Position numbers and translations under genes: made by a program
The notes under the pieces: generated by a model
The model's database searches: none
What the model saw: only the letters and a program-made list of their open reading frames with translations
What the model was told of the DNA's origin: nothing
Shown: positions 1 to 64,000 of the stretch, piece after piece
How positions within the stretch are numbered: the first letter of the stretch is position 1
How the letters are laid out: each line of letters starts with the position of its first letter
Source: Sphaerisporangium corydalis
GTDB lineage: Bacteria; Actinomycetota; Actinomycetes; Streptosporangiales; Streptosporangiaceae
Reading direction: 5' to 3'
Assembly (NCBI RefSeq): GCF_025506355.1
Contig: NZ_JANZYP010000001.1
Location: forward strand, 93,932-157,931
Length of the DNA stretch: 64,000 nucleotides

Positions 1-50
1 CAATGTGAAGGACCAGTTCCGATTCGTGAAGGCATGCGTAAGCTGAGCTT

Positions 51-1079
51 GTGCTTGATGTGCGCCGCCTGCGGCTGCTCCGCGACCTGGCCAGGCTCGG
101 CACCATCGCCGCGGTGGCCCAGGCCCACGCCTATTCGCCGTCGGCGGTGTCCCAGCAGCTCGCGGCGCTGCAACGGGAGGCGGGGGTGCCGCTGCTGGAG
201 CGGACCGGCCGCGGGGTGGCGCTCACCCCGGCGGGCGCCGCGCTGGTCGGGCACACCGAGACCGTGCTCGCCGCGCTGGAGGCGGCCTCGGCGACCCTCG
301 CCGCCACCCGGACCGGGCTGAGCGGCACCGTGCGCATCGGGGCGTTCCCGACCGCCGTGCGCACCGTGCTGCCGGCGGCGCTGGTCGCGCTGGGCCGCGA
401 CCACCCGGGGCTCGACCTGATGGTCACCGAACTGGACCCGGCCGCCGCCCCGGAAGCGCTACGGGAGCGGCGGCTGGACGTGGCGCTGCTGCAGGACTAC
501 GACCTGGCCCCCGTCGAGCCCGACCCGTCGCTCGACTCGACACCCCTGCTGGAGGAGACGGTCTTCCTGGCGGTCCCGGATACGGCACAGGGCGCGCCTC
601 CCACCGATCCGGAAGGCACGGCTCCCGTCCATGCGGAGGGTGCGGCTCCCGCCGATTCGGAGGGCGCGGCTCCCGTCCATGCGGCTCCCGCCGGTCCGGG
701 GGGCGCGGCTCCCGTGGATCCGGTCGGTGGGTTCCGGGACGCGGACTGGATCGTGGCCTCGCCGGGCACGCTGTGCCATGCCGTGGCCTGGCGCGCCTGC
801 CAGGCGGCGGGGTTCACCCCGAGGGTCCGTCACCACGTGGACGACTTCACCGCCGTGCTGGCGCTGGTCGCGGCCGGTCAGGGCGTCGCCCTGGTGCCGA
901 GGCTCGGCGCCGGCCGGCCCCCGGGCGGTGTGCGTCTCCTGCCGCTGCCGGTCCGGCGCCGGACCCGGGTCGCCTACCGCCGGGGAGCGGGGGAGCATCC
1001 GGCGGTGGCCGCGTGCGTCCGCGCCATCCGCGCCGCGACCGAGGACCACCTGGCCGACCCCCGCTCGCCGGGCGACTAG
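51..1079 (+). CDS. LysR-family transcriptional regulator with an internal repeat insertion
   Basis: The first 60 residues form a winged helix-turn-helix typical of LysR proteins (SPSAVSQQLAALQREAGVPLLER), followed by a periplasmic-binding-like effector domain from about residue 90. The GTG at 51 gives the usual N-terminus, starting directly with the LxxLRDLARLGT helix. At 342 aa it is longer than the usual 300, and the excess is a Pro/Ala/Glu-rich stretch at about residues 188-224 encoded by a 24-bp tandem repeat (612-722) inside the effector domain. The next gene is convergent, so its target is not obvious from context. The family is certain; the ligand is unknown. Confidence 0.88.
   Translation: MLDVRRLRLLRDLARLGTIAAVAQAHAYSPSAVSQQLAALQREAGVPLLERTGRGVALTPAGAALVGHTETVLAALEAASATLAATRTGLSGTVRIGAFPTAVRTVLPAALVALGRDHPGLDLMVTELDPAAAPEALRERRLDVALLQDYDLAPVEPDPSLDSTPLLEETVFLAVPDTAQGAPPTDPEGTAPVHAEGAAPADSEGAAPVHAAPAGPGGAAPVDPVGGFRDADWIVASPGTLCHAVAWRACQAAGFTPRVRHHVDDFTAVLALVAAGQGVALVPRLGAGRPPGGVRLLPLPVRRRTRVAYRRGAGEHPAVAACVRAIRAATEDHLADPRSPGD
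612..722 (+). repeat. 24-bp tandem repeat inside the LysR gene
   Basis: Full 24-bp units start at 612, 636 and 660, then a 15-bp partial unit (684-698) and another full unit (699-722). Each unit encodes a variant of the octapeptide EGAAPVHA. The unit length keeps the reading frame, so copy number could vary without breaking the gene. Confidence 0.85.
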
Positions 1080-1118
1080 GCCCGGCCAGGGCGAGCCCCG
1101 AAGCCGCGATCCACGACG

Positions 1119-2123
1119 TCATGGTCCGGGCGCGGACGGCGTCTCGATGGTGGCCAGTGCCCGCATGGCGTCGTGTTCGAGCCGTGAGAGGTCGTGCAGG
1201 AGCGTCGCGGCCTGGTCCAGGGGTGCGGGGTCGCCGGACTCGCCGGCCTTGGCGATCAGGCCGGCGACGCCGGTCCACATCGCGGCGGCGCGCCCGTACA
1301 TCTCGTGGCCGGTGCGCAGCGCGGCGTCGTCACGCAGCTCCGCGCATTCGCCGAGGAAGTCCCGGTAGAGGTTGCGGAACAGGGCGCCGCCGGTCCCGGC
1401 GTGCTCCATCAGCAGCGCGGCCCGAGGCAGGTCCCGGGCGGGGTCCGCGCTGCGGCCCCACCACCTCCCGATCTGCCGGGCGGTCTTCTCGATGCCACGG
1501 TGGCCGAGGTTGGCGATGGGCGGGTCGAGGAATCCCGCCGCGCAGGCCTTGATCGCCGGGACGACGACGTCACGCGGGGCGGGGACCCGTTCGGGGACGG
1601 TGAGGGTGAACGACCGGTTCCGCGCCGTCATCGGGCCGCGTTCGGCCCTCGCCGCGGCCAGGGCGGCCAGGCCGGTCGTGACCGCCCCGCCCTGCTGGCC
1701 GGTGTCGACCAGGCGGGCGGCGTCGTCGTCGTACCCGTACATGGCCACGATGTGGCCGCCGAAGTGCTCCTTCGAGGTGAAGTAGTCCAGGTGGTGGCTG
1801 TCGAGCTGCAGTCCCACCGCCCGCCCCGCGTCGATGTGGTCGGTGACGTTCTGCCAGGCCTTGCGCCGCGAGGTGGTCTCCCGCACCTCCAGGTCCAGTC
1901 CCAGCCGGCCGGCGAGGTTCCTGGTCAGCTCGAACGGCCTGACCCGGCCGCCAAGGAACGGGAGGTCCATCCCCTTGGCGTCCCAGTAGACGAAACCCAG
2001 GCCGGCCCCGAGCCCGAACATCATCGGCTCGGACAGCTCCAGCCCCTGCTGCCGCAGCAGCACCCCCAGCGCCGTCGTCTCGCAGTGCAGCAGGCCCCGC
2101 GCGTCCACACCCTCGATGATCAA
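1119..2123 (-). CDS. BtrH-N / DUF4872 domain protein
   Basis: The 334-aa protein has the two-domain layout of butirosin protein BtrH: an N-terminal BtrH_N domain (about 1-145) and a C-terminal DUF4872 domain (about 155-325). BtrH transfers an acyl chain from an acyl carrier protein to an aminoglycoside amine, using a fold related to C39 peptidases. Visible candidates for the catalytic set are Cys14 (HCETTALG), His124 (GGHIVAMYGYDDD) and Asp140. No aminoglycoside genes or carrier protein lie nearby, so the actual substrate is unknown. It is co-directional with the hydrolase upstream (gap 90 bp) and convergent with the LysR gene. Confidence 0.8.
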   Translation of the reverse strand: MIIEGVDARGLLHCETTALGVLLRQQGLELSEPMMFGLGAGLGFVYWDAKGMDLPFLGGRVRPFELTRNLAGRLGLDLEVRETTSRRKAWQNVTDHIDAGRAVGLQLDSHHLDYFTSKEHFGGHIVAMYGYDDDAARLVDTGQQGGAVTTGLAALAAARAERGPMTARNRSFTLTVPERVPAPRDVVVPAIKACAAGFLDPPIANLGHRGIEKTARQIGRWWGRSADPARDLPRAALLMEHAGTGGALFRNLYRDFLGECAELRDDAALRTGHEMYGRAAAMWTGVAGLIAKAGESGDPAPLDQAATLLHDLSRLEHDAMRALATIETPSAPGP

Positions 2124-2213
2124 ACCGGTCTCCCCCTTCGCCGATCCCCTTTCCTACCAGGGGGCGCCGACAGTTCGCCGGTGCGCGCGCGGCCGGTGGA
2201 GAACGACGGCCTG

Positions 2214-2951
2214 TCAGAGGGCGCCGAGCAGGCGTGCGGTGTCGGCGGGGCGGGAGAACATCGGCCAGTGGCCGGTCGGCAGCTCGTGCAGCTCCCACTC
2301 CGGGCCGGCCAGCGCCGCGAAGTAGGGGTGGCCCTGGTCGATCATCTCCTTTACCTGGCCGATCGGGTAGGAGCAGCTGACCAGCGCCTTCGGTGTGCGG
2401 GCCGCCTCCCCGCCACCGGTGAGCTTCAGCGGCCGGGTGAGCGCGCCGTACGGCTGGGGGGTCATCCTGGCGGCGATCCGGGATCGGCGCGCCTGGTCCA
2501 GGCCCTCGGTGCTGGTGCCGAGCGACTCATGGAGCTCGAAGGACAGGGGACGGTAGCGCCACCCGTCGCTCAGGTGATCGGCGATGATCTTCTGGACGTC
2601 CGGCGGGTACTGGTCGAGCGGGCGCGTGCCGCCGGCCAGCGGGCCGCTGTCGAGGTACACGACCTTGCCGACGCGTTCGGGGACCCGGTCGGCCGCCCCG
2701 GTGACCGGGGCCCCGGCGCCGCTGTGCGCGACCAGCACGACGTCGCGCAGGTCCTCGTGGACGAGGGTGGCCACGATGTCCTCGACGTGGGTGTCCAGGT
2801 CGGTGGCCGGGCCGCCGAGGTGGGCGCGGTCGGCGAGCCCGGTCAGGGTCAGCGGGTGGACGGTGTGCCCGGCGGCCCGCAGCGGGCCGGCGACCTCCCG
2901 CCACGCCCACGCGCCCAGCCAGAAACCGGGGACCAGGACGAAAGTGCTCAT
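2214..2951 (-). CDS. alpha/beta-hydrolase (esterase-like)
   Basis: A 245-aa single-domain alpha/beta hydrolase of the salicylate-esterase/MenH-like type. The N-terminus VPGFWLGAWAW is the oxyanion-hole strand; the nucleophile is Ser77 in AHSGAG and the catalytic histidine is His228 in TGHWPMFSRP. The ATG at 2951 is preceded by a GGAG-type ribosome site, and the same frame runs open much further upstream only because of GC bias. It is divergent from the WYL regulator at 3042, a common arrangement in actinobacteria, so that regulator probably controls it. The substrate is unknown. Confidence 0.88.
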   Translation of the reverse strand: MSTFVLVPGFWLGAWAWREVAGPLRAAGHTVHPLTLTGLADRAHLGGPATDLDTHVEDIVATLVHEDLRDVVLVAHSGAGAPVTGAADRVPERVGKVVYLDSGPLAGGTRPLDQYPPDVQKIIADHLSDGWRYRPLSFELHESLGTSTEGLDQARRSRIAARMTPQPYGALTRPLKLTGGGEAARTPKALVSCSYPIGQVKEMIDQGHPYFAALAGPEWELHELPTGHWPMFSRPADTARLLGAL

Positions 2952-3004
2952 AGGTGTCTCCTCAGGGGTGTCGCTGATGTGCCTCCCTGGCACCCTAGGA
3001 TCGA

Positions 3005-3027
3005 ATCCGGGCAGAACCGGTCCGGAT
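3005..3027. promoter_or_regulatory. inverted repeat in the hydrolase/WYL divergent promoter
   Basis: ATCCGG (3005-3010) and CCGGAT (3022-3027) form an inverted repeat separated by 11 bp, 15 bp before the WYL start codon. It could be the WYL regulator's autoregulatory site. Arms are short and the sequence GC-rich, so confidence is low. Confidence 0.35.
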
Positions 3028-3041
3028 AAAACGAGGAGCCC

Positions 3042-4001
3042 ATGCCGAATCCCGTCACCCAGGTGCTCACCCTGCTGGAGCTGCTCCAGGCCAGTCCCGG
3101 GCTGACCGGGGCCGAGCTGGCCCGCCGCCTGGAGGTCGACGAGCGCACCGTGCGCAGGTACGCGCTGCGCCTGGCCGAGATCGGCGTCCCGGTGCGGGCC
3201 GAGCGGGGCCGGTACGGCGGCTACCGCCTGATGCCGGGGTACAAGCTGCCGCCGCTCATGCTCACCGAGGACGAGGCCGCCGCCGTGGTGCTCGGGCTGC
3301 TGTCCGGCCGGCGCACGGGCCTGGCGGTGTCGGAGACCGCCACCGCCAGCGCCCTGGCCAAGATCCAGCGGGTGCTCCCTGCGGCGCTGCGCGAGCGGGT
3401 GGAGGCGGTGGCCGACACCGTCGAGCACACCGCCCGGCCCGCCGACACGCCCCGCCCCGCCGCCGCCACCCTGCTCACCCTGGCCGCCGCCGCCCGCCGC
3501 CGCAGGCGGGTGCGGCTGCGCTACCGGTCGTGGCGGGGGGAGGAGAGCGTGCGCGAGCTGGACCCCTACGGCCTGGTGTTCCACTCGGGCCGGTGGTACG
3601 TCACCGGCCTGGACCACCTGCGCCAGGACCTGCGCACCTTCCGGCTGGACCGGGTCGCCTCGGCCGAGCCGCTCGCGCAGGGGTTCCCCGGCCCGGAGGC
3701 GTTCGACCCGGTGGCGCACGTGGTGGCCTCGCTGTCGGGCGTGCCCTACCGGCACGAGGTGCGGGTGCTGCTGGAGACCACCCTGGCCGAGGCCCGGCGC
3801 CGGATCCCGCCCTCGGCCGCCACGCTCGGCCCCGCCGAGGGCGGGGTGCTGATGACCGGCCGCGCCGAACGGCTGGACGGCATGGCCGCGATGCTGGCCG
3901 GCCTCGGATGGCCGTTCACCGTCCTTGCCCCCCACGCCCTGCGCGAGGAGGTCACCGCCCTGGCGGCCCGCCTGACCGCCTGCGCCGCCCGCGTGACCTG
4001 A
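3042..4001 (+). CDS. YafY-type HTH/WYL-domain transcriptional regulator
   Basis: A 319-aa regulator with an HTH_11 winged helix at residues 1-60 (LTGAELARRLEVDERTVRRY), a WYL domain at about 140-215 (ARRRRRVRLRYRSW and the GLVFHSGRWYVTGLD motif) and a WCX C-terminal domain to about residue 315. WYL domains bind nucleic acid or nucleotide ligands and regulate transcription. The start ATG has GAGGAG six to eight bases upstream. It faces the alpha/beta-hydrolase gene across a 90-bp divergent promoter and is convergent with the tricorn protease gene. Confidence 0.93.
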   Translation: MPNPVTQVLTLLELLQASPGLTGAELARRLEVDERTVRRYALRLAEIGVPVRAERGRYGGYRLMPGYKLPPLMLTEDEAAAVVLGLLSGRRTGLAVSETATASALAKIQRVLPAALRERVEAVADTVEHTARPADTPRPAAATLLTLAAAARRRRRVRLRYRSWRGEESVRELDPYGLVFHSGRWYVTGLDHLRQDLRTFRLDRVASAEPLAQGFPGPEAFDPVAHVVASLSGVPYRHEVRVLLETTLAEARRRIPPSAATLGPAEGGVLMTGRAERLDGMAAMLAGLGWPFTVLAPHALREEVTALAARLTACAARVT

Positions 4002-4089
4002 CCGCACCCGCCCCGCGCGTGAACCGAGCGCGTCCGCCCGGCCGCCTCCGTCCCGGGGGAGGGGCGCGGTGCCCGCCGCGCGCGGCCGG

Positions 4090-7000
4090 CTACCCGCGCG
4101 GGGGCAGCAGCGGGGTGCCCAGGCGGGGCCGGTCGGCGGGGTTGGGGGTGTGCGGGGGGTACTGGGCCAGGCGTTCCAGCGCCAGGTCGATCGCCTTCTC
4201 GAGCTGGGTGTCGACCCCCCGTGCGTAGTCCTGCGGGGTGATGTCGACCTCGACGTCGGGATCGGTGCCGTAGTTCTCCACCCGCCACCCCACGTCGTCG
4301 AAGGCGAAGGAGTACTCCGGCTGGGTGGTCACCGTGCCGTCGGCCAGCCGGTGGCGCGGCCAGATGCCGATCACCCCGCCCCACGTGCGCTTGCCGACCA
4401 GGGGCCCGAGCCCGAGCAGTTTGAAGGTGTGGCTGAAGATGTCGCCGTCGGAGCCGGCCCACTCGTTGGCGATCGCGACCAGCGGGCCGCGCGGCGACTC
4501 GGCGGGGTAGGGCTCGGGCACCCCCCAGCGGGGGAAGTCGTAGCCCAGGCGGCGGCGGGCGAGCTTCTGCAGCAGCAGCCCCGAGACGTGGCCGCCGCCG
4601 TTGAAGCGCACGTCCACCACCAGCCCCTCGCGGTCGTACTCGGCCAGGTAGCCCCGGTGGAACTCGGCGTACCCCTCCGGGCCCATGTCGGGGATGTGCA
4701 GGTAGCCGACCTTGCCGCCGGTGCGCTCGTGGGTGCGGGCCCGGTTGCCCTCCACCCAGTCGCGGTAGCGGCCCGGCCGCTCGTCCGACAGCGCCTTGAC
4801 GGTCACCGTCCTCGGGGCGGCGTCGCCGCGCCTGAGGGTCAGCTCGACCTCCTGCCCGGCCTGGTTGACCAGCAGCCGCGCGGGCCCGGCCGCCGCGCCG
4901 GTGGGCTGGCCGTTGACCGCCACCACCGCGTCGCCCGGCCGCACGTCCAGGCCCGGCCGGTTGAGCGGGGAGGTGGCGTCGGGGTCCCAGGGGTCGCCGG
5001 TGACGATGCGCGCGATGGTGTGGACGCCGCCGGCGTGCGCCCAGTCGACGCCGAGCTTGCCCTGCCAGTAGTGCGGGCGGGTGCGGTACTCGCCGCCGCT
5101 CTCGTAGGCGTGGGAGGTGCCGAGCTCGCCGAGCAGCTCCCACAGCAGGTCGGAGAACTCGCCGCGGGTGCCGACCCGGTCGACCAGGGGCAGGTAGCGC
5201 TGGTAGACGCCGTCCCAGTCGATGCCGGCCATGTCCTGCACCCAGAAGTGCTCGCGCTGCAGGCGCCACGCCTCGCGGAACATCTGCCGCCACTCGGCCT
5301 CGGGGCAGACCGAGACCTTGACCCGGTCCAGGTCGATCCACCCCCCGGCCCGGCCGGCGCCGTCGTCGTCGGAGGGCTGCTCGCCGGCCCGCACGACCCG
5401 CAGGCGCTGCCGGGAGCGGTACAGCAGTGTGGTGGCGTCCTGGCCGAGGCGGAAGTCGGTGACGTCGGAGACCAGGGTCTCGCATTTCTGTTTGGCGAAG
5501 TCGTAGGCCTGCAAGGTGCCGGAGGTGGACTCGGAGAACTCGTCGCCCCGGCTGCCCTCCACCGGGAAGGAGCTGAACAGGACCTTGCCCTTCATGCCGG
5601 CGACCCGGTCGTAGCGGCCCTCGGCCACCGGGAAGGGGACGACGCGGCGCTCGATGCCGTCGAAGTCGATCTCCAGCCCGGCCGGGGCGGGCGTGCCGGG
5701 CGCCTGGTCCCCGGCCTCGGCCGAGGTGCCGGTCTCGCCCTCGTCCCCCGGCTGCGCGGCGTCCGCGGCGGGCTCGGTGGCGGGGGCGTCCTTTTTGGCG
5801 TCCCCCTTCTTGGCCGCGTCCTCGCCGGTCAGCGGGCGGGCTTCGGGGACGAACGGCGAGCCGACGTCCGGGCGCAGCGTGATGGCGTACGGCCGGGTGC
5901 CGAGCGGGAAGCCCAGGTCGAACTGCAGGGAGTCGTAGACGGGGTTGAAGATCCGCTGCCCGATGAAGTACAGGTAGCGGCCTTCGGGGTCGAACGCGGG
6001 CCGGGAGTCGCGCAGCACCGGCCGGGTGGCCTGGCGGGTCTCGCCGGTGGCGGCGTGCCAGAGTTTGACGGCGGTGGTCTGCGCGGTGTCGGGGAAGGTG
6101 TAGGCGAGCCAGTCGCCGGCGGGGGACCAGACCACGTCCTCGACGCGGCCGAAGCGGCTGCTGTCGGCCACGGTCAAGGCGGCCGGGCCGCCGGGGTCCT
6201 CGGGCAGGTCGACGACGAGCAGTTCGTTGCGATGGTTGGTCACCGCGACCCGGTCGCCGGCCGGTGACACCGAAAGGGCGATGGCCCGGCCGGTGTCCAG
6301 GTCCGCCAGCGGCCGGGGGGCGGCGGCGCCGTCGGCGGTCAGCACGACCAGCACCTCGCGGTCGCCGTCGTCGCTGGCCGCCGCGACCAGGCGCTCGCCG
6401 TCGCCGAGCCAGGTCAGCAGCCTGTAGCGCACGCCGTCCGGCTCGCCGTGCTGGCGCACCGGCCCCTCCCAGTTGCCGAAGGAGTACGCCTTGCCCCGGG
6501 TGGTGATCGCCAGGCCGGCGCCGTCGGGGGTGAGGGTGGCGCTGTCGAGGTAGCGGCCGGCCGGGACGAACCGGCGGTTGCGCTGGGTGCGGGAGCTGCC
6601 GAGGCGCACCTCGACCCGGCGGGACTCCCCCTCGGCGGGGTCGAGCACGTACAGCTCGGCCGCCGCGTGGTAGACCAGCCGCCTGCCGTCGCTGGCGAGG
6701 TTGCGCGCGTAGTAGTCGTCGTGGTCGGTGTGCCGGCGCAGGCCGGTGCCCTCGGGGGTGCAGGAGTAGACGTTGCCGATGCCCTCGTGGTCGGACAGGA
6801 AGTAGATGCGGCCGCCGACCCAGCAGGGCGAGGCGAGGTTGCCGGGCAGGGAGACCAGGCGGCCGAACTCGCCGCCGCCCTCCGGGTCGACCCACAGGTC
6901 GCCGACGGTGCCGCCCCGGTAGCGCTTCCAGCGCGCGGGGTCGGCGGTGTTGCGGCCGAGCACGACGCCGCCGCCGGGGCCGTAGGAGATGGAGTTGGCC

Positions 7001-7389
7001 GGGCCGTGGGGCAGCCGTTCGGACGCGCCGCCGGGGTCCAGGCGGTGCAGCCACTTGCGGCGGCCGAAGGGCTGGCCCTCGTCGCTGGCGTAGATGACCG
7101 CGCCGGTGGGGTCCCATCCGGTGACGGTGCAGGTGGCGCCGTCGTAGGTCATCCGCCGTCCGGCGCCGCCGTCGGCGGGCATGACGTAGACCTCCTCGGG
7201 GCCCTCCTCGCGGCCGACGAACGCGATCTGGGTGCCGTCGGGGGAGAAGCGGGGGTAGCCGGCCTCGGCGACGCCGGCGGTCAGGCGGAAGGCCCGTCCC
7301 CCGTCGGCGGACACCATCCACAGGTCGTCCTCGGCGGCGAAGACGACGACCTCGCCGAAGATCGTGGGGAAGCGGAGGTATGCGGACAT
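4090..7389 (-). CDS. tricorn protease homologue (S41 family)
   Basis: The 1099-aa protein matches the size and order of tricorn core protease: N-terminal beta-propeller repeats with TolB-like blades (about 1-620, for example the [11 protein letters not shown] strand), a helical C1 domain, a PDZ domain (about 770-850; [12 protein letters not shown]) and an S41 peptidase domain (about 860-1060). Ser980-Asp981 (NEWAGSDGD), Glu1038 (WRVENYG) and the His of [10 protein letters not shown] match the catalytic Ser, Asp, Glu and His of archaeal tricorn. It is a cytosolic protease that degrades peptides downstream of the proteasome. A charged Ala/Lys/Glu-rich linker (about 525-560) separates propellers, a variable feature. 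It is monocistronic. Confidence 0.95.
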
Positions 7390-7625
7390 CGATCCTCGCG
7401 TTCGGGCCGGGGGCTTCCATGATCAGGCACCCGGGCCGCCGCGTCGAGACCGCGCCGGACCCGTTCCGGGCTCCGGACGCCCGGCGGGTGGGCGCCCGGG
7501 GGCCGGTTCGGCGTGCTCGCGTGGTGGCCGGAGGCAGGGTGCCTGGTCATGCTTGCGGTCAACTGCCCAATTTACGAGTCATGTCGGTATGTTGGGCGGC
7601 TTTCCGCGCCGGGCCGGACGACGGA

Positions 7626-7763
7626 TCACTGGGCCTCGCCGGGCATCGGGCCGCGCTTGTCCTCTTCCTCGTGCTGATTCTGTTTGGTCTCGCGCGTGGC
7701 CTTGATGGCGGCCTTCTTGGCCTTGCCCGTGGCCTTGCTCGACTTCTTTCCGGTTCCCGCCAT
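7626..7763 (-). CDS. small lysine-rich protein (45 aa)
   Basis: This ORF starts with ATG at 7763 behind a strong purine-rich site (AGGGGGA) and reads MAGTGKKSSKATGKAKKA, then ends in an acidic/Pro tail PMPGEAQ and TGA at 7626. The first half is nearly all Lys, Ala, Thr, Ser and Gly, resembling histone H1 tails and also the KGKAKEA pattern of CsbD-type stress proteins. It would be highly basic, then acidic (HEEEDK). A SigB-like promoter (GGGT-N16-GGGTAT) lies upstream at 7834-7859. I infer a stress-induced nucleoid or RNA-binding protein. Its small size explains why it is easily missed. Confidence 0.72.
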   Translation of the reverse strand: MAGTGKKSSKATGKAKKAAIKATRETKQNQHEEEDKRGPMPGEAQ

Positions 7764-7833
7764 GATTCCCCCTGTTGTCATGGATCGGCCAATGAACGAC
7801 AATGCGCCCTATTCAGCGCATCACCCGCATTAA

Positions 7834-7859
7834 ATACCCAGGAGCGAAGTCAATCACCC
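7834..7859 (-). promoter_or_regulatory. SigB-like promoter for the lysine-rich small protein
   Basis: On the minus strand GGGT (7859-7856), 16 bp, then GGGTAT (7839-7834) fits the actinomycete SigB consensus GNNT-N14-16-GGGTAY. The start codon of the small protein is about 70 bp downstream. This assignment is by consensus match only. Confidence 0.5.
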
Positions 7860-7878
7860 ATAAGTGACGTGCGCCGGG

Positions 7879-8913
7879 TCAGAGCAGCGTGAGCTGCTCG
7901 GGCCCGGCGTCCACGGGCGGCGCCGGGGCCGGGCGGGCGCGGCGGACGCGCGGGACGGCCGGGCGGCCGACGCCGTGGCGGCGGGCCAGCTCGGCGACCT
8001 CGGCCTCGACGCGGGCCTGGTAGGCGGCCGGGGCGTAGGCGCCCCGCCCGTACAGCTCCAGGTAGCGGGGGACCAGGCGGGGGTGCTCGCGGCCGAGCCA
8101 GGCAAGGAACCACTCGCGCGCCCCGGGACGCAGGTGCAGCACGATGGGGGTGACGTGGGTGGCGCCGGCCTCGGCGATCCGGCCGACCGCCGCCGCGAGC
8201 GCCTGGGGGGAGTCGGTGAGGTAGGGCAGGATCGGCGCCATCAGCACCCCGCACGACAGGCCGTGGCCGGTGAGGGTGGCGCACACCTCCAGGCGCTTGG
8301 CCGGCCGGGGGGTGCCGGGTTCCACCGAGCGCCACAGGTCCTGGTCCAGGAACCCGATCGACAGCGCGACGCCGACGTCGGTCACCTCGGCGGCCTCGGT
8401 CAGCAGGTCGAGGTCGCGCAGGATGAGCGAGCCCTTGGTGAGGATCGAGAAGGGGTTGGCGGCGTCCCGCAGCGCGGCCAGGATGCCGCGCATCAGCCCG
8501 TAACGCCCCTCGGCCCGCTGGTAGCAGTCGACGTTGGTGCCCATCGCGATGGGGTGCCCGCCCCAGCGCGGCGCCGCCAGCTCCTTGCGGACCAGCTCCC
8601 CGGCGTTCACCTTCACCACGATCTTGGAGTCGAAGTCGCGGCCGGCGTCCAGGTCGAGGTACTCGTGGGACTTGCGGGCGAAGCAGTACGTGCACGCGTG
8701 GGCGCAGCCCCGGTAGGGGTTGACCGTCCAGGAGAACGGCACGTGGCTGGCCGCCGGGACGCGGTTGACGATCGTCCGGGCGTGGATCTCGTAGAAGGTC
8801 ATCCCCCGGAACTCGGGGGTGTCGAACGTGCGGGCGACCGCGCCGCGCGCGAACAACGGCAGGTCGGGGGCGTCCTGGCCGTCGCCGGTCAGGCGCAGGT
8901 TGTCCCAGCGCAT
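7879..8913 (-). CDS. Rv2578c-type radical SAM protein
   Basis: A 344-aa radical SAM enzyme with the 4Fe-4S motif CxxxCxxC at Cys70, Cys74 and Cys77 (GCAHACTYC). It resembles the mycobacterial Rv2578c family, related to spore photoproduct lyase, whose reaction is not known. The N-terminal MRWDNL start and the NPYRGC motif are family hallmarks. The tail beyond residue 310 is low-complexity Pro/Ala. An AT-rich element (TTCTAAT) lies just upstream of the ATG, so the mRNA may have little or no leader. Divergent from the DUF3040 gene. Confidence 0.9.
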   Translation of the reverse strand: MRWDNLRLTGDGQDAPDLPLFARGAVARTFDTPEFRGMTFYEIHARTIVNRVPAASHVPFSWTVNPYRGCAHACTYCFARKSHEYLDLDAGRDFDSKIVVKVNAGELVRKELAAPRWGGHPIAMGTNVDCYQRAEGRYGLMRGILAALRDAANPFSILTKGSLILRDLDLLTEAAEVTDVGVALSIGFLDQDLWRSVEPGTPRPAKRLEVCATLTGHGLSCGVLMAPILPYLTDSPQALAAAVGRIAEAGATHVTPIVLHLRPGAREWFLAWLGREHPRLVPRYLELYGRGAYAPAAYQARVEAEVAELARRHGVGRPAVPRVRRARPAPAPPVDAGPEQLTLL

Positions 8914-9049
8914 CCCCGGATTAGAACAGATTTTCGGTCACCGTCGCAACCGGGGGAAACCAGCGGCAAAAACCAGGTGACGAAACGGCTAAAGATCTTC
9001 GTCGTGGGAAGAACGTCGGAACACCGCTTGCGTTGCCGGGAGGTTCGGC

Positions 9050-9331
9050 ATGGCCTGGTCGCAGGACGAGGAGCGAATGCTTGTCCAGATCGAGAACTAC
9101 CTCACCGACGAGGATCCGCGACTCGCAGCCCGGCTGGAGTCGTTCAACGAGCGCGTCCAGCGCAAGGAGAGCGGAGAGCGGAAGCGGACCGCCCGCCAGG
9201 CCCGGGGCCCGCGGCGCGGCCCCAGCAAGTCCACGATCATCATCATGGTGAGCTGGCTGCTGATCGCCACCTTGATCGCCACCTTGCTGATCATGGTCTT
9301 TCATCACGACGCGGCCGCCCTGCCGATGTGA
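9050..9331 (+). CDS. DUF3040 membrane protein
   Basis: A 93-aa protein with the DUF3040 signature at the N-terminus (MAWSQDEERMLVQIENYLTD), a basic linker (about 42-60) and one transmembrane helix at about 62-84. DUF3040 proteins are small actinobacterial membrane proteins of unknown function. A GGGAGG ribosome site precedes the ATG. A 12-bp-stem hairpin follows the stop. Confidence 0.9.
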   Translation: MAWSQDEERMLVQIENYLTDEDPRLAARLESFNERVQRKESGERKRTARQARGPRRGPSKSTIIIMVSWLLIATLIATLLIMVFHHDAAALPM

Positions 9332-9339
9332 GGGCGCGG

Positions 9340-9367
9340 CCGTCCCCTCCCGGGCGGGAGGGGACGG
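9340..9367. terminator. GC-rich hairpin between convergent genes
   Basis: A perfect 12-bp stem (9340-9351 with 9356-9367) and 4-nt loop fill the space between the DUF3040 stop and the PBP stop. It lacks a T-tract, as is common for actinomycete terminators, and could serve both strands. Confidence 0.65.
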
Positions 9368-11002
9368 CTAGTCCAGACCGCGCAGGAAGCCGGCGGCGGC
9401 CGGGGCCGCGACCTCGCCGCCCATGCCGCCCGCCTCCACCACCACCGCGAAGGCGACGTCGCCGCGGAAGCCGATGAACCACGCGTGGGAGTCGAGCTTG
9501 CCGCCGGTGCCGAACTCCGCGGTGCCCGTCTTGCCGGCCGTGCCCGAGGGCAGCCCCGCCCCCTTGGCGGTGCCCTTGGTGACCACGGCCGTCATCATGG
9601 TGCGCAGGTCGCGCGCCACGGTGCCCTCCAGCGGCTGAGGTCTGAGCCGCTGCTTCAGCGCGGGCACCAGCGTGGGCGGGCGCCAGGTGCCGGCGGCGAC
9701 CGCCGCGGCGACCGAGGCCATCACCAGCGGGCTGGCGGTGATGCGTCCCTGGCCGAAGGACTCGGCGGCCAGGTCGGCCGGGCCCGTCGGCTTCGGCATG
9801 CTGCCCCGGGTGGCCGGCACGCCGATGGTCAGCGGCTGGTTGAACCCCATCTTGGAGGCGACCTGGTACAGCCTGCCGCCGCTGAGGTGCTCGGCGGCCA
9901 GCGGGGCGAAGGTGGTGTTGCACGAATGGGCGTAGGAGTCCAGGAAGCTGAGCGACCCGAACGCCTCGTGGTCGGAGTTGCGGATCGCCAGCCCGCCGAC
10001 GCTGGCCTTCTCCGGGCAGGTGACCTTCCGCCCGGGGGTGAGGCCCTGGGCCAGCAGCCCGGCGGCGGTGACGGTCTTGAACGTCGACCCGGGGGGGTAG
10101 CGCCCGTCCAGGGCGCGGTTGAACCCGCCGCGGTTGTTGACCACCGCGAGGATCTCGCCGGTGGAGGGGCGGATCGCCACCAGGGACGCCGGCTTCTTCA
10201 GGTCGCGCACCGCGGCGACGGCGGCCTTCTGCGCGCGCGGGTCCAGGCTGGTGCGCACGGCGGTGCCGGGGGTGCCCTGGAAGGTGGTGAGCACTTTGCC
10301 GGACGTGCCCGCCGCGCCGCCGGTGACCACGACGGCGGTGTCCGGGACGCCGGCCAGCTCCTTCTGGAACGTCTGCTGCAGCCCGCTCCTGCCGATGGCG
10401 TCACCGGCCTTGTACGGGGACCCCAGCTTCGCCACGTCCTTGCCGGTCGCCTTGTCGAGGTAGCCGGCGAGCTGCTGGACCGACCCGCCCACCTCGCCCT
10501 GGTCGATGCGGCCCCCGCGCGCGTCCTCGACCGCGGCCCGCTCGGGCCAGGTGGTCTTCAGCGCCAGGTGGGCCGGGCCGCCGAGCGCGGGGTGCACGGC
10601 CGCGGGCGTCCAGGCGACCTTCCAGTAGTGGTCCTTGACCACCAGGTCCACCGAGCCGGTGTAGGTCCACTCGCCGACGTCCTTCAGGGTCATGGTGGCG
10701 GTGTAGGCGGCCCTGGCGTGGTCCTCGCCCCGGGGGGTCACCGCGCCCAGGCGGACCGTGGGGCGCCCGGCGCCGAGGTTCCTGGCCGGCTCGGCGTAGG
10801 CGGCGTCGAAGGCGTCGGCCGGCGCGGCCAGGTCGGCCCGCATCGCGGCCAGGTCGCCGCGCTGCCAGGCGGCGGTGAAGTGGGCGGCGGTCAGCTCCGC
10901 GCTGCCGCGGGTGTGCAGGACGTAGTAGGCGCCACCGGCGGCGGCCCCCGCCACCAGCACGGTCGCGACAGACGTGATCGCGATGATACGGCCGCGCGGC
11001 AC
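9368..11002 (-). CDS. MecA-type class B penicillin-binding protein
   Basis: A 544-aa peptidoglycan transpeptidase. After an N-terminal membrane anchor (about 7-27) comes an NTF2-like MecA_N domain (about 35-150), then a short dimerisation domain, then the transpeptidase domain (about 280-540). The three active-site motifs are intact: STFK with Ser306 and Lys309, SCN at 360-362, and KTG at 491-493. It would act outside the membrane to cross-link cell wall. MecA_N-type PBPs are common in actinobacteria and do not by themselves imply beta-lactam resistance. Confidence 0.95.
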   Translation of the reverse strand: MPRGRIIAITSVATVLVAGAAAGGAYYVLHTRGSAELTAAHFTAAWQRGDLAAMRADLAAPADAFDAAYAEPARNLGAGRPTVRLGAVTPRGEDHARAAYTATMTLKDVGEWTYTGSVDLVVKDHYWKVAWTPAAVHPALGGPAHLALKTTWPERAAVEDARGGRIDQGEVGGSVQQLAGYLDKATGKDVAKLGSPYKAGDAIGRSGLQQTFQKELAGVPDTAVVVTGGAAGTSGKVLTTFQGTPGTAVRTSLDPRAQKAAVAAVRDLKKPASLVAIRPSTGEILAVVNNRGGFNRALDGRYPPGSTFKTVTAAGLLAQGLTPGRKVTCPEKASVGGLAIRNSDHEAFGSLSFLDSYAHSCNTTFAPLAAEHLSGGRLYQVASKMGFNQPLTIGVPATRGSMPKPTGPADLAAESFGQGRITASPLVMASVAAAVAAGTWRPPTLVPALKQRLRPQPLEGTVARDLRTMMTAVVTKGTAKGAGLPSGTAGKTGTAEFGTGGKLDSHAWFIGFRGDVAFAVVVEAGGMGGEVAAPAAAGFLRGLD

Positions 11003-11110
11003 GCGTTCCCCCCGGTGTCTCGACGTCGCGTCGAGCCTAGCGCGGGGATTTCGCGCGTTGCCCGCCTTTGCCGTGACCGGTGCCCCCTCAGGTGCCCTGA
11101 GCGGTGCCCC

Positions 11111-11779
11111 TCAGGCGGCCTCCCGGCCCCGTTCCTTGTCCTTCTGGCTGGCGGCGTAGGAGGGGACGTACTCCTGGCCCGACAGCTTCTGGATGGCGTT
11201 CATGACCTCGTCGGTGACCGCCCGCCGGTCCTTGGCCCTGGCGGGGTCGCCGGTGAAGCGCATCGGCTCGCCGATGCGGACGCCGATCTTGGCGATCCTC
11301 GGCAGCGTGGCCCCGGGCGGCAGCACGCGCTCGGTGTTGACCATCGCGACCGGGATGACCGGCACCCCGGCGGTCAGGGCCAGCCAGGCGACGCCGATCT
11401 TGCCGCGGTACAGCCGGCCGTCGGGGGAGCGGGTGCCCTCGGGGTAGATGCCGAACAGCTCGCCGGAGGTGAGCACGCCGAGGGCCGCGTCCAGCATCGC
11501 CTGCGCCGCGCCCGCGCTCTCGCGGTCGATGGCCACCTGGCCGGTGCCGCGCATGAACATGGCCGTCAGGCGGTTGCCCGTGAAGTACTCGGCCTTGGCG
11601 ACGAAGGTGACCTGCCGGGGGAGCATCAGCGGCAGGAACACCGAGTCCAGGATGGACAGGTGGTTGGAGGCGAGGATCGCCGCCCCCGCGCGGGGCACGT
11701 TCGCCGAGCCGGTGACCTCGGGTCGCCACAGCAGCCGCAGGACGGGACTGCTGATGATCTTTGCGATGCGATACAGCAC
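11111..11779 (-). CDS. lysophospholipid acyltransferase (PlsC-like)
   Basis: A 222-aa acyltransferase with the HX4D catalytic motif (His40, Asp45 in NHLSILD) and the glycerophosphate-binding YPEGTRS motif (about 111-117), as in 1-acylglycerol-3-phosphate acyltransferase. It would make phosphatidic acid at the membrane. I chose the GTG at 11779 because GGGAG sits five bases upstream; an in-frame ATG further upstream would add a non-conserved tail. About 100 bp upstream is the terminator of the structured RNA element, so this gene is either independently promoted or regulated by read-through. Confidence 0.9.
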   Translation of the reverse strand: MLYRIAKIISSPVLRLLWRPEVTGSANVPRAGAAILASNHLSILDSVFLPLMLPRQVTFVAKAEYFTGNRLTAMFMRGTGQVAIDRESAGAAQAMLDAALGVLTSGELFGIYPEGTRSPDGRLYRGKIGVAWLALTAGVPVIPVAMVNTERVLPPGATLPRIAKIGVRIGEPMRFTGDPARAKDRRAVTDEVMNAIQKLSGQEYVPSYAASQKDKERGREAA

Positions 11780-11871
11780 GGACACTCCCGGTGTGCGGAC
11801 GGCCAATGCCAACCATACGGCGCGGACGGGAAACCTTGTGTTACGCCAGCACACAAAGTGTTACATCGTCG

Positions 11872-12025
11872 TACAACGAAGCGCCCCGCGAGACGAGCTC
11901 GCGGGACGCTCACGTTTGAGGCCGATGTGGCGGTCGCCTCCTTGGCGAGAGGCACAACACGGCTCCAGCCGAACGGTATTCCGTGAAGGCGGTAATTGCG
12001 GCCCGGGGGACACAACCACATCGGC
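11872..12025 (-). ncRNA. candidate structured RNA: sRNA or riboswitch-like leader of plsC
   Basis: On the minus strand a 105-nt element is closed by a perfect 10-bp stem (12025-12016 with 11930-11921), contains at least two internal hairpins, and is followed by a 13-bp hairpin (11910-11880) and a T-rich run. The terminator stem is continuous only on this strand, where one pair is G-U; on the other strand it would be C-A. A -10 box lies exactly seven bases before the closing stem, so the predicted transcript starts at its first base. I do not recognise it as SRP, 6S, RNase P, tmRNA, cobalamin or c-di-AMP RNA. It may be a free sRNA or a leader controlling plsC. Confidence 0.6.
11880..11910 (-). 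terminator. intrinsic terminator after the structured RNA
   Basis: Arms 11910-11898 and 11892-11880 form a 13-bp stem (one G-U pair) with a 5-nt loop, followed on the minus strand by TTCGTTGT. It separates the structured RNA from the plsC start codon. Confidence 0.7.
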
Positions 12026-12031
12026 TCCACG

Positions 12032-12059
12032 ACTCTAACCCACTCGCGGCGGTTGTCAT
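12032..12059 (-). promoter_or_regulatory. vegetative-type promoter of the structured RNA
   Basis: ATGACA (12059-12054), a 16-bp spacer and TAGAGT (12037-12032) fit a housekeeping sigma promoter. The start predicted seven bases downstream falls on position 12025, the first base of the closing stem. Confidence 0.6.
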
Positions 12060-12115
12060 TCCAGACCTGCCGATCCCGCCGCCCCTTAGGGGAAGATCTG
12101 GGGGAGGATGACCCC

Positions 12116-12667
12116 ATGCTGGAGACCGAGCGGCTGGTCCTGCGCCGGTGGCGCGAGGACGATCTGCGGCCTTTCGCCGAGATGAACGCCGACCCCGAGG
12201 TGATGGAGCACTTCCCCGCGACGCTGACCGCCGCCCAGAGCGACGCGCTGGCGGGGCGCATCATGGCGGGCTTCCAGGACCCCGGCCTCGGGTTGTGGGC
12301 GGTGGAGATCCGCAGCACCGGCGCGTTCGCCGGGTTCACCGGGCTGGTGTGGCAGACCTTCCCGGCGCACTTCACCCCGGCGGTGGAGGTCGGGTGGCGG
12401 CTGGCCCGCCGGGCGTGGGGGCACGGGTACGCCACCGAGGCGGCGGCCGCCGCCCTGGACCACGCCTTCACCGAGGGCCTTTCCGAGGCGGTGTCGATGA
12501 CCGCGGTGGGCAACGTGCGCTCCCAGGCGGTCATGCGGCGCCTGGGCATGACCCGCGACCCCGCCGACGACTTCCAGCATCCGAACGTCCCCGAGGGCGG
12601 CCCGCTGCGCCCGCACGTGCTGTACCGGCTCAGGGCCGCCGACTGGCACGCCGCGCGCGGGGCCTAG
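12116..12667 (+). CDS. GNAT-family N-acetyltransferase (RimJ/RimL-like)
   Basis: A 183-aa acetyltransferase of the Acetyltransf_3 group. It starts with the typical METERLVLRRWREDD-like strand, has the acetyl-CoA-binding R/Q-x-x-G-x-A segment (RAWGHGYATEAAAAALDHAF, about 101-120) and the NxRSQAVMRRLGM helix. Such proteins acetylate protein N-termini or small amines. GGGGAGG lies six to twelve bases upstream of the chosen ATG. Its stop codon overlaps the stop of the convergent recombinase gene. Confidence 0.92.
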   Translation: MLETERLVLRRWREDDLRPFAEMNADPEVMEHFPATLTAAQSDALAGRIMAGFQDPGLGLWAVEIRSTGAFAGFTGLVWQTFPAHFTPAVEVGWRLARRAWGHGYATEAAAAALDHAFTEGLSEAVSMTAVGNVRSQAVMRRLGMTRDPADDFQHPNVPEGGPLRPHVLYRLRAADWHAARGA

Positions 12668-13653
12668 GGGCCGCCGGGGCGCAGGGGGCGGGCCTCGGGC
12701 ATGCGCAGCCGGTCGACGGCCTCGCGGCGGCGGCTCTCGGGCCGCCGGTCGTAGCGTGCGGTGGTGACGGGGGAGGCGTGGCCGACCAGCGCCTGGGTGG
12801 TGGCCAGGTCGACCCCGGCGTCCAGCAGCTCGCCGATGAAGGTGCGCCGGAAGTCGTGCGGGGTGCGCCGGGCGGCCCCGGCGGCGGCCAGCCGCCGGGC
12901 CAGGATGTCGGCGACGGCCTGCCCGGTCATGGCGGCGGGCCTGCCGCCGGGGGCGCGCAGCCGTCCGGCCTTGTTGATCGGGGCGAACAGTGCCCCGGCC
13001 GCGGGCCCGCGCACCGACAGCCAGGCCTCGGTGCGGGCCACCGCCTCGGCGGTCAGGTAGACCAGGCGTTCCTTGTCGCCCTTGCCGCGCACCCGCAGCG
13101 AGCGGGCGCCGGCGTCGTAGTCCGACAGGGCCAGCGCGGCGACCTCGGCGCGCCGGCAGCCGGTGGAGTACAGCACGGCCAGCAGCGCCGCGTCGCGCGC
13201 CCCGGCGGGGGAGGCGTCGCCGTCGCAGGCGGCCAGCGCGGCGCCGGCCACCTCGGGGGGGACGTGCCGGCCGATGGGCAGCCGGGTGCTGCGGACGGTG
13301 GGCAGGTCGGTGGCGCGCTGGTAGTCCTCGGCGCTCACCTGGCCGAGCCGCCAGGCCTCGCGCATGACCCGGCGCAGCGCGACCAGGTGCTTGTTGAGGT
13401 AGGCGGGCGACCAGCCCTGCCCGGCCAGTACGGTGCGGATGCGCACGGTGTGCTCGTACCGCAGCAGGTGCCAGGGCTGCCCGGCGCCGGTGGCGGCGGG
13501 GTCGCCGGAGATGACGCGGGCGATCCTGTCCAGGCAGCCGCGCATGGTGCGGCGGGACTCGGGGCTGGTGAGGGAGTCGAGGTAGACCGCGTACGGGTCG
13601 CCGGCGGGGGTGAGGGGGCCGGGGGCGGTGCTGGGCAGCGCGGGCAGGTCCAC
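12664..13653 (-). CDS. solitary tyrosine recombinase 1 (XerC/D-like)
   Basis: A 329-aa tyrosine recombinase with an N-terminal SAM-like core-binding domain (about 18-120) and a catalytic domain (about 130-325). The catalytic set is complete: Arg167 (TGCRRAE), Lys191 (GKGDKER), His266 and Arg269 (HDFRR), His292 (GHAS) and Tyr301 (RYDRR). It cuts and rejoins DNA at specific sites. No excisionase, relaxase or phage gene adjoins it. It ends tail-to-tail with the GNAT gene, overlapping its stop, and lies just beyond the end of the PKS locus. Confidence 0.92.
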   Translation of the reverse strand: MDLPALPSTAPGPLTPAGDPYAVYLDSLTSPESRRTMRGCLDRIARVISGDPAATGAGQPWHLLRYEHTVRIRTVLAGQGWSPAYLNKHLVALRRVMREAWRLGQVSAEDYQRATDLPTVRSTRLPIGRHVPPEVAGAALAACDGDASPAGARDAALLAVLYSTGCRRAEVAALALSDYDAGARSLRVRGKGDKERLVYLTAEAVARTEAWLSVRGPAAGALFAPINKAGRLRAPGGRPAAMTGQAVADILARRLAAAGAARRTPHDFRRTFIGELLDAGVDLATTQALVGHASPVTTARYDRRPESRRREAVDRLRMPEARPLRPGGP

Positions 13654-13710
13654 CCGCCGATCCTAGGCCGCCCGCCCCGGCCCGTACTCCCGGGCGCGCG
13701 GCGTGCTTTA

Positions 13711-13728
13711 TTGATCTACATTGTAAAG
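13711..13728. promoter_or_regulatory. AT-rich 18-bp motif, copy 1 (PKS locus left edge)
   Basis: An 18-bp element, TTGATCTAC-ATT-GTAAAG, overlaps the last codons of marR and lies 58 bp upstream of the recombinase start. It matches a second copy at 25693-25710 in 16 of 18 positions, in the same orientation, and each contains a TACnnnGTA dyad. A regulator operator is favoured over an attachment site because the mismatches fall in the centre. Confidence 0.5.
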
Positions 13729-14192
13729 GCGTCGGGGCTGATGCGCATCGTCCCCACCAGATCGGTGAGCCTGCGGCTCTCGGCGAGGAAACCGGCGACC
13801 AGCGCCAGGTCGTCGAACCGGCCGCGGACCAGGGGATGCCAGCTCTCGCGCAGGTCGCGCAGGGCGGGTTCCAGGCGGGTGCGGTGCGCGGCCCGGTCGG
13901 CGTGGACCAGGACGCGCCGGCCGGAGTCCTCGCGTCGGCGGCCGGCGTACCCCTGGCGCTCCAGGCGGTCGACGATCTCGGCGGCGGCCTGTGCGGTGAG
14001 CCCGGCGAGCGCCGCCAGGCGGCTCTGGGGGAGCGGCCCCTGGCGGCACAGCACGGCGAGGCACCGGAAGCACGCGCCGTCCAGCCCCGCCCGGGCGGCG
14101 AGGGCCTCCACGAGCCGGTCGGCCTGGGTGAGCAGGTCGGCGGTCTCGCGCCCGATCGCCTCGAGCAGGCGGACGTCCTGGTCGTGGGACAT
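13716..14192 (-). CDS. MarR-family regulator at the end of the PKS operon
   Basis: A 158-aa winged-helix regulator with the MarR DNA-binding core at about residues 45-100 (QSRLAALAGLTAQAAAEIVDRLERQGY) and a basic wing (RREDSGRRVLVH). The ATG at 14192 is close to a poly-G/C block that occupies its expected promoter. It is last in the minus-strand PKS gene series and may respond to the polyketide or an intermediate; that is inference. Its 3' end contains copy 1 of an 18-bp motif that also occurs at the far edge of the locus. Confidence 0.88.
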   Translation of the reverse strand: MSHDQDVRLLEAIGRETADLLTQADRLVEALAARAGLDGACFRCLAVLCRQGPLPQSRLAALAGLTAQAAAEIVDRLERQGYAGRRREDSGRRVLVHADRAAHRTRLEPALRDLRESWHPLVRGRFDDLALVAGFLAESRRLTDLVGTMRISPDAFTM

Positions 14193-14204
14193 GGTCGCTC
14201 CATT

Positions 14205-14345
14205 CGCGGGCGGCGGGGGGGCGGGGGGGGGGGGGCGCCCCCGCCCCCCCCCGGGGGGGGGGGGGGGGGGCCCCGCCCCCCCACGGCGGGGCGCGGGGGG
14301 GGGGGGGGGGCGGGGGGGGGGGGGCCCCCCCGGCCCCCCGGCTCG
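14205..14345. repeat. extreme poly-G/poly-C low-complexity block
   Basis: About 140 bp consist almost only of G and C runs, many longer than ten bases and partly palindromic, with essentially one A. Nothing else in the window looks like this. It sits between the SchA/CurD stop and the marR start. It may be a sequencing or assembly artefact, or genuinely a G-quadruplex-prone spacer. Confidence 0.85.
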
Positions 14346-14386
14346 GCGGAGCGGCGGGTCGCCGGCTCCGCCTTCCGCGGCCGATG

Positions 14387-14767
14387 TCACAGCCGGGTGG
14401 GATGGGTCTCGCTGGAGGCCTGGGTGAGGCAGGTCATCATCGCGTCGCGGAAGAACGCGGCGAACCCGTCGGCGGTGGCCGTGTCGCGCGCGCCGGCCAG
14501 GAACGGCACGATGCGGTCCTCGATGACGTGGACGTGCTGCTGGCCGGCCAGGTGCCGGGCGATCTGCCCGAAGTCGCCCTCGTAGTGGACCAGGCGCACC
14601 AGCACGTCGTCCTTGACGAACACCCCGGTCCCGATCAGGCGGGCGACCTCCTCGCCGCCGGGCCCGGTGACGATGGGCGACTCCAGCGGCGGCGCGCCGC
14701 CGAAGACGTCGGCCAGCTCGGCCTCGTGTCCGGGCTTGATCCGGAAGGTGAGCATTGCGTACGGCAT
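14387..14767 (-). CDS. SchA/CurD-domain protein
   Basis: A 126-aa protein resembling the SchA/CurD-like domain encoded in spore-pigment type II PKS clusters (whiE ORFI, sch and cur clusters). It shows a ferredoxin-like ABM start (MPYAMLTFRIKPGHEAELADVF) and the conserved C-terminal segment with HVHVIED and FFRDAMMTCLTQAS. Its biochemical role is not established; it is thought to help in pigment oxidation or cyclisation. It follows the ABM gene by 60 bp on the same strand. Confidence 0.82.
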   Translation of the reverse strand: MPYAMLTFRIKPGHEAELADVFGGAPPLESPIVTGPGGEEVARLIGTGVFVKDDVLVRLVHYEGDFGQIARHLAGQQHVHVIEDRIVPFLAGARDTATADGFAAFFRDAMMTCLTQASSETHPTRL

Positions 14768-14827
14768 GTGAACCTCCGTCGTGGGTCCCGGCGCGAGGGC
14801 TCGCGCCGGGTGGGCGGCCTGGCCGGG

Positions 14828-15460
14828 TCAGTAGGCGGCCACGACCTCGTAGGAGCCGAAGATCCCCAGGCCCCTGTCGTGGTACCTCTCCAGCGGCGAG
14901 GTCGTCGGCAGGTGGTCGGGGCTGCGCTCCCACTCGCGGTAGGTGGGCACGTCGTCCCATTCGCTGAGCACCGCGTAGCGGCGCGGGTCGCGCAGCGAGC
15001 GCAGCAGCTCGTTGCCGCGCAGCCCGGTCCGGCCCGCGAGCGTGGTGCTGATCTGGTGGTAGGCGCTCTCGATGGACCCCTTGTCGGACTCGGGCTCGTT
15101 GAGGTACAGCGCGACGCGCACCCGGCCCGACCCGGGGCGCGACCCCAGGCGCGAGGCCACCACCATCGGGATCATCGAGGTGCCGGCCGGGTCGCGGAAC
15201 GGGTCCAGGCGCATGCGGTTGGCGGCGTGCTCGGGGCTGTGCTCGAACCGGTGGAACCGCTCCTCGTCGGCCCAGTCGCTGACGATGTAGTACACCCCGT
15301 CCTCGTCGGGGCTCTTGGCCAGCGACTGGCCGGCGTTGTCGGGGTGGCGGGCGATGGCGGCGGCGATCTCGCGCCAGGTCCGCTCGAACTCCCGCTCCAT
15401 GCCCGGGTGGATCCGCATCTTCACCATGACCCGGTACACGTTGTTGTCCTTGTCGTTCAT
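14828..15460 (-). CDS. antibiotic biosynthesis monooxygenase, two ABM domains
   Basis: A 210-aa protein with two consecutive ferredoxin-like ABM domains (about 9-95 and 110-205), each with a W/F-rich strand (YIVSDWADEERFHRFEHS; AVLSEWDDVPTYREWERS). Proteins of this type act as cofactor-free monooxygenases that convert anthrones to quinones in aromatic polyketide pathways, or assist cyclisation. The position between the aromatase/cyclase and SchA/CurD genes supports an early tailoring role. Confidence 0.87.
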   Translation of the reverse strand: MNDKDNNVYRVMVKMRIHPGMEREFERTWREIAAAIARHPDNAGQSLAKSPDEDGVYYIVSDWADEERFHRFEHSPEHAANRMRLDPFRDPAGTSMIPMVVASRLGSRPGSGRVRVALYLNEPESDKGSIESAYHQISTTLAGRTGLRGNELLRSLRDPRRYAVLSEWDDVPTYREWERSPDHLPTTSPLERYHDRGLGIFGSYEVVAAY

Positions 15461-15521
15461 GCCCGCTCTCTCTTTCGTGCGTCGGTGCCTGCTCGGACCG
15501 GCCGGGGCCGGCGGCGAAGGG

Positions 15522-16004
<483 letters not shown>

Positions 16005-16256
16005 TCAGGCGGCGAGCCGGCGGTTGACGTAGTCGACCGCGGCCTGCGGGGTCTTCATCTCGTCGATGGCGTCGTCGGGAATGCGCACGCCCATCCGCTG
16101 CTGGATGCGGGCGGCCATCTCCAGCACCGCGAGGGAGTCGTAGCCGAGTTCGGCGAAGGTGAGGTCGCCGATGTCGCCGGCCAGGTCGACGCTCTCCGGT
16201 ACTCCGGCGCAGCCGCCCATGATGCGTCTGATGTCGTCCAGGGTGAATGTGGTCAT
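16005..16256 (-). CDS. type II PKS acyl carrier protein
   Basis: An 83-aa ACP with the phosphopantetheine attachment serine at Ser41 (LGYDSLAVLE). The short acidic helix bundle MTTFTLDDIRRIMGGCAG fits type II PKS ACPs. It carries the growing chain between the KS-CLF pair and cyclases. Gene order CLF-ACP-cyclase is the canonical one. Confidence 0.95.
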   Translation of the reverse strand: MTTFTLDDIRRIMGGCAGVPESVDLAGDIGDLTFAELGYDSLAVLEMAARIQQRMGVRIPDDAIDEMKTPQAAVDYVNRRLAA

Positions 16257-16285
16257 GTGGTTCTCCGTTGTCGCGAGATGGGTCG

Positions 16286-17524
16286 CTACAGGTCGGTGAC
16301 CAGCAGCGCGGCGTTGAACCCGCCGTGGCCTCGGGCCAGTACCAGTGCCTTGCGCACCGGGCCGTCCCTGGCGGTGCCGCGTACCAGGTCCAGCTCGTAG
16401 GCGGGGGCGGCGGCGCGCGTCCCGACGGTCGGGGGGATCACCCCGTCGCGGATGGACAGCAGGGCCGAGGCCAGGTCGAGCGCGGCGCCGCCGGCGTACA
16501 GGCGCCCGGTCATGGTCTTGGGGGCGGTGACGGGCACGCCGTGCGGCCCGAAGACCGAGGAGATGGCCCGTGCCTCGGCCAGGTCGGCGGCGGGGACGCC
16601 GAGGGCGTCGGCGAACACCACGTCCACCTGGTCGGGCGGCACCGCGGCCTCCTCCAGGGCCAGGGTGATGGCGCGGCGCAGGTTGGAGCGGGGTTCGCGG
16701 CCGTGGTCCGGGCGGGGGTCGAAGGTGGCGCCGTACCCGGCGATCGCGCCGTAGGGGCGCGCGCCCCGGGCGCGGGCGGTGTCCTCGCCCTCGACGATGA
16801 GCATGGCCCCGCCCTCGCCGGGGACGTACCCGCAGGCGTCGCCGTCGAAGGGCAGGTAGGCCCGTTCGGGGTCGTCGCGGGTGCTGAGCAGCCCGGTGGA
16901 CATCTGGGCGACCAGCCCGTAGGGGCACAGGGAGGCGTCGGTGCCGCCGGTGACGACCATCGAGGCGTCCTGGCGGAGCAGCCGCCTGGCCTGGGCGACG
17001 GCGTCCAGGCCGCCGGCCTGTTCGGCGCAGATGACCCCGCAGGGGCCGCGCATGCCGTACCGGATGGAGATCTGGCCGGTGGTGGCGGCGTAGAACCAGG
17101 CGATGGACTGGTACACCCCGACGTACTGGGGGCCCTGGCTCCAGAGTTTCTCGATCTCGCGCTGGCCGAACTCGGTGCCGCCAGAGGATCCGGCGGTGAC
17201 CACGGCCATGCGGTATTCGGGCAGGTCGGCCGGGTCGATGCCGGCGTCGGCCAGGGCCATGCCGGCGGCGGTGAGGCCGAGGTGGGTCCAGTGGTCGGTC
17301 TGCACGGCCAGGCGGCTCGGGACGTGTTCGGTGTCGTCGAACTCCGTGACCTCCCCGGCGACGCGTACCGGGTAGCGTTCGCCGTCGAAGCGGGTGATCG
17401 GGCCGAGGCCGCTTTTTCCGTCCAGGGTGGCCGACCAGTAGGCCTGGGTGCCCAGGCCGTTGGGGGCGGTGACGCCGAGCCCGGTGACGACCGGGCGGGG
17501 CGTGTCGGCGGTGCGTTCAGTCAT
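16286..17524 (-). CDS. chain length factor (KS-beta)
   Basis: A 412-aa ketosynthase-fold protein in which the active-site Cys is replaced by Gln169 (CAEQAGG), the hallmark of chain length factors. Other KS sequence features are kept. It pairs with KS-alpha to set polyketide length and to start chains by malonyl decarboxylation. Its start overlaps the KS-alpha end by 8 bp, indicating coupled translation and equal amounts of the two subunits. Confidence 0.96.
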
Positions 17525-18887
17525 GGCCGCTCCCCCGTCCGGCGAGCCCGTCGCGTTCGCGGGCCAGCAGCATGGCCGTCTGGAATCCGCCGAAGCCGCT
17601 GCCCACGGTCAGCACGACCTCAAGGGGCCGTTCCCTGGCGGTGAGCGGGACGTAGTCCAGGTCGCATTCGGGGTCGGTGGTGTGCAGGTTGGCGGTCGGG
17701 GGGACGACGTTGTCGCGGATCGCCAGGGCGCAGGCGGCGACCTCGATGGAGCCGATGGCGCCGAGCGAGTGCCCGATCATGGATTTGATGGAGCTGACGG
17801 GGATCTGGTAGGCCCGCTCGCCGAGGGCGCTTTTGAAGGCGGCGGTCTCGTGGCGGTCGTTCTGCCGGGTCCCCGACCCGTGGGCGTTGACGTAGTCGAC
17901 GTCCTCGGGGCGCAGCCGCGCCTGGCGCAGGGCGTCGCGGATGGCCTCGGCCATCTCGCGGCCGTCGGGTTTGAGGCCGGTCATGTGGAAGGCGTTGCTG
18001 CGGCTGGCGAACCCGACGATCTCGGCGTACACCTGGGCGCCGCGGCGCAGGGCGGCGCCGCGTTCCTCAAGGACGAGGACTGCGGCGCCCTCGCCGAGGA
18101 CGAACCCGTTGCGGTCCAGGTCGAAGGGGCGTGAGGCGTGGGCGGGGTCGTCGTTGCTGGGTGAGGTGGCCTTGATGGCGTCGAAGCAGGCGACGGTGAT
18201 GGGCGAGATGGGGGCGTCGGCGGCGCCGGCGACCACGGCGCAGGCGGTGCCCTCCTTGACGAGCTGGTAGCCGTGGCCGACCGAGTCCAGGCCGGCGGTG
18301 CATCCGGTGGAGATCAGGGCGACCGGGCCCTCGGCGCCGGCGGTCCAGGCGATCTCGGTGGCGATAGTGCTCGGGATCATGTAGCCGTAGAGCTGGGGGA
18401 CCCCGTAGGCGGGGTCGACCAGCCATTCGCGGCCGCCGTCGCTGAGGACGGCGTACTCCTGTTCCAGGCCCATGGTGCAGCCGACGGCGCTGCCGATGGA
18501 GACGCCGAGCCGGTCGGGCGGCACGTCGGCGGGGGTGAGCCCGCTGTCGGCGAGCGCCTCGCGGGCGCTGACCACGCCGAGCTGGGCGGCGCGGTCCATG
18601 CGGCGGACCTGCCGGGGGGTGAGCCCGTGGGCGCCGGGGTCGAAGTCGCATTCGGCGGCGATGCGGGAGCGGAACCCGGTGGCGTCGAACAGGGTGATGG
18701 CGCGGGTGGCGGTGCGCCCGGTGGTGAGCAGGTCCCAGAAGGACGTGACCCCGATGCCGCCGGGCGCGGCGACGCCGATGCCGGTGATGACGACCCGGCG
18801 GTCCTGGCGTGCCCGGGAGGGGCGGCCGGTGCCGGGGCGTGCCCGGGTGCGGCGCCGGGCGGCCGGGCGGGTGTCCAGGTGGTTCAC
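17517..18887 (-). CDS. type II PKS ketosynthase (KS-alpha)
   Basis: A 456-aa ketosynthase with catalytic Cys196 (STGCTAGLD) and the two histidine motifs [11 protein letters not shown] and [14 protein letters not shown] basic 30-residue N-terminal extension ([21 protein letters not shown]) precedes the KS fold, longer than usual. With CLF it performs iterative Claisen condensations of malonyl-ACP. The ATG overlaps the cupin stop by 4 bp. Confidence 0.96.
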
Positions 18888-19303
18888 CGGGGGCTCCCCG
18901 CCGGGGTGTCCTCGGCGGACGGTTCGGTGTCGACGTGGCCGAGTTCGGGCCGGGGTGCCAGCGGTCCGGCGTGGAAGACCAGGCAGGCCTCGTCGGTGCC
19001 GGTGTTCTCGATCCGGTGGCGGACGTTCTTGGGCACCATCAGGGCGTCGCCGGGCTCGAGGACGATCTCCTGGTCGCCGTCGATGCGGGCGTGGACCGTT
19101 CCATGTACCAGGTACATGAACTCCTCGGAGTAGGGGTGGTAGTGCTCGGTGAAGTGCTCGCCGGGCCGCAGGAAGGCCACGCCCATGAAGCCCGAGGTGG
19201 CGCCGGCGGTCTTGGGGCCGAGCAGGACGCGGATGTCGCCGCCTCGGCGGTGGTTGGGCGCGACCTGGCCGGCGTTGATCTTGTTGAGGCGGGTCTCAGG
19301 CAT
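18884..19303 (-). CDS. cupin-domain protein (WhiE-ORFII type)
   Basis: A 139-aa single cupin with the metal-binding [15 protein letters not shown] motif at about 54-68 and [14 protein letters not shown] at about 84-97. Cupins at this position are conserved in spore-pigment PKS clusters (whiE ORFII, curC), with a probable role in cyclisation or oxidation that is not firmly proven. It overlaps both neighbours (4 bp with KS-alpha, 8 bp with the cyclase), so it is translationally coupled. Confidence 0.9.
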
Positions 19304-19625
19304 GTGCGTCCGCCTCCCAGGTGTAGAAGGGTTCGGCCATGGCGTCTTTGGGTTCGCGCCAGCCGGGGTCGAAGGGCCGGATGTGCTCGCCCAGCCGCTG
19401 GTTGATCTCTCCGTACAGCGGGTGGGTGCGTGCCTTGTACAGGTTGGGGGTGATGTCGTGGTCGGCCTCGACCAGGTGGAAGTACAGGTCGTGGAAGCGG
19501 AACAGTGTGCGCCTGGACACCCCGATGAGATGCGGCAGGTCGCTGGCGTCCGAGTCGGCGAAGATCTTGGCTACCGCCTCCGTCTCGGAGGGTTCCATCC
19601 TCGCCACGATTAGCGTCCGATGCAC
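19296..19625 (-). CDS. TcmI-family polyketide cyclase
   Basis: A 109-aa protein of the TcmI/WhiE-ORFVII cyclase family (ferredoxin-like alpha/beta barrel): HRTLIVARMEPSETEAVAKIF at the start, RTLFRFHDLYFHLVEAD in the middle and GWREPKDAMAEPFYTW at the end. It closes later rings of the polyketide. Two adjacent GTG codons are possible; I chose the second because AAAGGAG is seven bases upstream. It is the first gene of the PKS operon, 96 bp downstream of the SARP gene. Confidence 0.92.
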   Translation of the reverse strand: MHRTLIVARMEPSETEAVAKIFADSDASDLPHLIGVSRRTLFRFHDLYFHLVEADHDITPNLYKARTHPLYGEINQRLGEHIRPFDPGWREPKDAMAEPFYTWEADAHA

Positions 19626-19721
19626 CACAAGTCTCCTTTCGTCCGTACACGGCAATGGTGTCCGGATCGTCTGGACTGGTGCTGATGCGGCGCTAGTGCC
19701 GCCGCGAACCCCGGCCCGCGC

Positions 19722-21596
19722 TCAGGTGCCGAGGACGCGGGGCGCGGCGGCCAGGTCGCCGGGGGCGGGCTCGCCGCAGGCGTCCAGTTCCCGCTCCAGG
19801 CACTCGCGGGCGAACAGCCGGGCCAGCTCGTGGATGGTGTACCGCACCTCGCCGCCGGGCTCGGGGCGGGCGCGCAGCAGCCGGCGGCCGGCCAGCCGGT
19901 CCAGCAGGCGTTCGGCGTGGCCGGGCTCGCGGCCGAGCAGCGCCCCGGCCTGCCGCATGGTGATGGAGGGGGTCTGCAGCAGGCCGAGCAGCCGGAACAG
20001 GCTGCGCTCGGGTTCGCCGAGCCGCTCGTAGGCGCCGCGGAAGGCGGTGCGCACGTCCAGGTCGGCCACGCTCAGCTCCGCGAGCCGCGACCGGGGGTCC
20101 TGCAGCCGTTCGGCGAGCTTCTCCAGGGTCAGGCCCTGCCCGGCGGCCAGCCGGGCGCCCGCGCACCGAAGGGCCAGGGGCAGCCGCCCGCACAGGTGGA
20201 CGATGCGTTCGGCGGCGGCGCGCTCGTCCTCCAGGCGGGCCGGGCCGATGATGCGGGCCAGCAGCTCCAGGCCCTCGCCGGCGCCGAGCGGCCCGAGTTC
20301 CACCGTCTGGGCGCCGGCCAGCCCGTGCAGCCCGGTCCTGCTGGTGACGATCACCGCGCACCCGGCCGACCCGGGCAGCAGCGGCTGGATCTGCGCCGGG
20401 CCGTCGGCGTCGTCCAGGACGATGAGCACCCGGCGGTCGCCGCACCAGGTGCGGAACAGTTTGCTGCGCTCGTCGCGGCAGGCCGGGACCTCCTCCGCCG
20501 GTACGCCGGCGGCGCGCAGGAACCCGGCCAGGACCTCGCCGGGGTCGGCGGGGGCGCCGGCGCCGCCGAGCTCGGCGAACAGCTGGCCGGAGGGGAAGTC
20601 CGCGCGGGCGCGGTGGGCGGCGTGCACGGCCAGGGTCGTCTCGCCGGCGCCCGGCATCCCGGTGAGGCACACGACCCGCATGGCGGTGCCGGGGTCGGCG
20701 GCGCCCGACAGGATGGCGGCGATCTGGTCGCCGGCCTCGGCGCGGCCGACGAAGTCGGCGATGTCGGGGGGCAGCTGGGCCGGGGTGCCGGTCGCGGTCC
20801 CGGCGCCCGCCCGGGGCGGGCGCGGCGGCAGGGGGTCCAGGTCAGGCTGGTCGAGCCCGGGGTCGACCGACAGCAGGCGCTGCTGCAGCCGGCACAGGGC
20901 GGGGGAGGGGTCCACGCCGAGCTGGGCGACCAGGACCCCGCGCAGGTTCTGGTACACCTCCAGCGCCTCGCCGCGCCGCCCCACCTGGTACAGGGCGGTC
21001 ATGAGCTTGGCGTAGAAGTCCTCGTTGAGCGGGTGGATGGCGATGAGCTCCTTGAGCTCGCTGACCAGCTCGCCGTGCCTGCCGAGCCGCAGGTCGGCCT
21101 CAAGGCGCAGTTGCAGGGCGCGCAGCCTGCCCTCCTCCAGGCGGGTGACCTGGGCCGACAGCAGCTCGCCCGCGGTCAGGTCGGCCAGGGCGGGGCCGCG
21201 CCACAGCCCGAGGGCCTGGGCCAGTGAGGTGGTGGCGCGTCCGGGGTCGTCGCGTTCCAGCGCGCTCCACCCGTCGGCCACCAGGCGTTCGAACCGGTAG
21301 ACGTCGATGGTCTCGGGCGAGGTCGCCAGCAGGTAGCCGTAGGGCTTGGTGACCACCGACGCCGGGCCGCCGGTGCCCAGCATCTTGCGCAGTTTGTACA
21401 CGTAGGTGTGCAGGGTGGGCAGCGCGGTCGCCGGGGGGCGCTCGCCCCACAGCTCGTCGATCAGCTCCCGTGTGGAGACGATCTGGTTGTGCCGCAGCAC
21501 GAGCATGGCGAGCACGGCGCGCACCTTGGCGGCGCTGGGCGTCAGATCGGTGGTGTCGTCGCCGACGTGCAGCGGACCCAGAACCTGGAATTCCAT
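19722..21596 (-). CDS. AfsR/SARP-family activator with degenerate NB-ARC P-loop
   Basis: A 624-aa regulator with an OmpR-like winged helix (about 1-95), a BTAD helical domain (about 100-250), an acidic/Pro linker, and an NB-ARC ATPase (about 280-560). It would activate the PKS and accDA promoters. The P-loop reads GMPGAGET, with Glu319 where the essential lysine should be, while the Walker B-like LIVLDDA remains, so ATP binding may be lost. I chose the ATG at 21596 because GGAG lies five bases upstream and MEFQVLGPL is the typical start. It also lacks the TPR domain of full-length AfsR. Confidence 0.93.
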   Translation of the reverse strand: MEFQVLGPLHVGDDTTDLTPSAAKVRAVLAMLVLRHNQIVSTRELIDELWGERPPATALPTLHTYVYKLRKMLGTGGPASVVTKPYGYLLATSPETIDVYRFERLVADGWSALERDDPGRATTSLAQALGLWRGPALADLTAGELLSAQVTRLEEGRLRALQLRLEADLRLGRHGELVSELKELIAIHPLNEDFYAKLMTALYQVGRRGEALEVYQNLRGVLVAQLGVDPSPALCRLQQRLLSVDPGLDQPDLDPLPPRPPRAGAGTATGTPAQLPPDIADFVGRAEAGDQIAAILSGAADPGTAMRVVCLTGMPGAGETTLAVHAAHRARADFPSGQLFAELGGAGAPADPGEVLAGFLRAAGVPAEEVPACRDERSKLFRTWCGDRRVLIVLDDADGPAQIQPLLPGSAGCAVIVTSRTGLHGLAGAQTVELGPLGAGEGLELLARIIGPARLEDERAAAERIVHLCGRLPLALRCAGARLAAGQGLTLEKLAERLQDPRSRLAELSVADLDVRTAFRGAYERLGEPERSLFRLLGLLQTPSITMRQAGALLGREPGHAERLLDRLAGRRLLRARPEPGGEVRYTIHELARLFARECLERELDACGEPAPGDLAAAPRVLGT

Positions 21597-22036
21597 GGCA
21601 TCTCCGCGGATGATCGGCAACGCTCGTCCAAGCTGACCGGCGCTCGGCGTCGGCGTGACCTCGACGCCTGGTGGACCTCTCGAATTTAGATGAATCCGCT
21701 TATCGGAACATCCGGAAAAATGGCTCCTCAGGACAAAATCTCCGAAAAAGTCCTGGTCTAGTACTATATTCTTTACCTAGCGAGGGATTTCCGAATAGTG
21801 AGGTACGAGACCTCCGGCGGAATGACGGGCGACGCCCTGTCCGCCTTAATACGAAATAGCATTGTATTTCGGGACGAAATTCTTTGTTCGGTCGGCGGAG
21901 CCCGCCCCCGGACCAGGACGCGACCAGCGCCCTCCCATCGCCCGACCAGCGGACCACGGAAGCGTTTACGGCGAGCAGGCCCGCCGCGCGCCGACCGGGC
22001 GCCACCACGCCTGCCGCACGCCACGGGAGGAACGCC
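21597..22036. promoter_or_regulatory. AT-rich divergent control region, SARP / accDA
   Basis: This 440-bp gap has no convincing gene and is by far the most AT-rich part of the PKS locus between 21680 and 21890. It contains the inverted repeat GAGGT/ACCTC (21800-21804 and 21810-21814), CGAAATA/TATTTCG (21852-21858 and 21865-21871) and an additional CGAAAT (21875-21880). It should hold the promoters for both the SARP operon and the carboxylase operon, and probably regulator sites. Confidence 0.6.
21852..21880. promoter_or_regulatory. CGAAATA inverted repeat plus third half-site
   Basis: Two 7-bp arms separated by 6 bp, followed by another direct CGAAAT copy four bases later. Its position about 160 bp upstream of the leader peptide fits an activator or repressor site for the accDA operon. 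Confidence 0.5.
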
Positions 22037-22084
22037 ATGCGACCACACGCCCGCCCCGCCGCGAGCGCGGACCCGGCCGCGTGA
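22037..22084 (+). CDS. 15-residue leader peptide coupled to accDA
   Basis: ATG at 22037 is preceded by GGGAGGAA at ideal spacing and encodes MRPHARPAASADPAA before TGA at 22082-22084. That stop overlaps the GTG start of accDA (GTGA at 22081). The accDA start itself has no good ribosome site, so its translation probably depends on ribosomes ending this mini-ORF. The peptide sequence is Ala/Pro-rich and may not matter in itself. Confidence 0.6.
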   Translation: MRPHARPAASADPAA

Positions 22085-23751
22085 CCGCGACCGCCGCCCC
22101 CGTCTCGCTGTGGACCCGCTGCCCCGGGTGCGCGGGCCCGGTGTACCGCGAGCACTACCGCAGGGACCTGCGGGTGTGCGCCGGCTGCGGGCACCACGAC
22201 CGGCTGAGCGCGCCCGAGCGCCTGGACCACCTGACCGACCCCGGTTCGGCGGCCCCGCTCGGCGCCACGCCCACCGTGCTGGACCCCCTGGTCTTCACCG
22301 ACACCCGCCCCTACCTGACCCGGCTGGACCAGGCCCGCCTGGCCACCGGCCTGACCGACGCCGTCGTCTGCGTCACCGCCGCGATCGGCGGCCACCCGGT
22401 GGTCGCCGCGGTCATGGACTTCGCGTTCATGGGCGGCAGCCTCGGGTGCGCCGTCGGCGAGAGCGTCACCGCCGCCGCCGAGCACGCCCTGGCCACCGGC
22501 ACCCCCCTGCTCCTGGTCACCGCCTCGGGAGGCGCGCGCATGCAGGAGGGCGCCCTCGCCCTGATGCAGATGGCCAAGACCAGCCAGGCCCTGGCCGACT
22601 GCGACGACGCCGGCGTGCTCACCCTGTCGCTGGTCACCGACCCCACCTACGGCGGCGTCGCCGCCTCCTACGCCACCCTGGCCGACGTCATCGTCGCCGA
22701 GACCGGTGCGCACATGGGGTTCGCCGGGCCCCGGGTCATCGCCGGCACCATCGGCCAGACCCTGCCGGACGGCTTCCAGACCGCCGAGACCCTGCTGCGC
22801 GGCGGGCTGGTCGACCTGGTGCGCCGCCGCGCCGAGCTGCGCCCCCTGCTGGCCCACCTGCTGTCGGCCGCCGCCTGGGCCGCGAAGGGAGGCCCGGTGC
22901 CGGCCGCCTGGGCCGCCGCCGCGCCCCCGCTGGTGCGCCACCACCAGGACCTGCCCGAACGCAACGCCTGGGAGACCGTCGCGCTCGCCCGCGACCCCGG
23001 CCGGCCCACCACCCTGGACTACGCCCGCTGCCTGCTGGAGGACTTCCACGAGCTGGCCGGGGACCGGATGTCGCGCGACTGCCCGGCCATCGCCGGCGGC
23101 ATCGGCCGCCTCGACGGCGTCCCGGTCATGCTCATCGGCCACCAGAAGGGCCACGACACCCGCGAACGCGTCGCCCGCGACTTCGGCATGGGCTCCCCGG
23201 CCGGGTTCCGCAAGTCCGCCCGCCTGATGCGCCTGGCCGCCAAGCTCGGCCTGCCGATCCTCACGCTCATCGACACCCCCGGCGCGCACGCCGGCGTCGA
23301 GGCCGAGACCGGCGGGCAGGCGCACGCCATCGCCGCCAACCTGCGCCTGATGTGCGGCCTGCCCGTGCCGGTGGTCGCGGTGGTGACGGGGGAGGGCGGC
23401 AGCGGCGGCGCCCTGGCCCTGGGGGTCGCCGACCGCGTCCTGGCCCTGGGCAACGCCGTCTACTCGGTGATCAGCCCCGAGGGGTGCGCCGCCATCTTGT
23501 GGCGCGACCCCGCCGCCGCGCCCGCGGCCGCCGCCGCCCTGCGCCTGGGCGCCCGCGAGCTGCTGCGCCAGGGCGTCGTCGACGCCGTCATCCCCGAACC
23601 CGACGGCGGCGCCCACCGCGACCCCTCCGCCACGATTCGCCTGGTGGGCCAGGCCGTCACCGCGGCCTTCGGGGAGCTGGCCCGCACCCCGCCCGCCGAT
23701 CTGCTGTCGGCCCGCCGTCGGCGTCTGCGCCGCTTCGGGGTCCGCCCCTGA
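22081..23751 (+). CDS. accDA: acetyl-CoA carboxylase carboxyltransferase, fused beta-alpha (AccD-AccA)
   Basis: A 556-aa fusion. The N-terminal AccD part (about 1-270) has the CxxC-x15-CxxC zinc ribbon (CPGC, CAGC) and the GGSLGCAVGE and SGGARMQEG motifs. The C-terminal AccA part (about 280-556) has the FHELAGDR, GMGSPAGFRK and GEGGSGGALALGVADRVL motifs. The enzyme moves carboxyl from carboxybiotin to acetyl-CoA, making malonyl-CoA. With accB and accC it forms a complete carboxylase beside the PKS, unlike the usual actinobacterial AccA3/AccD system, so it likely supplies this pathway. The GTG start overlaps the leader peptide stop. Confidence 0.94.
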   Translation: MTATAAPVSLWTRCPGCAGPVYREHYRRDLRVCAGCGHHDRLSAPERLDHLTDPGSAAPLGATPTVLDPLVFTDTRPYLTRLDQARLATGLTDAVVCVTAAIGGHPVVAAVMDFAFMGGSLGCAVGESVTAAAEHALATGTPLLLVTASGGARMQEGALALMQMAKTSQALADCDDAGVLTLSLVTDPTYGGVAASYATLADVIVAETGAHMGFAGPRVIAGTIGQTLPDGFQTAETLLRGGLVDLVRRRAELRPLLAHLLSAAAWAAKGGPVPAAWAAAAPPLVRHHQDLPERNAWETVALARDPGRPTTLDYARCLLEDFHELAGDRMSRDCPAIAGGIGRLDGVPVMLIGHQKGHDTRERVARDFGMGSPAGFRKSARLMRLAAKLGLPILTLIDTPGAHAGVEAETGGQAHAIAANLRLMCGLPVPVVAVVTGEGGSGGALALGVADRVLALGNAVYSVISPEGCAAILWRDPAAAPAAAAALRLGARELLRQGVVDAVIPEPDGGAHRDPSATIRLVGQAVTAAFGELARTPPADLLSARRRRLRRFGVRP

Positions 23752-23812
23752 CGCCGTGACCTCCCGGGCCGCGCCCACGGCCCGGCCCGCCGCCGCCTGA
23801 AGGAGGAACCAC

Positions 23813-24292
23813 ATGACACTCGAACCCGAACCCGCCGGTGAGCGTGAGCAGGTGCTGGACTGGGTCGTCCGCCACGCCGCCCGGCTCGGCGACGCCGGGT
23901 CGGCGCCGCTGCGCCGGATCACCGTCTCGACCGCCACCGTGGCCATCGGCGTCGAATGGTCGCCCCCCGGACCGCCCGGCGCCGCCCCGCCCCCGACACC
24001 CGAGCGGGCGGACGACACCGCCGCCGACCCGGGACCGGACACCACCTTGCTGGTCACCGCGCCCATGGTCGGCACCTTCTACCGCGCCCAGGAGCCGGGC
24101 GCCGCGCCGTTCGTCGAGATCGGCGACCTGGTCGAGGCCGGGCAGCAGGTGGGGATCATCGAGGCGATGAAGCTCATGAACGCCGTCCAGGCCGACCGCC
24201 GCGGCCGCGTCAGCCGGATCGTCGCCGCCGACGGCACCCCGGTGCAGTACGACGAGCCGCTGCTGGCCCTGCTCCCGCACGACGGCCACTGA
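23813..24292 (+). CDS. accB: biotin carboxyl carrier protein
   Basis: A 159-aa BCCP. The C-terminal biotinyl domain (about 80-155) contains the EAMKLMN motif with biotinylated Lys120, and the thumb-like PMVGTFYRAQEPGAAPF segment found in AccB proteins. The linker (about 50-75) is Pro/Ala-rich. AAGGAGG precedes the ATG. It sits between accDA and accC in one operon. Confidence 0.96.
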   Translation: MTLEPEPAGEREQVLDWVVRHAARLGDAGSAPLRRITVSTATVAIGVEWSPPGPPGAAPPPTPERADDTAADPGPDTTLLVTAPMVGTFYRAQEPGAAPFVEIGDLVEAGQQVGIIEAMKLMNAVQADRRGRVSRIVAADGTPVQYDEPLLALLPHDGH

Positions 24293-24324
24293 CCGCCTTC
24301 CTCAGACCTTGGAGCCTGGTCGCG

Positions 24325-25683
24325 ATGTTCACCACAGTTCTGGTCGCCAACCGGGGCGAGATCGCCCTTCGGGTGCTGCGGACGTGCCGCGAGATGGGGA
24401 TCCGCACCGTGGTCGCCCATTCCACCGCCGACCGCGACTCCCCGGCGGTGCGCCTGGCGGACGAGTCCATCCAGATCGGCCCGGCCGCGCCCCGGCGCAG
24501 CTACCTCAACCCGGCGGCGATCGTCACCGCCGCCCTGCAGGCGGGAGCCGACGCCGTCCACCCGGGGTACGGGTTCTTGTCGGAGAGCCCGGAGTTCGCC
24601 GAGATCTGCCAGGCCCACGGCCTGACCCTGATCGGACCCCCGGCGGGGGTGATCGCACGCCTGGGGGACAAGGCCAGGGCGCGGGAGTTCGCCGTGCGCG
24701 CCGGGCTGCCGGTGCTGCCCGGCGGCCAGGGCCCGGCCTCCGGCGCCGCCGAGGCGGCCAGGACGGCCGACGCCGTCGGCTACCCGGTGGTGATCAAGGC
24801 CACGGCCGGCGGCGGCGGGCGGGCGATGACGGTGGTGCACGAGCCCGGCGCCTTCACCCGGGCGTTCGACGCCACCCGCCGCGAGGCGGTCGCCCTGTTC
24901 GGCGACCCCCGCGTGTACGTCGAGAAGTACCTGGACGCGGCGCGGCACGTCGAGGTGCAGATCCTGGCCGACTCCCACGGCAACGTCGTGCACCTGGGCG
25001 CCCGGGACTGCTCGGTCCAGCGCCGCAGGCAGAAGCTGATCGAGGAGACCCCGCCGCCGAACCTGCCCTCGGCGACGATCGAGCACCTGGGGGAGCTCAC
25101 CGTGCGCGCGGCCCGGATGGCCGGGTACGTCGGGGCGGGCACCTTCGAGTACGTGCTGGACGAGCGCGGGGCGTGCCACTTCATCGAGGTGAACTGCCGG
25201 TTGCAGGTGGAGCACCCGATCACCGAGATGGTGACCGGGATCGACCTGGTGCGCGAGCAGCTGCGCGTCGCCGCCGGGCAGCCCCTGGGGTACGGGCAGC
25301 GCGACATCGTGTGCTCGGGGGTGTCCATCGAGTGCCGGGTGAACGCCGAGGACCCGGCGCGGGGGTTCCTGCCCACGCCGGGGGTGATCGAGGAGTTCGT
25401 CCCGCCCGGGGGGCCGTTCACCCGGGTCGACACCCACGTGGCGGGGGACACGCGGATCACGGCCGACTACGACCCGCTGATCGCGAAGGTGTCGGTGTGG
25501 GCGCCGGACCGTGCGCAGGCGCTGGCGCGTGCGCACCGGGCGCTGGAGGAGTTCACCATCAGGGGAGCGGGGGTGTGCACGGACCTGGCGTTCCTGCGGG
25601 AGGTGCTGGCGCATCCGCTGTTCCGGTACGCCAAGCACACCACGTCACTGGTCGACCAGATGATGTCCACCCCGCTGAGCTGA
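24325..25683 (+). CDS. accC: acetyl-CoA carboxylase biotin carboxylase subunit
   Basis: A 452-aa biotin carboxylase with the standard order: pre-ATP-grasp (VLVANRGEIALRVLRTCREMG), ATP-grasp with KATAGGGGRAM, and C-terminal domain with DYDPLIAKV. The catalytic loop reads NCRLQVEHPITEMVTG, with Cys in place of the usual Thr or Pro; Arg, Glu and His are intact. It carboxylates BCCP biotin using ATP and bicarbonate. Last gene of the carboxylase operon. Confidence 0.96.
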   Translation: MFTTVLVANRGEIALRVLRTCREMGIRTVVAHSTADRDSPAVRLADESIQIGPAAPRRSYLNPAAIVTAALQAGADAVHPGYGFLSESPEFAEICQAHGLTLIGPPAGVIARLGDKARAREFAVRAGLPVLPGGQGPASGAAEAARTADAVGYPVVIKATAGGGGRAMTVVHEPGAFTRAFDATRREAVALFGDPRVYVEKYLDAARHVEVQILADSHGNVVHLGARDCSVQRRRQKLIEETPPPNLPSATIEHLGELTVRAARMAGYVGAGTFEYVLDERGACHFIEVNCRLQVEHPITEMVTGIDLVREQLRVAAGQPLGYGQRDIVCSGVSIECRVNAEDPARGFLPTPGVIEEFVPPGGPFTRVDTHVAGDTRITADYDPLIAKVSVWAPDRAQALARAHRALEEFTIRGAGVCTDLAFLREVLAHPLFRYAKHTTSLVDQMMSTPLS

Positions 25684-25692
25684 CCGGCTCAA

Positions 25693-25710
25693 TTGATCTA
25701 CTTAGTAAAG
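25693..25710. promoter_or_regulatory. AT-rich 18-bp motif, copy 2 (PKS locus right edge)
   Basis: TTGATCTAC-TTA-GTAAAG lies 10 bp after the accC stop and is 16/18 identical to the copy at 13711-13728 at the opposite end of the locus. See that entry for interpretation. Confidence 0.5.
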
Positions 25711-25794
25711 GGCGGCGCTCGACTTCAAGATCATTTACGACCGCGGAAACCAACCTCCACCTACAGGGAAGCCGACCCGTGGAGGGCCGGGTGG

Positions 25795-26487
25795 CTATCG
25801 GGCCTCGGGGAGGGTCACGAGGCCGCTCTCGTAGGCGGCGATGACGAGCTGGGCCCGGTCGCGGGCGCCCAGCTTGGCCAGCAGGCGGCCGATGTGGGTC
25901 TTCACCGTGCCGACGCTGAGGTGCAGGTGCCCGGCGATCTCGGTGTTGGACAGCCCGGTGCCGACCAGGGTGAGGACCTCGCGTTCGCGCCGGGTGATGT
26001 CGCCGAGGTCGCGGGTGGCCGCGGCGGGGGCCGGGGTTCGCAGGAACCGGGCGATGAGCCGGCGGGTGGCGGTGGGCGCCAGGAGCGCCTCGCCGGAGGC
26101 GACGACCCGGATGGCGGCCAGGAGTTCGGGCGCGGTGGCGCTTTTGAGCACGAACCCGCTGGCGCCCGCCCGCAGGGAGGCGTGCACGTATTCGTCCAGG
26201 TCGAAGGTGGTGAGGATCAGGACGCGGACGCCGGCGTTGCCCGGGGCGGCGCAGATGCGCCGGGTGGCCTCGATGCCGTCCATGACGGGCATGCGGACGT
26301 CCATGAGGACGACGTCGGGCCGCCACCGGCCGGTCAGGGTCACGGCTTCGGCGCCGGTGCCCGCCTCGCCGACGGTGGTGAGCCCGGGTGTGGCGTCGAT
26401 GAGGACTTTGAGGCTGTCGCGGATGAGCGCCTGGTCTTCGGCGAGGACGACGCGGATGGGCGGGGGCGTGGCGGGGCCGGTGGTCAT
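25795..26487 (-). CDS. NarL/LuxR-type response regulator
   Basis: A 230-aa response regulator with a receiver domain (about 10-128; phosphoacceptor Asp63 in LMDVRMPVMDG) and a LuxR-type helix-turn-helix (about 160-225; LTLVGTGLSNTEIAGHLHLSVGTVKTH). Its start overlaps the upstream kinase stop by 4 bp, so the two form a cognate pair. Convergent with accC. Confidence 0.95.
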   Translation of the reverse strand: MTTGPATPPPIRVVLAEDQALIRDSLKVLIDATPGLTTVGEAGTGAEAVTLTGRWRPDVVLMDVRMPVMDGIEATRRICAAPGNAGVRVLILTTFDLDEYVHASLRAGASGFVLKSATAPELLAAIRVVASGEALLAPTATRRLIARFLRTPAPAAATRDLGDITRREREVLTLVGTGLSNTEIAGHLHLSVGTVKTHIGRLLAKLGARDRAQLVIAAYESGLVTLPEAR

Positions 26488-27683
26488 GCCGGGGTGCCGT
26501 CCGGGTCGTAGGGGAGGTGGGCGGACACGCGGAAGCCCGCGTGGGGCCGGGGGCCGGCGGTGAAGGTGCCTCCGTACATTTTGGCGCGTTCGCGCATGCC
26601 GATGAGGCCGTGGCCGCCGGGCCCGGTTCTTTGGGGCGGGCCGTGGCGGGGGCCGTCGTCGAGGATCTCGATGGCGGCCTGGTGGCGGTCGATGTCCACG
26701 GTGACCGTGCAGTCGGTGGGCCCGGCGTGGGTGATGACGTTGGTGAGGGCCTGTTGGACGATGCGGTAGACCGAGGCGGCGACGGCGGGGGGCGGCGGGG
26801 TCCGCTGCCGGACGGTCAGGGTCACGCGGACGCCGGCCGAGCGGGCGTGGTCGGCGAGTGCGGGCAGGTCGGCCATGCCGGGGACGGGCAGGGGGTCGTG
26901 GCAGGGGTCGCCGTCGGATCGCAGGAGGCGCAGGACGCGGTGGATCTCGGTGAGGGTGGTGCGGCTGGTGTCCTCGATGACGGCCAGGGCGGCGCGTACC
27001 TCCTCGGGGCGGGCGTCGGCGACGTGGTTGGCGACGGTGGCCTTGACGGCGATCAGGCTCATGCTGTGGCCGATGACGTCGTGCAGTTCCCTGGCGATGC
27101 GCCGGCGTTCGTCGGTCACGGCGGCGGCGGCGAGGTGGGCGGCCAGGCGGGCGGTGGTGTCGCGTTTGTAGCGGACGGCGGTCCCGGTGGCCCAGGCGGC
27201 GGTCAGCAGGACGCAGGTCGCGCCGATCTCTATGGGCCAGTGGGGTGGCATCTCGGTGCGCCGGGTGGCGGGGGTGAGGCCGGGGAGCACCCGCGCGTAG
27301 AAGATCAGGATGGCGGTGGCGGCGGCGGTCGCGCAGGCGGCGAGGGTGGTGGCCGACCAGCGGGGCGTGGTGGTGGCGGCGACCTGGTAGAGGACCAGGA
27401 CGGTGGGCAGGAAGGTCAGCCAGATCGCGCCCGCGGCGGCGGCGCCGGCGACGGTGGCCAGGACGCCGGTGGCGCACGCGAGGGTGAGCGCGGCGCGGGG
27501 GCGGTGGCGGCGGGCGGCGATGGGGAGGCTCAGGGCCGCGGCCACCGGCCACGCCGACCAGGCGGGCCACGAGGACGAGGGGCCGGGCGGGTCGACGATG
27601 GCGTAGCCGATGACCAGGGCCAGTGTGAGCGCCGCCGCCGCGTCGGCGGCGTGTTCTCCGGCCGGCCGCCGCGCGTGCTTCAT
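26484..27683 (-). CDS. DesK/NarX-like sensor histidine kinase
   Basis: A 399-aa kinase with about five N-terminal membrane helices (about 15-170), a HisKA_3 domain with phospho-His201 (ARELHDVIGHSMSL) and a HATPase_c domain to the end (VQQALTNVITHAG, GGHGLIGMRERAKMYGG). It should sense a membrane signal and phosphorylate the overlapping response regulator. No clear ribosome site precedes the chosen ATG, and no target genes are evident, although the membrane protein gene is divergent. Confidence 0.93.
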   Translation of the reverse strand: MKHARRPAGEHAADAAAALTLALVIGYAIVDPPGPSSSWPAWSAWPVAAALSLPIAARRHRPRAALTLACATGVLATVAGAAAAGAIWLTFLPTVLVLYQVAATTTPRWSATTLAACATAAATAILIFYARVLPGLTPATRRTEMPPHWPIEIGATCVLLTAAWATGTAVRYKRDTTARLAAHLAAAAVTDERRRIARELHDVIGHSMSLIAVKATVANHVADARPEEVRAALAVIEDTSRTTLTEIHRVLRLLRSDGDPCHDPLPVPGMADLPALADHARSAGVRVTLTVRQRTPPPPAVAASVYRIVQQALTNVITHAGPTDCTVTVDIDRHQAAIEILDDGPRHGPPQRTGPGGHGLIGMRERAKMYGGTFTAGPRPHAGFRVSAHLPYDPDGTPA

Positions 27684-27890
27684 GGGGTGAAGGTATCGCT
27701 TGGCCGGTTCGCCCGGCATCTGACCAGGGTCGGACATCGGGGTGGGTCCGGGGTCGCGGGCCGGGTGGTGCGCGCCGATGAAGATGCGACCGGGGCCGGA
27801 CGCGGCCGGGGGGTGGTGCCCGTCACGATTTCGGGGCGCCCGGCGGATCGTGCCGGGGCGCGCCGGTGCCGGCGGGAAGGGGCGGGTCAT

Positions 27891-28694
27891 ATGGATGGCG
27901 GGTCGCGCGGGGGGTTGTCGCGGTGGCGGCGGGCGGGCGCGGAGCGGCGCGCGGCCAACGCGGCGGCGAATCTGGGGGTGGGGCCGGGGTTTCCGGGGCG
28001 GTGGCTGAGCGTGATCTCGCTGATCGGCGGCCCGGTGCTGGTCATGGCGGGGATCGTGCTGCGGTCGCGGTTCCACTACTTCTTCCCCGATCAGCTGGCG
28101 GCCTACGTCCGGTACCCGGATCTGGTCACCGCCGCGTACGCGTGTTTCGCGTGCGGGATCGTCCTGTTGTGGCCGGGGGTGATGACGCTGGCGCAGCGGA
28201 TCGCGGTGACCAGCCCGATGTGGGGGCTGTGGGGCGGGGGTCTGGTGATGGTGGGGTTGTTCACCCGGACCTTCCAGTTCGGCACCGATCATCTGGCCTT
28301 CCACCTGACCGACGGTCTCGGGCTGCGGACGATGGTCGAGGGGATCGACGGGTATTACGTGGCGTGGCGGGATACGCGCTGGCATCCGTTCAGGGCGTTG
28401 TCGGGGCCGGCGTTCTTCGGCTGGGTGGTGCTGGCGGTCGGGGCCTATCGTTCGGGGGCTTTGGGGTTGGGCCGGTCGGTGGCGCTGGGGTCGATGTCGG
28501 CGCTGGCGCTCGGGACGCTGAAAGGGACCGAGCCGCAGTCGTTGGTGGCGGCGGGCGGGTTGTGCGTGGCGTTGATCCCTTTGGGGGTGTCGCTGCTTCG
28601 GGGTGGGCCGGCGCCGAGCCGGCGCGCGTGGGTGTGGTGTGTGGTGCTGGCCGGCGTGCACGTGGTCGCCACGCTGTACGGCCCGAGGGGGTGA
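27891..28694 (+). CDS. multi-pass membrane protein of unknown function
   Basis: A 267-aa protein with a basic N-terminus and about six hydrophobic helices (about 42-62, 80-105, 112-135, 180-200, 205-225, 240-262). I do not recognise a family. Tryptophan- and arginine-rich loops (YYVAWRDTRWHPFRAL) are notable. It is divergent from the two-component pair, so it could be part of that signalling unit. GGGAAGGGG precedes the ATG. Confidence 0.75.
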   Translation: MDGGSRGGLSRWRRAGAERRAANAAANLGVGPGFPGRWLSVISLIGGPVLVMAGIVLRSRFHYFFPDQLAAYVRYPDLVTAAYACFACGIVLLWPGVMTLAQRIAVTSPMWGLWGGGLVMVGLFTRTFQFGTDHLAFHLTDGLGLRTMVEGIDGYYVAWRDTRWHPFRALSGPAFFGWVVLAVGAYRSGALGLGRSVALGSMSALALGTLKGTEPQSLVAAGGLCVALIPLGVSLLRGGPAPSRRAWVWCVVLAGVHVVATLYGPRG

Positions 28695-28744
28695 GGCGGG
28701 CGGCGCGGTACGGACGGCCGTGCTGAGGGGGGCCGGGCGCGGGC

Positions 28745-28781
28745 GGAGGTCATGGCCGCCGGGGTGGCGGCCATGACCTCC
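28745..28781. terminator. strong bidirectional terminator
   Basis: A perfect 16-bp stem (28745-28760 with 28766-28781) with 5-nt loop is followed on the plus strand by GTTTCTCTC. It separates the membrane protein gene from the convergent six-gene operon. Confidence 0.85.
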
Positions 28782-28812
28782 GTTTCTCTCGGTGCCGTGG
28801 TGGTGGGGAGGG

Positions 28813-29361
28813 TCAGACGGGCAGGACGCGCAGGGCGGGGTAGCGGGCGGAGTTCAGGTACAGCTTGTCGGTGCCGTGTTCCTTCTCCAGTTCCAGGACG
28901 AACCGGTAGCGGTAGAGCCCGGGCTTGGCCTCGCTCATCACCGCCCCGGCCCAGTAGTAGTAGACGGCGGTGTACTGGTCGCGCATGCGGTCGGGGGCGC
29001 CGTAGACCTTGAGTTCGGTCATGATCCGGCGTTCGGCGACGTCGTCCTCGTCGCCTTTCTCGATGTCGAGGAACACCAGGTTGTTGATCTTCGGCATGGG
29101 TGGCCAGGTGCCGTCGGCGCCGCGGTGCATGTCGATGGGGCGGATGATCCAGTTGATCACCTGGCCTTGCTTGCAGATGGTCTCCAGGTGGTCGGTGCCC
29201 TGTCCGACGCCGCCGACGCTGTTGTCCATCATGTAGAGGCAGCCGTCCAGGGATTTGGTGGCGGCGGCGCGTTCCATGTCGACGAGGGTGACCACGTTGA
29301 GCTGGACGGAGTTGAGCTGGCCGCGATCGGCGAATTCCGCGGCCGCGTATGCCTGGGTCAT
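28813..29361 (-). CDS. AidA/PixA-like protein, paralogue 4
   Basis: A 182-aa protein. Like its three neighbours it starts with a hydrophobic strand (NVVTLVDMERAA), then SLDGCLYMMDNSVGGVGQGTDHLET, a tryptophan strand (VINWIIRP) and a closing AVYYYWAGAV / PGLYRYRFVLEL block. This is the pattern of the AidA/PixA inclusion-body family, beta-sandwich proteins found in cytoplasmic inclusions of Xenorhabdus; the assignment is by my recognition and is tentative. ATGA overlap with the gene upstream. Function unknown. Confidence 0.7.
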   Translation of the reverse strand: MTQAYAAAEFADRGQLNSVQLNVVTLVDMERAAATKSLDGCLYMMDNSVGGVGQGTDHLETICKQGQVINWIIRPIDMHRGADGTWPPMPKINNLVFLDIEKGDEDDVAERRIMTELKVYGAPDRMRDQYTAVYYYWAGAVMSEAKPGLYRYRFVLELEKEHGTDKLYLNSARYPALRVLPV

Positions 29362-29816
29362 CGGCCTTCCCTTGCCTGGTCGGCGGGTCCGGCCAGGGCC
29401 GGCCGTGCGGTGGGGGTGAACGGGGTGGTGACGGTGCCGAGCAGGAACGAGATGCGGTACCGCAGGGGTTCGGTGAGGTCTTGTTTGACCTCGGCGGTCC
29501 AGAACACGATGTCGGTGCCGGGGTAGACCTTGCGGGTGGGTTCGGCGACGCGGGGGTCGATCTCGATGTCGGTGATGGCGGCGTAGGTCTCGCATTCCAG
29601 CGGGATCACGTTCCACAGCAGGGTGTCGCCTTTGGTGACGCGGCTGTGCAGTTCGGGGGTGCCGAACCCGGTGGAGCCCGCGGCTTTGTTGGTGTCGTAC
29701 AGGTAGAGGCTGTCGTCGAGGTTCTCCGAGGCCAGGGCGGCGACGGGGTCGATCACGGCGGTGATCGTCACGGGCCGGGAGGGCCGTCGTTCGGGTTGTT
29801 TGGTCTTGGGTGGCAT
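29358..29816 (-). CDS. AidA/PixA-like protein, paralogue 3
   Basis: A 152-aa member of the same tandem family: ITAVIDPVAALA, then NLDDSLYLYDTNKAAGSTGFGTPEL, TLLWNVIPLE, DIVFWTAEVKQ and LRYRISFLLG. The N-terminus carries a short basic extension (PPKTKQPERRPSRP) not seen in the others. It overlaps the following gene by 4 bp, so it is co-translated. Function unknown. Confidence 0.7.
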   Translation of the reverse strand: MPPKTKQPERRPSRPVTITAVIDPVAALASENLDDSLYLYDTNKAAGSTGFGTPELHSRVTKGDTLLWNVIPLECETYAAITDIEIDPRVAEPTRKVYPGTDIVFWTAEVKQDLTEPLRYRISFLLGTVTTPFTPTARPALAGPADQAREGR

Positions 29817-29857
29817 GCGGTTCCTTCGCTGGTGGGTGCTCCGGTCGGGGGAGGGGG

Positions 29858-30640
29858 TCAGCCCGTGGCCGGGACGGCGGGCAGGGGCAGCAGGCCGAGC
29901 CCGGCGCCGGTGAATCCGTTGCGCTTCGGATCGGTGGTGATCTTGAGGGTGGATTCGCAGGTGAGGTCCACCGACTCCCAGATCATTTCGTCGTTCTGTT
30001 CGATGAGTTCGTGGAGCTGGACGTGCATGGTGTACGGGTATTCGCCGGGGCGGCTGGTGTCGACGGTCGCGGCCCAGTACCAGCCGTCGTAGATCATGTC
30101 GGGGGATCCGTACTGGGCCGGGTACATGATCTTCTCGGTGACGGCGGGGCCGGTGATGTCGGTGATGACCGGGGCGGGGTAGTTGTAGGCGCCGGCGCTG
30201 CTGGTGGTCTTGCCGGTGACGTCGAGCAGTTTGGCGGCGGTGAGGCCGCGTCCGCCGGCCGGCTTGCGTGCGCGTTTGCCGACGCGCTTCTGCAGTCGTT
30301 TGAGGTCGGTGTCGCTGACGCCGCCGTCGGCGTTGAGGGAGGCGAGCTGGTCCAGGGTGCGCCGGTCGTCGGCGCGTTCCTGTTCGGCCAGGTAGTTGCG
30401 CGGCACCGTCGGGGGGATGGCCCCGAGGGCGGCGGGCAGCCAGTTCAGGACCTGTTCGGTGGCCTGGGATCCGTCCATGAAGTGGGTGCCGGGGACGATG
30501 GTGACCAGGTGCTCGGTGCCTTCGCCGGTGGAGCCGAACAACTTCATGTTGTCGAACCAGTAGGTGTTGCCGGCGAGGGATCGCGTGCGGAGCGCGTTCT
30601 CGACGTCGAACAGCACGATGATGCCGTGTTGCTGGGCCAT
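29858..30640 (-). CDS. AidA/PixA-like protein, paralogue 2, with lysine/arginine-rich insertion
   Basis: At 260 aa the largest of the four. It has the shared elements IIVLFDVENALR, SLAGNTYWFDNMKLFGSTGEGTEHL and GWYWAATVDTSRPGEYPY, but between the two halves carries a roughly 65-residue charged, probably helical insertion (about 80-145; RLQKRVGKRARKPAGGR). That could bind another subunit or nucleic acid. AAAGGCGG-type ribosome site upstream of ATG. Function unknown. Confidence 0.72.
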   Translation of the reverse strand: MAQQHGIIVLFDVENALRTRSLAGNTYWFDNMKLFGSTGEGTEHLVTIVPGTHFMDGSQATEQVLNWLPAALGAIPPTVPRNYLAEQERADDRRTLDQLASLNADGGVSDTDLKRLQKRVGKRARKPAGGRGLTAAKLLDVTGKTTSSAGAYNYPAPVITDITGPAVTEKIMYPAQYGSPDMIYDGWYWAATVDTSRPGEYPYTMHVQLHELIEQNDEMIWESVDLTCESTLKITTDPKRNGFTGAGLGLLPLPAVPATG

Positions 30641-30669
30641 GAAACCGCCTTTCGGTTAAAGGAGGGGGC

Positions 30670-31122
30670 TCACACGCGCATCAGCGCGGGCGAGTCGACG
30701 TGCAGCACGCTGTTGGGTCCCTCGTGGAGCTTGAGGGAGAGCCGGTACCGGTAGGGGACGCCGGGTGTCATGTCGTAGGGCACGACGCCTTCCCAGACCA
30801 GCAGGTCGTGGTTCTCGGTGCCGTTGGAGCCCATGGCGTCGACCGGGGGCGGCGCGGCGGGGGAGGGTCCGGCGGGTGGTGCGGCGGGGGCGCCGGGCAG
30901 GAATTCGATGGAGTAGATCTCGACGGGGGTCTGCACGTCGATGTGGATGGGCGTCCATTGGACGACCTGTCCGGGGATGACGGTGGTGATCAGGTCGGGG
31001 GTGCCTTGGTGTTTGCTGCCCGAGCTGTCGTCGACCAGCGACAGGTTGCCGTTGTGCAAGGTGCGGTCCGACAGCGCCCCGACGGCGTCGACCATCACCA
31101 CGATGCTGATCCTGTCTTTCAT
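30670..31122 (-). CDS. AidA/PixA-like protein, paralogue 1
   Basis: A 150-aa member: ISIVVMVDAVGALSDR, LHNGNLSLVDDSSGSKHQGTPDL, VVQWTPIHID, LLVWEGVVP and VPYRYRLSLKLHEGP. A Pro/Ala-rich segment (about 78-95) replaces the insertion seen in paralogue 2. Strong GGGAGCAACG site before ATG. It is the first of the four paralogues in the operon. Confidence 0.7.
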   Translation of the reverse strand: MKDRISIVVMVDAVGALSDRTLHNGNLSLVDDSSGSKHQGTPDLITTVIPGQVVQWTPIHIDVQTPVEIYSIEFLPGAPAAPPAGPSPAAPPPVDAMGSNGTENHDLLVWEGVVPYDMTPGVPYRYRLSLKLHEGPNSVLHVDSPALMRV

Positions 31123-31162
31123 CGTTGCTCCCTTGGGTGGGTGTGGGGGACGCGGGCCACGC

Positions 31163-32704
31163 TCAGCCCCGGTCCCTGACCAGCGGCGTCTTGCCGACGG
31201 CGGTGCGTTCGATCTGCGGTGAGGAGCGGGGCACGAACACCAGCCCGAAGGTGTATCCGGTGTGTTCGATGGCGGCGGCGGTGGCCTCGCGGTCGTTGAA
31301 CAGCGACAGCGAGGCCGGCAGCGCGGTGGTGAACAGGTGGCGGGTCCCGCTGGGGCCGAGGCCCTGGTCGATGGCGGCGGTGGTGGCCTCGGGGTCGTCC
31401 ACGGCCACCAGCAGGGTGAGGGCGCGGTCGTCGCGGTGGTTGTGGAACTGGACCTCGTGGGCGACCAGGTCCAGGTCCAGGCCGGTGGTGGAGCGCAGCC
31501 GCCCGCGCAGGGCGGCGTAAGCCAGCGTGGCGGAGTACTGGCTGTCGTTGAGGTGGAGCACGTCGGCGGTGCGCCCGGCGAACTCGAATCGCCCGGTGCG
31601 CAGCCCGGGTCCGGACAGGGCGGGGCGGCGGATCATCCGGTCGCCGAGTTTGAGCCGCAGCAGGGGTGTCTCGTCGGCGTGCAGGCGGGTGACGACCAGT
31701 TCGCCTTCCTCGCCTTCGGCGACGGCGCGGCCGTTTTCGTCCACGATCTCCACCAGGTGCAGTCCGGGGACGGCCGACAGGGCGGGGTCGGTGTGGTCGA
31801 GCTGGAGGCCGACGCATTCGGCCTGGGTGGCGGCGAAGTAGCTGAGGATGGACACGTTGGGGAAGAACGCCTGGAGTTCGTCGCGTTTGCGCTGCGGGAG
31901 TGAGCCGCTGCCGTACATGGCGACGCGGAAGCTGGCCCTGGCCTGCGGGGACAGCCCGGCGCCGAGTTCGGGGAGCAGGGCGATGCCGGCGGTGATGCCC
32001 ATGAGCGCCTTGTGGCCGGGGTAGGAGAACATGTGCTCCAGGACCGGGGCGCTGACCGGGCCCGCGCCGATGTAGTTGACGCCGGGGACGCTGGACAGCA
32101 CGCCGCCGACCATGGTGCCGCTGCTCCACATCTGGTAGTCGGCCAGGGTGGTGGCGAGCCAGCGGGGGGCGGGGCCGCGCAGGTAGCGGCCGAGCTGGTA
32201 GGCGCCCATGAACGCCCCGGCGATGCGGTAGGTGTCGCGGAGTTCCCGCAGGGAGTACACGATCTCCAGGGGCATGCCGTCGCCGGTGCCGCCGCTGGCC
32301 ACCACCTCGAATCCGCCGCGGTCCAGCGGGACGACCATGCCGGCGCGGGCGCCCATGAACATGTCCCATTGCACGGTCTTGTCCGACAGGGGGACGCGTT
32401 CCCATTCGGACATGTCGGCGGGGGCGTCGCGGATCCCGAAGTAGTGCAGCCGTTCGCGCCACAGCGGGTTGAGCAGGGCGACGCCGACGAGCTGCTGGAG
32501 GCGGCGCAGCACCAGGGCGTCCTGTAGTTCCAGGGGGGACTCGCAGTAGGGGACGCCGGTGAGGCGCCCGCATTCCTCCAGTTTCCCCGCGAAGGACGGC
32601 AGGCGGGTGACCTCCTCCACCGAGCGGGGCCGTAGCTCCTGGTCGGGGATCAGCCGTGCCGCGAGCTCCGCCGAGGAGGCGACGCCCAGGTCCGTCATGG
32701 TCAT
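31163..32704 (-). CDS. PaaK-like acyl-adenylating enzyme in the PixA-like operon
   Basis: A 513-aa protein of the phenylacetate-CoA ligase branch of adenylate-forming enzymes. The phosphate loop is degenerate (ASGGTGDGMPLEI), the ATP-binding YFAATQAECVGL replaces the usual Y-G-x-T-E, and LRLKLGDRM and GRTADVLHL follow. It would activate a carboxylic acid as an AMP ester, perhaps for transfer to CoA or directly to an amine. No carrier protein is nearby. The ATG at 32704 overlaps the decarboxylase stop (ATGA), indicating coupled translation. Confidence 0.8.
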   Translation of the reverse strand: MTMTDLGVASSAELAARLIPDQELRPRSVEEVTRLPSFAGKLEECGRLTGVPYCESPLELQDALVLRRLQQLVGVALLNPLWRERLHYFGIRDAPADMSEWERVPLSDKTVQWDMFMGARAGMVVPLDRGGFEVVASGGTGDGMPLEIVYSLRELRDTYRIAGAFMGAYQLGRYLRGPAPRWLATTLADYQMWSSGTMVGGVLSSVPGVNYIGAGPVSAPVLEHMFSYPGHKALMGITAGIALLPELGAGLSPQARASFRVAMYGSGSLPQRKRDELQAFFPNVSILSYFAATQAECVGLQLDHTDPALSAVPGLHLVEIVDENGRAVAEGEEGELVVTRLHADETPLLRLKLGDRMIRRPALSGPGLRTGRFEFAGRTADVLHLNDSQYSATLAYAALRGRLRSTTGLDLDLVAHEVQFHNHRDDRALTLLVAVDDPEATTAAIDQGLGPSGTRHLFTTALPASLSLFNDREATAAAIEHTGYTFGLVFVPRSSPQIERTAVGKTPLVRDRG

Positions 32705-34275
32705 GTGTGGCTCCCGTTCCGCTGGTCGTTTCCGGTGGCGGCGCTCGCGCGCAGCACCTGTTGCCCGATGTCCCTGATCTCGGCGATGAGCATGGCCAGG
32801 TGGCCGGCGTCGATGAGGTGGTTCATGACCACCACGCGCAGCGCCGCCACCGCGTCGATGTCGACCTTGGAGATGAAGAAGCGGCCGCCGCCCCGGATGC
32901 GGTTGCGGATCTCCAGTTGCAGCCGGTGGGCGGTGGCGTCCTGAAGGCCCGGTGGCCGGTACCGGAAGCACAGGATGTTGGATTCCGGCCGGTGGGCGAC
33001 GGCGAAGTCGGGTTCGGCGGCGATCATGTCGGCGGCCTGCCGGGTGACCTCGCACAGCCGGTCGATCTTCTGGGCGAACAGCGCCGGCCCGTACACCGAC
33101 CAGACCGCCCACAACGGCATGATCATCGGGCGTTTGGTGCATTCGAAGTTCTTGTCGGCGCTGTCGTAGGCGCTGTAGGGGTCGGGTTCCTCGTCGAAGA
33201 CGTAGCTGGCGCGCTGGCGGAACGCGCCGCGCGCGGTCGCGGCGTCGCGGTAGAACAGCAGGGTGCAGGGGGCCGGCATGAACAGCATCTTGTGGGCGTC
33301 CCAGGTGAGCGAGTCGGCCTGGTCGATGCCGCGCAGTTTGTGTCGGTGGTGGTCCGACAGCAGCAGGCTGGCCCCGTGGGCGCCGTCGACGTGCAGCCAC
33401 AGCCCGTAGCGGCGGGCGACGGCGGCGAGTTCCTCCAGGGGGTCGAAGGCGCCCATGGCGGTGGTGCCGGCGGAGGCGACCAGGCAGAAGGGGCGCAGGC
33501 CGCGCCGGTGGGCCTCGTCCAGCGCGGGGCCGGCCAGGTCGGGGCGGATGCGCCCGGCACTGTCGGCGGGGAGGCGGATGATCTGCCGTTCGCCGATGCC
33601 GAGGACCCCGGCGGCCCGGGTGACGCTGTAGTGGGTCTGTTCGCTGACCGCGATGGCGGGGGGGCCGGGGGTGCCGCCGGCGCCGCGGGTCCAGATCTGG
33701 GGGAAGGCGCGGTCGCGGGCGGCCAGCAGGGCGGTCATGTTGGCCAGGGAGCCGCCGGAGGTGGTGACCATGGCGTACCGGCCGGGTTCCCAGCCGATGA
33801 AGTGGTTGAGGTGTTCGGCCATGAGGCGTTCGGCGACGCTGGGGAGCTGGCCGGCCTCGTAGAAGGAGGAGGGCTGGTTGACCACCGAGCCGACCAGGTC
33901 GATGAGGCTGGCCAGGGGGACCACGCCGGAGAACTGGCGTCCCATGTACCCAGGGGAGTACACCGGGATGCCGGTCCCGGTGTACAGGTCGACGATCTGG
34001 TTGACCCGGTCGGCGTCGAAGTCGGCGATGTGCGCGGTCTCGTGGGTCATCAGGTCGCGTGCGGCCTTCAGCAGCACGGCGGGGTCGAGCAGGTCGAGTC
34101 CCCGGACCGAGTGGTCGCCCAGGTATCGGGTCAGGCGGGTGACGATGGCGGCGGCGCCGTCGTGGAAACGTTCGGGGTCGAAGGCCGCGGTGAGGCCCGG
34201 TGCGGGTGACCGGGGGCCTTGGCCGGTGGTCGGTTCGGGAAAGGAACTCTGGACATCGGAAAGCGAACTCGTCAC
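32701..34275 (-). CDS. PLP-dependent group II amino-acid decarboxylase
   Basis: A 524-aa aspartate-aminotransferase-fold decarboxylase of the glutamate/aromatic/diaminobutyrate group. The PLP lysine is Lys329 (TWDAHKM), with Asp297 (HVDGAH), His215 (THYS) and TSGGSLAN at 172-179. It would convert an amino acid into an amine. Residues do not let me name the substrate. The GTG start has GGAG ten bases upstream. It is first in a six-gene operon with an acyl-adenylating enzyme and four PixA-like proteins. Confidence 0.9.
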   Translation of the reverse strand: MTSSLSDVQSSFPEPTTGQGPRSPAPGLTAAFDPERFHDGAAAIVTRLTRYLGDHSVRGLDLLDPAVLLKAARDLMTHETAHIADFDADRVNQIVDLYTGTGIPVYSPGYMGRQFSGVVPLASLIDLVGSVVNQPSSFYEAGQLPSVAERLMAEHLNHFIGWEPGRYAMVTTSGGSLANMTALLAARDRAFPQIWTRGAGGTPGPPAIAVSEQTHYSVTRAAGVLGIGERQIIRLPADSAGRIRPDLAGPALDEAHRRGLRPFCLVASAGTTAMGAFDPLEELAAVARRYGLWLHVDGAHGASLLLSDHHRHKLRGIDQADSLTWDAHKMLFMPAPCTLLFYRDAATARGAFRQRASYVFDEEPDPYSAYDSADKNFECTKRPMIMPLWAVWSVYGPALFAQKIDRLCEVTRQAADMIAAEPDFAVAHRPESNILCFRYRPPGLQDATAHRLQLEIRNRIRGGGRFFISKVDIDAVAALRVVVMNHLIDAGHLAMLIAEIRDIGQQVLRASAATGNDQRNGSHT

Positions 34276-34968
34276 GGAGGAGACTCCAACTGATCCGGCG
34301 TCGAGAATGGTCAGGTGACCGGCGGGGGGTGAATTCGGGCGTGGTGGTGCCGGGTCCGGGCGGTCACATGAGGGTTCTCGCGATTAAATGCGTGAACTGC
34401 GGTGCGAGGGCGTGCGATAAAGGGTTCTCCGGGCGGCGGGGGCGGGACGGCGGTGCTGCCGTCGCCGGGCCGTCCCGGCGGGTTGGAACGGTTCAACTTC
34501 GGGGGTGGGTGGAGGGGGGATGTGGTCCGGTCGCGGGGAAGGTGGCGGTGGTGGCCGCCGCGCCCCTGGTCACGCGCAGTTCGGGCGGTGCGGGTCAGTC
34601 CGGCGGTGCGGTCGCCGGTAAGGAGGGCAAGGCGGTGGCCCGTCGGGGACGAATCACGATTAATTCGATCTGTATTTCACCCGCCGTATACGTTGGCACG
34701 CCCGTCATGTAAGCGACCTAATCATTGTTGACAGGAGGGGCGCAAGACCTCGGATGCAGGTGGAGTGGCAGATTCCGGCCAAAGTTACTTGCGTGTGGTG
34801 ATCGGGTCGGGGCCGGGGGGCTCGTGAGTTTCCCTCGTGACATTCGGGCGGGGTGGTTATTCGTGGTCGCGGCCGTGCGGTGGGCGCCCTTTATCGCCCG
34901 GACATTCTTATTGCATGCGGTTGTATTCCAATAAAGGTGGCGAAAGCCCTCGATCAGGCCATAAAAGG
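34276..34968. other. long non-coding stretch upstream of the decarboxylase operon
   Basis: No ORF here has convincing codon structure or a family match. On the minus strand the repeated GAACCCT (two copies between 34365 and 34430) and AT-rich segments may belong to the operon promoter. A TTGACA followed by AGGAGGGG occurs near 34728 on the plus strand without an evident gene. Several AT-rich patches (34660-34730, 34850-34965) stand out from the GC-rich background. Confidence 0.5.
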
Positions 34969-35002
34969 GGCCGGTCCCTGCCCGCGCGGGCAGGGACCGG
35001 CC
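34969..35002 (-). terminator. intrinsic terminator after the DUF1996 gene
   Basis: A perfect 15-bp stem (34969-34983 with 34988-35002) with 4-nt loop is followed on the minus strand by CCTTTTAT. It lies 13 bp after the DUF1996 stop codon. Confidence 0.88.
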
Positions 35003-35015
35003 GGGTGGCCCGCCG

Positions 35016-36362
35016 TCAGAAGGTCCCGGCGGTGTTGCACTTGGCGCTCTGCACGACGCAGTCCTTGACCCGGTGGCCGAGCGCGCCGTTGTCCCAGGCG
35101 TTGAAGAAGTCGCCGTGCATCGAGGAGGCCATCCCCGACGCCAGGCGGAACCCGTCGGCGGTGCCCGCCGAGGGGTAGGCGATGACGAACGACACCGACG
35201 GGATGGCCACCGGGTAGGCGCCGCCGCAGGTCCCGGTGTAGGTGTAGGCCAGGTGCGACTTGTGGTCGGGGCTGTCCAGGTGCCGGCCGTCCCAGCAGTC
35301 GGGGAAGACCAGCTGGAACATCAGGGTGGCGGTCGGCGCGCACACCGGCCAGTTGCCGTCGGCGCTGCGCCCGGTCTCGCCGCCGGGCCCGGCGCAGTAG
35401 AACTGGTTGACCGAGCCGCGCGGGGTGGGCACCTGCGACCGGGCGTCCCCGGCGATCATGCGGAAGCCCAGCGGGAACGGCACCGTCGCCGAGGCGTCGG
35501 TGAGACGGGAGCCGTAGTAGACGATCACGCCCTTGGGTTCGACGGGCCGGTCGTGCTCGTACAGGGTCGGGATCCAGTACGCCGACAGGTCCGCCGGGGC
35601 CGGCGCGCAGCTCGTCGCGGTGGTGCCGAGCAGGGACTGGGTGGTGGTCAGGGCGTCGGTGCTCCGGTTGCCGAGGAAGCTGTGCATGTGGGAGGCGCCG
35701 GGGAGCCCGGGGAACACGATCGGGTCGTCGGGCCGGGAGTGGCTGTAGGCGCAGGTGGCGTTGAACTCCGGCACGCGCACCGCGCCCGCGGGCACCGGCG
35801 CGGGGGTCATCGCCCGGAACGCGGCCAGCTGGGCGTTCCAGGCGGCCGGGTCGACGTCGGTCCACCCGCCGCCGGAGGAGGCGGTGGCCTCGAAGGAGAA
35901 CCAGTTGATGTTCGCGAAGTCGCCGCCGGCGGCCGACCGCATGATCGCGAACACCGTCTGGGGGCCGGCGGGGTGGGTGGCGGCGCTCGCGGTGGTGGTG
36001 ACCCAGCTCTGCCAGCCGCCGGTCGCGGTGACCGGCAGGCCGGCCAGCAGCGGCCCGGTGAGGGAACCGGTGCGCAGCTCCACCGTGCCCGAGCCGGCCG
36101 CGGAGGCGACGCGCACCGCGACCGTCAGCGCCGCGGTGCCGAGGTCGACGCCGTCGAAGCGCATCCAGTCGCCGGAGGCGAGGTAGGCGGCGTTCTGGCC
36201 ACCGCCGGTGTCGGCGGTCGCCTCCAGCTGCACGCCGGACTGGGCGGCGAAGGACTCGGCTTGGACGACGGTGGCGGCGGCCTGGGCGGCGGAGTGGGTG
36301 AGCGCGGTCGCGGCGAGGGCGGCGGCCAGCAGGGCGCGCAGCAGGAACTGTGGTCTTCGCAC
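35016..36362 (-). CDS. secreted CBM6 - DUF1996 protein
   Basis: A 448-aa exported protein. It has a signal peptide (about 1-30: RRPQFLLRALLAAALAATAL, cleavage after AQAAA), a CBM6-like carbohydrate-binding module (about 33-160; AESFAAQSGVQLE, GGQNAAYLASGDWMRF, NINWFSFE) and a DUF1996 domain (about 185-440; HMHSFLGN, SCGGAYP-like region). DUF1996 proteins in fungi and actinomycetes are secreted and linked to biomass; the activity is unknown. I chose the GTG at 36362 because GGAAGGAA precedes it and it gives a clean signal peptide. A CebR-like operator lies upstream. Confidence 0.9.
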   Translation of the reverse strand: MRRPQFLLRALLAAALAATALTHSAAQAAATVVQAESFAAQSGVQLEATADTGGGQNAAYLASGDWMRFDGVDLGTAALTVAVRVASAAGSGTVELRTGSLTGPLLAGLPVTATGGWQSWVTTTASAATHPAGPQTVFAIMRSAAGGDFANINWFSFEATASSGGGWTDVDPAAWNAQLAAFRAMTPAPVPAGAVRVPEFNATCAYSHSRPDDPIVFPGLPGASHMHSFLGNRSTDALTTTQSLLGTTATSCAPAPADLSAYWIPTLYEHDRPVEPKGVIVYYGSRLTDASATVPFPLGFRMIAGDARSQVPTPRGSVNQFYCAGPGGETGRSADGNWPVCAPTATLMFQLVFPDCWDGRHLDSPDHKSHLAYTYTGTCGGAYPVAIPSVSFVIAYPSAGTADGFRLASGMASSMHGDFFNAWDNGALGHRVKDCVVQSAKCNTAGTF

Positions 36363-36492
36363 GGGGGTTTCCTTCCGGGCACGGGGGGACCGCGGCGGGG
36401 GCGGCCGGGGGCGCGCCCGCCGCCGGCGGGGCGGAGCGGAAAGGCGCGCCGACGTCGTCACCCATGCTTTTGGTGCTTAATTTTAGGTGTGA

Positions 36493-36506
36493 AGAGAGCG
36501 CTCCCA
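36493..36506. promoter_or_regulatory. CebR-like operator
   Basis: The sequence on the minus strand, TGGGAGCGCTCTCT, matches the 14-bp CebR cellobiose-repressor box TGGGAGCGCTCCCA at 12 positions. It lies about 130 bp upstream of the CBM6-DUF1996 gene, near a TTGACA -35-like element, as expected for a repressible extracellular polysaccharide-acting protein. Confidence 0.6.
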
Positions 36507-36597
36507 TGGTCAGGATCATCCCGCCTTCACGTCCTGTCAAGCCCTTTGACAGGCGGATGTCCGGTGAGCGGACGGGCGTTCGGCGGGCGAAGGGGGC

Positions 36598-37005
36598 TCA
36601 GCGGCCGGCCGGCGGGGCGACGAGCAGCCCGGTGCCCGGGTCGTGACCGGCCGGCGCGGGACCGGCGACGATCATGGTGGCGCGGGCCCACGGCCGTTCC
36701 CGCGACAACAGCGGCACCTCCTCCAGCAGCCACCGCGCCACGTGCGCCAGCTGCTCGGGGGATTCGCCGTCGCGGGCGGCCAGCAGCCGCTCCTGCTCGC
36801 CGAGGTGCACGATCGCCGAACCGGGTACCGCCGCGCGGAGCCGCCCGGCCAGGGTCGTCTTGCCGGCGCCGCCCCGGCCGTCGATCGCGATCACCCGAGG
36901 GCGGCCGGTGACGCCGGGCGAGGCGGCCAGCAGGTGCCGGACGGCGCCGGGCACCGACATCGGCCGCCAGCCGGTGGCCTCGGGCTCGCCTGGATGGAGA
37001 CGCAT
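36598..37005 (-). CDS. short P-loop kinase, uridine-kinase-like, probably internally deleted
   Basis: A 135-aa protein with an intact Walker A (AIDGRGGAGKTTL, about 40-52) of the uridine kinase family and the family's typical ending (ARWLLEEVPLLSRERPWARATMIVAG). The middle is missing: after the IVHLG strand the substrate-binding DLYPGWDGL region is absent, so the protein is about 60-70 residues shorter than relatives. It could be a decayed gene or a distinct short version. Start chosen at ATG 37005; an in-frame GTG lies six bases further upstream. Confidence 0.65.
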   Translation of the reverse strand: MRLHPGEPEATGWRPMSVPGAVRHLLAASPGVTGRPRVIAIDGRGGAGKTTLAGRLRAAVPGSAIVHLGEQERLLAARDGESPEQLAHVARWLLEEVPLLSRERPWARATMIVAGPAPAGHDPGTGLLVAPPAGR

Positions 37006-37111
37006 CGGCACCCTGCCTGCGAGGAGGAGAACACGGGCCCGGACGGGCCGCCGGTCGCCTCACCTTATCGACGCCGTGCCCTGCGGACGCCGAAAACCGG
37101 CCGCGTTGAAG

Positions 37112-37128
37112 TTTCCAGTGGCTGGAAA
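37112..37128. promoter_or_regulatory. palindromic operator upstream of tetR-paaK
   Basis: TTTCCAG-TGG-CTGGAAA is a perfect 7-3-7 inverted repeat overlapping the expected -35 region of the TetR gene. A -10-like TACATT lies at 37142-37147. It is a plausible TetR autoregulation site. Confidence 0.68.
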
Positions 37129-37154
37129 AATCAATGAGGTGTACATTGGTGCGC

Positions 37155-37784
37155 GTGGAGGAGACACGGCGCGAGCGCAAGAAACGGCTGACCCGGCGGC
37201 TGATCGTCACCGCCGCCCTGCGGCTGTTCGAAGAGCACGGGTACGAGGGGACCACGGTCGCCCAGATCACCGCCGCCGCCGACGTCGACCCCAAGACGTT
37301 CTTCAACTACTTCCGCAGCAAGGACGAGGTGCTGTTCGTCGACACCGAGCACACCTACGCCCTGCTGCTCGGCGCCATCGCCGAACGCCGCCCAAAGGAG
37401 GGCCCCGCCGAGGTGCTGGCGCGGATGCTGGAGCGGTTCACCGCCCACCACATGCCCGAGCTCCCCCCGGGACGGGCGCGGGAGCTGGCGCTGGCCTACC
37501 GCCTGGTCTCCACCGTGCCCGCCCTCCAGGCCAAGGCCCTGTACCTGCTGTTCGACCTGCAGCACAAGATCGCCGACGAGCTGTGCGCGGCCTTCCCCGG
37601 CCATCTGGACCCGATCACGGCGGCCGCGATGACCGGGTCGCTGATGGGCGCCGTCCAGCAGGCCGGCATCGCCGCCGTCCGCCTCGGCCGCCCCCAGCAG
37701 GACCTGTGGGAGGCCGCCCGCGTCGGCGTCGGCGTCGCCATGGACGGCCTGCGAGCACAGAAAGGACCCGACGACCATGGATGA
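37155..37784 (+). CDS. TetR-family regulator
   Basis: A 209-aa TetR protein: the HTH lies at about residues 10-55 (LIVTAALRLFEEHGYEGTTVAQITAAADVDPKTFFNYF) and the ligand domain follows. I place the start at GTG 37155, seven bases after TACATT, so the mRNA may be leaderless; an ATG at 37134 would add seven residues. Its 3' end overlaps the PaaK-like gene by 8 bp, so it probably regulates that gene through the palindrome upstream. Confidence 0.9.
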   Translation: MEETRRERKKRLTRRLIVTAALRLFEEHGYEGTTVAQITAAADVDPKTFFNYFRSKDEVLFVDTEHTYALLLGAIAERRPKEGPAEVLARMLERFTAHHMPELPPGRARELALAYRLVSTVPALQAKALYLLFDLQHKIADELCAAFPGHLDPITAAAMTGSLMGAVQQAGIAAVRLGRPQQDLWEAARVGVGVAMDGLRAQKGPDDHG

Positions 37785-39201
37785 CAGCGTCCGCCGGCTG
37801 ACACGTGACGCCCGCCGCGCCGCCGCGCAGGGCCCCGAGGCGATCGCGGCCCGGCGACGGGCCCGCCTTGCGGAGATGGTCGCCCACGCGCGCGCCGCCT
37901 CCCCCTACTACCGCGAGCTGTACCAGGACCTGCCGGAGCGGGTCGAGGACCCGGCGCTGCTGCCGGTCACCACCAAACGGGACCTGATGGGCCGCTTCGA
38001 CGAATGGGTCACCGACCCCGAGGTGACCCACGACCGCGTCCAGGCGTTCATGGCCGACCCCGGGCGGGCCGGGGAACGGTTCCAGGGCCGCTACCTGGTG
38101 GCCACCACCTCCGGCACCAGCGGCCTGCGCGGGGTGTTCGTGCTGGACGACCGGAACATGGCCGTGAACTTCGCCCTCGGCTCGCGCAGCCGGGGCGCGC
38201 TCGGCGCCGGCGCCATCGTCAAGATCCTCACCCGGGCCGGGCGCACGGCCATGGTGTCCGCGCCCGGCGGCCACCTCCTCAGCACCGCCCTGACCGCCCG
38301 CCTGCGCAAGGAGAGCCGCCGAGGCCGCGCCCTGCGGGTCTTCTCGATGTACGAGCCGCCGGCGGAGCTGTACGCCGAGCTCGCCCGGTACGACCCGGCG
38401 CTGGTCGTCAGCTCCCCGAGCATGCTGGGCCTGCTCGCCGCCACGCAAGACGCCATGCGAGGGGCCGCGCAAGAGGCCGGGCAAGGCGCCGGGCGAGAGG
38501 CGGGGCGGGCGGCCGGTCGGGCGCGGCTCAGGCCGGTGCTGGTCATCGCCGGCGGCGAGACCTCCACCGAAGACGACCTCGACCGCATCGCGGCCGCGTT
38601 CGGCGCGCCGGTCCACACCGCCTACGCCGCCACCGAATGCGGGTTCCTCGCCTACGGGTGCGAACGGCGGTGGTACCACCTCAACAGCGACTGGGCGATC
38701 CTGGAACCGGTCGACGCCCACCACCGGCCCACCCCGCCCGGGGAGCCCTCGCACACCGCCCTGCTGACCAACCTCGCCAACCGGGTGCAGCCGATCCTGC
38801 GCTACGACCTCGGCGACAGCGTCATGGCCCGCCCCGACCCCTGCCCGTGCGGGAACCCGCTGCCGGCGATCCGGGTGCAGGGCCGCGCCGCCGACGTGCT
38901 CACCTTCCCCACCGGGCGGGGCGACCGCGTCGGCATCACCCCGATGGCCTTCGGCACCCTGCTGGACCGCACCGCGGGCGTCGAACGGTTCCAGATCGCC
39001 CAGACCACCGCCACCACGCTGCGCGTACGCCTGGTCCCCTCGGCGGGCGCCGACCCCGGCCGCGTGTGGAGCGCGGTGCACGCCGAGATCACCCGCCTGC
39101 TCATCCGGCACGACGTCACCGGCGTCACCCTGGAACACGCCGAGGAACCACCCCAGCGCTCACCCGGCGGCAAGTACCGCCGCATCATCCCCCTCGCCTG
39201 A
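37777..39201 (+). CDS. phenylacetate-CoA ligase-like adenylating enzyme
   Basis: A 474-aa PaaK-family enzyme with P-loop TTSGTSGLRGVF (about 108-119), YAATECGFLAYG, RYDLGDSVM and GRAADVL, and a PCPCG cysteine pair near 352. It should form an acyl-AMP and acyl-CoA. A repeated Ala/Gly/Arg/Gln tract (about 225-248; AAQEAGQGAGREAGRAAGR) is inserted before the second subdomain. It is translationally coupled to the TetR gene. The substrate is unknown. Confidence 0.88.
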   Translation: MDDSVRRLTRDARRAAAQGPEAIAARRRARLAEMVAHARAASPYYRELYQDLPERVEDPALLPVTTKRDLMGRFDEWVTDPEVTHDRVQAFMADPGRAGERFQGRYLVATTSGTSGLRGVFVLDDRNMAVNFALGSRSRGALGAGAIVKILTRAGRTAMVSAPGGHLLSTALTARLRKESRRGRALRVFSMYEPPAELYAELARYDPALVVSSPSMLGLLAATQDAMRGAAQEAGQGAGREAGRAAGRARLRPVLVIAGGETSTEDDLDRIAAAFGAPVHTAYAATECGFLAYGCERRWYHLNSDWAILEPVDAHHRPTPPGEPSHTALLTNLANRVQPILRYDLGDSVMARPDPCPCGNPLPAIRVQGRAADVLTFPTGRGDRVGITPMAFGTLLDRTAGVERFQIAQTTATTLRVRLVPSAGADPGRVWSAVHAEITRLLIRHDVTGVTLEHAEEPPQRSPGGKYRRIIPLA

Positions 39202-39236
39202 CCCCACCCCACCCCGGCCCTGCCCGCCCCGGTCGG

Positions 39237-39264
39237 CCCTGCCCGGCACGCCGCCGGGGCAGGG
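39237..39264. terminator. GC-rich hairpin between convergent genes
   Basis: CCCTGCCCGG (39237-39246) can pair with CCGGGGCAGGG (39254-39264) with one bulged base, followed by a purine-rich GGGGGA repeat. It lies between the convergent PaaK-like and LysE-family genes. No T-tract is present. Confidence 0.45.
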
Positions 39265-39329
39265 GGAGGGGGAGGGGGAGGGGACCGGCCGTCCGGCCTG
39301 CGGGGGATCGGCGGTATCGGTGCGCACGG

Positions 39330-39959
39330 TCAGTCGGCCGCCAGGGCCAGGCGCACCCCGAGGCCGATCAGGACCGTCCCGGTGATCCGGTCGGCGGCCC
39401 GGCGCACCGGTTCCCGGCTCAGGACGCCGCGCGCCAGCTCGGTGCCGAAGATGAGCAGCGTGAACCACGCGAACCCCTCCAGGTTGTGCACCAGCGCCAG
39501 CAGCACCCCGGTCAGCAGGTGCGGGGCGCCCTCGGGGATGAACTGCGGCAGCAGCGCGACGTAGAACACGCCGATCTTGGGGTTGAGCAGGTTGGTCGCC
39601 AGCCCGCGCGTCCAGGCCCGCCCCGCGCCGCCCGGGACCGGGGCCTGCTCGGCGGCCGGCCCGTTCGCGGCGCCGCGCCGGGCGCGCCACAGCATCGAGG
39701 CGCCCAGCCACACCATGTAGGCGGCGCCCGCGTACCGCAGCACGGTGTAGGCCGCTTCCGAGGCGGTCAGCAGCGCGGAGACCCCGGCCGCGGCGCCCGC
39801 GCCCCAGATCAGCACCCCGGTGTTGATCCCGAGAGCGGTCGCGAACGCCTGCCGGCGCCCACCGGTGACCGCGGCGCGCAGGACCAGGGCGGTGTCGAGC
39901 CCCGGCACGATGGTCATCAACGCGGCGACCACGGCGAACGACGCCAAAGAGGAAAGCAC
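39330..39959 (-). CDS. LysE/RhtB-family amino-acid exporter
   Basis: A 209-aa inner-membrane protein with about six helices and the LysE motifs: MTIVPGLDTALVLRAAVTGGRRQAFATALGINTG (GP-like segment near residues 15-30) and NLLNPKIGVFYVALLPQFIP (about 118-137). These proteins export amino acids or derivatives. The GTG at 39959 has GGGGAGGA upstream; the frame remains open further upstream but that part is the repeat patch. Confidence 0.92.
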   Translation of the reverse strand: MLSSLASFAVVAALMTIVPGLDTALVLRAAVTGGRRQAFATALGINTGVLIWGAGAAAGVSALLTASEAAYTVLRYAGAAYMVWLGASMLWRARRGAANGPAAEQAPVPGGAGRAWTRGLATNLLNPKIGVFYVALLPQFIPEGAPHLLTGVLLALVHNLEGFAWFTLLIFGTELARGVLSREPVRRAADRITGTVLIGLGVRLALAAD

Positions 39960-40346
39960 CCGCCCATCCTCCCCCATTCCCCACGAATCCCCCACCAAAA
40001 GCGGGGGTGAGCGGCCGGCCCGTGGGGGCGGGCGTGTGCGGGTGGACACCCGCCGCCGGCACCACTGCGCCGGACGGGACACCGAATCCCCACGAACCCC
40101 CGCCGAACTCGAACCCGCCGCCGAAGTGGCCGGCCCTGGGTGCGACCCCCGGCCGGAATCCTTCCGCTTCCCCACGAACCCCCCACCGCCGAAGTGGCCG
40201 GCCCTGCCGTGGGCGCGGACCCAGGCCGGAATCCCTTCGCGATCTCTCTCCTCCGCTCCTCTGGTCTTCCCCTGGCGGAAAGCGGGGGCCCGATCTTTCA
40301 CCCGCGACCCCCCAGAAAGCGGCCCGGGATTTCACGAGTGACCGGT
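39960..40346. repeat. non-coding patch with imperfect repeats
   Basis: This gap has no credible gene. It contains three copies of CCCCACGAAYCCCC (39979, 40088, 40170), two copies of an 18-bp element ending in GTGGCCGGCCCTG (40121-40138 and 40189-40206) and two of GGCCGGAATCC (near 40151 and 40214). Copies are 63-82 bp apart, so it looks like a decayed tandem duplication. Which strand, if any, is transcribed is unclear. Confidence 0.7.
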
Positions 40347-41552
40347 CTAGGTGCGGGTGGCGGCCGGGGTGTAGTCCTTCAAGGTGATGGCGTCGCCCCG
40401 GGAGACGGCCTTCTCGATCAGCCCGGCCCACGGCAGGTGCGGCATCAGCCGGATCGACAGGTTGCGCATGCTGATCGCCGCCCGCGAGTTGGGGACGAAA
40501 CCGCTGACGCCGCCGGGCGGGAGCTTGTGGCACTGCCGTACCAGGGGGCGCATCTCGCGTTCGTAGGCGGCGAACCCCGCCCGGTGGTCGCCGCCCGCGC
40601 GGGACAGTTCCCCGGCGAGCACGTACGCGCCGACCAGGGCGAGCCCGGTGCCGTTCCCGGCCAGCGGCGAGGGGCCGTACCCGGCGTCGCCGAGCAGGAC
40701 GACCCTGCCGCGCGACCAGCCGTCCATGACGACCTGGGTGGCGGAGTCGAAGTAGAAGTCGGTGGCGGCGTCCATCCGGCGCAGGATCTCGGGCACCTGC
40801 CAGCCCGCCCCGGCGAACACCCCGGCCACCACCCGCCTGTGCTCGGCCGCGTCCCGCCGGTCGCGGCCCAGGGGAGCGGAGGCGAACCCCAGCAGGACCT
40901 TGGCCTCCTCCGGCCGCCGGGAGGGGCGCAGGGCCGCCATCTTGCGGCCCGGCATGTTATAGAACAGCTCCCAGTCGGTGATCCCGAACACGTTCGGCAC
41001 CGTGAAGGACGCCGTGCAGCACCCGAGCTCGCGGCGGAACCCCGCGTCCGGGCCGAACACCAGCGACCGGGTCGTCGAGTGCGTGCCGTCGGCCCCCACC
41101 ACCAGGTCGAACTCGCGGGCCGCCGACCGCTCGAAGGTGACGCGCACGCTCGCCGGTGCCTGGGCGATCGCGGTGATGGTGTCGCCGAAGATGTACTCGG
41201 TGTCCGGCCCGGCGGCCTCGAGCAGCAGGCCGGCCAGGTCGCCGCGCGGGATCTCCACCTCGCCGACCACCCCGTTGCCGCCGAGGAAGGAGGCGGGCAT
41301 GTCGGCCACCCGCCTGCCGGAGGCGTCCACGAACGACATCCCCTTGGAGCCCACCGACAGCTCGCGGGCCCGCGGCAGCAGCCCCATCCGGTCGACCACC
41401 TCACGGGCGGCGCCGCGCAGGTCGACGGTGTGGCCGCCGGGGCGCGGGGCGGGCGCCCGCTCGACCACGGTCACGGTGTGGCCGTGGCGGCCCAGCCAGT
41501 GGGCCAGGGCGGTTCCGCCGATGCCGGCACCGCAGATCAGCACGTTGGTCAT
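40347..41552 (-). CDS. FAD-dependent monooxygenase (PHBH fold)
   Basis: A 401-aa group A flavoprotein monooxygenase: GxGxxG in ICGAGIGGTALAHWL (about 6-20), the DG motif in VVGADGTHSTTR and the GD motif in VLLGDAGYGPSPLAGNGTGLAL. Such enzymes hydroxylate aromatic or polyketide substrates, or inactivate drugs. It is divergent from a GntR-TetR fusion regulator and shares its operator region. A tailoring role for the PKS is possible but it is 20 kb away. Confidence 0.93.
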   Translation of the reverse strand: MTNVLICGAGIGGTALAHWLGRHGHTVTVVERAPAPRPGGHTVDLRGAAREVVDRMGLLPRARELSVGSKGMSFVDASGRRVADMPASFLGGNGVVGEVEIPRGDLAGLLLEAAGPDTEYIFGDTITAIAQAPASVRVTFERSAAREFDLVVGADGTHSTTRSLVFGPDAGFRRELGCCTASFTVPNVFGITDWELFYNMPGRKMAALRPSRRPEEAKVLLGFASAPLGRDRRDAAEHRRVVAGVFAGAGWQVPEILRRMDAATDFYFDSATQVVMDGWSRGRVVLLGDAGYGPSPLAGNGTGLALVGAYVLAGELSRAGGDHRAGFAAYEREMRPLVRQCHKLPPGGVSGFVPNSRAAISMRNLSIRLMPHLPWAGLIEKAVSRGDAITLKDYTPAATRT

Positions 41553-41612
41553 CACAGGTCCCCTCGTTGTCGTGCCGCCACCGTACCTCCGGTGCGCGTA
41601 CACTGTAAGCGA

Positions 41613-41675
41613 GCACTAGTGCACCAATTCGTGCCGGTCGGCACCCGGCCCGCCCGGGGCCACGCGCACTAGTGC
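41613..41675. promoter_or_regulatory. paired GCACTAGTGC operators
   Basis: The perfect 10-bp palindrome GCACTAGTGC occurs at 41613-41622 and 41666-41675, 53 bp apart, close to five helical turns. Both lie between the FAD monooxygenase and the fused regulator, the second just upstream of the regulator start. The spacing suggests a bound pair or a loop. Confidence 0.78.
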
Positions 41676-41690
41676 GGGGGAGAGGGGACC

Positions 41691-42863
41691 ATGGACCAGA
41701 CCCGGCCGCCGTACCTGCGGATCGCCGACGAACTACGGCACCGCGTCACCACCGGCCGGCTACGACCCGGCGACCGGATGCCCTCGACCCGGCAGATCAC
41801 CCGGGAATGGGGAGTAGCCATGGCCACCGCCACCAAAGCACTCGCCATCCTCCGCCAAGAAGGCCTCCTGACCCCGGTCCCCGGCATAGGCACCGTAGTG
41901 ACCACCCCGCCTACGGGCGCCTCCCCGCCCTCCCCGCCCTCCGCTCCCGGCACCGGCTCCCGTGCCCCTCGTACCGGCCCGCCTCTCGGTGCCCTTCCTT
42001 CCACCGCTCCCCACACCGGCTCACGCACTACCTCTCGTAGCCGTCCCTTCCCGTCTTCAGATCCCTCGGCGGCGGGTTCCGGTACGGCCGACCCCCGGGC
42101 GGGTCTCGCCTCGGCGGGTCGCGGTGGTGCTGAGTTGAGCCGGGAGCGCGTCGTGGGGGCCGCGATCGCCATCGCCGATGCCGAAGGGCTGGCCGCGTTG
42201 TCCATGCGGCGGATCGCCGCCGCCCTGCGCACCTCGGTCATGGCGCTGTACCGGCACGTGCCCGGCAAGCAGGAACTGCTCACCCTCATGGCCGACACCG
42301 CCCTGGCCGGTGCCCCGCTGCCCGAACCGCCGCCCGACGGCTGGCGGGCCCGGCTGGAGCTGGCCGCCCGGACGCAGTGGGCCCTCTACCACCGCCACCC
42401 CTGGCTGGCCCAAGCCATGCCGATGACCCGCCCCGCGCCCACCCCGAACGGGATGGCCCAGGCCGAATGGGCGATGCGCGCCGTGGACGGCCTGGGACTG
42501 GACCCGGTCACCATGGTCCACATCTACGTGACCCTCGCCAACTACGTGCGCGGCACCGCGACCAACCTGGAGGCCGAGGCCGACGCCGTGCAGCAGACCG
42601 GGATCACCGACGAGCAGTGGCTGCGGACCGCGGTCCTGCCGATGATGGCGGGCTTCCCCCTGCTGTCACAGATCCCGCCCGACACCATGGACCTGGACAG
42701 CCTGTTCGACTTCGGCCTCAACCGCCTGCTCGACGGCATCGCCACCCTCCTCCCACCGGACCCCACCACCCCGGCGCGAACGACACCACCGGCGTCCGAA
42801 CGAGCCGCTCGACACCCCCGGGCGGACCGGTATCCCCACCCGCCCCATGACCGTGAACGCTGA
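41691..42863 (+). CDS. GntR-TetR fusion transcriptional regulator
   Basis: A 390-aa regulator with two DNA-binding domains: an N-terminal GntR winged helix (about 1-70; YLRIADELRHRVTTGRL, MPSTRQITREWGV), a Ser/Pro/Thr-rich linker (about 71-145) and a TetR domain (HTH about 150-195, VVGAAIAIADAEGLAALSMRRIAAALRTS; ligand domain to about 345). The C-terminal tail is low complexity. Such fusions commonly sit divergent from FAD monooxygenase genes in actinobacteria. Two identical palindromes in the shared promoter fit its two DNA-binding domains. Confidence 0.9.
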   Translation: MDQTRPPYLRIADELRHRVTTGRLRPGDRMPSTRQITREWGVAMATATKALAILRQEGLLTPVPGIGTVVTTPPTGASPPSPPSAPGTGSRAPRTGPPLGALPSTAPHTGSRTTSRSRPFPSSDPSAAGSGTADPRAGLASAGRGGAELSRERVVGAAIAIADAEGLAALSMRRIAAALRTSVMALYRHVPGKQELLTLMADTALAGAPLPEPPPDGWRARLELAARTQWALYHRHPWLAQAMPMTRPAPTPNGMAQAEWAMRAVDGLGLDPVTMVHIYVTLANYVRGTATNLEAEADAVQQTGITDEQWLRTAVLPMMAGFPLLSQIPPDTMDLDSLFDFGLNRLLDGIATLLPPDPTTPARTTPPASERAARHPRADRYPHPPHDRER

Positions 42864-42875
42864 GGTCCCTCGGGA

Positions 42876-43901
42876 TCATTCGCTGGCGGCCGGGCGGCGC
42901 AGCAACGGGTGGGTGCGCATCGCGACCTCCAGCTCACCCGGCAACTCGTCACGGTAACGGCCCAGGGTCGCCAGGTCGCTGTGCCCGAGCACCCGGCGCA
43001 CCGCGTCCATGTCGACCGCGTCGGCCAGCAGATGGGTCGCGGTGGTGTGCCGCAACCCGTGCGGCGTCACCGAACGCCGCTGCGCCGGGTCGACCCGCCG
43101 CTGCACCCGGTCGATCACCGCCTGCACGTCCCCCCGGGCCAGCCGCCTGCCCCGCCACGACAGCAGCAACGCCTTCTCCGCCGAGGCAGGGCGCCCACCC
43201 GACAGATGGGCGTCCAGCACCTCGGTCACATCGGCCGGCAACGGCACGTCACGCGTCCGGCCGCCCTTGCCGAAGATGCGCCAGTACCGCACCCCGTTGT
43301 TGGTGTAGAAATCCTCCACATTCGCCCGGACCAGCTCCGACACCCGGGGCCCCAGGGTCGACAACAGCAACACGATCAGCGCGTCACGCACCTCGGTGCG
43401 CTGGTCACGCCGCCCCCGGTCGGGCTCGGCCGCCGTCAGCGAACGCGCCGCCCCCACCAGCCCCTGCGCCTGCTCACGCGTCAACGCCCGCCGCTCGGCC
43501 CGCAGCCCGCCCCGCTCCTTGGCCGTCACCGTGGCGGTCGTCATCGGGTTCACCTGCACCCACCCCGCCAGCGTCGCGTGCTTGAAGAACGCCGACACCG
43601 ACCGGCGGAACCGCGACTGCGAGGACGGGCTCTGCGCCTGCCCGCCCGCGGCCCCGCCCGGCGAACGGCGCCCGTCGGGTTTGCGGGCGAACGCCAGCAG
43701 CACCGCGTCCACGTCCTCACCCGTCAGGTCGTCCAGCACCCGCCCCGCCCCGGCCAGCACCGTGAACGTGGCCACGTCCCGCGCGTACACCTCCGCCGTC
43801 GCCGGGGCCAGCGCCCCGGTCACGGTCTTGGCGCGGACCAGCTCCACGTAACGGTCGGCGGACTCCTCGACGGTGACTCGCTTCAACTGGATGGGGCGCA
43901 T
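42876..43901 (-). CDS. solitary tyrosine recombinase 2
   Basis: A 341-aa tyrosine recombinase with core-binding domain (about 10-115) and catalytic domain (about 140-330). Catalytic residues are complete: Arg186 (LGPRVSEL), Lys212 (GKGGRTR), His281 and Arg284 (HGLRH), His307 (GHSD) and Tyr316 (RYRDE). Gln/Ser-rich insertion at about 80-97. It ends 12 bp from the stop of the convergent GntR-TetR gene. No directionality factor or other mobility gene is near. Confidence 0.92.
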   Translation of the reverse strand: MRPIQLKRVTVEESADRYVELVRAKTVTGALAPATAEVYARDVATFTVLAGAGRVLDDLTGEDVDAVLLAFARKPDGRRSPGGAAGGQAQSPSSQSRFRRSVSAFFKHATLAGWVQVNPMTTATVTAKERGGLRAERRALTREQAQGLVGAARSLTAAEPDRGRRDQRTEVRDALIVLLLSTLGPRVSELVRANVEDFYTNNGVRYWRIFGKGGRTRDVPLPADVTEVLDAHLSGGRPASAEKALLLSWRGRRLARGDVQAVIDRVQRRVDPAQRRSVTPHGLRHTTATHLLADAVDMDAVRRVLGHSDLATLGRYRDELPGELEVAMRTHPLLRRPAASE

Positions 43902-44105
43902 CGATCAGCTCAGTCCTCTCGGCCAGGTCGAGCCGACCGTACCCGCCCGCACCGACAATTCCCACGCCCCGCCGGGAAACCCCAAGCCCGGCACCCGGGA
44001 ACCGGAGAACAAGCCGACACCACGACACGCCACCGCACGATGACGCCCGCCCGAGCCGGGGGCCCCACGGGCGAGGCGGGTTGGGTGCGGGCGGCGCCGG
44101 TGGGT

Positions 44106-44117
44106 TAGGTTCGAGCG
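44106..44117 (+). promoter_or_regulatory. -10 box for a leaderless mRNA
   Basis: TAGGTT (44106-44111) ends five bases before the GTG start of the beta-lactamase-like gene, and no ribosome site is present. The transcript should begin at or beside the start codon. Confidence 0.5.
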
Positions 44118-45220
44118 TGGCACCCATACACGGAACCTGCGACGACCGGTTCGCCAAAGTGGCCGACACCCTGGCCGGCCTGCTGGACGGCGACGACGTC
44201 GGCGCCAGCGCCGCGGTCTACCTCGACGGCGAACCGGTGGCCGACATCTGGGGCGGATACGCCGACGCCGCCCGCACCCGGCCCTGGGAACGCGACACCA
44301 TCACCAACGTGTGGTCGGTCACCAAGACCATGACCGCGCTGTGCGCCCTGATCCTCGCCGACCGCGGCGACCTGGATCTGACCGCCCCCGTCGCCCGCTA
44401 CTGGCCGGAGTTCGCCGCCGCCGGCAAGGACGGCGTCACGGTGGCCCACCTGCTCTCCCACACCGCCGGCCTGCCCGACTGGCGGCCACCCCTGCCCGCC
44501 GGCGAACTGTACGACTGGGCCGCCGCCACCGCCCGCCTGGCCGCCCAGGCCCCCATGTGGCCGCCCGGCACCCAGGGCGCCTACCACTCCCTGACCCAGG
44601 GGTACCTGGTCGGCGAGGTCGTCCGCCGCGTCACCGGCCTCACCCTGGGCACCTTCTTCGCCCAGCAGGTCGCCGGCCCCCTGGGCGCCGACTTCCACAT
44701 CGGGCTGCCCGCCGCCCACGACCACCGCGTCGCCCCCGTCATCCCGCCCCCCGACGACCCCGGCCAGACCGGCGACCCCGGCGACCAGACGCCGATGCGC
44801 GCCGCCGACGCCAACACCACCCCCTGGCGGCGCGCCGAGATCCCCGCCGCCGGCGGGCACGGCAACGCCCGCTCGGTCGCCGCCGTGCAGTCCATCCTGG
44901 CCTGCGGGGGAGCGGCCCGGGGGGTACGCCTGCTGTCCCCGGCGGGCTGCGAACGCGCCCTCGAGGAGCAGTACCACGGCCCCGACCCCTACCTGGGCGG
45001 CATGCCCGCCCGCTACGGCCTGGGCTACGGCCTCAACGACGAGGACCTGCGGATGTCCCCCAACCCGCGCACCTGCTTTTGGGGCGGATGGGGAGGGTCA
45101 CTGGTGGTGGTCGACCTGCAGGCCCGCATGACCGTGTCGTTCGTGATGAACCGGATGCTCAACGGCGGCGACCGCGCCGGCGACATCGTCCGCGCCGCCT
45201 ACGACGGGCTCACCACCTGA
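44117..45220 (+). CDS. serine hydrolase / class C beta-lactamase-like (EstB type)
   Basis: A 367-aa cytosolic protein with the SxxK motif Ser67-Lys70 (WSVTK) and a YHS triad where beta-lactamases have YxN (near residue 155), plus the HTAGLPDW segment. No signal peptide is visible, so it is more likely an esterase or D-aminopeptidase than a drug-resistance enzyme. The GTG start has no ribosome site but a -10 box just upstream. It sits between two solitary recombinase genes and ends 3 bp from the second. Confidence 0.9.
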   Translation: MAPIHGTCDDRFAKVADTLAGLLDGDDVGASAAVYLDGEPVADIWGGYADAARTRPWERDTITNVWSVTKTMTALCALILADRGDLDLTAPVARYWPEFAAAGKDGVTVAHLLSHTAGLPDWRPPLPAGELYDWAAATARLAAQAPMWPPGTQGAYHSLTQGYLVGEVVRRVTGLTLGTFFAQQVAGPLGADFHIGLPAAHDHRVAPVIPPPDDPGQTGDPGDQTPMRAADANTTPWRRAEIPAAGGHGNARSVAAVQSILACGGAARGVRLLSPAGCERALEEQYHGPDPYLGGMPARYGLGYGLNDEDLRMSPNPRTCFWGGWGGSLVVVDLQARMTVSFVMNRMLNGGDRAGDIVRAAYDGLTT

Positions 45221-45223
45221 CCC

Positions 45224-46255
45224 TCACACGGCGGGGGAGACCCCATCGCCCGAAGCCCCGCCCGGCAGCAACCCGTCCAGCACCCCGTACGCCGGATTCG
45301 CCCGCGCCGCCCCCCGCACCTCACGCGCCGTCGAGGCCACATACCCCTGCCCCGTCACGATCGAGGAATGACCGAGCAACTCCATCAACTCGTGCGCCGA
45401 GGCGCCCCGCTCGGCCAGCCGGGTCGCGAACTCGTGCCGCAACGCGTGCACCAGCGTCCCCTTCTGCACCCGGTCGTTGATCCCCGCGTACCGGTAACAC
45501 TGCCCCACCAGGTACTGCAACCCGCCCCGCCGCAACGGCGCGTTCCTGGTGTCCACCAGCAACGCCGCCGACCTCGGCAACGACACCAGGCCGAACCGGC
45601 GCGACCGGCTGTCCAGATAATCCTCGATCAACCGCTCGATCGGCGCCTCGATCGGCAGCGAACGCGACCTGCCGCCCTTGCCCACCACCTGGATCCGGCG
45701 ATCACCCGGCGCCCCGCCGATCGACCCGATCGTCACACCCAGCAACTCCGCCGACCGCATCCCGGTCACCAGCGCCAGCCCCAGCACCACCAGATCGCGC
45801 TCCACCCACGGGTCACGCGCCTCCCGCGCCCCCGCCGCGATCCGCTCCAGCAACGTCGCCGACGCCGAACCGTCGCCCAGCAGCGGCTTGGGCGCCTTGG
45901 CCGGCTGCCTCGGCCGGGGGACCGCCGCCATCGGATTGCCCTCCAGCATCCCCTCGGCCACACAGAACGTCAGGAACTGGTTCCACGCGCTCCACGCCCG
46001 GTTCACACTCGCCGGCGACCGCGGCCCGGCGAAATCGGCGAACGCCGCGCGCACCAGCCGCCCCGTCAGCCGGCGCACCTCCAGCCCGCCCGGCTCCACC
46101 CCGGCCGCCTCCTCGGCGATCCGCCCCACGATCAGCAGATCACGCCGGTACCCGGCCACCGTGTGCGGGGACAGCTTCTTGGCCCGCAACCCCGACAGAA
46201 ACTCCGCGGTCGCCTCGGGCACCCGCATCAGCACCAGAGGGTCACCATCACCCAT
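45224..46255 (-). CDS. solitary tyrosine recombinase 3
   Basis: A 343-aa tyrosine recombinase: core-binding domain about 12-110, catalytic domain about 130-330. Catalytic set: Arg167 (TGMRSAE), Lys193 (GKGGRSR), His270 and Arg273 (HALRHEF), His296 (GHSS) and Tyr305 (QGYVAST). GGAGG precedes the ATG at 46255. It ends 3 bp from the stop of the convergent serine hydrolase gene. It is not a close relative of recombinases 1 and 2 judging by the motif flanks. Confidence 0.92.
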   Translation of the reverse strand: MGDGDPLVLMRVPEATAEFLSGLRAKKLSPHTVAGYRRDLLIVGRIAEEAAGVEPGGLEVRRLTGRLVRAAFADFAGPRSPASVNRAWSAWNQFLTFCVAEGMLEGNPMAAVPRPRQPAKAPKPLLGDGSASATLLERIAAGAREARDPWVERDLVVLGLALVTGMRSAELLGVTIGSIGGAPGDRRIQVVGKGGRSRSLPIEAPIERLIEDYLDSRSRRFGLVSLPRSAALLVDTRNAPLRRGGLQYLVGQCYRYAGINDRVQKGTLVHALRHEFATRLAERGASAHELMELLGHSSIVTGQGYVASTAREVRGAARANPAYGVLDGLLPGGASGDGVSPAV

Positions 46256-46407
46256 GACGGCCTCCGCACCGGCCAAAGCACCCGATCGTACGACGTGACA
46301 CACCTGCCGGTGATTATCCCGAAACCCGGCGAACCCACCCCCGCGACACGCCGCCCCGCACCCCGACCGGCCACGGAACGAACCGCCGGGGCACGGGGCG
46401 GCGGCCC

Positions 46408-48315
46408 TCAGAACCGCCAGCCGATCAGATTCCACTGCCACAAAAACCACACCAGCCCCGACAACCCCGCCAGCACCACCACCTGGTGGACCCGGGCCAC
46501 CACACCGGCACCCGGCCCCCGCCACCCCCGCACCGTCAGCACCGCCGCCGCCCCGGCCATCGCCAGCACCACCACAGGCACCACGAACAACACCCGGAAA
46601 CCCACCGGGGCACCGAACAGGAACCCGTCGGTGTCCCCCGACAACCACACCCCCAGCGCCACCAGGAACCCCAGCCCCGCCACACACGCCCCCGCGCCCA
46701 GCCAACGCGCCACCCGCCAGGCGCCCCCCGTACGAACAGGCCGGCGCCGCGCCCGCCGCCACACCCCCGCCACCGGAACCGCCAGCACGCTCAACGCCAC
46801 CACCGCGAACACCAGCAGCACCGGCAGGTTCACCGCCGGCGTCCGCCACACCGACATCAACTCGAACGCCGAACCCCGGTCGGTCGCCACATAACGCCGC
46901 CCGCCCGCACCCGACAGGAACACCAGCCGGTCACTCCCGTCCGCCAGCGCGTACGCCCCGTCCGCCTGAGGCGACCAGTCCTTGTCCTGGAAACGCACCA
47001 CACCGTCACCGCGCACCGCCACCCGCGCCGGCCCGAGCAGCACCAGGATCTTCTCGATCGTCGACTCACCGTGCCGCGTCCGCTCGTACAACCCCGCCAG
47101 CGGCGCGGCCGGCCGGGTGCCCGGCGGCGGCACCGGCCCGGGGGAGTCGGGCACCGCCCCCGCCGGGGCGAACCGGTCGAAGAACCCGTCGATCACCTTC
47201 TGCAACCCCGCGTCCGCGACACCGTTCACCGACACGAACACCCCCAGGTCACACCCCGGCACCAGCATCAGGACGCTCAGGAAACCCTCCCACCCGCCGT
47301 CGTGCATCAGCACCCGGTGCCCGTTGAACACCCGATCCTGGAAACCGTGCGCGTACCCGCCGAGCCGGGGGTCGTTGCCCGAGGACCGCTGGAACATCAG
47401 CGCCGCCGTCGCCGGATCCAGGATGGCCGCGTCACCGAACCGCCCCCCGCCCAGGTGGGCGATCATGAAGTGCGCCATGTCGGCCGCCGTGGCGCTGATC
47501 GAACCGTCCGGCGTCATCGGATCGAACGTGAACGGCACCGGCACGGCCCCCGGAAGGTAACTGCGCGCCAGGTCCGCCGCCAACGGCCCCGGCACCGGCT
47601 CGGCCGCCGTACTGTGCCCCATCTTCAACGGATCCAGCAGATGCCGCTGCACATAACGGTCGAACGGCTCCCCGCTCACCTGGGACACGATGTACCCCGC
47701 CAGCGCGGCACCGTAATTGGAGTACGCCGACACCTCACCCGGCGGCCGCACCCGCGCCGGAACGTGCGCCGCCAGATACTCGCCCAGCGGCGGCACCTCG
47801 GCCGCGGTCCGCGCCCCGGTCCCGACGAACCGGTCCTCGAAACCCGCGGTGTGCCCCATCAACGTGCGCAACGTCACCGGCGCGGCGAACGTCGCCGGGA
47901 TCGTGAACGTCCTCAGGTACCGGTTCACGTCCACGTCCAGGTCCAGCCGCCCCGCCTGCACCTGCTGCATCACCGCCGTCCAGGTGAACAACTTGGTGAT
48001 CGAGGCGATCCGCACCAGCGACCGCGAAGCGTCGAACCCCACCCCCCGCGCCACGTCCGCCAGCCCGTACCCCTTGGCGAACACCGTCCGGCCACCCGAC
48101 ACCACCGACACCACCGCCCCCGGCACACCCTCACGCCGCAACCCGCCCGGCAGGGCCCCGTCGAAGAACCCCGCCACCGCCGCCGGCGCGGGGGAGCGGC
48201 ACCCGGCCGAATCCGACCACGCCGGCGCCGCACCGCCCACCGGCACGGCGGCGGCACCCGCGCACAGGCCGAGCACCACGGCCACCCGGCTCAGACGGGA
48301 CAGGAAAGCACCCAT
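46408..48315 (-). CDS. exported serine beta-lactamase-like protein with C-terminal membrane helices
   Basis: A 635-aa protein: signal peptide (about 1-33), a class C-like serine hydrolase domain (about 45-390) with Ser105-Lys108 (SITK) and Tyr198-Ser-Asn200 (YSN), a beta-rich middle part (about 400-490) and four predicted transmembrane helices (about 495-632). This layout resembles PbpE/AmpC-like penicillin-binding esterases anchored by a C-terminal membrane module. GAGGAG precedes the ATG. It is divergent from the kinase at 48539, which could control it. Confidence 0.92.
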   Translation of the reverse strand: MGAFLSRLSRVAVVLGLCAGAAAVPVGGAAPAWSDSAGCRSPAPAAVAGFFDGALPGGLRREGVPGAVVSVVSGGRTVFAKGYGLADVARGVGFDASRSLVRIASITKLFTWTAVMQQVQAGRLDLDVDVNRYLRTFTIPATFAAPVTLRTLMGHTAGFEDRFVGTGARTAAEVPPLGEYLAAHVPARVRPPGEVSAYSNYGAALAGYIVSQVSGEPFDRYVQRHLLDPLKMGHSTAAEPVPGPLAADLARSYLPGAVPVPFTFDPMTPDGSISATAADMAHFMIAHLGGGRFGDAAILDPATAALMFQRSSGNDPRLGGYAHGFQDRVFNGHRVLMHDGGWEGFLSVLMLVPGCDLGVFVSVNGVADAGLQKVIDGFFDRFAPAGAVPDSPGPVPPPGTRPAAPLAGLYERTRHGESTIEKILVLLGPARVAVRGDGVVRFQDKDWSPQADGAYALADGSDRLVFLSGAGGRRYVATDRGSAFELMSVWRTPAVNLPVLLVFAVVALSVLAVPVAGVWRRARRRPVRTGGAWRVARWLGAGACVAGLGFLVALGVWLSGDTDGFLFGAPVGFRVLFVVPVVVLAMAGAAAVLTVRGWRGPGAGVVARVHQVVVLAGLSGLVWFLWQWNLIGWRF

Positions 48316-48526
48316 GGAACGACTCCTCGAAGACGACGGCCCGCCGCCGGACGGCGGCACCGGCCGGGGGACAGGGCCGCCCCGGCCGGAAGCGACGCCC
48401 CCCACCCTCGCCAAACCCCCGCACCGCCCACATCGCCCCGCGAGCGAAACCGCCTGCGACCAAAGTCGCAGCCCACCGCCCCCACCCGCCGACCAAAGGC
48501 CCACGAGAACACCCGCACCCACGGCC

Positions 48527-48539
48527 TAAGCTGCGGACA
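48527..48539 (+). promoter_or_regulatory. -10 box for a leaderless kinase mRNA
   Basis: TAAGCT (48527-48532) lies six bases before the kinase ATG and no ribosome site is visible. This fits a leaderless transcript. Confidence 0.5.
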
Positions 48540-49678
48540 TGGACGCGACACGCCGCCTGCGGGCCCGCCTCGCCGACCCGCGCCTCACCGACGCCGCCGT
48601 CGTCGCCGCCTGCCTGATCCTCACCGCCTTCGCCGTCAAAGCACGCTGGACCGACCTGCCCCGCCCCCTGATCGCCGCCGCCGGCACCGCCGGCGGCCTG
48701 GCCCAATGGCCCCGCCGCCGCCACCCCCTGATCGCCGCCGTCACCGGCGCCGCCGCCTACGCCCTGTCGGGCAACCCCGGCCCCCTGCTCACCGGCCTGT
48801 ACGCCGGCGCCTCCTACGCCCCCCGCCGCCACCTGTGGATCGTCCTGCCCGCCGGATGGGCCGGGCTCGCCGCCTGGTCATGGATCGCCGAAGGCACCCT
48901 GACCGCGCCCGACGCCACCTGGGCCGCCCTGGGCACCCTGGCGGTCACCGCCGTCGGCGTCCACACCGCCACCCGCCGCGACCTGGCCACCTCCTGGCGG
49001 CAACGCGCGGAAAGCGCCGAAGCCGAACGCCTGCTCCGCGAGGAACAGGCCCGCGCCGCCGAACGCACCCGCATCGCCCGCGAGATGCACGACGTCCTGG
49101 CCCACAAGGTGTCGCTCATCGCCCTGCACGCCGGCGCCCTGGAACTCACCACCACCGGCACCCCCGCCAACCAAGGCGCCGCGCTCATCCGGGTCACCGC
49201 CCGCGAAGCGCTGCAGGAACTGCGCTACGTCCTCGGCGTCCTGCGCACCGAACCCGGCTCAAACCACCCCCGCCACGACGAGCCGTTCGCCGACCTGACC
49301 TCCCTGGTCCGCGCCTCCACCGACGCCGGGCAGCACGTCGAGCTGGCCGACCACGCCGGCCCGCTGCCACCGGCCATGGCCCGCGTGGTCTACCGCGTCG
49401 CCCAAGAAGGCCTCACCAACGCCCGCAAACACGCCCCGGACGCCCCCGCCGCCGTCTCGGTCGACCGCGACGACACCACCGTCACCGTCACCGTCCACAA
49501 CACCCCGCCCGCCGGCCCGCCCGCCGACCTGCCGGGATCGGGGTCGGGCCTGGTCGGCCTGGCCGAACGCGTCCGCCTGGTCGGCGGCACCCTGCACGCC
49601 GGCCCGCCCGCCGGCGAACCCGGCGGCTGGCGGCTGCGCGCCGTCCTGCCCTGGCCCGACCCGGAGGGCACACGATGA
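48539..49678 (+). CDS. DesK/NarX-like sensor histidine kinase
   Basis: A 379-aa kinase with four to five N-terminal membrane helices (about 18-145), a coiled linker, HisKA_3 with His174 (IAREMHDVLAHKVSLI) and HATPase_c (about 255-372; VAQEGLTNARKHA, GSGLVGLAERVRLVGG). Its stop overlaps the response regulator ATG by 4 bp. Divergent from the exported beta-lactamase-like gene, suggesting an envelope signal; that is inference. Confidence 0.94.
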   Translation: MDATRRLRARLADPRLTDAAVVAACLILTAFAVKARWTDLPRPLIAAAGTAGGLAQWPRRRHPLIAAVTGAAAYALSGNPGPLLTGLYAGASYAPRRHLWIVLPAGWAGLAAWSWIAEGTLTAPDATWAALGTLAVTAVGVHTATRRDLATSWRQRAESAEAERLLREEQARAAERTRIAREMHDVLAHKVSLIALHAGALELTTTGTPANQGAALIRVTAREALQELRYVLGVLRTEPGSNHPRHDEPFADLTSLVRASTDAGQHVELADHAGPLPPAMARVVYRVAQEGLTNARKHAPDAPAAVSVDRDDTTVTVTVHNTPPAGPPADLPGSGSGLVGLAERVRLVGGTLHAGPPAGEPGGWRLRAVLPWPDPEGTR

Positions 49679-50328
49679 TCTCGGTACTGCTGGCCGACGA
49701 CGAGGCGCTCGTACGCGCCGGGCTGCGCATGATCCTGGAGACCGCCCCCGACATGACCGTGATCGGCGACGCGGGGGACGGCCGCGCCGCCGTCGAGGCC
49801 GCCCACCGCGACCGGCCCGACGTGGTCCTGATGGACATCCGCATGCCCGGCCTGGACGGGCTGGCCGCCACCGCGGCGATCCGCGCCCGCCCCGACCCGC
49901 CGTCGGTGATCGTCTTGACCACGTTCGACGCCGACGACGCCGTGTTCCGTGCCCTGGAGGCCGGCGCGACCGGGTTCCTGCTCAAGGACACCCCGCCCCA
50001 GGACCTGCTGCGCGCCGTGCGCCTGGCGGCGGCGGGGGACTCGATGCTCTCACCCGGGGTGACCCGGCAGATCATCGAACGGGTCACCGCCGAGGACCGC
50101 ACCCGCCGCCGCCGCGCGGCCCTGGACCGGCTCCAGGGGCTGACCGCGCGTGAACGGGAGGTGCTGGGCGAGATCGGCCTGGGTCACTCCAACGCCGAGA
50201 TCGCGGCCCGGCTGCACATGAGCGAGGCGACGGTGAAAAGCCACATCACCCGCCTGTTCGACAAGCTCTCGGCGACCAACCGCGTCCAGCTCGCCATCGC
50301 CGCGTTCCGGGCGGGTATCGCCGAGTGA
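49675..50328 (+). CDS. NarL/LuxR-type response regulator
   Basis: A 217-aa response regulator: receiver domain (about 1-118) with Asp54 (LMDIRMPGLDG) and LuxR helix-turn-helix (about 150-210; LGEIGLGHSNAEIAARLHMSEATVKSH). Cognate partner of the overlapping kinase. Followed 51 bp later by an AT-rich 13-bp-arm palindrome. Confidence 0.95.
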   Translation: MISVLLADDEALVRAGLRMILETAPDMTVIGDAGDGRAAVEAAHRDRPDVVLMDIRMPGLDGLAATAAIRARPDPPSVIVLTTFDADDAVFRALEAGATGFLLKDTPPQDLLRAVRLAAAGDSMLSPGVTRQIIERVTAEDRTRRRRAALDRLQGLTAREREVLGEIGLGHSNAEIAARLHMSEATVKSHITRLFDKLSATNRVQLAIAAFRAGIAE

Positions 50329-50378
50329 CGGATCCCGGCGGATCCCGGCGGGTCTTGGCCGGGGGGAGGGCGAATCAT

Positions 50379-50410
50379 GTTTCATGCATAAGTGCGATTA
50401 TGCATGAAAC
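50379..50410. terminator. 32-bp AT-rich palindrome 1 (13-6-13)
   Basis: Perfect 13-bp arms 50379-50391 and 50398-50410 flank a 6-bp spacer. It lies 51 bp after the response regulator stop, so it may terminate that transcript, but it is AT-rich and lacks a T-run. A protein-binding or recombinase site is an alternative. Confidence 0.5.
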
Positions 50411-50773
50411 GCTGATGTAAGCGCTGGTGGGAAGGGGCTCCGGCCAATTCGCGCCCGCCTGCCGCATCATGCGTCCGCGGGTGTTTCCGTGTGCCGCGTC
50501 CGTCCTGGGCCGGTGGCGCCGCCGGGCGCCGTACGGCCCGGCGTGGCGGCCGATCGTGATGGGCGGGACGTTCGCCGGGTGAACCGGACATCCGTAAAAC
50601 GATCATGAAACGGATGTGGATCATGACGGATCCCGATCATGGACCGGGCGCTCCAGGGCCCACGTGCGGCGCGCGCGTACACCGGCCGTGGCGAGGGCCG
50701 TCCGGAACGCGTCTGCGGGCGCGTGTCTTCGTGTGACATGTCCCCACCGGGCCCCGCTCGCCCGAATGGTCTC

Positions 50774-50805
50774 TAACCAGACAGAAGCTCAATTCTGTTT
50801 GGTTA
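50774..50805. terminator. 32-bp AT-rich palindrome 2 (13-6-13)
   Basis: Arms 50774-50786 and 50793-50805 match in 12 of 13 pairs around a 6-bp spacer. It lies 8 bp beyond the stop of the esterase pseudogene (minus strand), a position suited to a terminator. Same geometry as palindrome 1 but unrelated sequence. Confidence 0.55.
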
Positions 50806-50812
50806 CGGATTT

Positions 50813-51298
50813 TCAGGTGGAAAGCGGGCCTACCGGGTTCAGGACCCGGGTGAGCCAGTCGGCGCGGGTGCGGCGGACGGTGGCCGAGACCTCCGCCCGC
50901 GGGTACAGGGCGTCGAAGCCGTGGAAGCCGCCCGCCCAGACGTGGAGTTCCGCCTGGCCGCCGGCCGCCCAGATCCGGGTGGCGTAGTCGACGTCCTCGT
51001 CACGGAAGACCTCGGCCGACCCCGCGTCGACGTAGGTGGCCGGCAGGCCCGACAGGTCGGTGGCCACCGCGGGTGAGACGTAGGCGGGGACGTCGTGGCC
51101 GGTGAGGCCGGAGTACCGGTCCCCCATGACCATTCCGCCGCCGTGGATCCAGTAGACGCACGGTGCGGCGGCGGGGCGGCCGGTTCCGGCGGGGCTGAAG
51201 ATCGACAGCGGGATCCGGGCGCCGTCCGGTGTGGGGATGGTGGGTCGGTGGTCGTCACGGCCGGTCGGGCCGGTGGCGGACGGGGGTGACGGGCTCAG
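50813..51298 (-). pseudogene. internally deleted HSL-type esterase
   Basis: The frame encodes the start of an alpha/beta-hydrolase_3 esterase, including the oxyanion motif HGGGMVMGDR, and its end, including VPAYVSPAVATDLSGLP, DAGSAEVFRDED and the histidine motif GGFHGFD. The middle of about 100 residues, with the GDSAGG nucleophile, is missing: GDRYSGLTG joins directly to HDVPAY. There is no ATG or GTG upstream; only a CTG overlaps the preceding stop. I conclude it is a non-functional deletion remnant. Confidence 0.8.
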
Positions 51299-51600
51299 AA
51301 GGCGGCCTTGCCGCCGACGGGGATCTCGTCGGTGTACTGGGACTCGCCGGCGAGCAGCGGCTGGAGGCCGGCGACCAGTGCCTGCGCCTTCTCGGTGGCG
51401 AAGAACCTGGCGTGGGCCTCCTGGGTGGTCCAGCCTTCGGTGACGTGGACGACGTCGGGGTCGGAGGCCGAGCGGCCGACCAGGAACACGACGCAGTCGT
51501 CGTTGGACAGGGACGGGGCGTCGAGCAGGAGTCCGATCAGTTCGCCGGCCTTGCCGGGCTGTGCGGTCATGGTGGCGTGGAAGCCGTGCTTGACGCTCAT
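51295..51600 (-). CDS. small antibiotic-biosynthesis-monooxygenase-like (YgiN-type) protein
   Basis: A 101-aa single ABM-domain protein (MSVKHGFHATMTAQPGKAGELIGLLLDA; HVTEGWTTQEAHARFF). Such small dimeric proteins oxidise quinols or act as heme-independent monooxygenases. Start ATG 51600 is chosen by family length; another in-frame ATG at 51657 lacks a ribosome site. It is divergent from an AraC regulator that likely controls it together with the esterase remnant. Confidence 0.87.
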   Translation of the reverse strand: MSVKHGFHATMTAQPGKAGELIGLLLDAPSLSNDDCVVFLVGRSASDPDVVHVTEGWTTQEAHARFFATEKAQALVAGLQPLLAGESQYTDEIPVGGKAAF

Positions 51601-51757
51601 GGGGGTTCCGTTCGTTTGCGGAGCCGTGGTGTGCTCCTGCGATTCCGACGACTTCATGTAATCATCGTGACCTGCTGAAACGTTAGAATGATGCTCCTGG
51701 CCTCTTGCCTGATCCTCTCGTTGTGGGGAGTATCGGGTTCGTGTTTCAATCGGGGGC

Positions 51758-52663
51758 ATGGACCTTGAGGAGTTGCGTGCCCTGCTGGCCCGCCATGCCC
51801 GGCCCGACATGGGCACCGCGATCGACGGTGTCCTGGTGTCGAAGGTGGACCGGTCCTCTCCCCCGTCGCCGGCGATGTCGGGCACGGTGCTGGCCCTGAT
51901 CGCGCAGGGCGCGAAACGGATCGCGCTGGGCGACCGGGTGTACGAGTACCGCGCCGGGCAGTATCTGATCGCCTCGGTCGACATGCCGATCACCGGTCAC
52001 TTCACCGAGGCCAGCCCGGAGTCGCCTGCCCTGGGGTTCGGGCTGGTGCTGCGCCCGGCCGTGGTCGCGGAGGTGTTGCTGCGGGCCGCTCCGGGGGATC
52101 TTCCGCCGGCCGGTGGCGGTGCGGCGCCGGGCATGGCGGTGTGCGACGCGCCGGAGGGGCTGGTGGACGCGGTGGTCAGGATGGTGCGCCTGCTGGACCG
52201 GCCGCGTGACATGGCGGTGCTGGCGCCGTTGGTCGAGCGGGAGATCCTGTGGCGGCTCATCACCGGTGAGCAGGGCGGGGTGGTGCGTCAGCTCGGGCTG
52301 GCCGACAGCGGTCTGAGTCATGTGGCGCGGGCGGTGCGGTGGATCCGTGAGCACTACACGCAGTCGTTCCGCGTGGAGGAGGTGGCGCGGTTGTCGGGGA
52401 TGAGCGTGTCGGCGTTCTACCGCAACTTCCAGGAGGTCACGGCGATGAGCCCGATCCAGTTCCAGAAGCAGATCCGGTTGCAGGAGGCGCGGCTGCTGCT
52501 GGCGACCCACCCCAATGACGTGACCGGGGTGGGGTACCGGGTCGGGTACGACAGCCCGTCGCAGTTCAGCCGTGAGTACCGGCGGCAGTTCGGCGCGCCG
52601 CCCAGCCAGGACGCCGCGCGGCTGCGCGGTTCGGTGCCCGGCGCCTCGCCCGCCTTGGTGTGA
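51758..52663 (+). CDS. AraC-family regulator
   Basis: A 301-aa regulator with an AraC_N cupin domain (about 25-175) and a two-HTH AraC DNA-binding domain (about 190-290; FRVEEVARLSGMSVSAFYRNFQEVT, VGYRVGYDSPSQFSREYRRQFG). Common in actinobacteria next to small oxidoreductases, which it activates. Divergent from the YgiN-like gene. Confidence 0.94.
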   Translation: MDLEELRALLARHARPDMGTAIDGVLVSKVDRSSPPSPAMSGTVLALIAQGAKRIALGDRVYEYRAGQYLIASVDMPITGHFTEASPESPALGFGLVLRPAVVAEVLLRAAPGDLPPAGGGAAPGMAVCDAPEGLVDAVVRMVRLLDRPRDMAVLAPLVEREILWRLITGEQGGVVRQLGLADSGLSHVARAVRWIREHYTQSFRVEEVARLSGMSVSAFYRNFQEVTAMSPIQFQKQIRLQEARLLLATHPNDVTGVGYRVGYDSPSQFSREYRRQFGAPPSQDAARLRGSVPGASPALV

Positions 52664-52801
52664 CGGGCAGGTGCCCCTCCCCTGTCCCCCGGGTCTCCCC
52701 CGTTCCCCCGGGGTCTCTGCCTGGCTGGCGGTGGCCGGTCGCGGGCGGTGTAATGGTGGCTTCCGGGCGGGGTGCGCCGTGGTGGTGTGACAGGAGGGTT
52801 C

Positions 52802-53851
52802 GTGGGCGGGGACGAGGGTGTGGAGCGGGGGCGGGTGTCGGAGTGGCAGGCGGCCTGGGAGGTGCTGGGGCCGGTGATCGATCTGGTCACGCCGATGGCG
52901 GTGCGGGTGGCGGCGACGCTGGGGCTGAGTGATCTGATGGCCGGTGAGGTGGTGCCCGTGGCGGAGCTGGCGCGCCGTTCGGGGACCGATGAGGACGCGC
53001 TGGGCCGGTTGTTGCGTCACCTGGTGGGCCGGGGTGTGTACGCCGAGCCGGAGCCGGGGGGTTTCGCGGTGAACGGGCCGGCCGCGTTGCTGGCGGCCGG
53101 TCATCCTGCGGGGATGCGGGAGCGGCTGGATCTGGAGGGGTTCGGCGGGCAGATGGATCTGGCGTTCACCGGTCTGCTGCACACGGTCCGTACGGGGAGG
53201 CCGGCGTGGGAGTCGGTGTTCGGTGCCCCGTTCTGGCGGCATCTGGCGGCGAACCCTCGGTTGGGTGCGTCGTTCGACGCGATGATGGCGTCGGGGGCGG
53301 ACGCGCTGGCCGACGCGGTGTCGGGGGTCGACTGGTCGGGTGTGCGTCATGTGGTGGACGTCGGGGGTGGTGTCGGCGCTTTCCTGGCCGAGGTGCTGGG
53401 CGCCGGTCCGGGTGTGCGGGGCACGCTGGTGGATCTGCCGGAGACGGTGGAGGGGGGCCGGCGGTATCTGGCCGGGCGGGGGCTGGAGGGGCGGTGCGCG
53501 TTTTCCGGGCAGAGTTTCTTCGATCCGTTGCCGGTGGGGGGTGATGTGTACGTGCTCAGGCGTGTGGTGCACGACTGGGGGGACGAGGAGGCGTCGCTGG
53601 TGTTGCGCCGGTGCGCGGAGGCGGCGGGGCGGCGGGGGCGGGTGGTGGTGATCGAGACGCATGGGGGTTTCGGTGACGATCGGGCCATGTTCGCCGAGAT
53701 GGATCTGCGCATGCTGGTGCTGAGCGGTGGTCGTGAGCGTTCGGTGGAGGATTACGTCGCTTTGGCCGAGGGGGCGGGGCTCGGTCTGGCGGGGGTGCGT
53801 GACACTCCGCTGGGTCATGTTGTTTTGGACTGTGTCCCGGTGGGGTCCTGA
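52802..53851 (+). CDS. SAM-dependent O-methyltransferase (TcmO/DnrK type)
   Basis: A 349-aa methyltransferase with an N-terminal dimerisation helix domain (about 15-100) and a Rossmann AdoMet domain (about 160-349). Motif I is VVDVGGGVGAFLAEVLG, followed by GTLVDLPETV, and the catalytic region contains LRRVVHDWGDEEASLVLRRC with the general-base His. These enzymes methylate hydroxyls of aromatic polyketides or phenols. AGGAGGG precedes the GTG at 52802. No PKS gene adjoins it. Confidence 0.93.
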   Translation: MGGDEGVERGRVSEWQAAWEVLGPVIDLVTPMAVRVAATLGLSDLMAGEVVPVAELARRSGTDEDALGRLLRHLVGRGVYAEPEPGGFAVNGPAALLAAGHPAGMRERLDLEGFGGQMDLAFTGLLHTVRTGRPAWESVFGAPFWRHLAANPRLGASFDAMMASGADALADAVSGVDWSGVRHVVDVGGGVGAFLAEVLGAGPGVRGTLVDLPETVEGGRRYLAGRGLEGRCAFSGQSFFDPLPVGGDVYVLRRVVHDWGDEEASLVLRRCAEAAGRRGRVVVIETHGGFGDDRAMFAEMDLRMLVLSGGRERSVEDYVALAEGAGLGLAGVRDTPLGHVVLDCVPVGS

Positions 53852-53954
53852 CACCGGTCCCCGGGTCGGGGTCCCCGTGGTGATCGCGCACCGATGAGGT
53901 TTCCGCGCCGCGCCCGTCTGTATGTGTGGGATCGACTCACGAGAGGCCGGCACG

Positions 53955-54518
53955 ATGCGGAAACCGATCTTCGGGATGAACTTGAGCCTGGACGGCTACG
54001 TCGCCGCGCCCGGCGACGACCTGGGCTGGAGCGTGCCGAGCGACGAGATGTTCCAGTGGTGGTCCGACCGGGTGGCGGCGACCGGGCTGGCGTTGTACGG
54101 GCGCAAACTGTGGGAGGCGATGAGCTCCCACTGGCCGACCGCCGATCAGCGGCCCGGCGCCACACCGGCGGAGGTCGAGTACGCGCGCCGCTGGCGGGAC
54201 ATGCCGAAGGTGGTGTTCTCCTCGACGATCGGCACGGTCGACTGGAACACCCGCCTGGTCACCGGCGACGCGGTCGCCGAGATCACCCGGCTCAGGGCCG
54301 AGGACGGCGGCCCCATGGACATCGTCGGCGCCACACTTGCCGCGGCGGCCATGCGGGCCGGGCTGATCGACGAGTACGTGCTGGTCACCGCACCGGTCTT
54401 GCTGGGCGGCGGCACGCCGTTCTTCACGGCCCTGGACAGCTGGGTGAACCTGGACCTGGTGGAGACGCGGACGTTTCCCGGCGGTGTGGTGCTGACCCGA
54501 TACGAGACGAGGCGATGA
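53955..54518 (+). CDS. dihydrofolate-reductase-like (RibD C-terminal domain) protein
   Basis: A 187-aa single-domain reductase of the RibD-C/DHFR-like superfamily: KPIFGMNLSLDGYVAAP, YGRKLWEAM, PKVVFSSTI, GGPMDIVGATLAAAAMRAGLIDEY and PVLLGGGTPFF. It probably uses NADPH on an unknown substrate. The start is the ATG behind GAGAGG, not the in-frame ATG 33 bp upstream. Convergent with the ECF sigma gene. Confidence 0.92.
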   Translation: MRKPIFGMNLSLDGYVAAPGDDLGWSVPSDEMFQWWSDRVAATGLALYGRKLWEAMSSHWPTADQRPGATPAEVEYARRWRDMPKVVFSSTIGTVDWNTRLVTGDAVAEITRLRAEDGGPMDIVGATLAAAAMRAGLIDEYVLVTAPVLLGGGTPFFTALDSWVNLDLVETRTFPGGVVLTRYETRR

Positions 54519-54554
54519 GCACGGGCCGGCGGTGGTGTTCGGCTGGTCGGGTGC

Positions 54555-55625
54555 TCATTCGGCGGTGACTTCGGTGACGGTGACCTGTGCGCTGGAGTCG
54601 TCGACGATGGGGCCTGATGGCAGGGTCGGGGGCAGGCCCAGCCATGGTTTGCCGGTGGCGTCGAATCCGGTGAGCTCGGCGATCTTCCCGTCGACGATGT
54701 GCAGGACCGCGAGGGTGTACAGCCGGTATTCCGGGTCGTCGGGGGTGCGGAGGTAGAGCCCGGCGGCGGGCATGCGGTTGACCGTCGTGGTGGTACAGCG
54801 CCAGTCGTCGTGGCCGCGCTGGAAGAGCCCGCCGGAGACCCAGCCGTCCACCGCGTCCTTGGCCGTGGTGACCGAGGTTCCCGCCTGGGGCAGCATCGCG
54901 AAGCGCAGGTCGTCGCGCAGCAGGGACGTCAGCCCGTCGAGGTCGTTGCGCTCGTGGGCGTCGATGTACGACTTCACCACGCCGCGCTCGTCGTTCGACA
55001 GTTCGTGGGTGGCGGGGCTCCGCCAGTCGAGGCGGCGGTCGGGCAGTTGCTCGCGCATCGTGACACGGGCCCGCTGCAGTGCGCTGGTCACCGATGCGAC
55101 GGTCAGTTCGAGGGCGTCGGCGGTTGTGGACGCCGGCCAGCCGAGGACGTCGCGCAGGATGAACGCGGCCCGCTGGCGTGGTGGCAGGTGCTGGACGGCG
55201 ACGATGAACGCCAGTTCGATCGTCTCCCGCGCGACCACCGATTCCTGCGGGTCCTCGGGGAGCATTCGGTCGGGGTAGGGCTGCAGGTACAGCACCTCGG
55301 AGCCGGGGCCTGGCAGTTCGTACGGGATGGGTGTGCGGTCGTTGCGTTTTTCCAGGAAGTCGAGGCAGGCGTTGGTCGCGATTCGGTACAGCCAGGTGCG
55401 CAGGGTCGCGTGGCCCTTGAAGGTCTCTCGTTTGTTCCACGCTCGCAGGAACGTCTCCTGCGTCATGTCCTGGGCGTCCTCGTAGTTCGCGAGCATCCGG
55501 TAGCAGTGCACCTGCAGCTCGCGCCGGTGGCGCTCGGTGAGGAGTGCGAACCGTGCGGTGTCGCCTGAGCGGGCCGCCGCGAGGAACGTGGCCTCGTCGG
55601 CGCCCGGCGGTCTGGTGCCGGTCAT
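54555..55625 (-). CDS. ECF sigma factor with C-terminal SnoaL-like domain
   Basis: A 356-aa sigma factor: region 2 (about 15-90; ELQVHCYRMLANYEDAQDMTQETFLRAW), region 4 (about 148-200; LPPRQRAAFILRDVLGWPASTTADALELTVASVTSALQRAR) and a SnoaL/NTF2-like domain (about 215-330) that in this group tunes activity and replaces a separate anti-sigma factor. AAGGA lies nine bases upstream of the ATG at 55625. Likely autoregulated; no anti-sigma gene is near. Confidence 0.93.
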   Translation of the reverse strand: MTGTRPPGADEATFLAAARSGDTARFALLTERHRRELQVHCYRMLANYEDAQDMTQETFLRAWNKRETFKGHATLRTWLYRIATNACLDFLEKRNDRTPIPYELPGPGSEVLYLQPYPDRMLPEDPQESVVARETIELAFIVAVQHLPPRQRAAFILRDVLGWPASTTADALELTVASVTSALQRARVTMREQLPDRRLDWRSPATHELSNDERGVVKSYIDAHERNDLDGLTSLLRDDLRFAMLPQAGTSVTTAKDAVDGWVSGGLFQRGHDDWRCTTTTVNRMPAAGLYLRTPDDPEYRLYTLAVLHIVDGKIAELTGFDATGKPWLGLPPTLPSGPIVDDSSAQVTVTEVTAE

Positions 55626-55864
55626 GGTCGTTGATCCTTCCACCGGTGCGGGGGCTGACAGAACTGACGGCGTGGCGGAGGATTTCTGATCGGTGCGACA
55701 CCCGCTCGTCTGGGTCGCCTGGCCGTGGCGGGGGTTCGTAGGCTCGGGGGGTGGTGGGTGTGCGGGGTGGTGATCGGGTCGTGGCCGGGTGTCCGGGTGG
55801 GGCCGGTGGCTTCGACGTATCGGGTGACAGGCACCGGCGGGGTGCCGTGCGGACGGGAGTGACC

Positions 55865-56281
55865 GTGAAGTACATGATCTTGATGTACGGCTCGCAGCGG
55901 GAGTACGACGCGATGGCCGGCAAGGGCGGGGAGGGTCCGGCGTGGTCGGCGGAGGATTTCGGGGCGATGCATGAGTTCATGCGGGCGTGGAATCAGGAGC
56001 TGGTGGAGTCCGGGGAGTTCGTGGACGCCCAGGGGCTGACGGCTCCGGTGCACGCGCGGCGGATCCGGTTGCGGGACGGGGTGCCGGTGGTGACCGATGG
56101 TCCCTATCCCGAGACCGAGGAGGTGCTGGCCGGGTACACGATCGTGGAGTGCGACGGGTTCGACCGGGCGACGGAGATCGCGGCGCGGGTGGCGGCGTGC
56201 CCGAATCCGGGGGGCAGGTGGGCGGAGGCCTTCGTGGATGTGCGGCCGATCGTCGATTCCGGGGCCGAGCTGGGTTTCTGA
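55865..56281 (+). CDS. YCII-related (DGPF-like) protein
   Basis: A 138-aa ferredoxin-like protein: MKYMILMYGSQREYDAM, EVLAGYTIVECDGFDRATEIA and the family loop TDGPYPETEE. YCII/DGPF proteins are conserved partners of ECF42 sigma factors with unknown biochemical role. GGGAG lies six bases upstream of the GTG start. The sigma factor gene begins 9 bp after its stop. Confidence 0.92.
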   Translation: MKYMILMYGSQREYDAMAGKGGEGPAWSAEDFGAMHEFMRAWNQELVESGEFVDAQGLTAPVHARRIRLRDGVPVVTDGPYPETEEVLAGYTIVECDGFDRATEIAARVAACPNPGGRWAEAFVDVRPIVDSGAELGF

Positions 56282-56290
56282 TCGGTTCCG

Positions 56291-57661
56291 GTGGACGGGT
56301 GTGAGGGGGTCGAGGGCCTGCTGCGCCGGTTGGCGCCGCAGGTCCTGGGCGCGGTGGTGCGGCGTTACGGGCATTTCGCCACCGCTGAGGACGCGACGCA
56401 GGAGGCGTTGCTGGCGGCGGCGGTGCAGTGGCCGCGGCAGGGGGTGCCGGCGGCGCCGCTGGGGTGGTTGATCACGGTGGCGTCGCGGCGGCTGACCGAT
56501 CTGCTGCGGGCCGAGCGGGCGCGGCGGCGGCGTGAGGACGAGGTGGCGCGGTTGGTGCTGCCCGGGCCGGCGCCGGCGGCGGATGTGCCGGTGGCGGGGT
56601 CCGACGACACGTTGATCTTGTTGTTCATGTGCTGTCATCCGTCGCTGACGGTGGCCTCGCAGATCGCGTTGACGTTGCGGGCGGTGGGGGGGCTGAGCAC
56701 CGCGGAGATCGCGCGGGCGTTCTTGGTGCCGGAGTCGGCGATGACGCGGCGGATCACGCGGGCCAAGCAGCGGGTCAAGGACAGTGGTGTGCCGTTCGGG
56801 CTTCCCGCGGGCGGGGAGTGGGAGGGGCGGCTGGGTGCGGTGCTGCACGTGCTGTATCTGATCTTCAATGAGGGGTACGCGGGGACGTCGGGGCCGGGTG
56901 TGGGGCGGGCGGAGTTGTCGGCGGAGGCGATCCGGCTGACCCGGGTGGTGCGGGGGTTGCTGCCCGGGGACGGGGAGGTGGCGGGGTTGCTGGCGTTGAT
57001 GGTGCTGACCGAGGCGCGGCGGGCGGCGCGCACCGGGCCCGGTGGGGTGCTGGTGCCGATGGGTGAGCAGGACCGGGGGGTGTGGGACGCGGCGGCGATC
57101 GCGGAGGGGGTGGCGTTGCTCACCGAGGTGCTCCCCCGGGGTGCGCCGGGGCCGTATCAGGTGCAGGCGGCGATCGCGGCGGTGCATGCCGAGGCGCCGG
57201 GTGAGGGGGAGACCGACTGGGCGCAGATCGTGGCGTTGTACGAGTTGTTGTTGCGCATGTCGGACAATCCGGTGGCGCGGCTGGGGCATGTGGTGGCGGT
57301 GGGGATGGCGTCGGGGCCGCGTGCGGGGCTGGCGTTGCTGGGGGGTGTGGAGGGGGACGGGCGGATCGCCGGGGATCACCGGGTGCTGGCGGTGCGGGCG
57401 CATCTGCTGGAGATGGCGGGTGAGCGGGAGGCGGCCCGGGAGTGTTATCTGGCGGCGGCGGGGCGGGCGACGGGGCTGCCGCAGCAGCGTTACCTGAACG
57501 CCAGGGCGGGCCGGTTGTCCGGGTTTGGCCGGTTTGACGTTCGGGGGTCGCCGCCGGGGCCGGGCAGGGGCGCGCGTGTGCGCGGGGGGTCAGCGGGTCC
57601 AGAGGTTCTCCTGGATGGCGTGGACCAGGGTCATCAGCTCGGGGGTGACGCGGTCGGGTGA
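56291..57661 (+). CDS. ECF42-type RNA polymerase sigma factor
   Basis: A sigma factor with region 2 (about 5-75), region 4 (about 115-170; VASQIALTLRAVGGLSTAEIARAFLVPESAMTRRITRAKQRV) and the long helical C-terminal domain with LYLIFNEGYAGTSG and YELLLRMSDNPV. ECF42 proteins use this C-terminal part instead of an anti-sigma factor. The expected end near QQRYLNARAGRL is followed by about 50 unrelated residues that run 72 bp into the convergent LysR gene, so the original stop may have been lost by frameshift. Confidence 0.93.
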   Translation: MDGCEGVEGLLRRLAPQVLGAVVRRYGHFATAEDATQEALLAAAVQWPRQGVPAAPLGWLITVASRRLTDLLRAERARRRREDEVARLVLPGPAPAADVPVAGSDDTLILLFMCCHPSLTVASQIALTLRAVGGLSTAEIARAFLVPESAMTRRITRAKQRVKDSGVPFGLPAGGEWEGRLGAVLHVLYLIFNEGYAGTSGPGVGRAELSAEAIRLTRVVRGLLPGDGEVAGLLALMVLTEARRAARTGPGGVLVPMGEQDRGVWDAAAIAEGVALLTEVLPRGAPGPYQVQAAIAAVHAEAPGEGETDWAQIVALYELLLRMSDNPVARLGHVVAVGMASGPRAGLALLGGVEGDGRIAGDHRVLAVRAHLLEMAGEREAARECYLAAAGRATGLPQQRYLNARAGRLSGFGRFDVRGSPPGPGRGARVRGGSAGPEVLLDGVDQGHQLGGDAVG

Positions 57662-58486
57662 CCAGGCCAGGCCGAAGGTGAGGCGCAGGTCGCCGGCGTC
57701 GAAGGGGACGAAGGTGACGTCGTGCCTGCGGATGGTGGTGGCCAGCAGGTGGGGTACGGGCAGCAGCCCGGTGCCGGCGGCGACCAGGTCCAGGGCGGCG
57801 GCGAAGTCGTCGATGTCGTCGGCGACCACGTGGTGCTGGTGGGGGCGCAGGGTGGCGGCCAGGCGGGCCCACATGCCACCGGGGGGCCGGTCGCCGGGCA
57901 TGAGGATCTTGTGGCGGGTGAGCTGGGCGGGGTGGATCCTGGGCAGGGCGGCCAGGGGGTCGCCGGTGGGGACGGCCAGGTGGGCGACGCTGACGCCGAA
58001 GCGGGCGCCGGTGGTGAACCCGGTGGGGAACGGGGTGGCCATCAGGGCCAGGGCGACCTGGCCGCGGGCCAGGGCGGCGGTGGCGGCGCGGCGGCCGGCG
58101 GGGCGCAGGTCGACGTCGATCGCGGGGGTGCGGCGGGCGAGACGGCGGGCGGCCCGTGCCGCCAGGGGCCCGGCCAGGGGTGCATAAGCCAGGCTGATGA
58201 TCGGGCGGGGTGGGGCGGCGAGGCGTGCGGCTTCGGCGGTGAACTCCTGGGCGGTGGCCAGCAGGGTGCGTGCCAGGGGCAGCAGGGCGGTGCCGGCCGG
58301 GGTCGGGGTGACCTCGCGGCTGGTGCGGTCGAACAGGCGCACGCCGAGGGTCTGCTCCAGGCGGCCGATGGCCTGGCTGACGGCGGGCTGGGACAGGCCG
58401 AGGTCGGCGGCGGCGCGGGAGAAGCTCCGGTGGTCGGCGACGGCGGCGAAGCAGCGGATGTCGCGCAGCGGCGGGCCGGTGTCCAC
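57590..58486 (-). CDS. LysR-family regulator next to metE
   Basis: A 298-aa LysR protein: winged helix at 1-60 (DIRCFAAVADHRSFSRAAADLGLSQPAVSQAIGRLEQTLGVRLF) and effector domain to the end. The GTG at 58486 gives standard length; an upstream TTG would add 22 residues. It is divergent from metE and a LysR-box dyad lies between them, so it may regulate metE, as MetR does in enterobacteria, although the sequence is not close to MetR. Overlaps the convergent sigma gene by 72 bp. Confidence 0.92.
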   Translation of the reverse strand: MDTGPPLRDIRCFAAVADHRSFSRAAADLGLSQPAVSQAIGRLEQTLGVRLFDRTSREVTPTPAGTALLPLARTLLATAQEFTAEAARLAAPPRPIISLAYAPLAGPLAARAARRLARRTPAIDVDLRPAGRRAATAALARGQVALALMATPFPTGFTTGARFGVSVAHLAVPTGDPLAALPRIHPAQLTRHKILMPGDRPPGGMWARLAATLRPHQHHVVADDIDDFAAALDLVAAGTGLLPVPHLLATTIRRHDVTFVPFDAGDLRLTFGLAWSPDRVTPELMTLVHAIQENLWTR

Positions 58487-58534
58487 GTTCCAGTATGGGC
58501 GCCCGCCGGGGGTGCCCGGGTCAGGGCGGGTGTG

Positions 58535-58553
58535 ATTGATAAGTGCGGTCAAT
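58535..58553. promoter_or_regulatory. LysR-type box between lysR and metE
   Basis: ATTGA (58535-58539) and TCAAT (58549-58553) form a dyad with a 9-bp spacer and the T-N11-A pattern of LysR sites. It lies 80 bp before metE and just upstream of the LysR gene. Confidence 0.6.
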
Positions 58554-58632
58554 GGATCGGGCGGTGCGGGGGCGGGTTCGGGCAGGATTCCCGGCGTCCG
58601 AACCCGTTTGCCGAGGTCTCCAGGAGGACCGC

Positions 58633-60873
58633 ATGGCCGTCGTATCCCGTTCGCCTTTCCCCGCTTCCACGATCCTGGGGTACCCGAGGATCGGGCCCCG
58701 CCGGGAGCTGAAACGGGCCCTGGAGTCGTACTGGCAGGGCCGCTCCCCCGTCGGTGAGCTGCGCGCGGCCGGTGCGGGGTTGCGGGAGGCGGCGTGGCGG
58801 CGGCTCGCGGCGCTCGGGCTGGCGGGGCTGCCGTCCAACACGTTCTCGTTGTACGACCAGGTGCTGGACGCCGCGGTGATGGTGGGCGCGGTGCCGGACC
58901 GGTACCGGGGTCCGGTGGCCGAGGACGTGTGCTTCGCCATGGCGCGGGGCACCGGGGGGCTGGCGCCGTTGCCGATGACCAAGTGGTTCGACACCAATTA
59001 CCACTACATCGTCCCGGAGATCGGGCCGGGCACGGCGTTCGCGTTCGACGGGGACAAGCCGTTGGGCGAGGTGCGGCAGGCCCGGGGGCTCGGGCTGGAG
59101 ACCCGGCCGGTGCTGGTGGGGCCGGTGACGTTGCTTTTGGCCGCGCAGGCGGCGCCGGGCTCCCCCGCGTCGTTCTCGCCGCTGGACCGGCTGGACGACG
59201 TGCTGGCGGTGTACGAGCGGGCGCTGGTGGCGCTGGCGGCCGAGGGGGTGGGGTGGGTGCAGCTGGACGAGCCGGCGCTGGTGGCCGACCGCACGCCCGC
59301 CGAGCTGGCCGCCGCCGGGCGTGCCTATGAGCGCCTGGGGTCGTTGCCCGGCCGGCCGGGGTTGTTCGTGGCGTCGTACTTCGGGGATCTGGGGGCGGCG
59401 TTGCCGGTGCTGGCGGGGACCCCGGTGGAGGCGATCGGCCTGGACCTGGTGCGCGGCGCCGCCGGGTACGCCGGCCCGGGGGCGCTGGAGGGGCTGGGCG
59501 GGAAGATCGTGGTGGCCGGGGTGGTGTCGGGGCGTGATGTGTGGCGTACCGACCGCGGGCGGGCCCTTTCCGCTCTGGCGGCGCTGCGGGGGCGCGCCGG
59601 GCAGGTGGTGGTGAGCACTTCGTGTTCGCTGCTGCACGTGCCCTACGACGCCGAGCGGGAGGCGGGTCTTGACCCGTGGCTGCGGCGGCGGCTGGCGTTC
59701 GCCGACCAGAAGGTGGCCGAGGTGGTGGAGCTGGCCGCGCTGAACGCGCGGGGCGCCACTCCCCCGCCGACGGCCCCCGTGATGGTGCCGGCGCGGGAGG
59801 AGGTGGCGGAGTATCCGGGGCGCAGCCCTTATGAGGTGCGGGCGGCGGCGCAGGCCGGGCACCTGGGGTTGCCGGAGCTGCCGACCACCACGATCGGGTC
59901 GTTCCCGCAGACCGGTGAGCTGCGGGCGGCGCGCGCGGCGCTGGCCGCCGGGGAGCTGGACCGGGGCGCCTACGAGGAGCGGGTGCGCGCGGAGATCGGG
60001 CGGGCGATCGCGGTGCAGGAGCGGCTGGGGCTGGACGTGCTGGTGCACGGTGAGCCCGAGCGCGACGACATGGTGCGGTACTTCGCCGAGCACCTGGAGG
60101 GGTTCGCGGTGACCCGGCACGGGTGGGTGCAGTCGTATGGGTCGCGGTGCGCCCGGCCGCCGATCCTGCACGGGCCGGTGTCGCGTCCCGGGCCGATCAC
60201 GGTGCGGTGGGCGGAGTACGCGCGGTCGCTGACCGACCGGCCGGTCAAGGGGATGCTGACCGGGCCGGTGACGATCGTGGCGTGGTCGTTCGTCCGGGAC
60301 GACCTGCCGTTGCGGGAGGTGGTGTTCCAGGTGGCGGACGCGGTGCGGGCGGAGGTGGCCGATCTGGAGGCGGCGGGGATCTCGATCATCCAGGTGGACG
60401 AGCCGGCGTTGCGGGAGCTGATGCCGTTGCGGCGCGAGGCGCAGGGGTCGTATCTGCGGTGGGCGGTGGCGGCGTACCGCCGGGCCACCTCGGTGGCCGG
60501 GGACCGCACCCAGATTCACACGCATTTGTGCTATTCCGACGCCGAGCGGATTCTGGCGGCGGTCGACGCGCTGGACGCCGATGTGACCACGGTGGAGTCG
60601 GCGCGCTCGGGTGAACGGATGTTGCGGGAGCCGGCGGTGGCGGGGTTCCGCCGGGGGCTCGGGCCGGGGGTGTACGACATCCATTCGCCGCGGGTGCCGG
60701 GGGTGGCGGAGGTGGAGGCGGCGCTGCGGCGGGCGGTGGCGGCGTTGCCGGCGGCGCGGGTGTGGGTCAATCCCGACTGCGGGCTGAAGACGCGGACCTA
60801 TGAGCAGGTCGAGGAGGCGCTGGCCAACGTGGTGGCCGCGGCGTCCCGCGTGCGGGCCGGGGCGCGGGGGTAG
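58633..60873 (+). CDS. metE: cobalamin-independent methionine synthase
   Basis: A 746-aa MetE with duplicated barrels. The N-terminal half starts GYPRIGPRRELKRALESYW; the catalytic half starts near PTTTIGSFPQT. Zinc ligands His631, Cys633, Glu655 and Cys716 keep exactly the spacing of E. coli MetE (641, 643, 665, 726). It transfers methyl from 5-methyltetrahydrofolate to homocysteine. CAGGAGG precedes the ATG. No cobalamin riboswitch is visible; control probably lies with the divergent LysR protein. Confidence 0.97.
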   Translation: MAVVSRSPFPASTILGYPRIGPRRELKRALESYWQGRSPVGELRAAGAGLREAAWRRLAALGLAGLPSNTFSLYDQVLDAAVMVGAVPDRYRGPVAEDVCFAMARGTGGLAPLPMTKWFDTNYHYIVPEIGPGTAFAFDGDKPLGEVRQARGLGLETRPVLVGPVTLLLAAQAAPGSPASFSPLDRLDDVLAVYERALVALAAEGVGWVQLDEPALVADRTPAELAAAGRAYERLGSLPGRPGLFVASYFGDLGAALPVLAGTPVEAIGLDLVRGAAGYAGPGALEGLGGKIVVAGVVSGRDVWRTDRGRALSALAALRGRAGQVVVSTSCSLLHVPYDAEREAGLDPWLRRRLAFADQKVAEVVELAALNARGATPPPTAPVMVPAREEVAEYPGRSPYEVRAAAQAGHLGLPELPTTTIGSFPQTGELRAARAALAAGELDRGAYEERVRAEIGRAIAVQERLGLDVLVHGEPERDDMVRYFAEHLEGFAVTRHGWVQSYGSRCARPPILHGPVSRPGPITVRWAEYARSLTDRPVKGMLTGPVTIVAWSFVRDDLPLREVVFQVADAVRAEVADLEAAGISIIQVDEPALRELMPLRREAQGSYLRWAVAAYRRATSVAGDRTQIHTHLCYSDAERILAAVDALDADVTTVESARSGERMLREPAVAGFRRGLGPGVYDIHSPRVPGVAEVEAALRRAVAALPAARVWVNPDCGLKTRTYEQVEEALANVVAAASRVRAGARG

Positions 60874-60888
60874 CGCCGGTGGTCGCGG

Positions 60889-61521
60889 TCAGGTGAGGTC
60901 GCCGAGGCCGGTGCGCAGCAGGGTGTAGGCGTGTTCGGCGTCGGAGACCGCGCCGGGGTGGCGGTCGTCGGCGCTCTGCCCGCCGGCCAGGCGCTGGATG
61001 TTGTCCAGGGCCAGGGTCCACTGGACGGCGACGAGCTGGGCGGCGGCCAGGCGGGCGGTGAGCTCGGGGGTGGCCGAGGTCTGGCGGAGCGCCTCGGCCA
61101 GGGTGTGCTCGGCGGCGGACTTGAAGCGTTCCATGCGGGCGACCAGGGCGGGGGTGGACAGGATCATCGCGAACAGGGCGTGGATGTGGGGGTGGTCGCT
61201 GAGCCCGGTGATGGGGTCGCGGCGGTCGAGCCCGGTCAGGAAGTTGGCGCGGAGCGCGGCCAGGGGCGAGGTGCCGGGGGGGCGGGCCAGGACGACGCGG
61301 GCGCCTTCGCTTTGGTGGTCGGCCATGCGGTGGACCACCAGGTCCTCTTTGGCGGGGAAGTAGGCGAACAGGGTGCGGCGGGACACCTCGGCGGCCTCGG
61401 CGACCTGGGCGACGGAGACCTGGTCGAAACCGTGCTGGAGGAACAGGCTGATGGCGGCGTCGGAGATGGCGGCGTGAGTGCGCCGTTTCTTACGCTCGCG
61501 CAGTCCGGGTTCCTCACTCAC
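60889..61521 (-). CDS. TetR-family regulator
   Basis: A 210-aa TetR protein with HTH at about 15-60 (AISDAAISLFLQHGFDQVSVAQVAEAAEVSRRTLFAYF) and ligand domain after it. GTG 61521 is preceded seven bases upstream by a TACGAT -10-like element, so the transcript may be leaderless. It is divergent from the FAD hydroxylase gene and probably represses it through the TTGCACC repeats. Confidence 0.92.
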   Translation of the reverse strand: MSEEPGLRERKKRRTHAAISDAAISLFLQHGFDQVSVAQVAEAAEVSRRTLFAYFPAKEDLVVHRMADHQSEGARVVLARPPGTSPLAALRANFLTGLDRRDPITGLSDHPHIHALFAMILSTPALVARMERFKSAAEHTLAEALRQTSATPELTARLAAAQLVAVQWTLALDNIQRLAGGQSADDRHPGAVSDAEHAYTLLRTGLGDLT

Positions 61522-61548
61522 GGCAACGATCGTAACAGAAACCTGCAC

Positions 61549-61583
61549 TTGGACATTTCTTGCACCAGGTATACATTTGCACC
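61549..61583 (+). promoter_or_regulatory. hydroxylase promoter with TTGCACC direct repeats
   Basis: TTGGAC (61549-61554) and TATACA (61570-61575) form a promoter with 15-bp spacing. TTGCACC occurs at 61560-61566 and 61577-61583, a 17-bp period flanking the -10 box, ideal for repressor occlusion by the divergent TetR protein. Confidence 0.65.
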
Positions 61584-61615
61584 CAGTCGAGGAAGTTGGC
61601 CGTCGAGGAGGAACG

Positions 61616-63142
61616 TTGTCGGAGTTCGAGACCGAGGTCGTCATCGCCGGTGCGGGCCCCACCGGGCTCACACTGGCCTACGAGCTCGCGCTGGCCGGGG
61701 TGGCGACCCTGGTGCTGGAACGGCTGCCCCAGCGCGTGGAGCAGGTCAAGGGCGGCACCCTCCAGCCCCGCACCGCCGAGCTGCTGGAGCTGCGCGGGCT
61801 GCTCGCGCCGCTGCGCGCCCGGGCGACGGTGCGCGAACCGATCGGCGGGCATTTCGCGGCCCTGCCGGTGGCGCTGGACTGCACCCCCTTCGCCACCCGC
61901 CACCCCTACCCGATCGCGGTCCCGCAGTGGGAGATCGAGGACGTGCTGGAGGGGCTGGCGACCGCCAGGGGCGCGCGGGTGCTGCGCGGCGCCCCGGTGA
62001 CCGGGGTCGACCTGGCCGACGGCGGCCAGGGGGTGAGCGTGACCACCGGCGGGCCGGTGGTCCGCGCGCGGTACCTGGTGGCGTGCGACGGGGGCCGCAG
62101 CACGGTGCGCAAGCTGCTGGAGCTGCCGTTCCCCGGGCGGCCGGGCACCTACCTGGCGGTGCTGGCCGACATCCGGCTGTCGTCGGTCTCGGCGCTGGTG
62201 CCCGAGCGGGCCGGGCACATCAGCACCCTGACCCGTGAGGCAGGCGGGTACTGGACGATGCTGGTCCCGATCGGGGGCGACCGGTACCGGTTCACCTACG
62301 GTCACGAGAGCCAGACCGACCGGGCCGAGAACACCGACAGGTCCGACATCTCCCGCGACACCCCGGTCACCCCGGGCGAGATCACCGACGCGCTGACCGC
62401 CGTGTACGGCGAGCGGACGGTGCTCGGCTCGGTGGACAACTCCTCGCGGTTCACCGACGCGACCCGGCAGCTGGAGCACTACCGGCACGGCCCGGTGCTG
62501 TTCGCCGGCGACGCCGCCCACATCCACCCGCCGCTCGGCGGGCAGGGCCTGAACATCGGGATGCAGGACGCGATCAACCTGGGGTGGAAGCTGGCCGCGA
62601 CGCTCCAGGGCCGGGCGCCGCACGGCCTGCTGGACACCTACCACGCCGAACGGCACCCGGTGGGCGCCTCGGTGCTGCACCACACCTCCGCCCAGCGGGT
62701 GCTGGCCGATCCCCGGCCGACCCCGGACGTGGCGGCGCTGCGTGACATCTTCGTCGATCTGGTGCGGCTGCCGGACGCCAACCGTCATCTGGCCGGCCTG
62801 ATGTCGGGCCTGTCGCTGCGCTACGACCTGGGCGGGGGGCACCCGCTGGTGGGGCGGCGGGTGCCCGACGCCGAGCTGGTGACCGAGTCGGGGACCATCC
62901 GGCTGTCGGCGCTGTTCGGTGCCGGGCACGCCGTCCTTGTGGACCTGGCCGGGATCGTGCCGGCCGGTCTGCGGCTTCCCGCCGGGATCGACCTGGTCCG
63001 GGCCAAGTGCACCGAGGACCTGGGCGCCGCCGCGCTGCTGCTGCGCCCCGACGGCTACCCGTGCTGGGCCGGCGACGACCCCGCCGAGGCGCGCACCACC
63101 CTGCCGGCGGCGATCGCCGCCCACCTGGCCCCGCTGCCCTGA
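61616..63142 (+). CDS. FAD-dependent aromatic hydroxylase
   Basis: A 508-aa group A flavoprotein monooxygenase similar to polyketide hydroxylases (WhiE-ORFVIII, RdmE, PgaE) and rifampicin monooxygenases: GAGPTGLTLAYELALAG (about 11-27), CDGGRSTVRKLLEL, GDAAHIHPPLGGQGLNIGMQDAINLGWKL, and a C-terminal thioredoxin-like domain. TTG at 61616 is the start because GAGGAGGAA lies directly upstream. A hydroxylase is missing from the PKS operon, so this could be its partner, but it is 40 kb away and has its own TetR regulator. Confidence 0.92.
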   Translation: MSEFETEVVIAGAGPTGLTLAYELALAGVATLVLERLPQRVEQVKGGTLQPRTAELLELRGLLAPLRARATVREPIGGHFAALPVALDCTPFATRHPYPIAVPQWEIEDVLEGLATARGARVLRGAPVTGVDLADGGQGVSVTTGGPVVRARYLVACDGGRSTVRKLLELPFPGRPGTYLAVLADIRLSSVSALVPERAGHISTLTREAGGYWTMLVPIGGDRYRFTYGHESQTDRAENTDRSDISRDTPVTPGEITDALTAVYGERTVLGSVDNSSRFTDATRQLEHYRHGPVLFAGDAAHIHPPLGGQGLNIGMQDAINLGWKLAATLQGRAPHGLLDTYHAERHPVGASVLHHTSAQRVLADPRPTPDVAALRDIFVDLVRLPDANRHLAGLMSGLSLRYDLGGGHPLVGRRVPDAELVTESGTIRLSALFGAGHAVLVDLAGIVPAGLRLPAGIDLVRAKCTEDLGAAALLLRPDGYPCWAGDDPAEARTTLPAAIAAHLAPLP

Positions 63143-63242
63143 TTCTCCTTCTCCGTCGGCTGGAGTAGCGGTCACTTTCTGGCCGCTTTCGCTGCGAGGG
63201 TGTGGTGTGCAAGCGACGACGACCGACGAAGGGCCGACCACC

Positions 63243-63821
63243 GTGACCGCCACCACCCTGCCATCGCCCACGCTCGACGCCGAGCGGGCCGATCTGCTCG
63301 CCACGCTCGCGGCCGTGCGATCCGCGCTGACCGGCACCGTCCGCGGGCTGGGCGCCGAGGAGCTCGGCGAGCGCCCGACGGTCAGCGCCCTGTGCCTGGG
63401 CGGGCTGATCAAGCACGTCACTTCCATGGAGGAGGGGTGCATGCGTTTCGTGACCGGGGGGCCCGAGGCGATGGGCCACGATCTGCCCGAGGGTGTCACC
63501 TGGGCCGACATCGCCGCCGGGACGGCGCGGGAGATCCCGCGGTGGATGATCGATTATCAGGACGCGTTCGCGATGGCGCCGGGTGAGACGCCGGCGTCGA
63601 TCCTTGCGCGCTACGAGCGGGTCGCCGCGCGCAGCGAGGAGATCGTCGCCGCGGTCCCGGACCTGTCGGCGGCGTTTCCGCTGCCGGAGGCGCCCTGGAA
63701 CGAGCCGGGGGCGGTGCGCAGCGTGCGCCGGACGCTGATGCACCTGATCGCCGAGACCGCCCAGCACGCGGGGCACGCCGAGATCCTGCGCGAGACCCTG
63801 GACGGTCACCGGTCGACCTGA
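63243..63821 (+). CDS. DinB-superfamily (DUF664-like) protein
   Basis: A 192-aa four-helix DinB-like protein: ERADLLATLAAVRSALTG, the metal-site motif GGLIKHVTSMEE and HLIAETAQHAGHAEILRE supply the His residues typical of this mycothiol/bacillithiol-S-transferase superfamily. It probably detoxifies an electrophile, though that is inference. An alternative in-frame GTG at 63207 would add 12 residues. Followed by a strong terminator. Confidence 0.88.
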   Translation: MTATTLPSPTLDAERADLLATLAAVRSALTGTVRGLGAEELGERPTVSALCLGGLIKHVTSMEEGCMRFVTGGPEAMGHDLPEGVTWADIAAGTAREIPRWMIDYQDAFAMAPGETPASILARYERVAARSEEIVAAVPDLSAAFPLPEAPWNEPGAVRSVRRTLMHLIAETAQHAGHAEILRETLDGHRST

Positions 63822-63895
63822 GCCCCGTGTCCTGGCCGATGGCCGTCCGGGGCGCCCGGCCGGTCCCCCGGTGATATGATCAACTTAATCCCTTT

Positions 63896-63935
63896 AAGCC
63901 TTCTCGGGCGGAGTTCGCCCCCGAGAAGGCTTTTT
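63896..63935 (+). terminator. strong intrinsic terminator
   Basis: Arms 63896-63908 and 63920-63932 form a 13-bp stem extended by GC pairs at the top, followed by five T residues (63931-63935). It ends the DinB-like transcript. A TATGAT box at 63875 also precedes it. Confidence 0.9.
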
Positions 63936-64000
63936 GGTGCCCGGGGTCGCCGCGCCGGCCATGCGGGTGACCCCGCCGTACTCCCCCTCGGCCCCTGCTC

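What the first reader, a model, noticed from the sequence alone, without database searches (positions are those of the whole stretch)
28813..34275. Six-gene operon: PLP decarboxylase, acyl-adenylating enzyme and four AidA/PixA-like paralogues
Seen: genes on one strand with ATGA overlaps or short gaps. The first two are an amino-acid decarboxylase and a PaaK-like ligase. The last four share a pattern of a hydrophobic N-terminal strand, a DN/GS-G-x-GT block, a Trp strand and a final YxW...Y-x-Y strand, but are diverged and differ in insertions. Known: PixA and AidA are beta-sandwich proteins, PixA forming cytoplasmic inclusions. Inference: the enzymes make an amide or amine product that four co-assembling shell or inclusion proteins store, sense or deliver. 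I know of no described system with this composition.
Basis: partly seen in the sequence, partly recalled or inferred. Interest (0 to 1): 0.9.

Follow-up and report, generated by a model that had tools for sequence, protein, structure and literature searches.

The report
Six-gene decarboxylase-ligase-PixA cassette
A block of six genes, two enzymes that look able to make and join a small amine plus four different members of a poorly understood protein family, is kept together in the same order in bacteria from about seven phyla, and I found no description of it.

Summary
Six minus-strand genes (34275-28813) encode a PLP decarboxylase (dec), a PaaK-fold adenylating ligase (lig) and four proteins (P1-P4) related to MakC/MakD and PixA. 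A genome scan and a plasmid search seeded with lig gave 76 loci. In 75 the order dec-lig-P1-P2-P3-P4 holds on one strand; the 76th is cut off by its contig end. Isolates span Actinomycetota, Pseudomonadota, Bacteroidota and Acidobacteriota; bins add Cyanobacteriota, Chloroflexota and Aminicenantes. P2, P3 and P4 are each one old lineage; P1 does not split off cleanly. In 200 Streptosporangiales genomes, ligase and P genes were found in the same 21. Of 23 probable active-site positions checked, 21 are invariant in 76 rows. Some lineages add an isochorismatase-fold hydrolase (16 of 76), an aminotransferase (3) or an efflux pump (3). Best reading: a horizontally spread small pathway that makes an amine and activates a carboxylate, probably joining them, with P1-P4 as a four-part cytosolic partner assembly. 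Product, reactions and the role of P1-P4 are not shown. Eight open-access paper searches found no description.

The parts
32701..34275 (-). dec: group II PLP-dependent amino-acid decarboxylase, 524 aa, GTG start
   Evidence: PF00282 1.7e-56; GAD/CSAD/GADL1 relatives in PDB; R113, Q114, H215, D297, H300, H328, K329, R480 identical in 76 of 76 aligned rows
31163..32704 (-). lig: PaaK-fold adenylate-forming ligase, 513 aa, ATGA overlap with dec
   Evidence: profile hit to PaaK-type ligases; AlphaFold pLDDT 86.5; Foldseek BT_0428 and PaaK1 about 6e-23; E296, D355, R378, K505 identical in 76 of 76
30670..31122 (-). P1: MakC/MakD-type protein, 150 aa
   Evidence: NF049870 1.2e-8; profile to MakC/MakD 1.4e-11
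29858..30640 (-). P2: MakC/MakD-type protein with a long insertion, 260 aa
   Evidence: NF049870 8e-10; profile 3.4e-8 to MakC; AlphaFold pLDDT 77.9; Foldseek MakD 7.7e-7, PixA 4lzk 1.5e-4
29358..29816 (-). P3: MakC/MakD-type protein, 152 aa, the closest of the four to MakC/MakD by score
   Evidence: NF049870 3.9e-15; profile 5.7e-21 to MakC
28813..29361 (-). P4: MakC/MakD-type protein, 182 aa, ATGA overlap with P3
   Evidence: NF049870 6.1e-14; profile 6.9e-9 to MakC
34276..34700 (-). upstream intergenic region, possible promoter region of the operon; alignable in 10 Streptosporangiaceae loci (the window among them)
   Evidence: DNA alignment, 72% mean column identity; invariant GAGA.CC block; not tested as a promoter

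Best explanation
A self-contained, horizontally spread small-molecule cassette. The decarboxylase makes an amine from an amino acid. The PaaK-fold ligase adenylates a carboxylic acid with ATP and passes it on, most likely to that amine, directly or through CoA, giving an amide or similar conjugate. P1-P4 are four fixed, non-interchangeable subunits of a cytosolic MakC/MakD-fold hetero-assembly that works with the enzymes or binds their product. Shown: composition, order, co-occurrence, conserved probable active-site residues, and four position-specific P types. Inferred: the reactions, the substrates, the joining step, the spread by transfer, and assembly of P1-P4.
For: Same six-gene order in 75 of 76 loci. 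Of 292 P proteins in loci without a split P gene, 289 match best the window protein of their own position. Ligase and P genes in the same 21 of 200 genomes, each with exactly four P matches on one contig. 8 of 8 checked dec positions and 13 of 15 lig positions invariant in 76 rows; the other two vary in one row each (roles of the residues recalled). PaaK fold, with NatL2, AjiA1 and ClxA also among the structural hits (that these are biosynthetic is recalled). Accessory genes that fit small-molecule chemistry: an isochorismatase-fold hydrolase within 640 bp in 16 of 76 loci in four arrangements, PF00857 in 16 of 16; a class I aminotransferase between lig and P1 in 3 of 76, PF00155 in 3 of 3; an MFS pump 0-74 bp upstream of dec in 3 of 76, PF07690 in 3 of 3. 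The labels P1-P4 need 3 changes on the tree, the least possible, shuffled mean 49.3. MakC and MakD are cytosolic and dimeric in crystals, and MakC forms large complexes in crosslinking (PMC11484084, section 12 part 1 and section 17 read).
Against: No substrate could be assigned: NCBIfam equivalog cut-offs for dec are far from met (best 179.8 bits against 606.1). No carrier protein or separate amide-forming enzyme is among the six genes. Most loci have no detected hydrolase, aminotransferase or pump nearby (lower bounds, since the gene caller missed 105 of 459 core genes). P1 is not one clade: four of 22 P1 rows sit apart. For 1257 distant pairs, distances of the enzymes and of P4 correlate weakly (dec-P4 0.06, lig-P4 0.15), which argues against tight co-evolution with P4, or reflects saturation. 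Nothing here shows that P1-P4 touch each other or the enzymes.
Confidence: 0.4

Rival explanations
1. Uptake or detoxification: the enzymes degrade or tag an outside amino acid or aromatic acid (PaaK makes CoA esters for catabolism), and P1-P4 sequester the toxic intermediate.
For: Closest structural relatives of lig are PaaK-type CoA ligases; hydrolase and efflux pump in some loci.
Against: By eye, no phenylacetate-type catabolic genes stood out among the gene starts printed for 24 loci (no dedicated search); four P proteins are many for a detoxification step.
Confidence: 0.17
2. Protein modification: the ligase activates a carboxylate on the P proteins, or a small acid to be put on them, and the amine or acid is joined to them.
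For: Tight linkage of the enzymes with all four P genes.
Against: The C-termini of P4 and P2 are not conserved in the alignments printed; PaaK-fold enzymes are known for small acids (recalled).
Confidence: 0.08
3. P1-P4 act as a signal-responsive regulator or chaperone set, as proposed for MakC/MakD with their neighbours, and the enzymes make the signal.
For: MakC/MakD are cytosolic, non-secreted accessory proteins whose loss affects expression and secretion of neighbours (PMC11484084); aidA genes are under LuxR-type control in Photorhabdus and Ralstonia (PMC10143992, passages). A response regulator with a LuxR-type domain and a HisKA_3 kinase lie downstream of the cassette in the window; relatives of both lie within about 5.9 kb of the cassette in 10 of 76 loci.
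Against: Those two-component genes stand at differing distances and sides (79 bp to 5.9 kb), and such genes are common in actinobacteria (recalled), so the link may be chance; no background was computed. The Mak effects may be polar (PMC11484084).
Confidence: 0.2
4. Anti-phage or other defence module carried on mobile DNA.
For: Sporadic presence, also on plasmids typed as conjugative in Bradyrhizobium.
Against: 0 of 6 proteins match PADLOC models at E<=0.001; a scan of viral contigs with the ligase found none; the enzymes are those of metabolism.
Confidence: 0.05

Closest known systems
MakC/MakD of the mak operon (PDB 8rqy, 6tct; NCBIfam NF049870)
   Same: The only PDB sequence relatives found for the four P profiles at E<=1 and the top fold matches for P2; cytosolic beta-sandwich proteins without known function (PMC11484084)
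   Different: Two proteins, beside pore-forming toxin genes; here four types with a decarboxylase and ligase; bits are below the family cut-off
PixA/AidA (PF12306; PDB 4lzk, 4pib, 4q52)
   Same: Foldseek relates P2 to them: best chains 1.5e-4, 4.8e-4, 1.1e-3
   Different: No PF12306 match at E<=1 in any of the four; the fit to 4lzk is loose (TM by target 0.51-0.57, rmsd 6.0-9.6 A); inclusion bodies untested
PaaK-type AMP ligases (PaaK1, BT_0428; NatL2, AjiA1, ClxA)
   Same: Same fold; checked adenylation residues conserved
   Different: About 18% identity; own nearly invariant block LADYQMWSSGTMVGGVL; partner genes differ
Group II PLP decarboxylases (GAD1, CSAD, GADL1, PanP, DABA decarboxylase)
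   Same: PF00282, catalytic lysine and histidine conserved
   Different: SPGYMGRQFSG and HVDGAHGAS where GAD1 has FFNQLSTG and HVDAAWGG; far under the equivalog cut-offs

Membership tests
PixA, PF12306 | HMM score over the 21-bit gathering cut-off | tested here: not met
   no PF12306 hit at E<=1 for P1-P4; own genome none, but controls did not ring either
PixA, PF12306 | PixA fold as in 4lzk | tested here: inconclusive
   P2 only: Foldseek 1.5e-4, probability 1.00, but TM by target 0.53 and rmsd 9.4 A for that chain; P1, P3, P4 not modelled
PixA, PF12306 | cytoplasmic inclusion bodies | not testable with these tools
   needs microscopy
MakCD, NF049870 | score over 110 bits | tested here: not met
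   35.0, 38.8, 56.0, 52.1 bits for P1, P2, P3, P4
MakCD, NF049870 | detectable homology to MakC/MakD | tested here: met
   E 1.2e-8 to 3.9e-15; best profile E 5.7e-21 to 3.4e-8
MakCD, NF049870 | operon with MakABE-type pore-forming genes | not tested
   no dedicated search was made
Group II PLP decarboxylase, PF00282 | score over 27 bits, PLP lysine | tested here: met
   192 bits; K329 in 76 of 76
ANL superfamily, AMP-binding PF00501 | score over 29.9 bits | tested here: not met
   18.1 bits
ANL superfamily, PaaK branch | PaaK fold and adenylation residues | tested here: met
   Foldseek 5.8e-23; E296, D355, R378, K505 all 76 of 76; motif names recalled
Known anti-phage system | match to PADLOC models | tested here: not met
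   0 of 6 proteins at E<=0.001

The most novel reading that the evidence does not exclude
P1-P4 form a four-part protein body, a new kind of cytosolic assembly, that is built only around one decarboxylase-ligase pathway and houses or stores its amide-like product; the whole unit has moved between at least four phyla, and probably seven, as one inherited piece.
Probability: 0.25. Interest if true: 0.88.

Novelty: categorically new. Interest (0 to 1): 0.75.

Why it matters
MakC/MakD and PixA-type proteins have solved structures but, in the papers I read, no known function. This cassette ties four of their relatives to two recognisable enzymes in more than 20 named genera (titles), so their function becomes directly testable in ordinary soil bacteria. 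It is also a lead to a possible undescribed metabolite shared by bacteria from many phyla.

Tried and rejected
Substrate of dec: hits to PanP, DABA, GAD and CSAD are far below equivalog cut-offs or are distant homologues, so no substrate is claimed. R113 stands where GAD1 has Gln, but its meaning was not tested.

Conserved neighbours: the first all-against-all of ORFs was swamped by shadow ORFs of high-GC DNA and was not used. The second used a codon-position caller that missed 105 of 459 core genes, so accessory counts are lower bounds. The MFS cluster has five loci, but L041 (3047 bp) and L059 (1664 bp) are not adjacent and were not counted. A 17th hydrolase (L094, 1995 bp away, 23-30% identical to six others) was not counted. 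L066 is counted although it is only 31-32% identical to the five others compared. Two-component genes near some cassettes were not claimed as part of the system, for lack of a background.

Viral origin: 21 stretches matched a pattern in viral contigs, none encodes a relative. Defence: no PADLOC match. Second PaaK-like gene of the window (37777-39201): no match over 80 bits beside other cassettes, so not included.

Co-evolution: distance correlations over 70 of 76 loci are 0.87-0.97 for all pairs, but for 1257 distant pairs they fall to 0.06-0.81. Not used as proof.

Rows dropped: L074, L080, L096 from the dec and lig alignments; L068 from the P2 alignments and L022 from the second; L060, L068, L074, L080, L089, L096; 22 near-duplicate rows from the ligase tree. 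The P tree used 22 loci, the window among them. The alignments for P1, P3 and P4 hold 32 rows and for P2 31 or 30.

Full report
What is in the window. Six genes lie head to tail on the minus strand from 34275 to 28813. The genome is 9.48 Mb in 162 contigs. Contigs of the same-genus genomes G004 and G001 have the same lengths as contigs of Sphaerisporangium rufum and S. melleum (126738 and 204002 bases), so the window is probably from Sphaerisporangium. dec overlaps lig, and P3 overlaps P4, by ATGA; the other gaps are 29-41 bp.

What the enzymes are. dec is a group II PLP decarboxylase (PF00282 1.7e-56), nearest in PDB to GAD1, GADL1, GAD2 and CSAD. It has its own stretches SPGYMGRQFSG and HVDGAHGAS. 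R113, Q114, H215, D297, H300, H328, K329 and R480 are identical in 76 of 76 rows (73 of the 76 loci, the window, and the second pairs of two loci). lig is below the Pfam AMP-binding cut-off. Its profile hits two PaaK-type ligases in PDB (7e-13 and 1.8e-6). Its AlphaFold model (pLDDT 86.5) matches BT_0428 (5.8e-23), PaaK1, HCL, ClxA, AjiA1 and NatL2 in Foldseek. Of 15 positions checked, 13 are invariant, E296, D355, R378 and K505 among them; R356 and D381 vary in one row each. Their link to ANL motifs A5, A7, A8 and A10 is recalled. That NatL2 serves nataxazole formation is recalled; for PMC7204872 I saw only the listing (title and start of abstract), which tells of an unstable ester intermediate.

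The four last proteins. All hit NCBIfam MakCD (35-56 bits, cut-off 110), none PF12306 at E<=1. Their profiles each find only MakC (8rqy) and MakD (6tct) among PDB sequences at E<=1. The six profile pairs score 98.0-99.9%; pairs with P2 align only 47-59 N-terminal columns. The P2 model (pLDDT 77.9) matches MakD 7.7e-7 (TM by target 0.71, rmsd 5.8 A), MakC, then PixA-type 4lzk, 4pib and 4q52 more loosely. P1, P3 and P4 were not modelled. In a quick tree of 88 P proteins from 22 loci, P2 and P3 are one side of a fully supported branch each, and P4 of one with 93. P1 needs two changes, with four of 22 rows (L067, L075, L076, L083) apart, as an ancestral stem would. All labels together need 3 changes, the least possible, shuffled mean 49.3. 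Of 292 P proteins in loci without a split P gene, 289 match best the window protein of their own position; the three others are rhizobial P1 (L022, L023, L095; best match P3 at 31-33 bits).

How widely it is found. A plasmid search with lig gave 7 records, of which 4 were opened. A scan of a collection of 84,980 species genomes with a lig alignment gave 72 loci. Together 76 loci (L021-L096) were read. dec lies next to lig in 76 of 76. The full order with P1-P4 on the same strand is in 75 of 76; L096 ends inside lig. Within that: dec is cut by the contig start in L074 and L080; one gene is split over two frames in L060, L080 and L089; three loci have an aminotransferase between lig and P1; two have a doubled dec-lig pair. 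Isolates cover Actinomycetota, Pseudomonadota, Bacteroidota and Acidobacteriota. Cyanobacteriota (Symploca), Chloroflexota and Aminicenantes rest on one metagenome bin each, which can hold foreign contigs. The scan was seeded with lig peptides, so it cannot show dec-lig pairs of diverged ligases or P sets that live alone. On the ligase tree (54 of 76 rows) starred branches force two changes each for Actinomycetota and Pseudomonadota. That fits transfer but does not prove it; for Actinomycetota the second place is one metagenome bin (L084). Copies sit on Bradyrhizobium plasmids typed as conjugative. No relative was found in viral contigs.

All or nothing. In 200 Streptosporangiales genomes, the P4 profile matched 21 (the window's own is listed among them), each with exactly four matches on one contig. 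The ligase profile at E<=1e-50 matched the same 21. In 394 genomes of the class, lig is in 4. The P3 profile matched those 4, with 3 or 4 matches each, plus two genomes with a single P-like protein and no lig match. G000 and G015 are in both samples. The tool scored only the best candidates of a loose first look in each genome (up to 17, 7, 10 and 3 in these calls), so a weak relative could be missed. Lone relatives of P exist, but in these samples the four-P set goes with the enzymes.

Accessory genes. An isochorismatase-fold hydrolase (PF00857 in 16 of 16) lies within 640 bp in 16 of 76 loci: downstream same strand 8, downstream opposite 5, upstream same strand 2, upstream opposite 1. Six representatives are 30-61% identical to each other, so the link looks recruited more than once. 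Aspartate, lysine and cysteine positions that I recall as the catalytic triad are present in the 16 by eye. A class I aminotransferase lies between lig and P1 in 3 of 76 (L067, L069, L072; PF00155 in 3 of 3). An MFS pump lies 0-74 bp upstream of dec in 3 of 76 (L084, L085, L096; PF07690 in 3 of 3; the one scanned with NCBIfam, L084, is DHA2-like). Tenacibaculum has two dec-lig pairs in a row in 2 of 76. Downstream in the window lie a response regulator with a LuxR-type domain and a HisKA_3 kinase; relatives of both stand near the cassette in 10 of 76 loci, at differing distances and sides. No background was computed for any of these neighbours.

What is known. MakC and MakD are cytosolic, not secreted, dimeric in crystals and of unknown function; MakC forms large complexes in crosslinking (PMC11484084; abstract, section 12 part 1 and section 17 read). 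PixA and AidA are described as poorly understood inclusion-body proteins (PMC9060813, passages). aidA is under LuxR-type control in Photorhabdus and Ralstonia (PMC10143992, passages). A chitin-induced inclusion body family protein annotated AidA is reported in Jeongeupia (PMC10455584, passages); it may not be a cassette member. No paper on a decarboxylase-ligase-PixA cassette appeared in the listings of eight searches of open-access PMC papers; two listings were capped (25 of 69, 25 of 272). Most subscription papers, and preprints, are not in that library.

Most likely working. dec gives an amine. lig adenylates a carboxylate and most likely passes it to that amine, directly or through CoA. 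The hydrolases suggest an amide or similar bond that must at times be cut, as resistance or recycling, and the pump suggests export. P1-P4, without obvious signal peptides by eye, most likely form a cytosolic hetero-assembly that works with the enzymes or binds the product. The reactions, the joining step and the assembly are inference. Against it: no substrate assignment, most loci without detected accessory genes, P1 not one clade, and weak distance correlation of P4 with the enzymes among distant pairs.

Verdict. Real, conserved and, as far as the searches reach, undescribed. The families are known, but I know of no system of this make-up, so I rate it categorically new as a gene system, with moderate confidence in the mechanism.

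Noticed in passing
window 37134-37784 (+) and 37777-39201 (+): A TetR regulator (PF00440) overlaps a second PaaK-like gene (likeness seen by eye; no Pfam match at 0.01). No relative of either over 80 bits lies beside other cassettes.
   Followed up: partly
window 25795-28661 (-): A response regulator with a LuxR-type domain and a HisKA_3 histidine kinase lie downstream of the cassette; relatives of both are near 10 of 76 cassettes at varying places. Possible regulator or chance.
   Followed up: partly
window 35016-36461 (-): DUF1996 plus CBM6 protein upstream of the operon (PF09362, PF03422).
   Followed up: partly
window 36642-36733 (-): ARAGORN calls a tRNA-Pro (cgg) that overlaps ORFs; probably false.
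   Followed up: no
window 34276-34700: Upstream region of dec is alignable in 10 Streptosporangiaceae loci, with a GAGAACC-like block; no regulator identified.
   Followed up: partly
L088 3241-9497 and L093 3232-9497: Tenacibaculum carries two strongly diverged dec-lig pairs in a row before one P1-P4 set.
   Followed up: partly
P2 model, window 29858-30640: After MakC/MakD and PixA-type chains, Foldseek lists SO1698, titled a Shewanella aspartic peptidase (1.6e-3, probability 1.00).
   Followed up: no
G280:C57:626-970 and G402:C3:2432-2782: Lone MakC/MakD-like proteins in two genomes of the same class without a ligase match.
   Followed up: no
L060 9525-10108, L080 595-2939, L089 10098-10922: One cassette gene is split over two reading frames in each: decay or sequencing error.
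   Followed up: no
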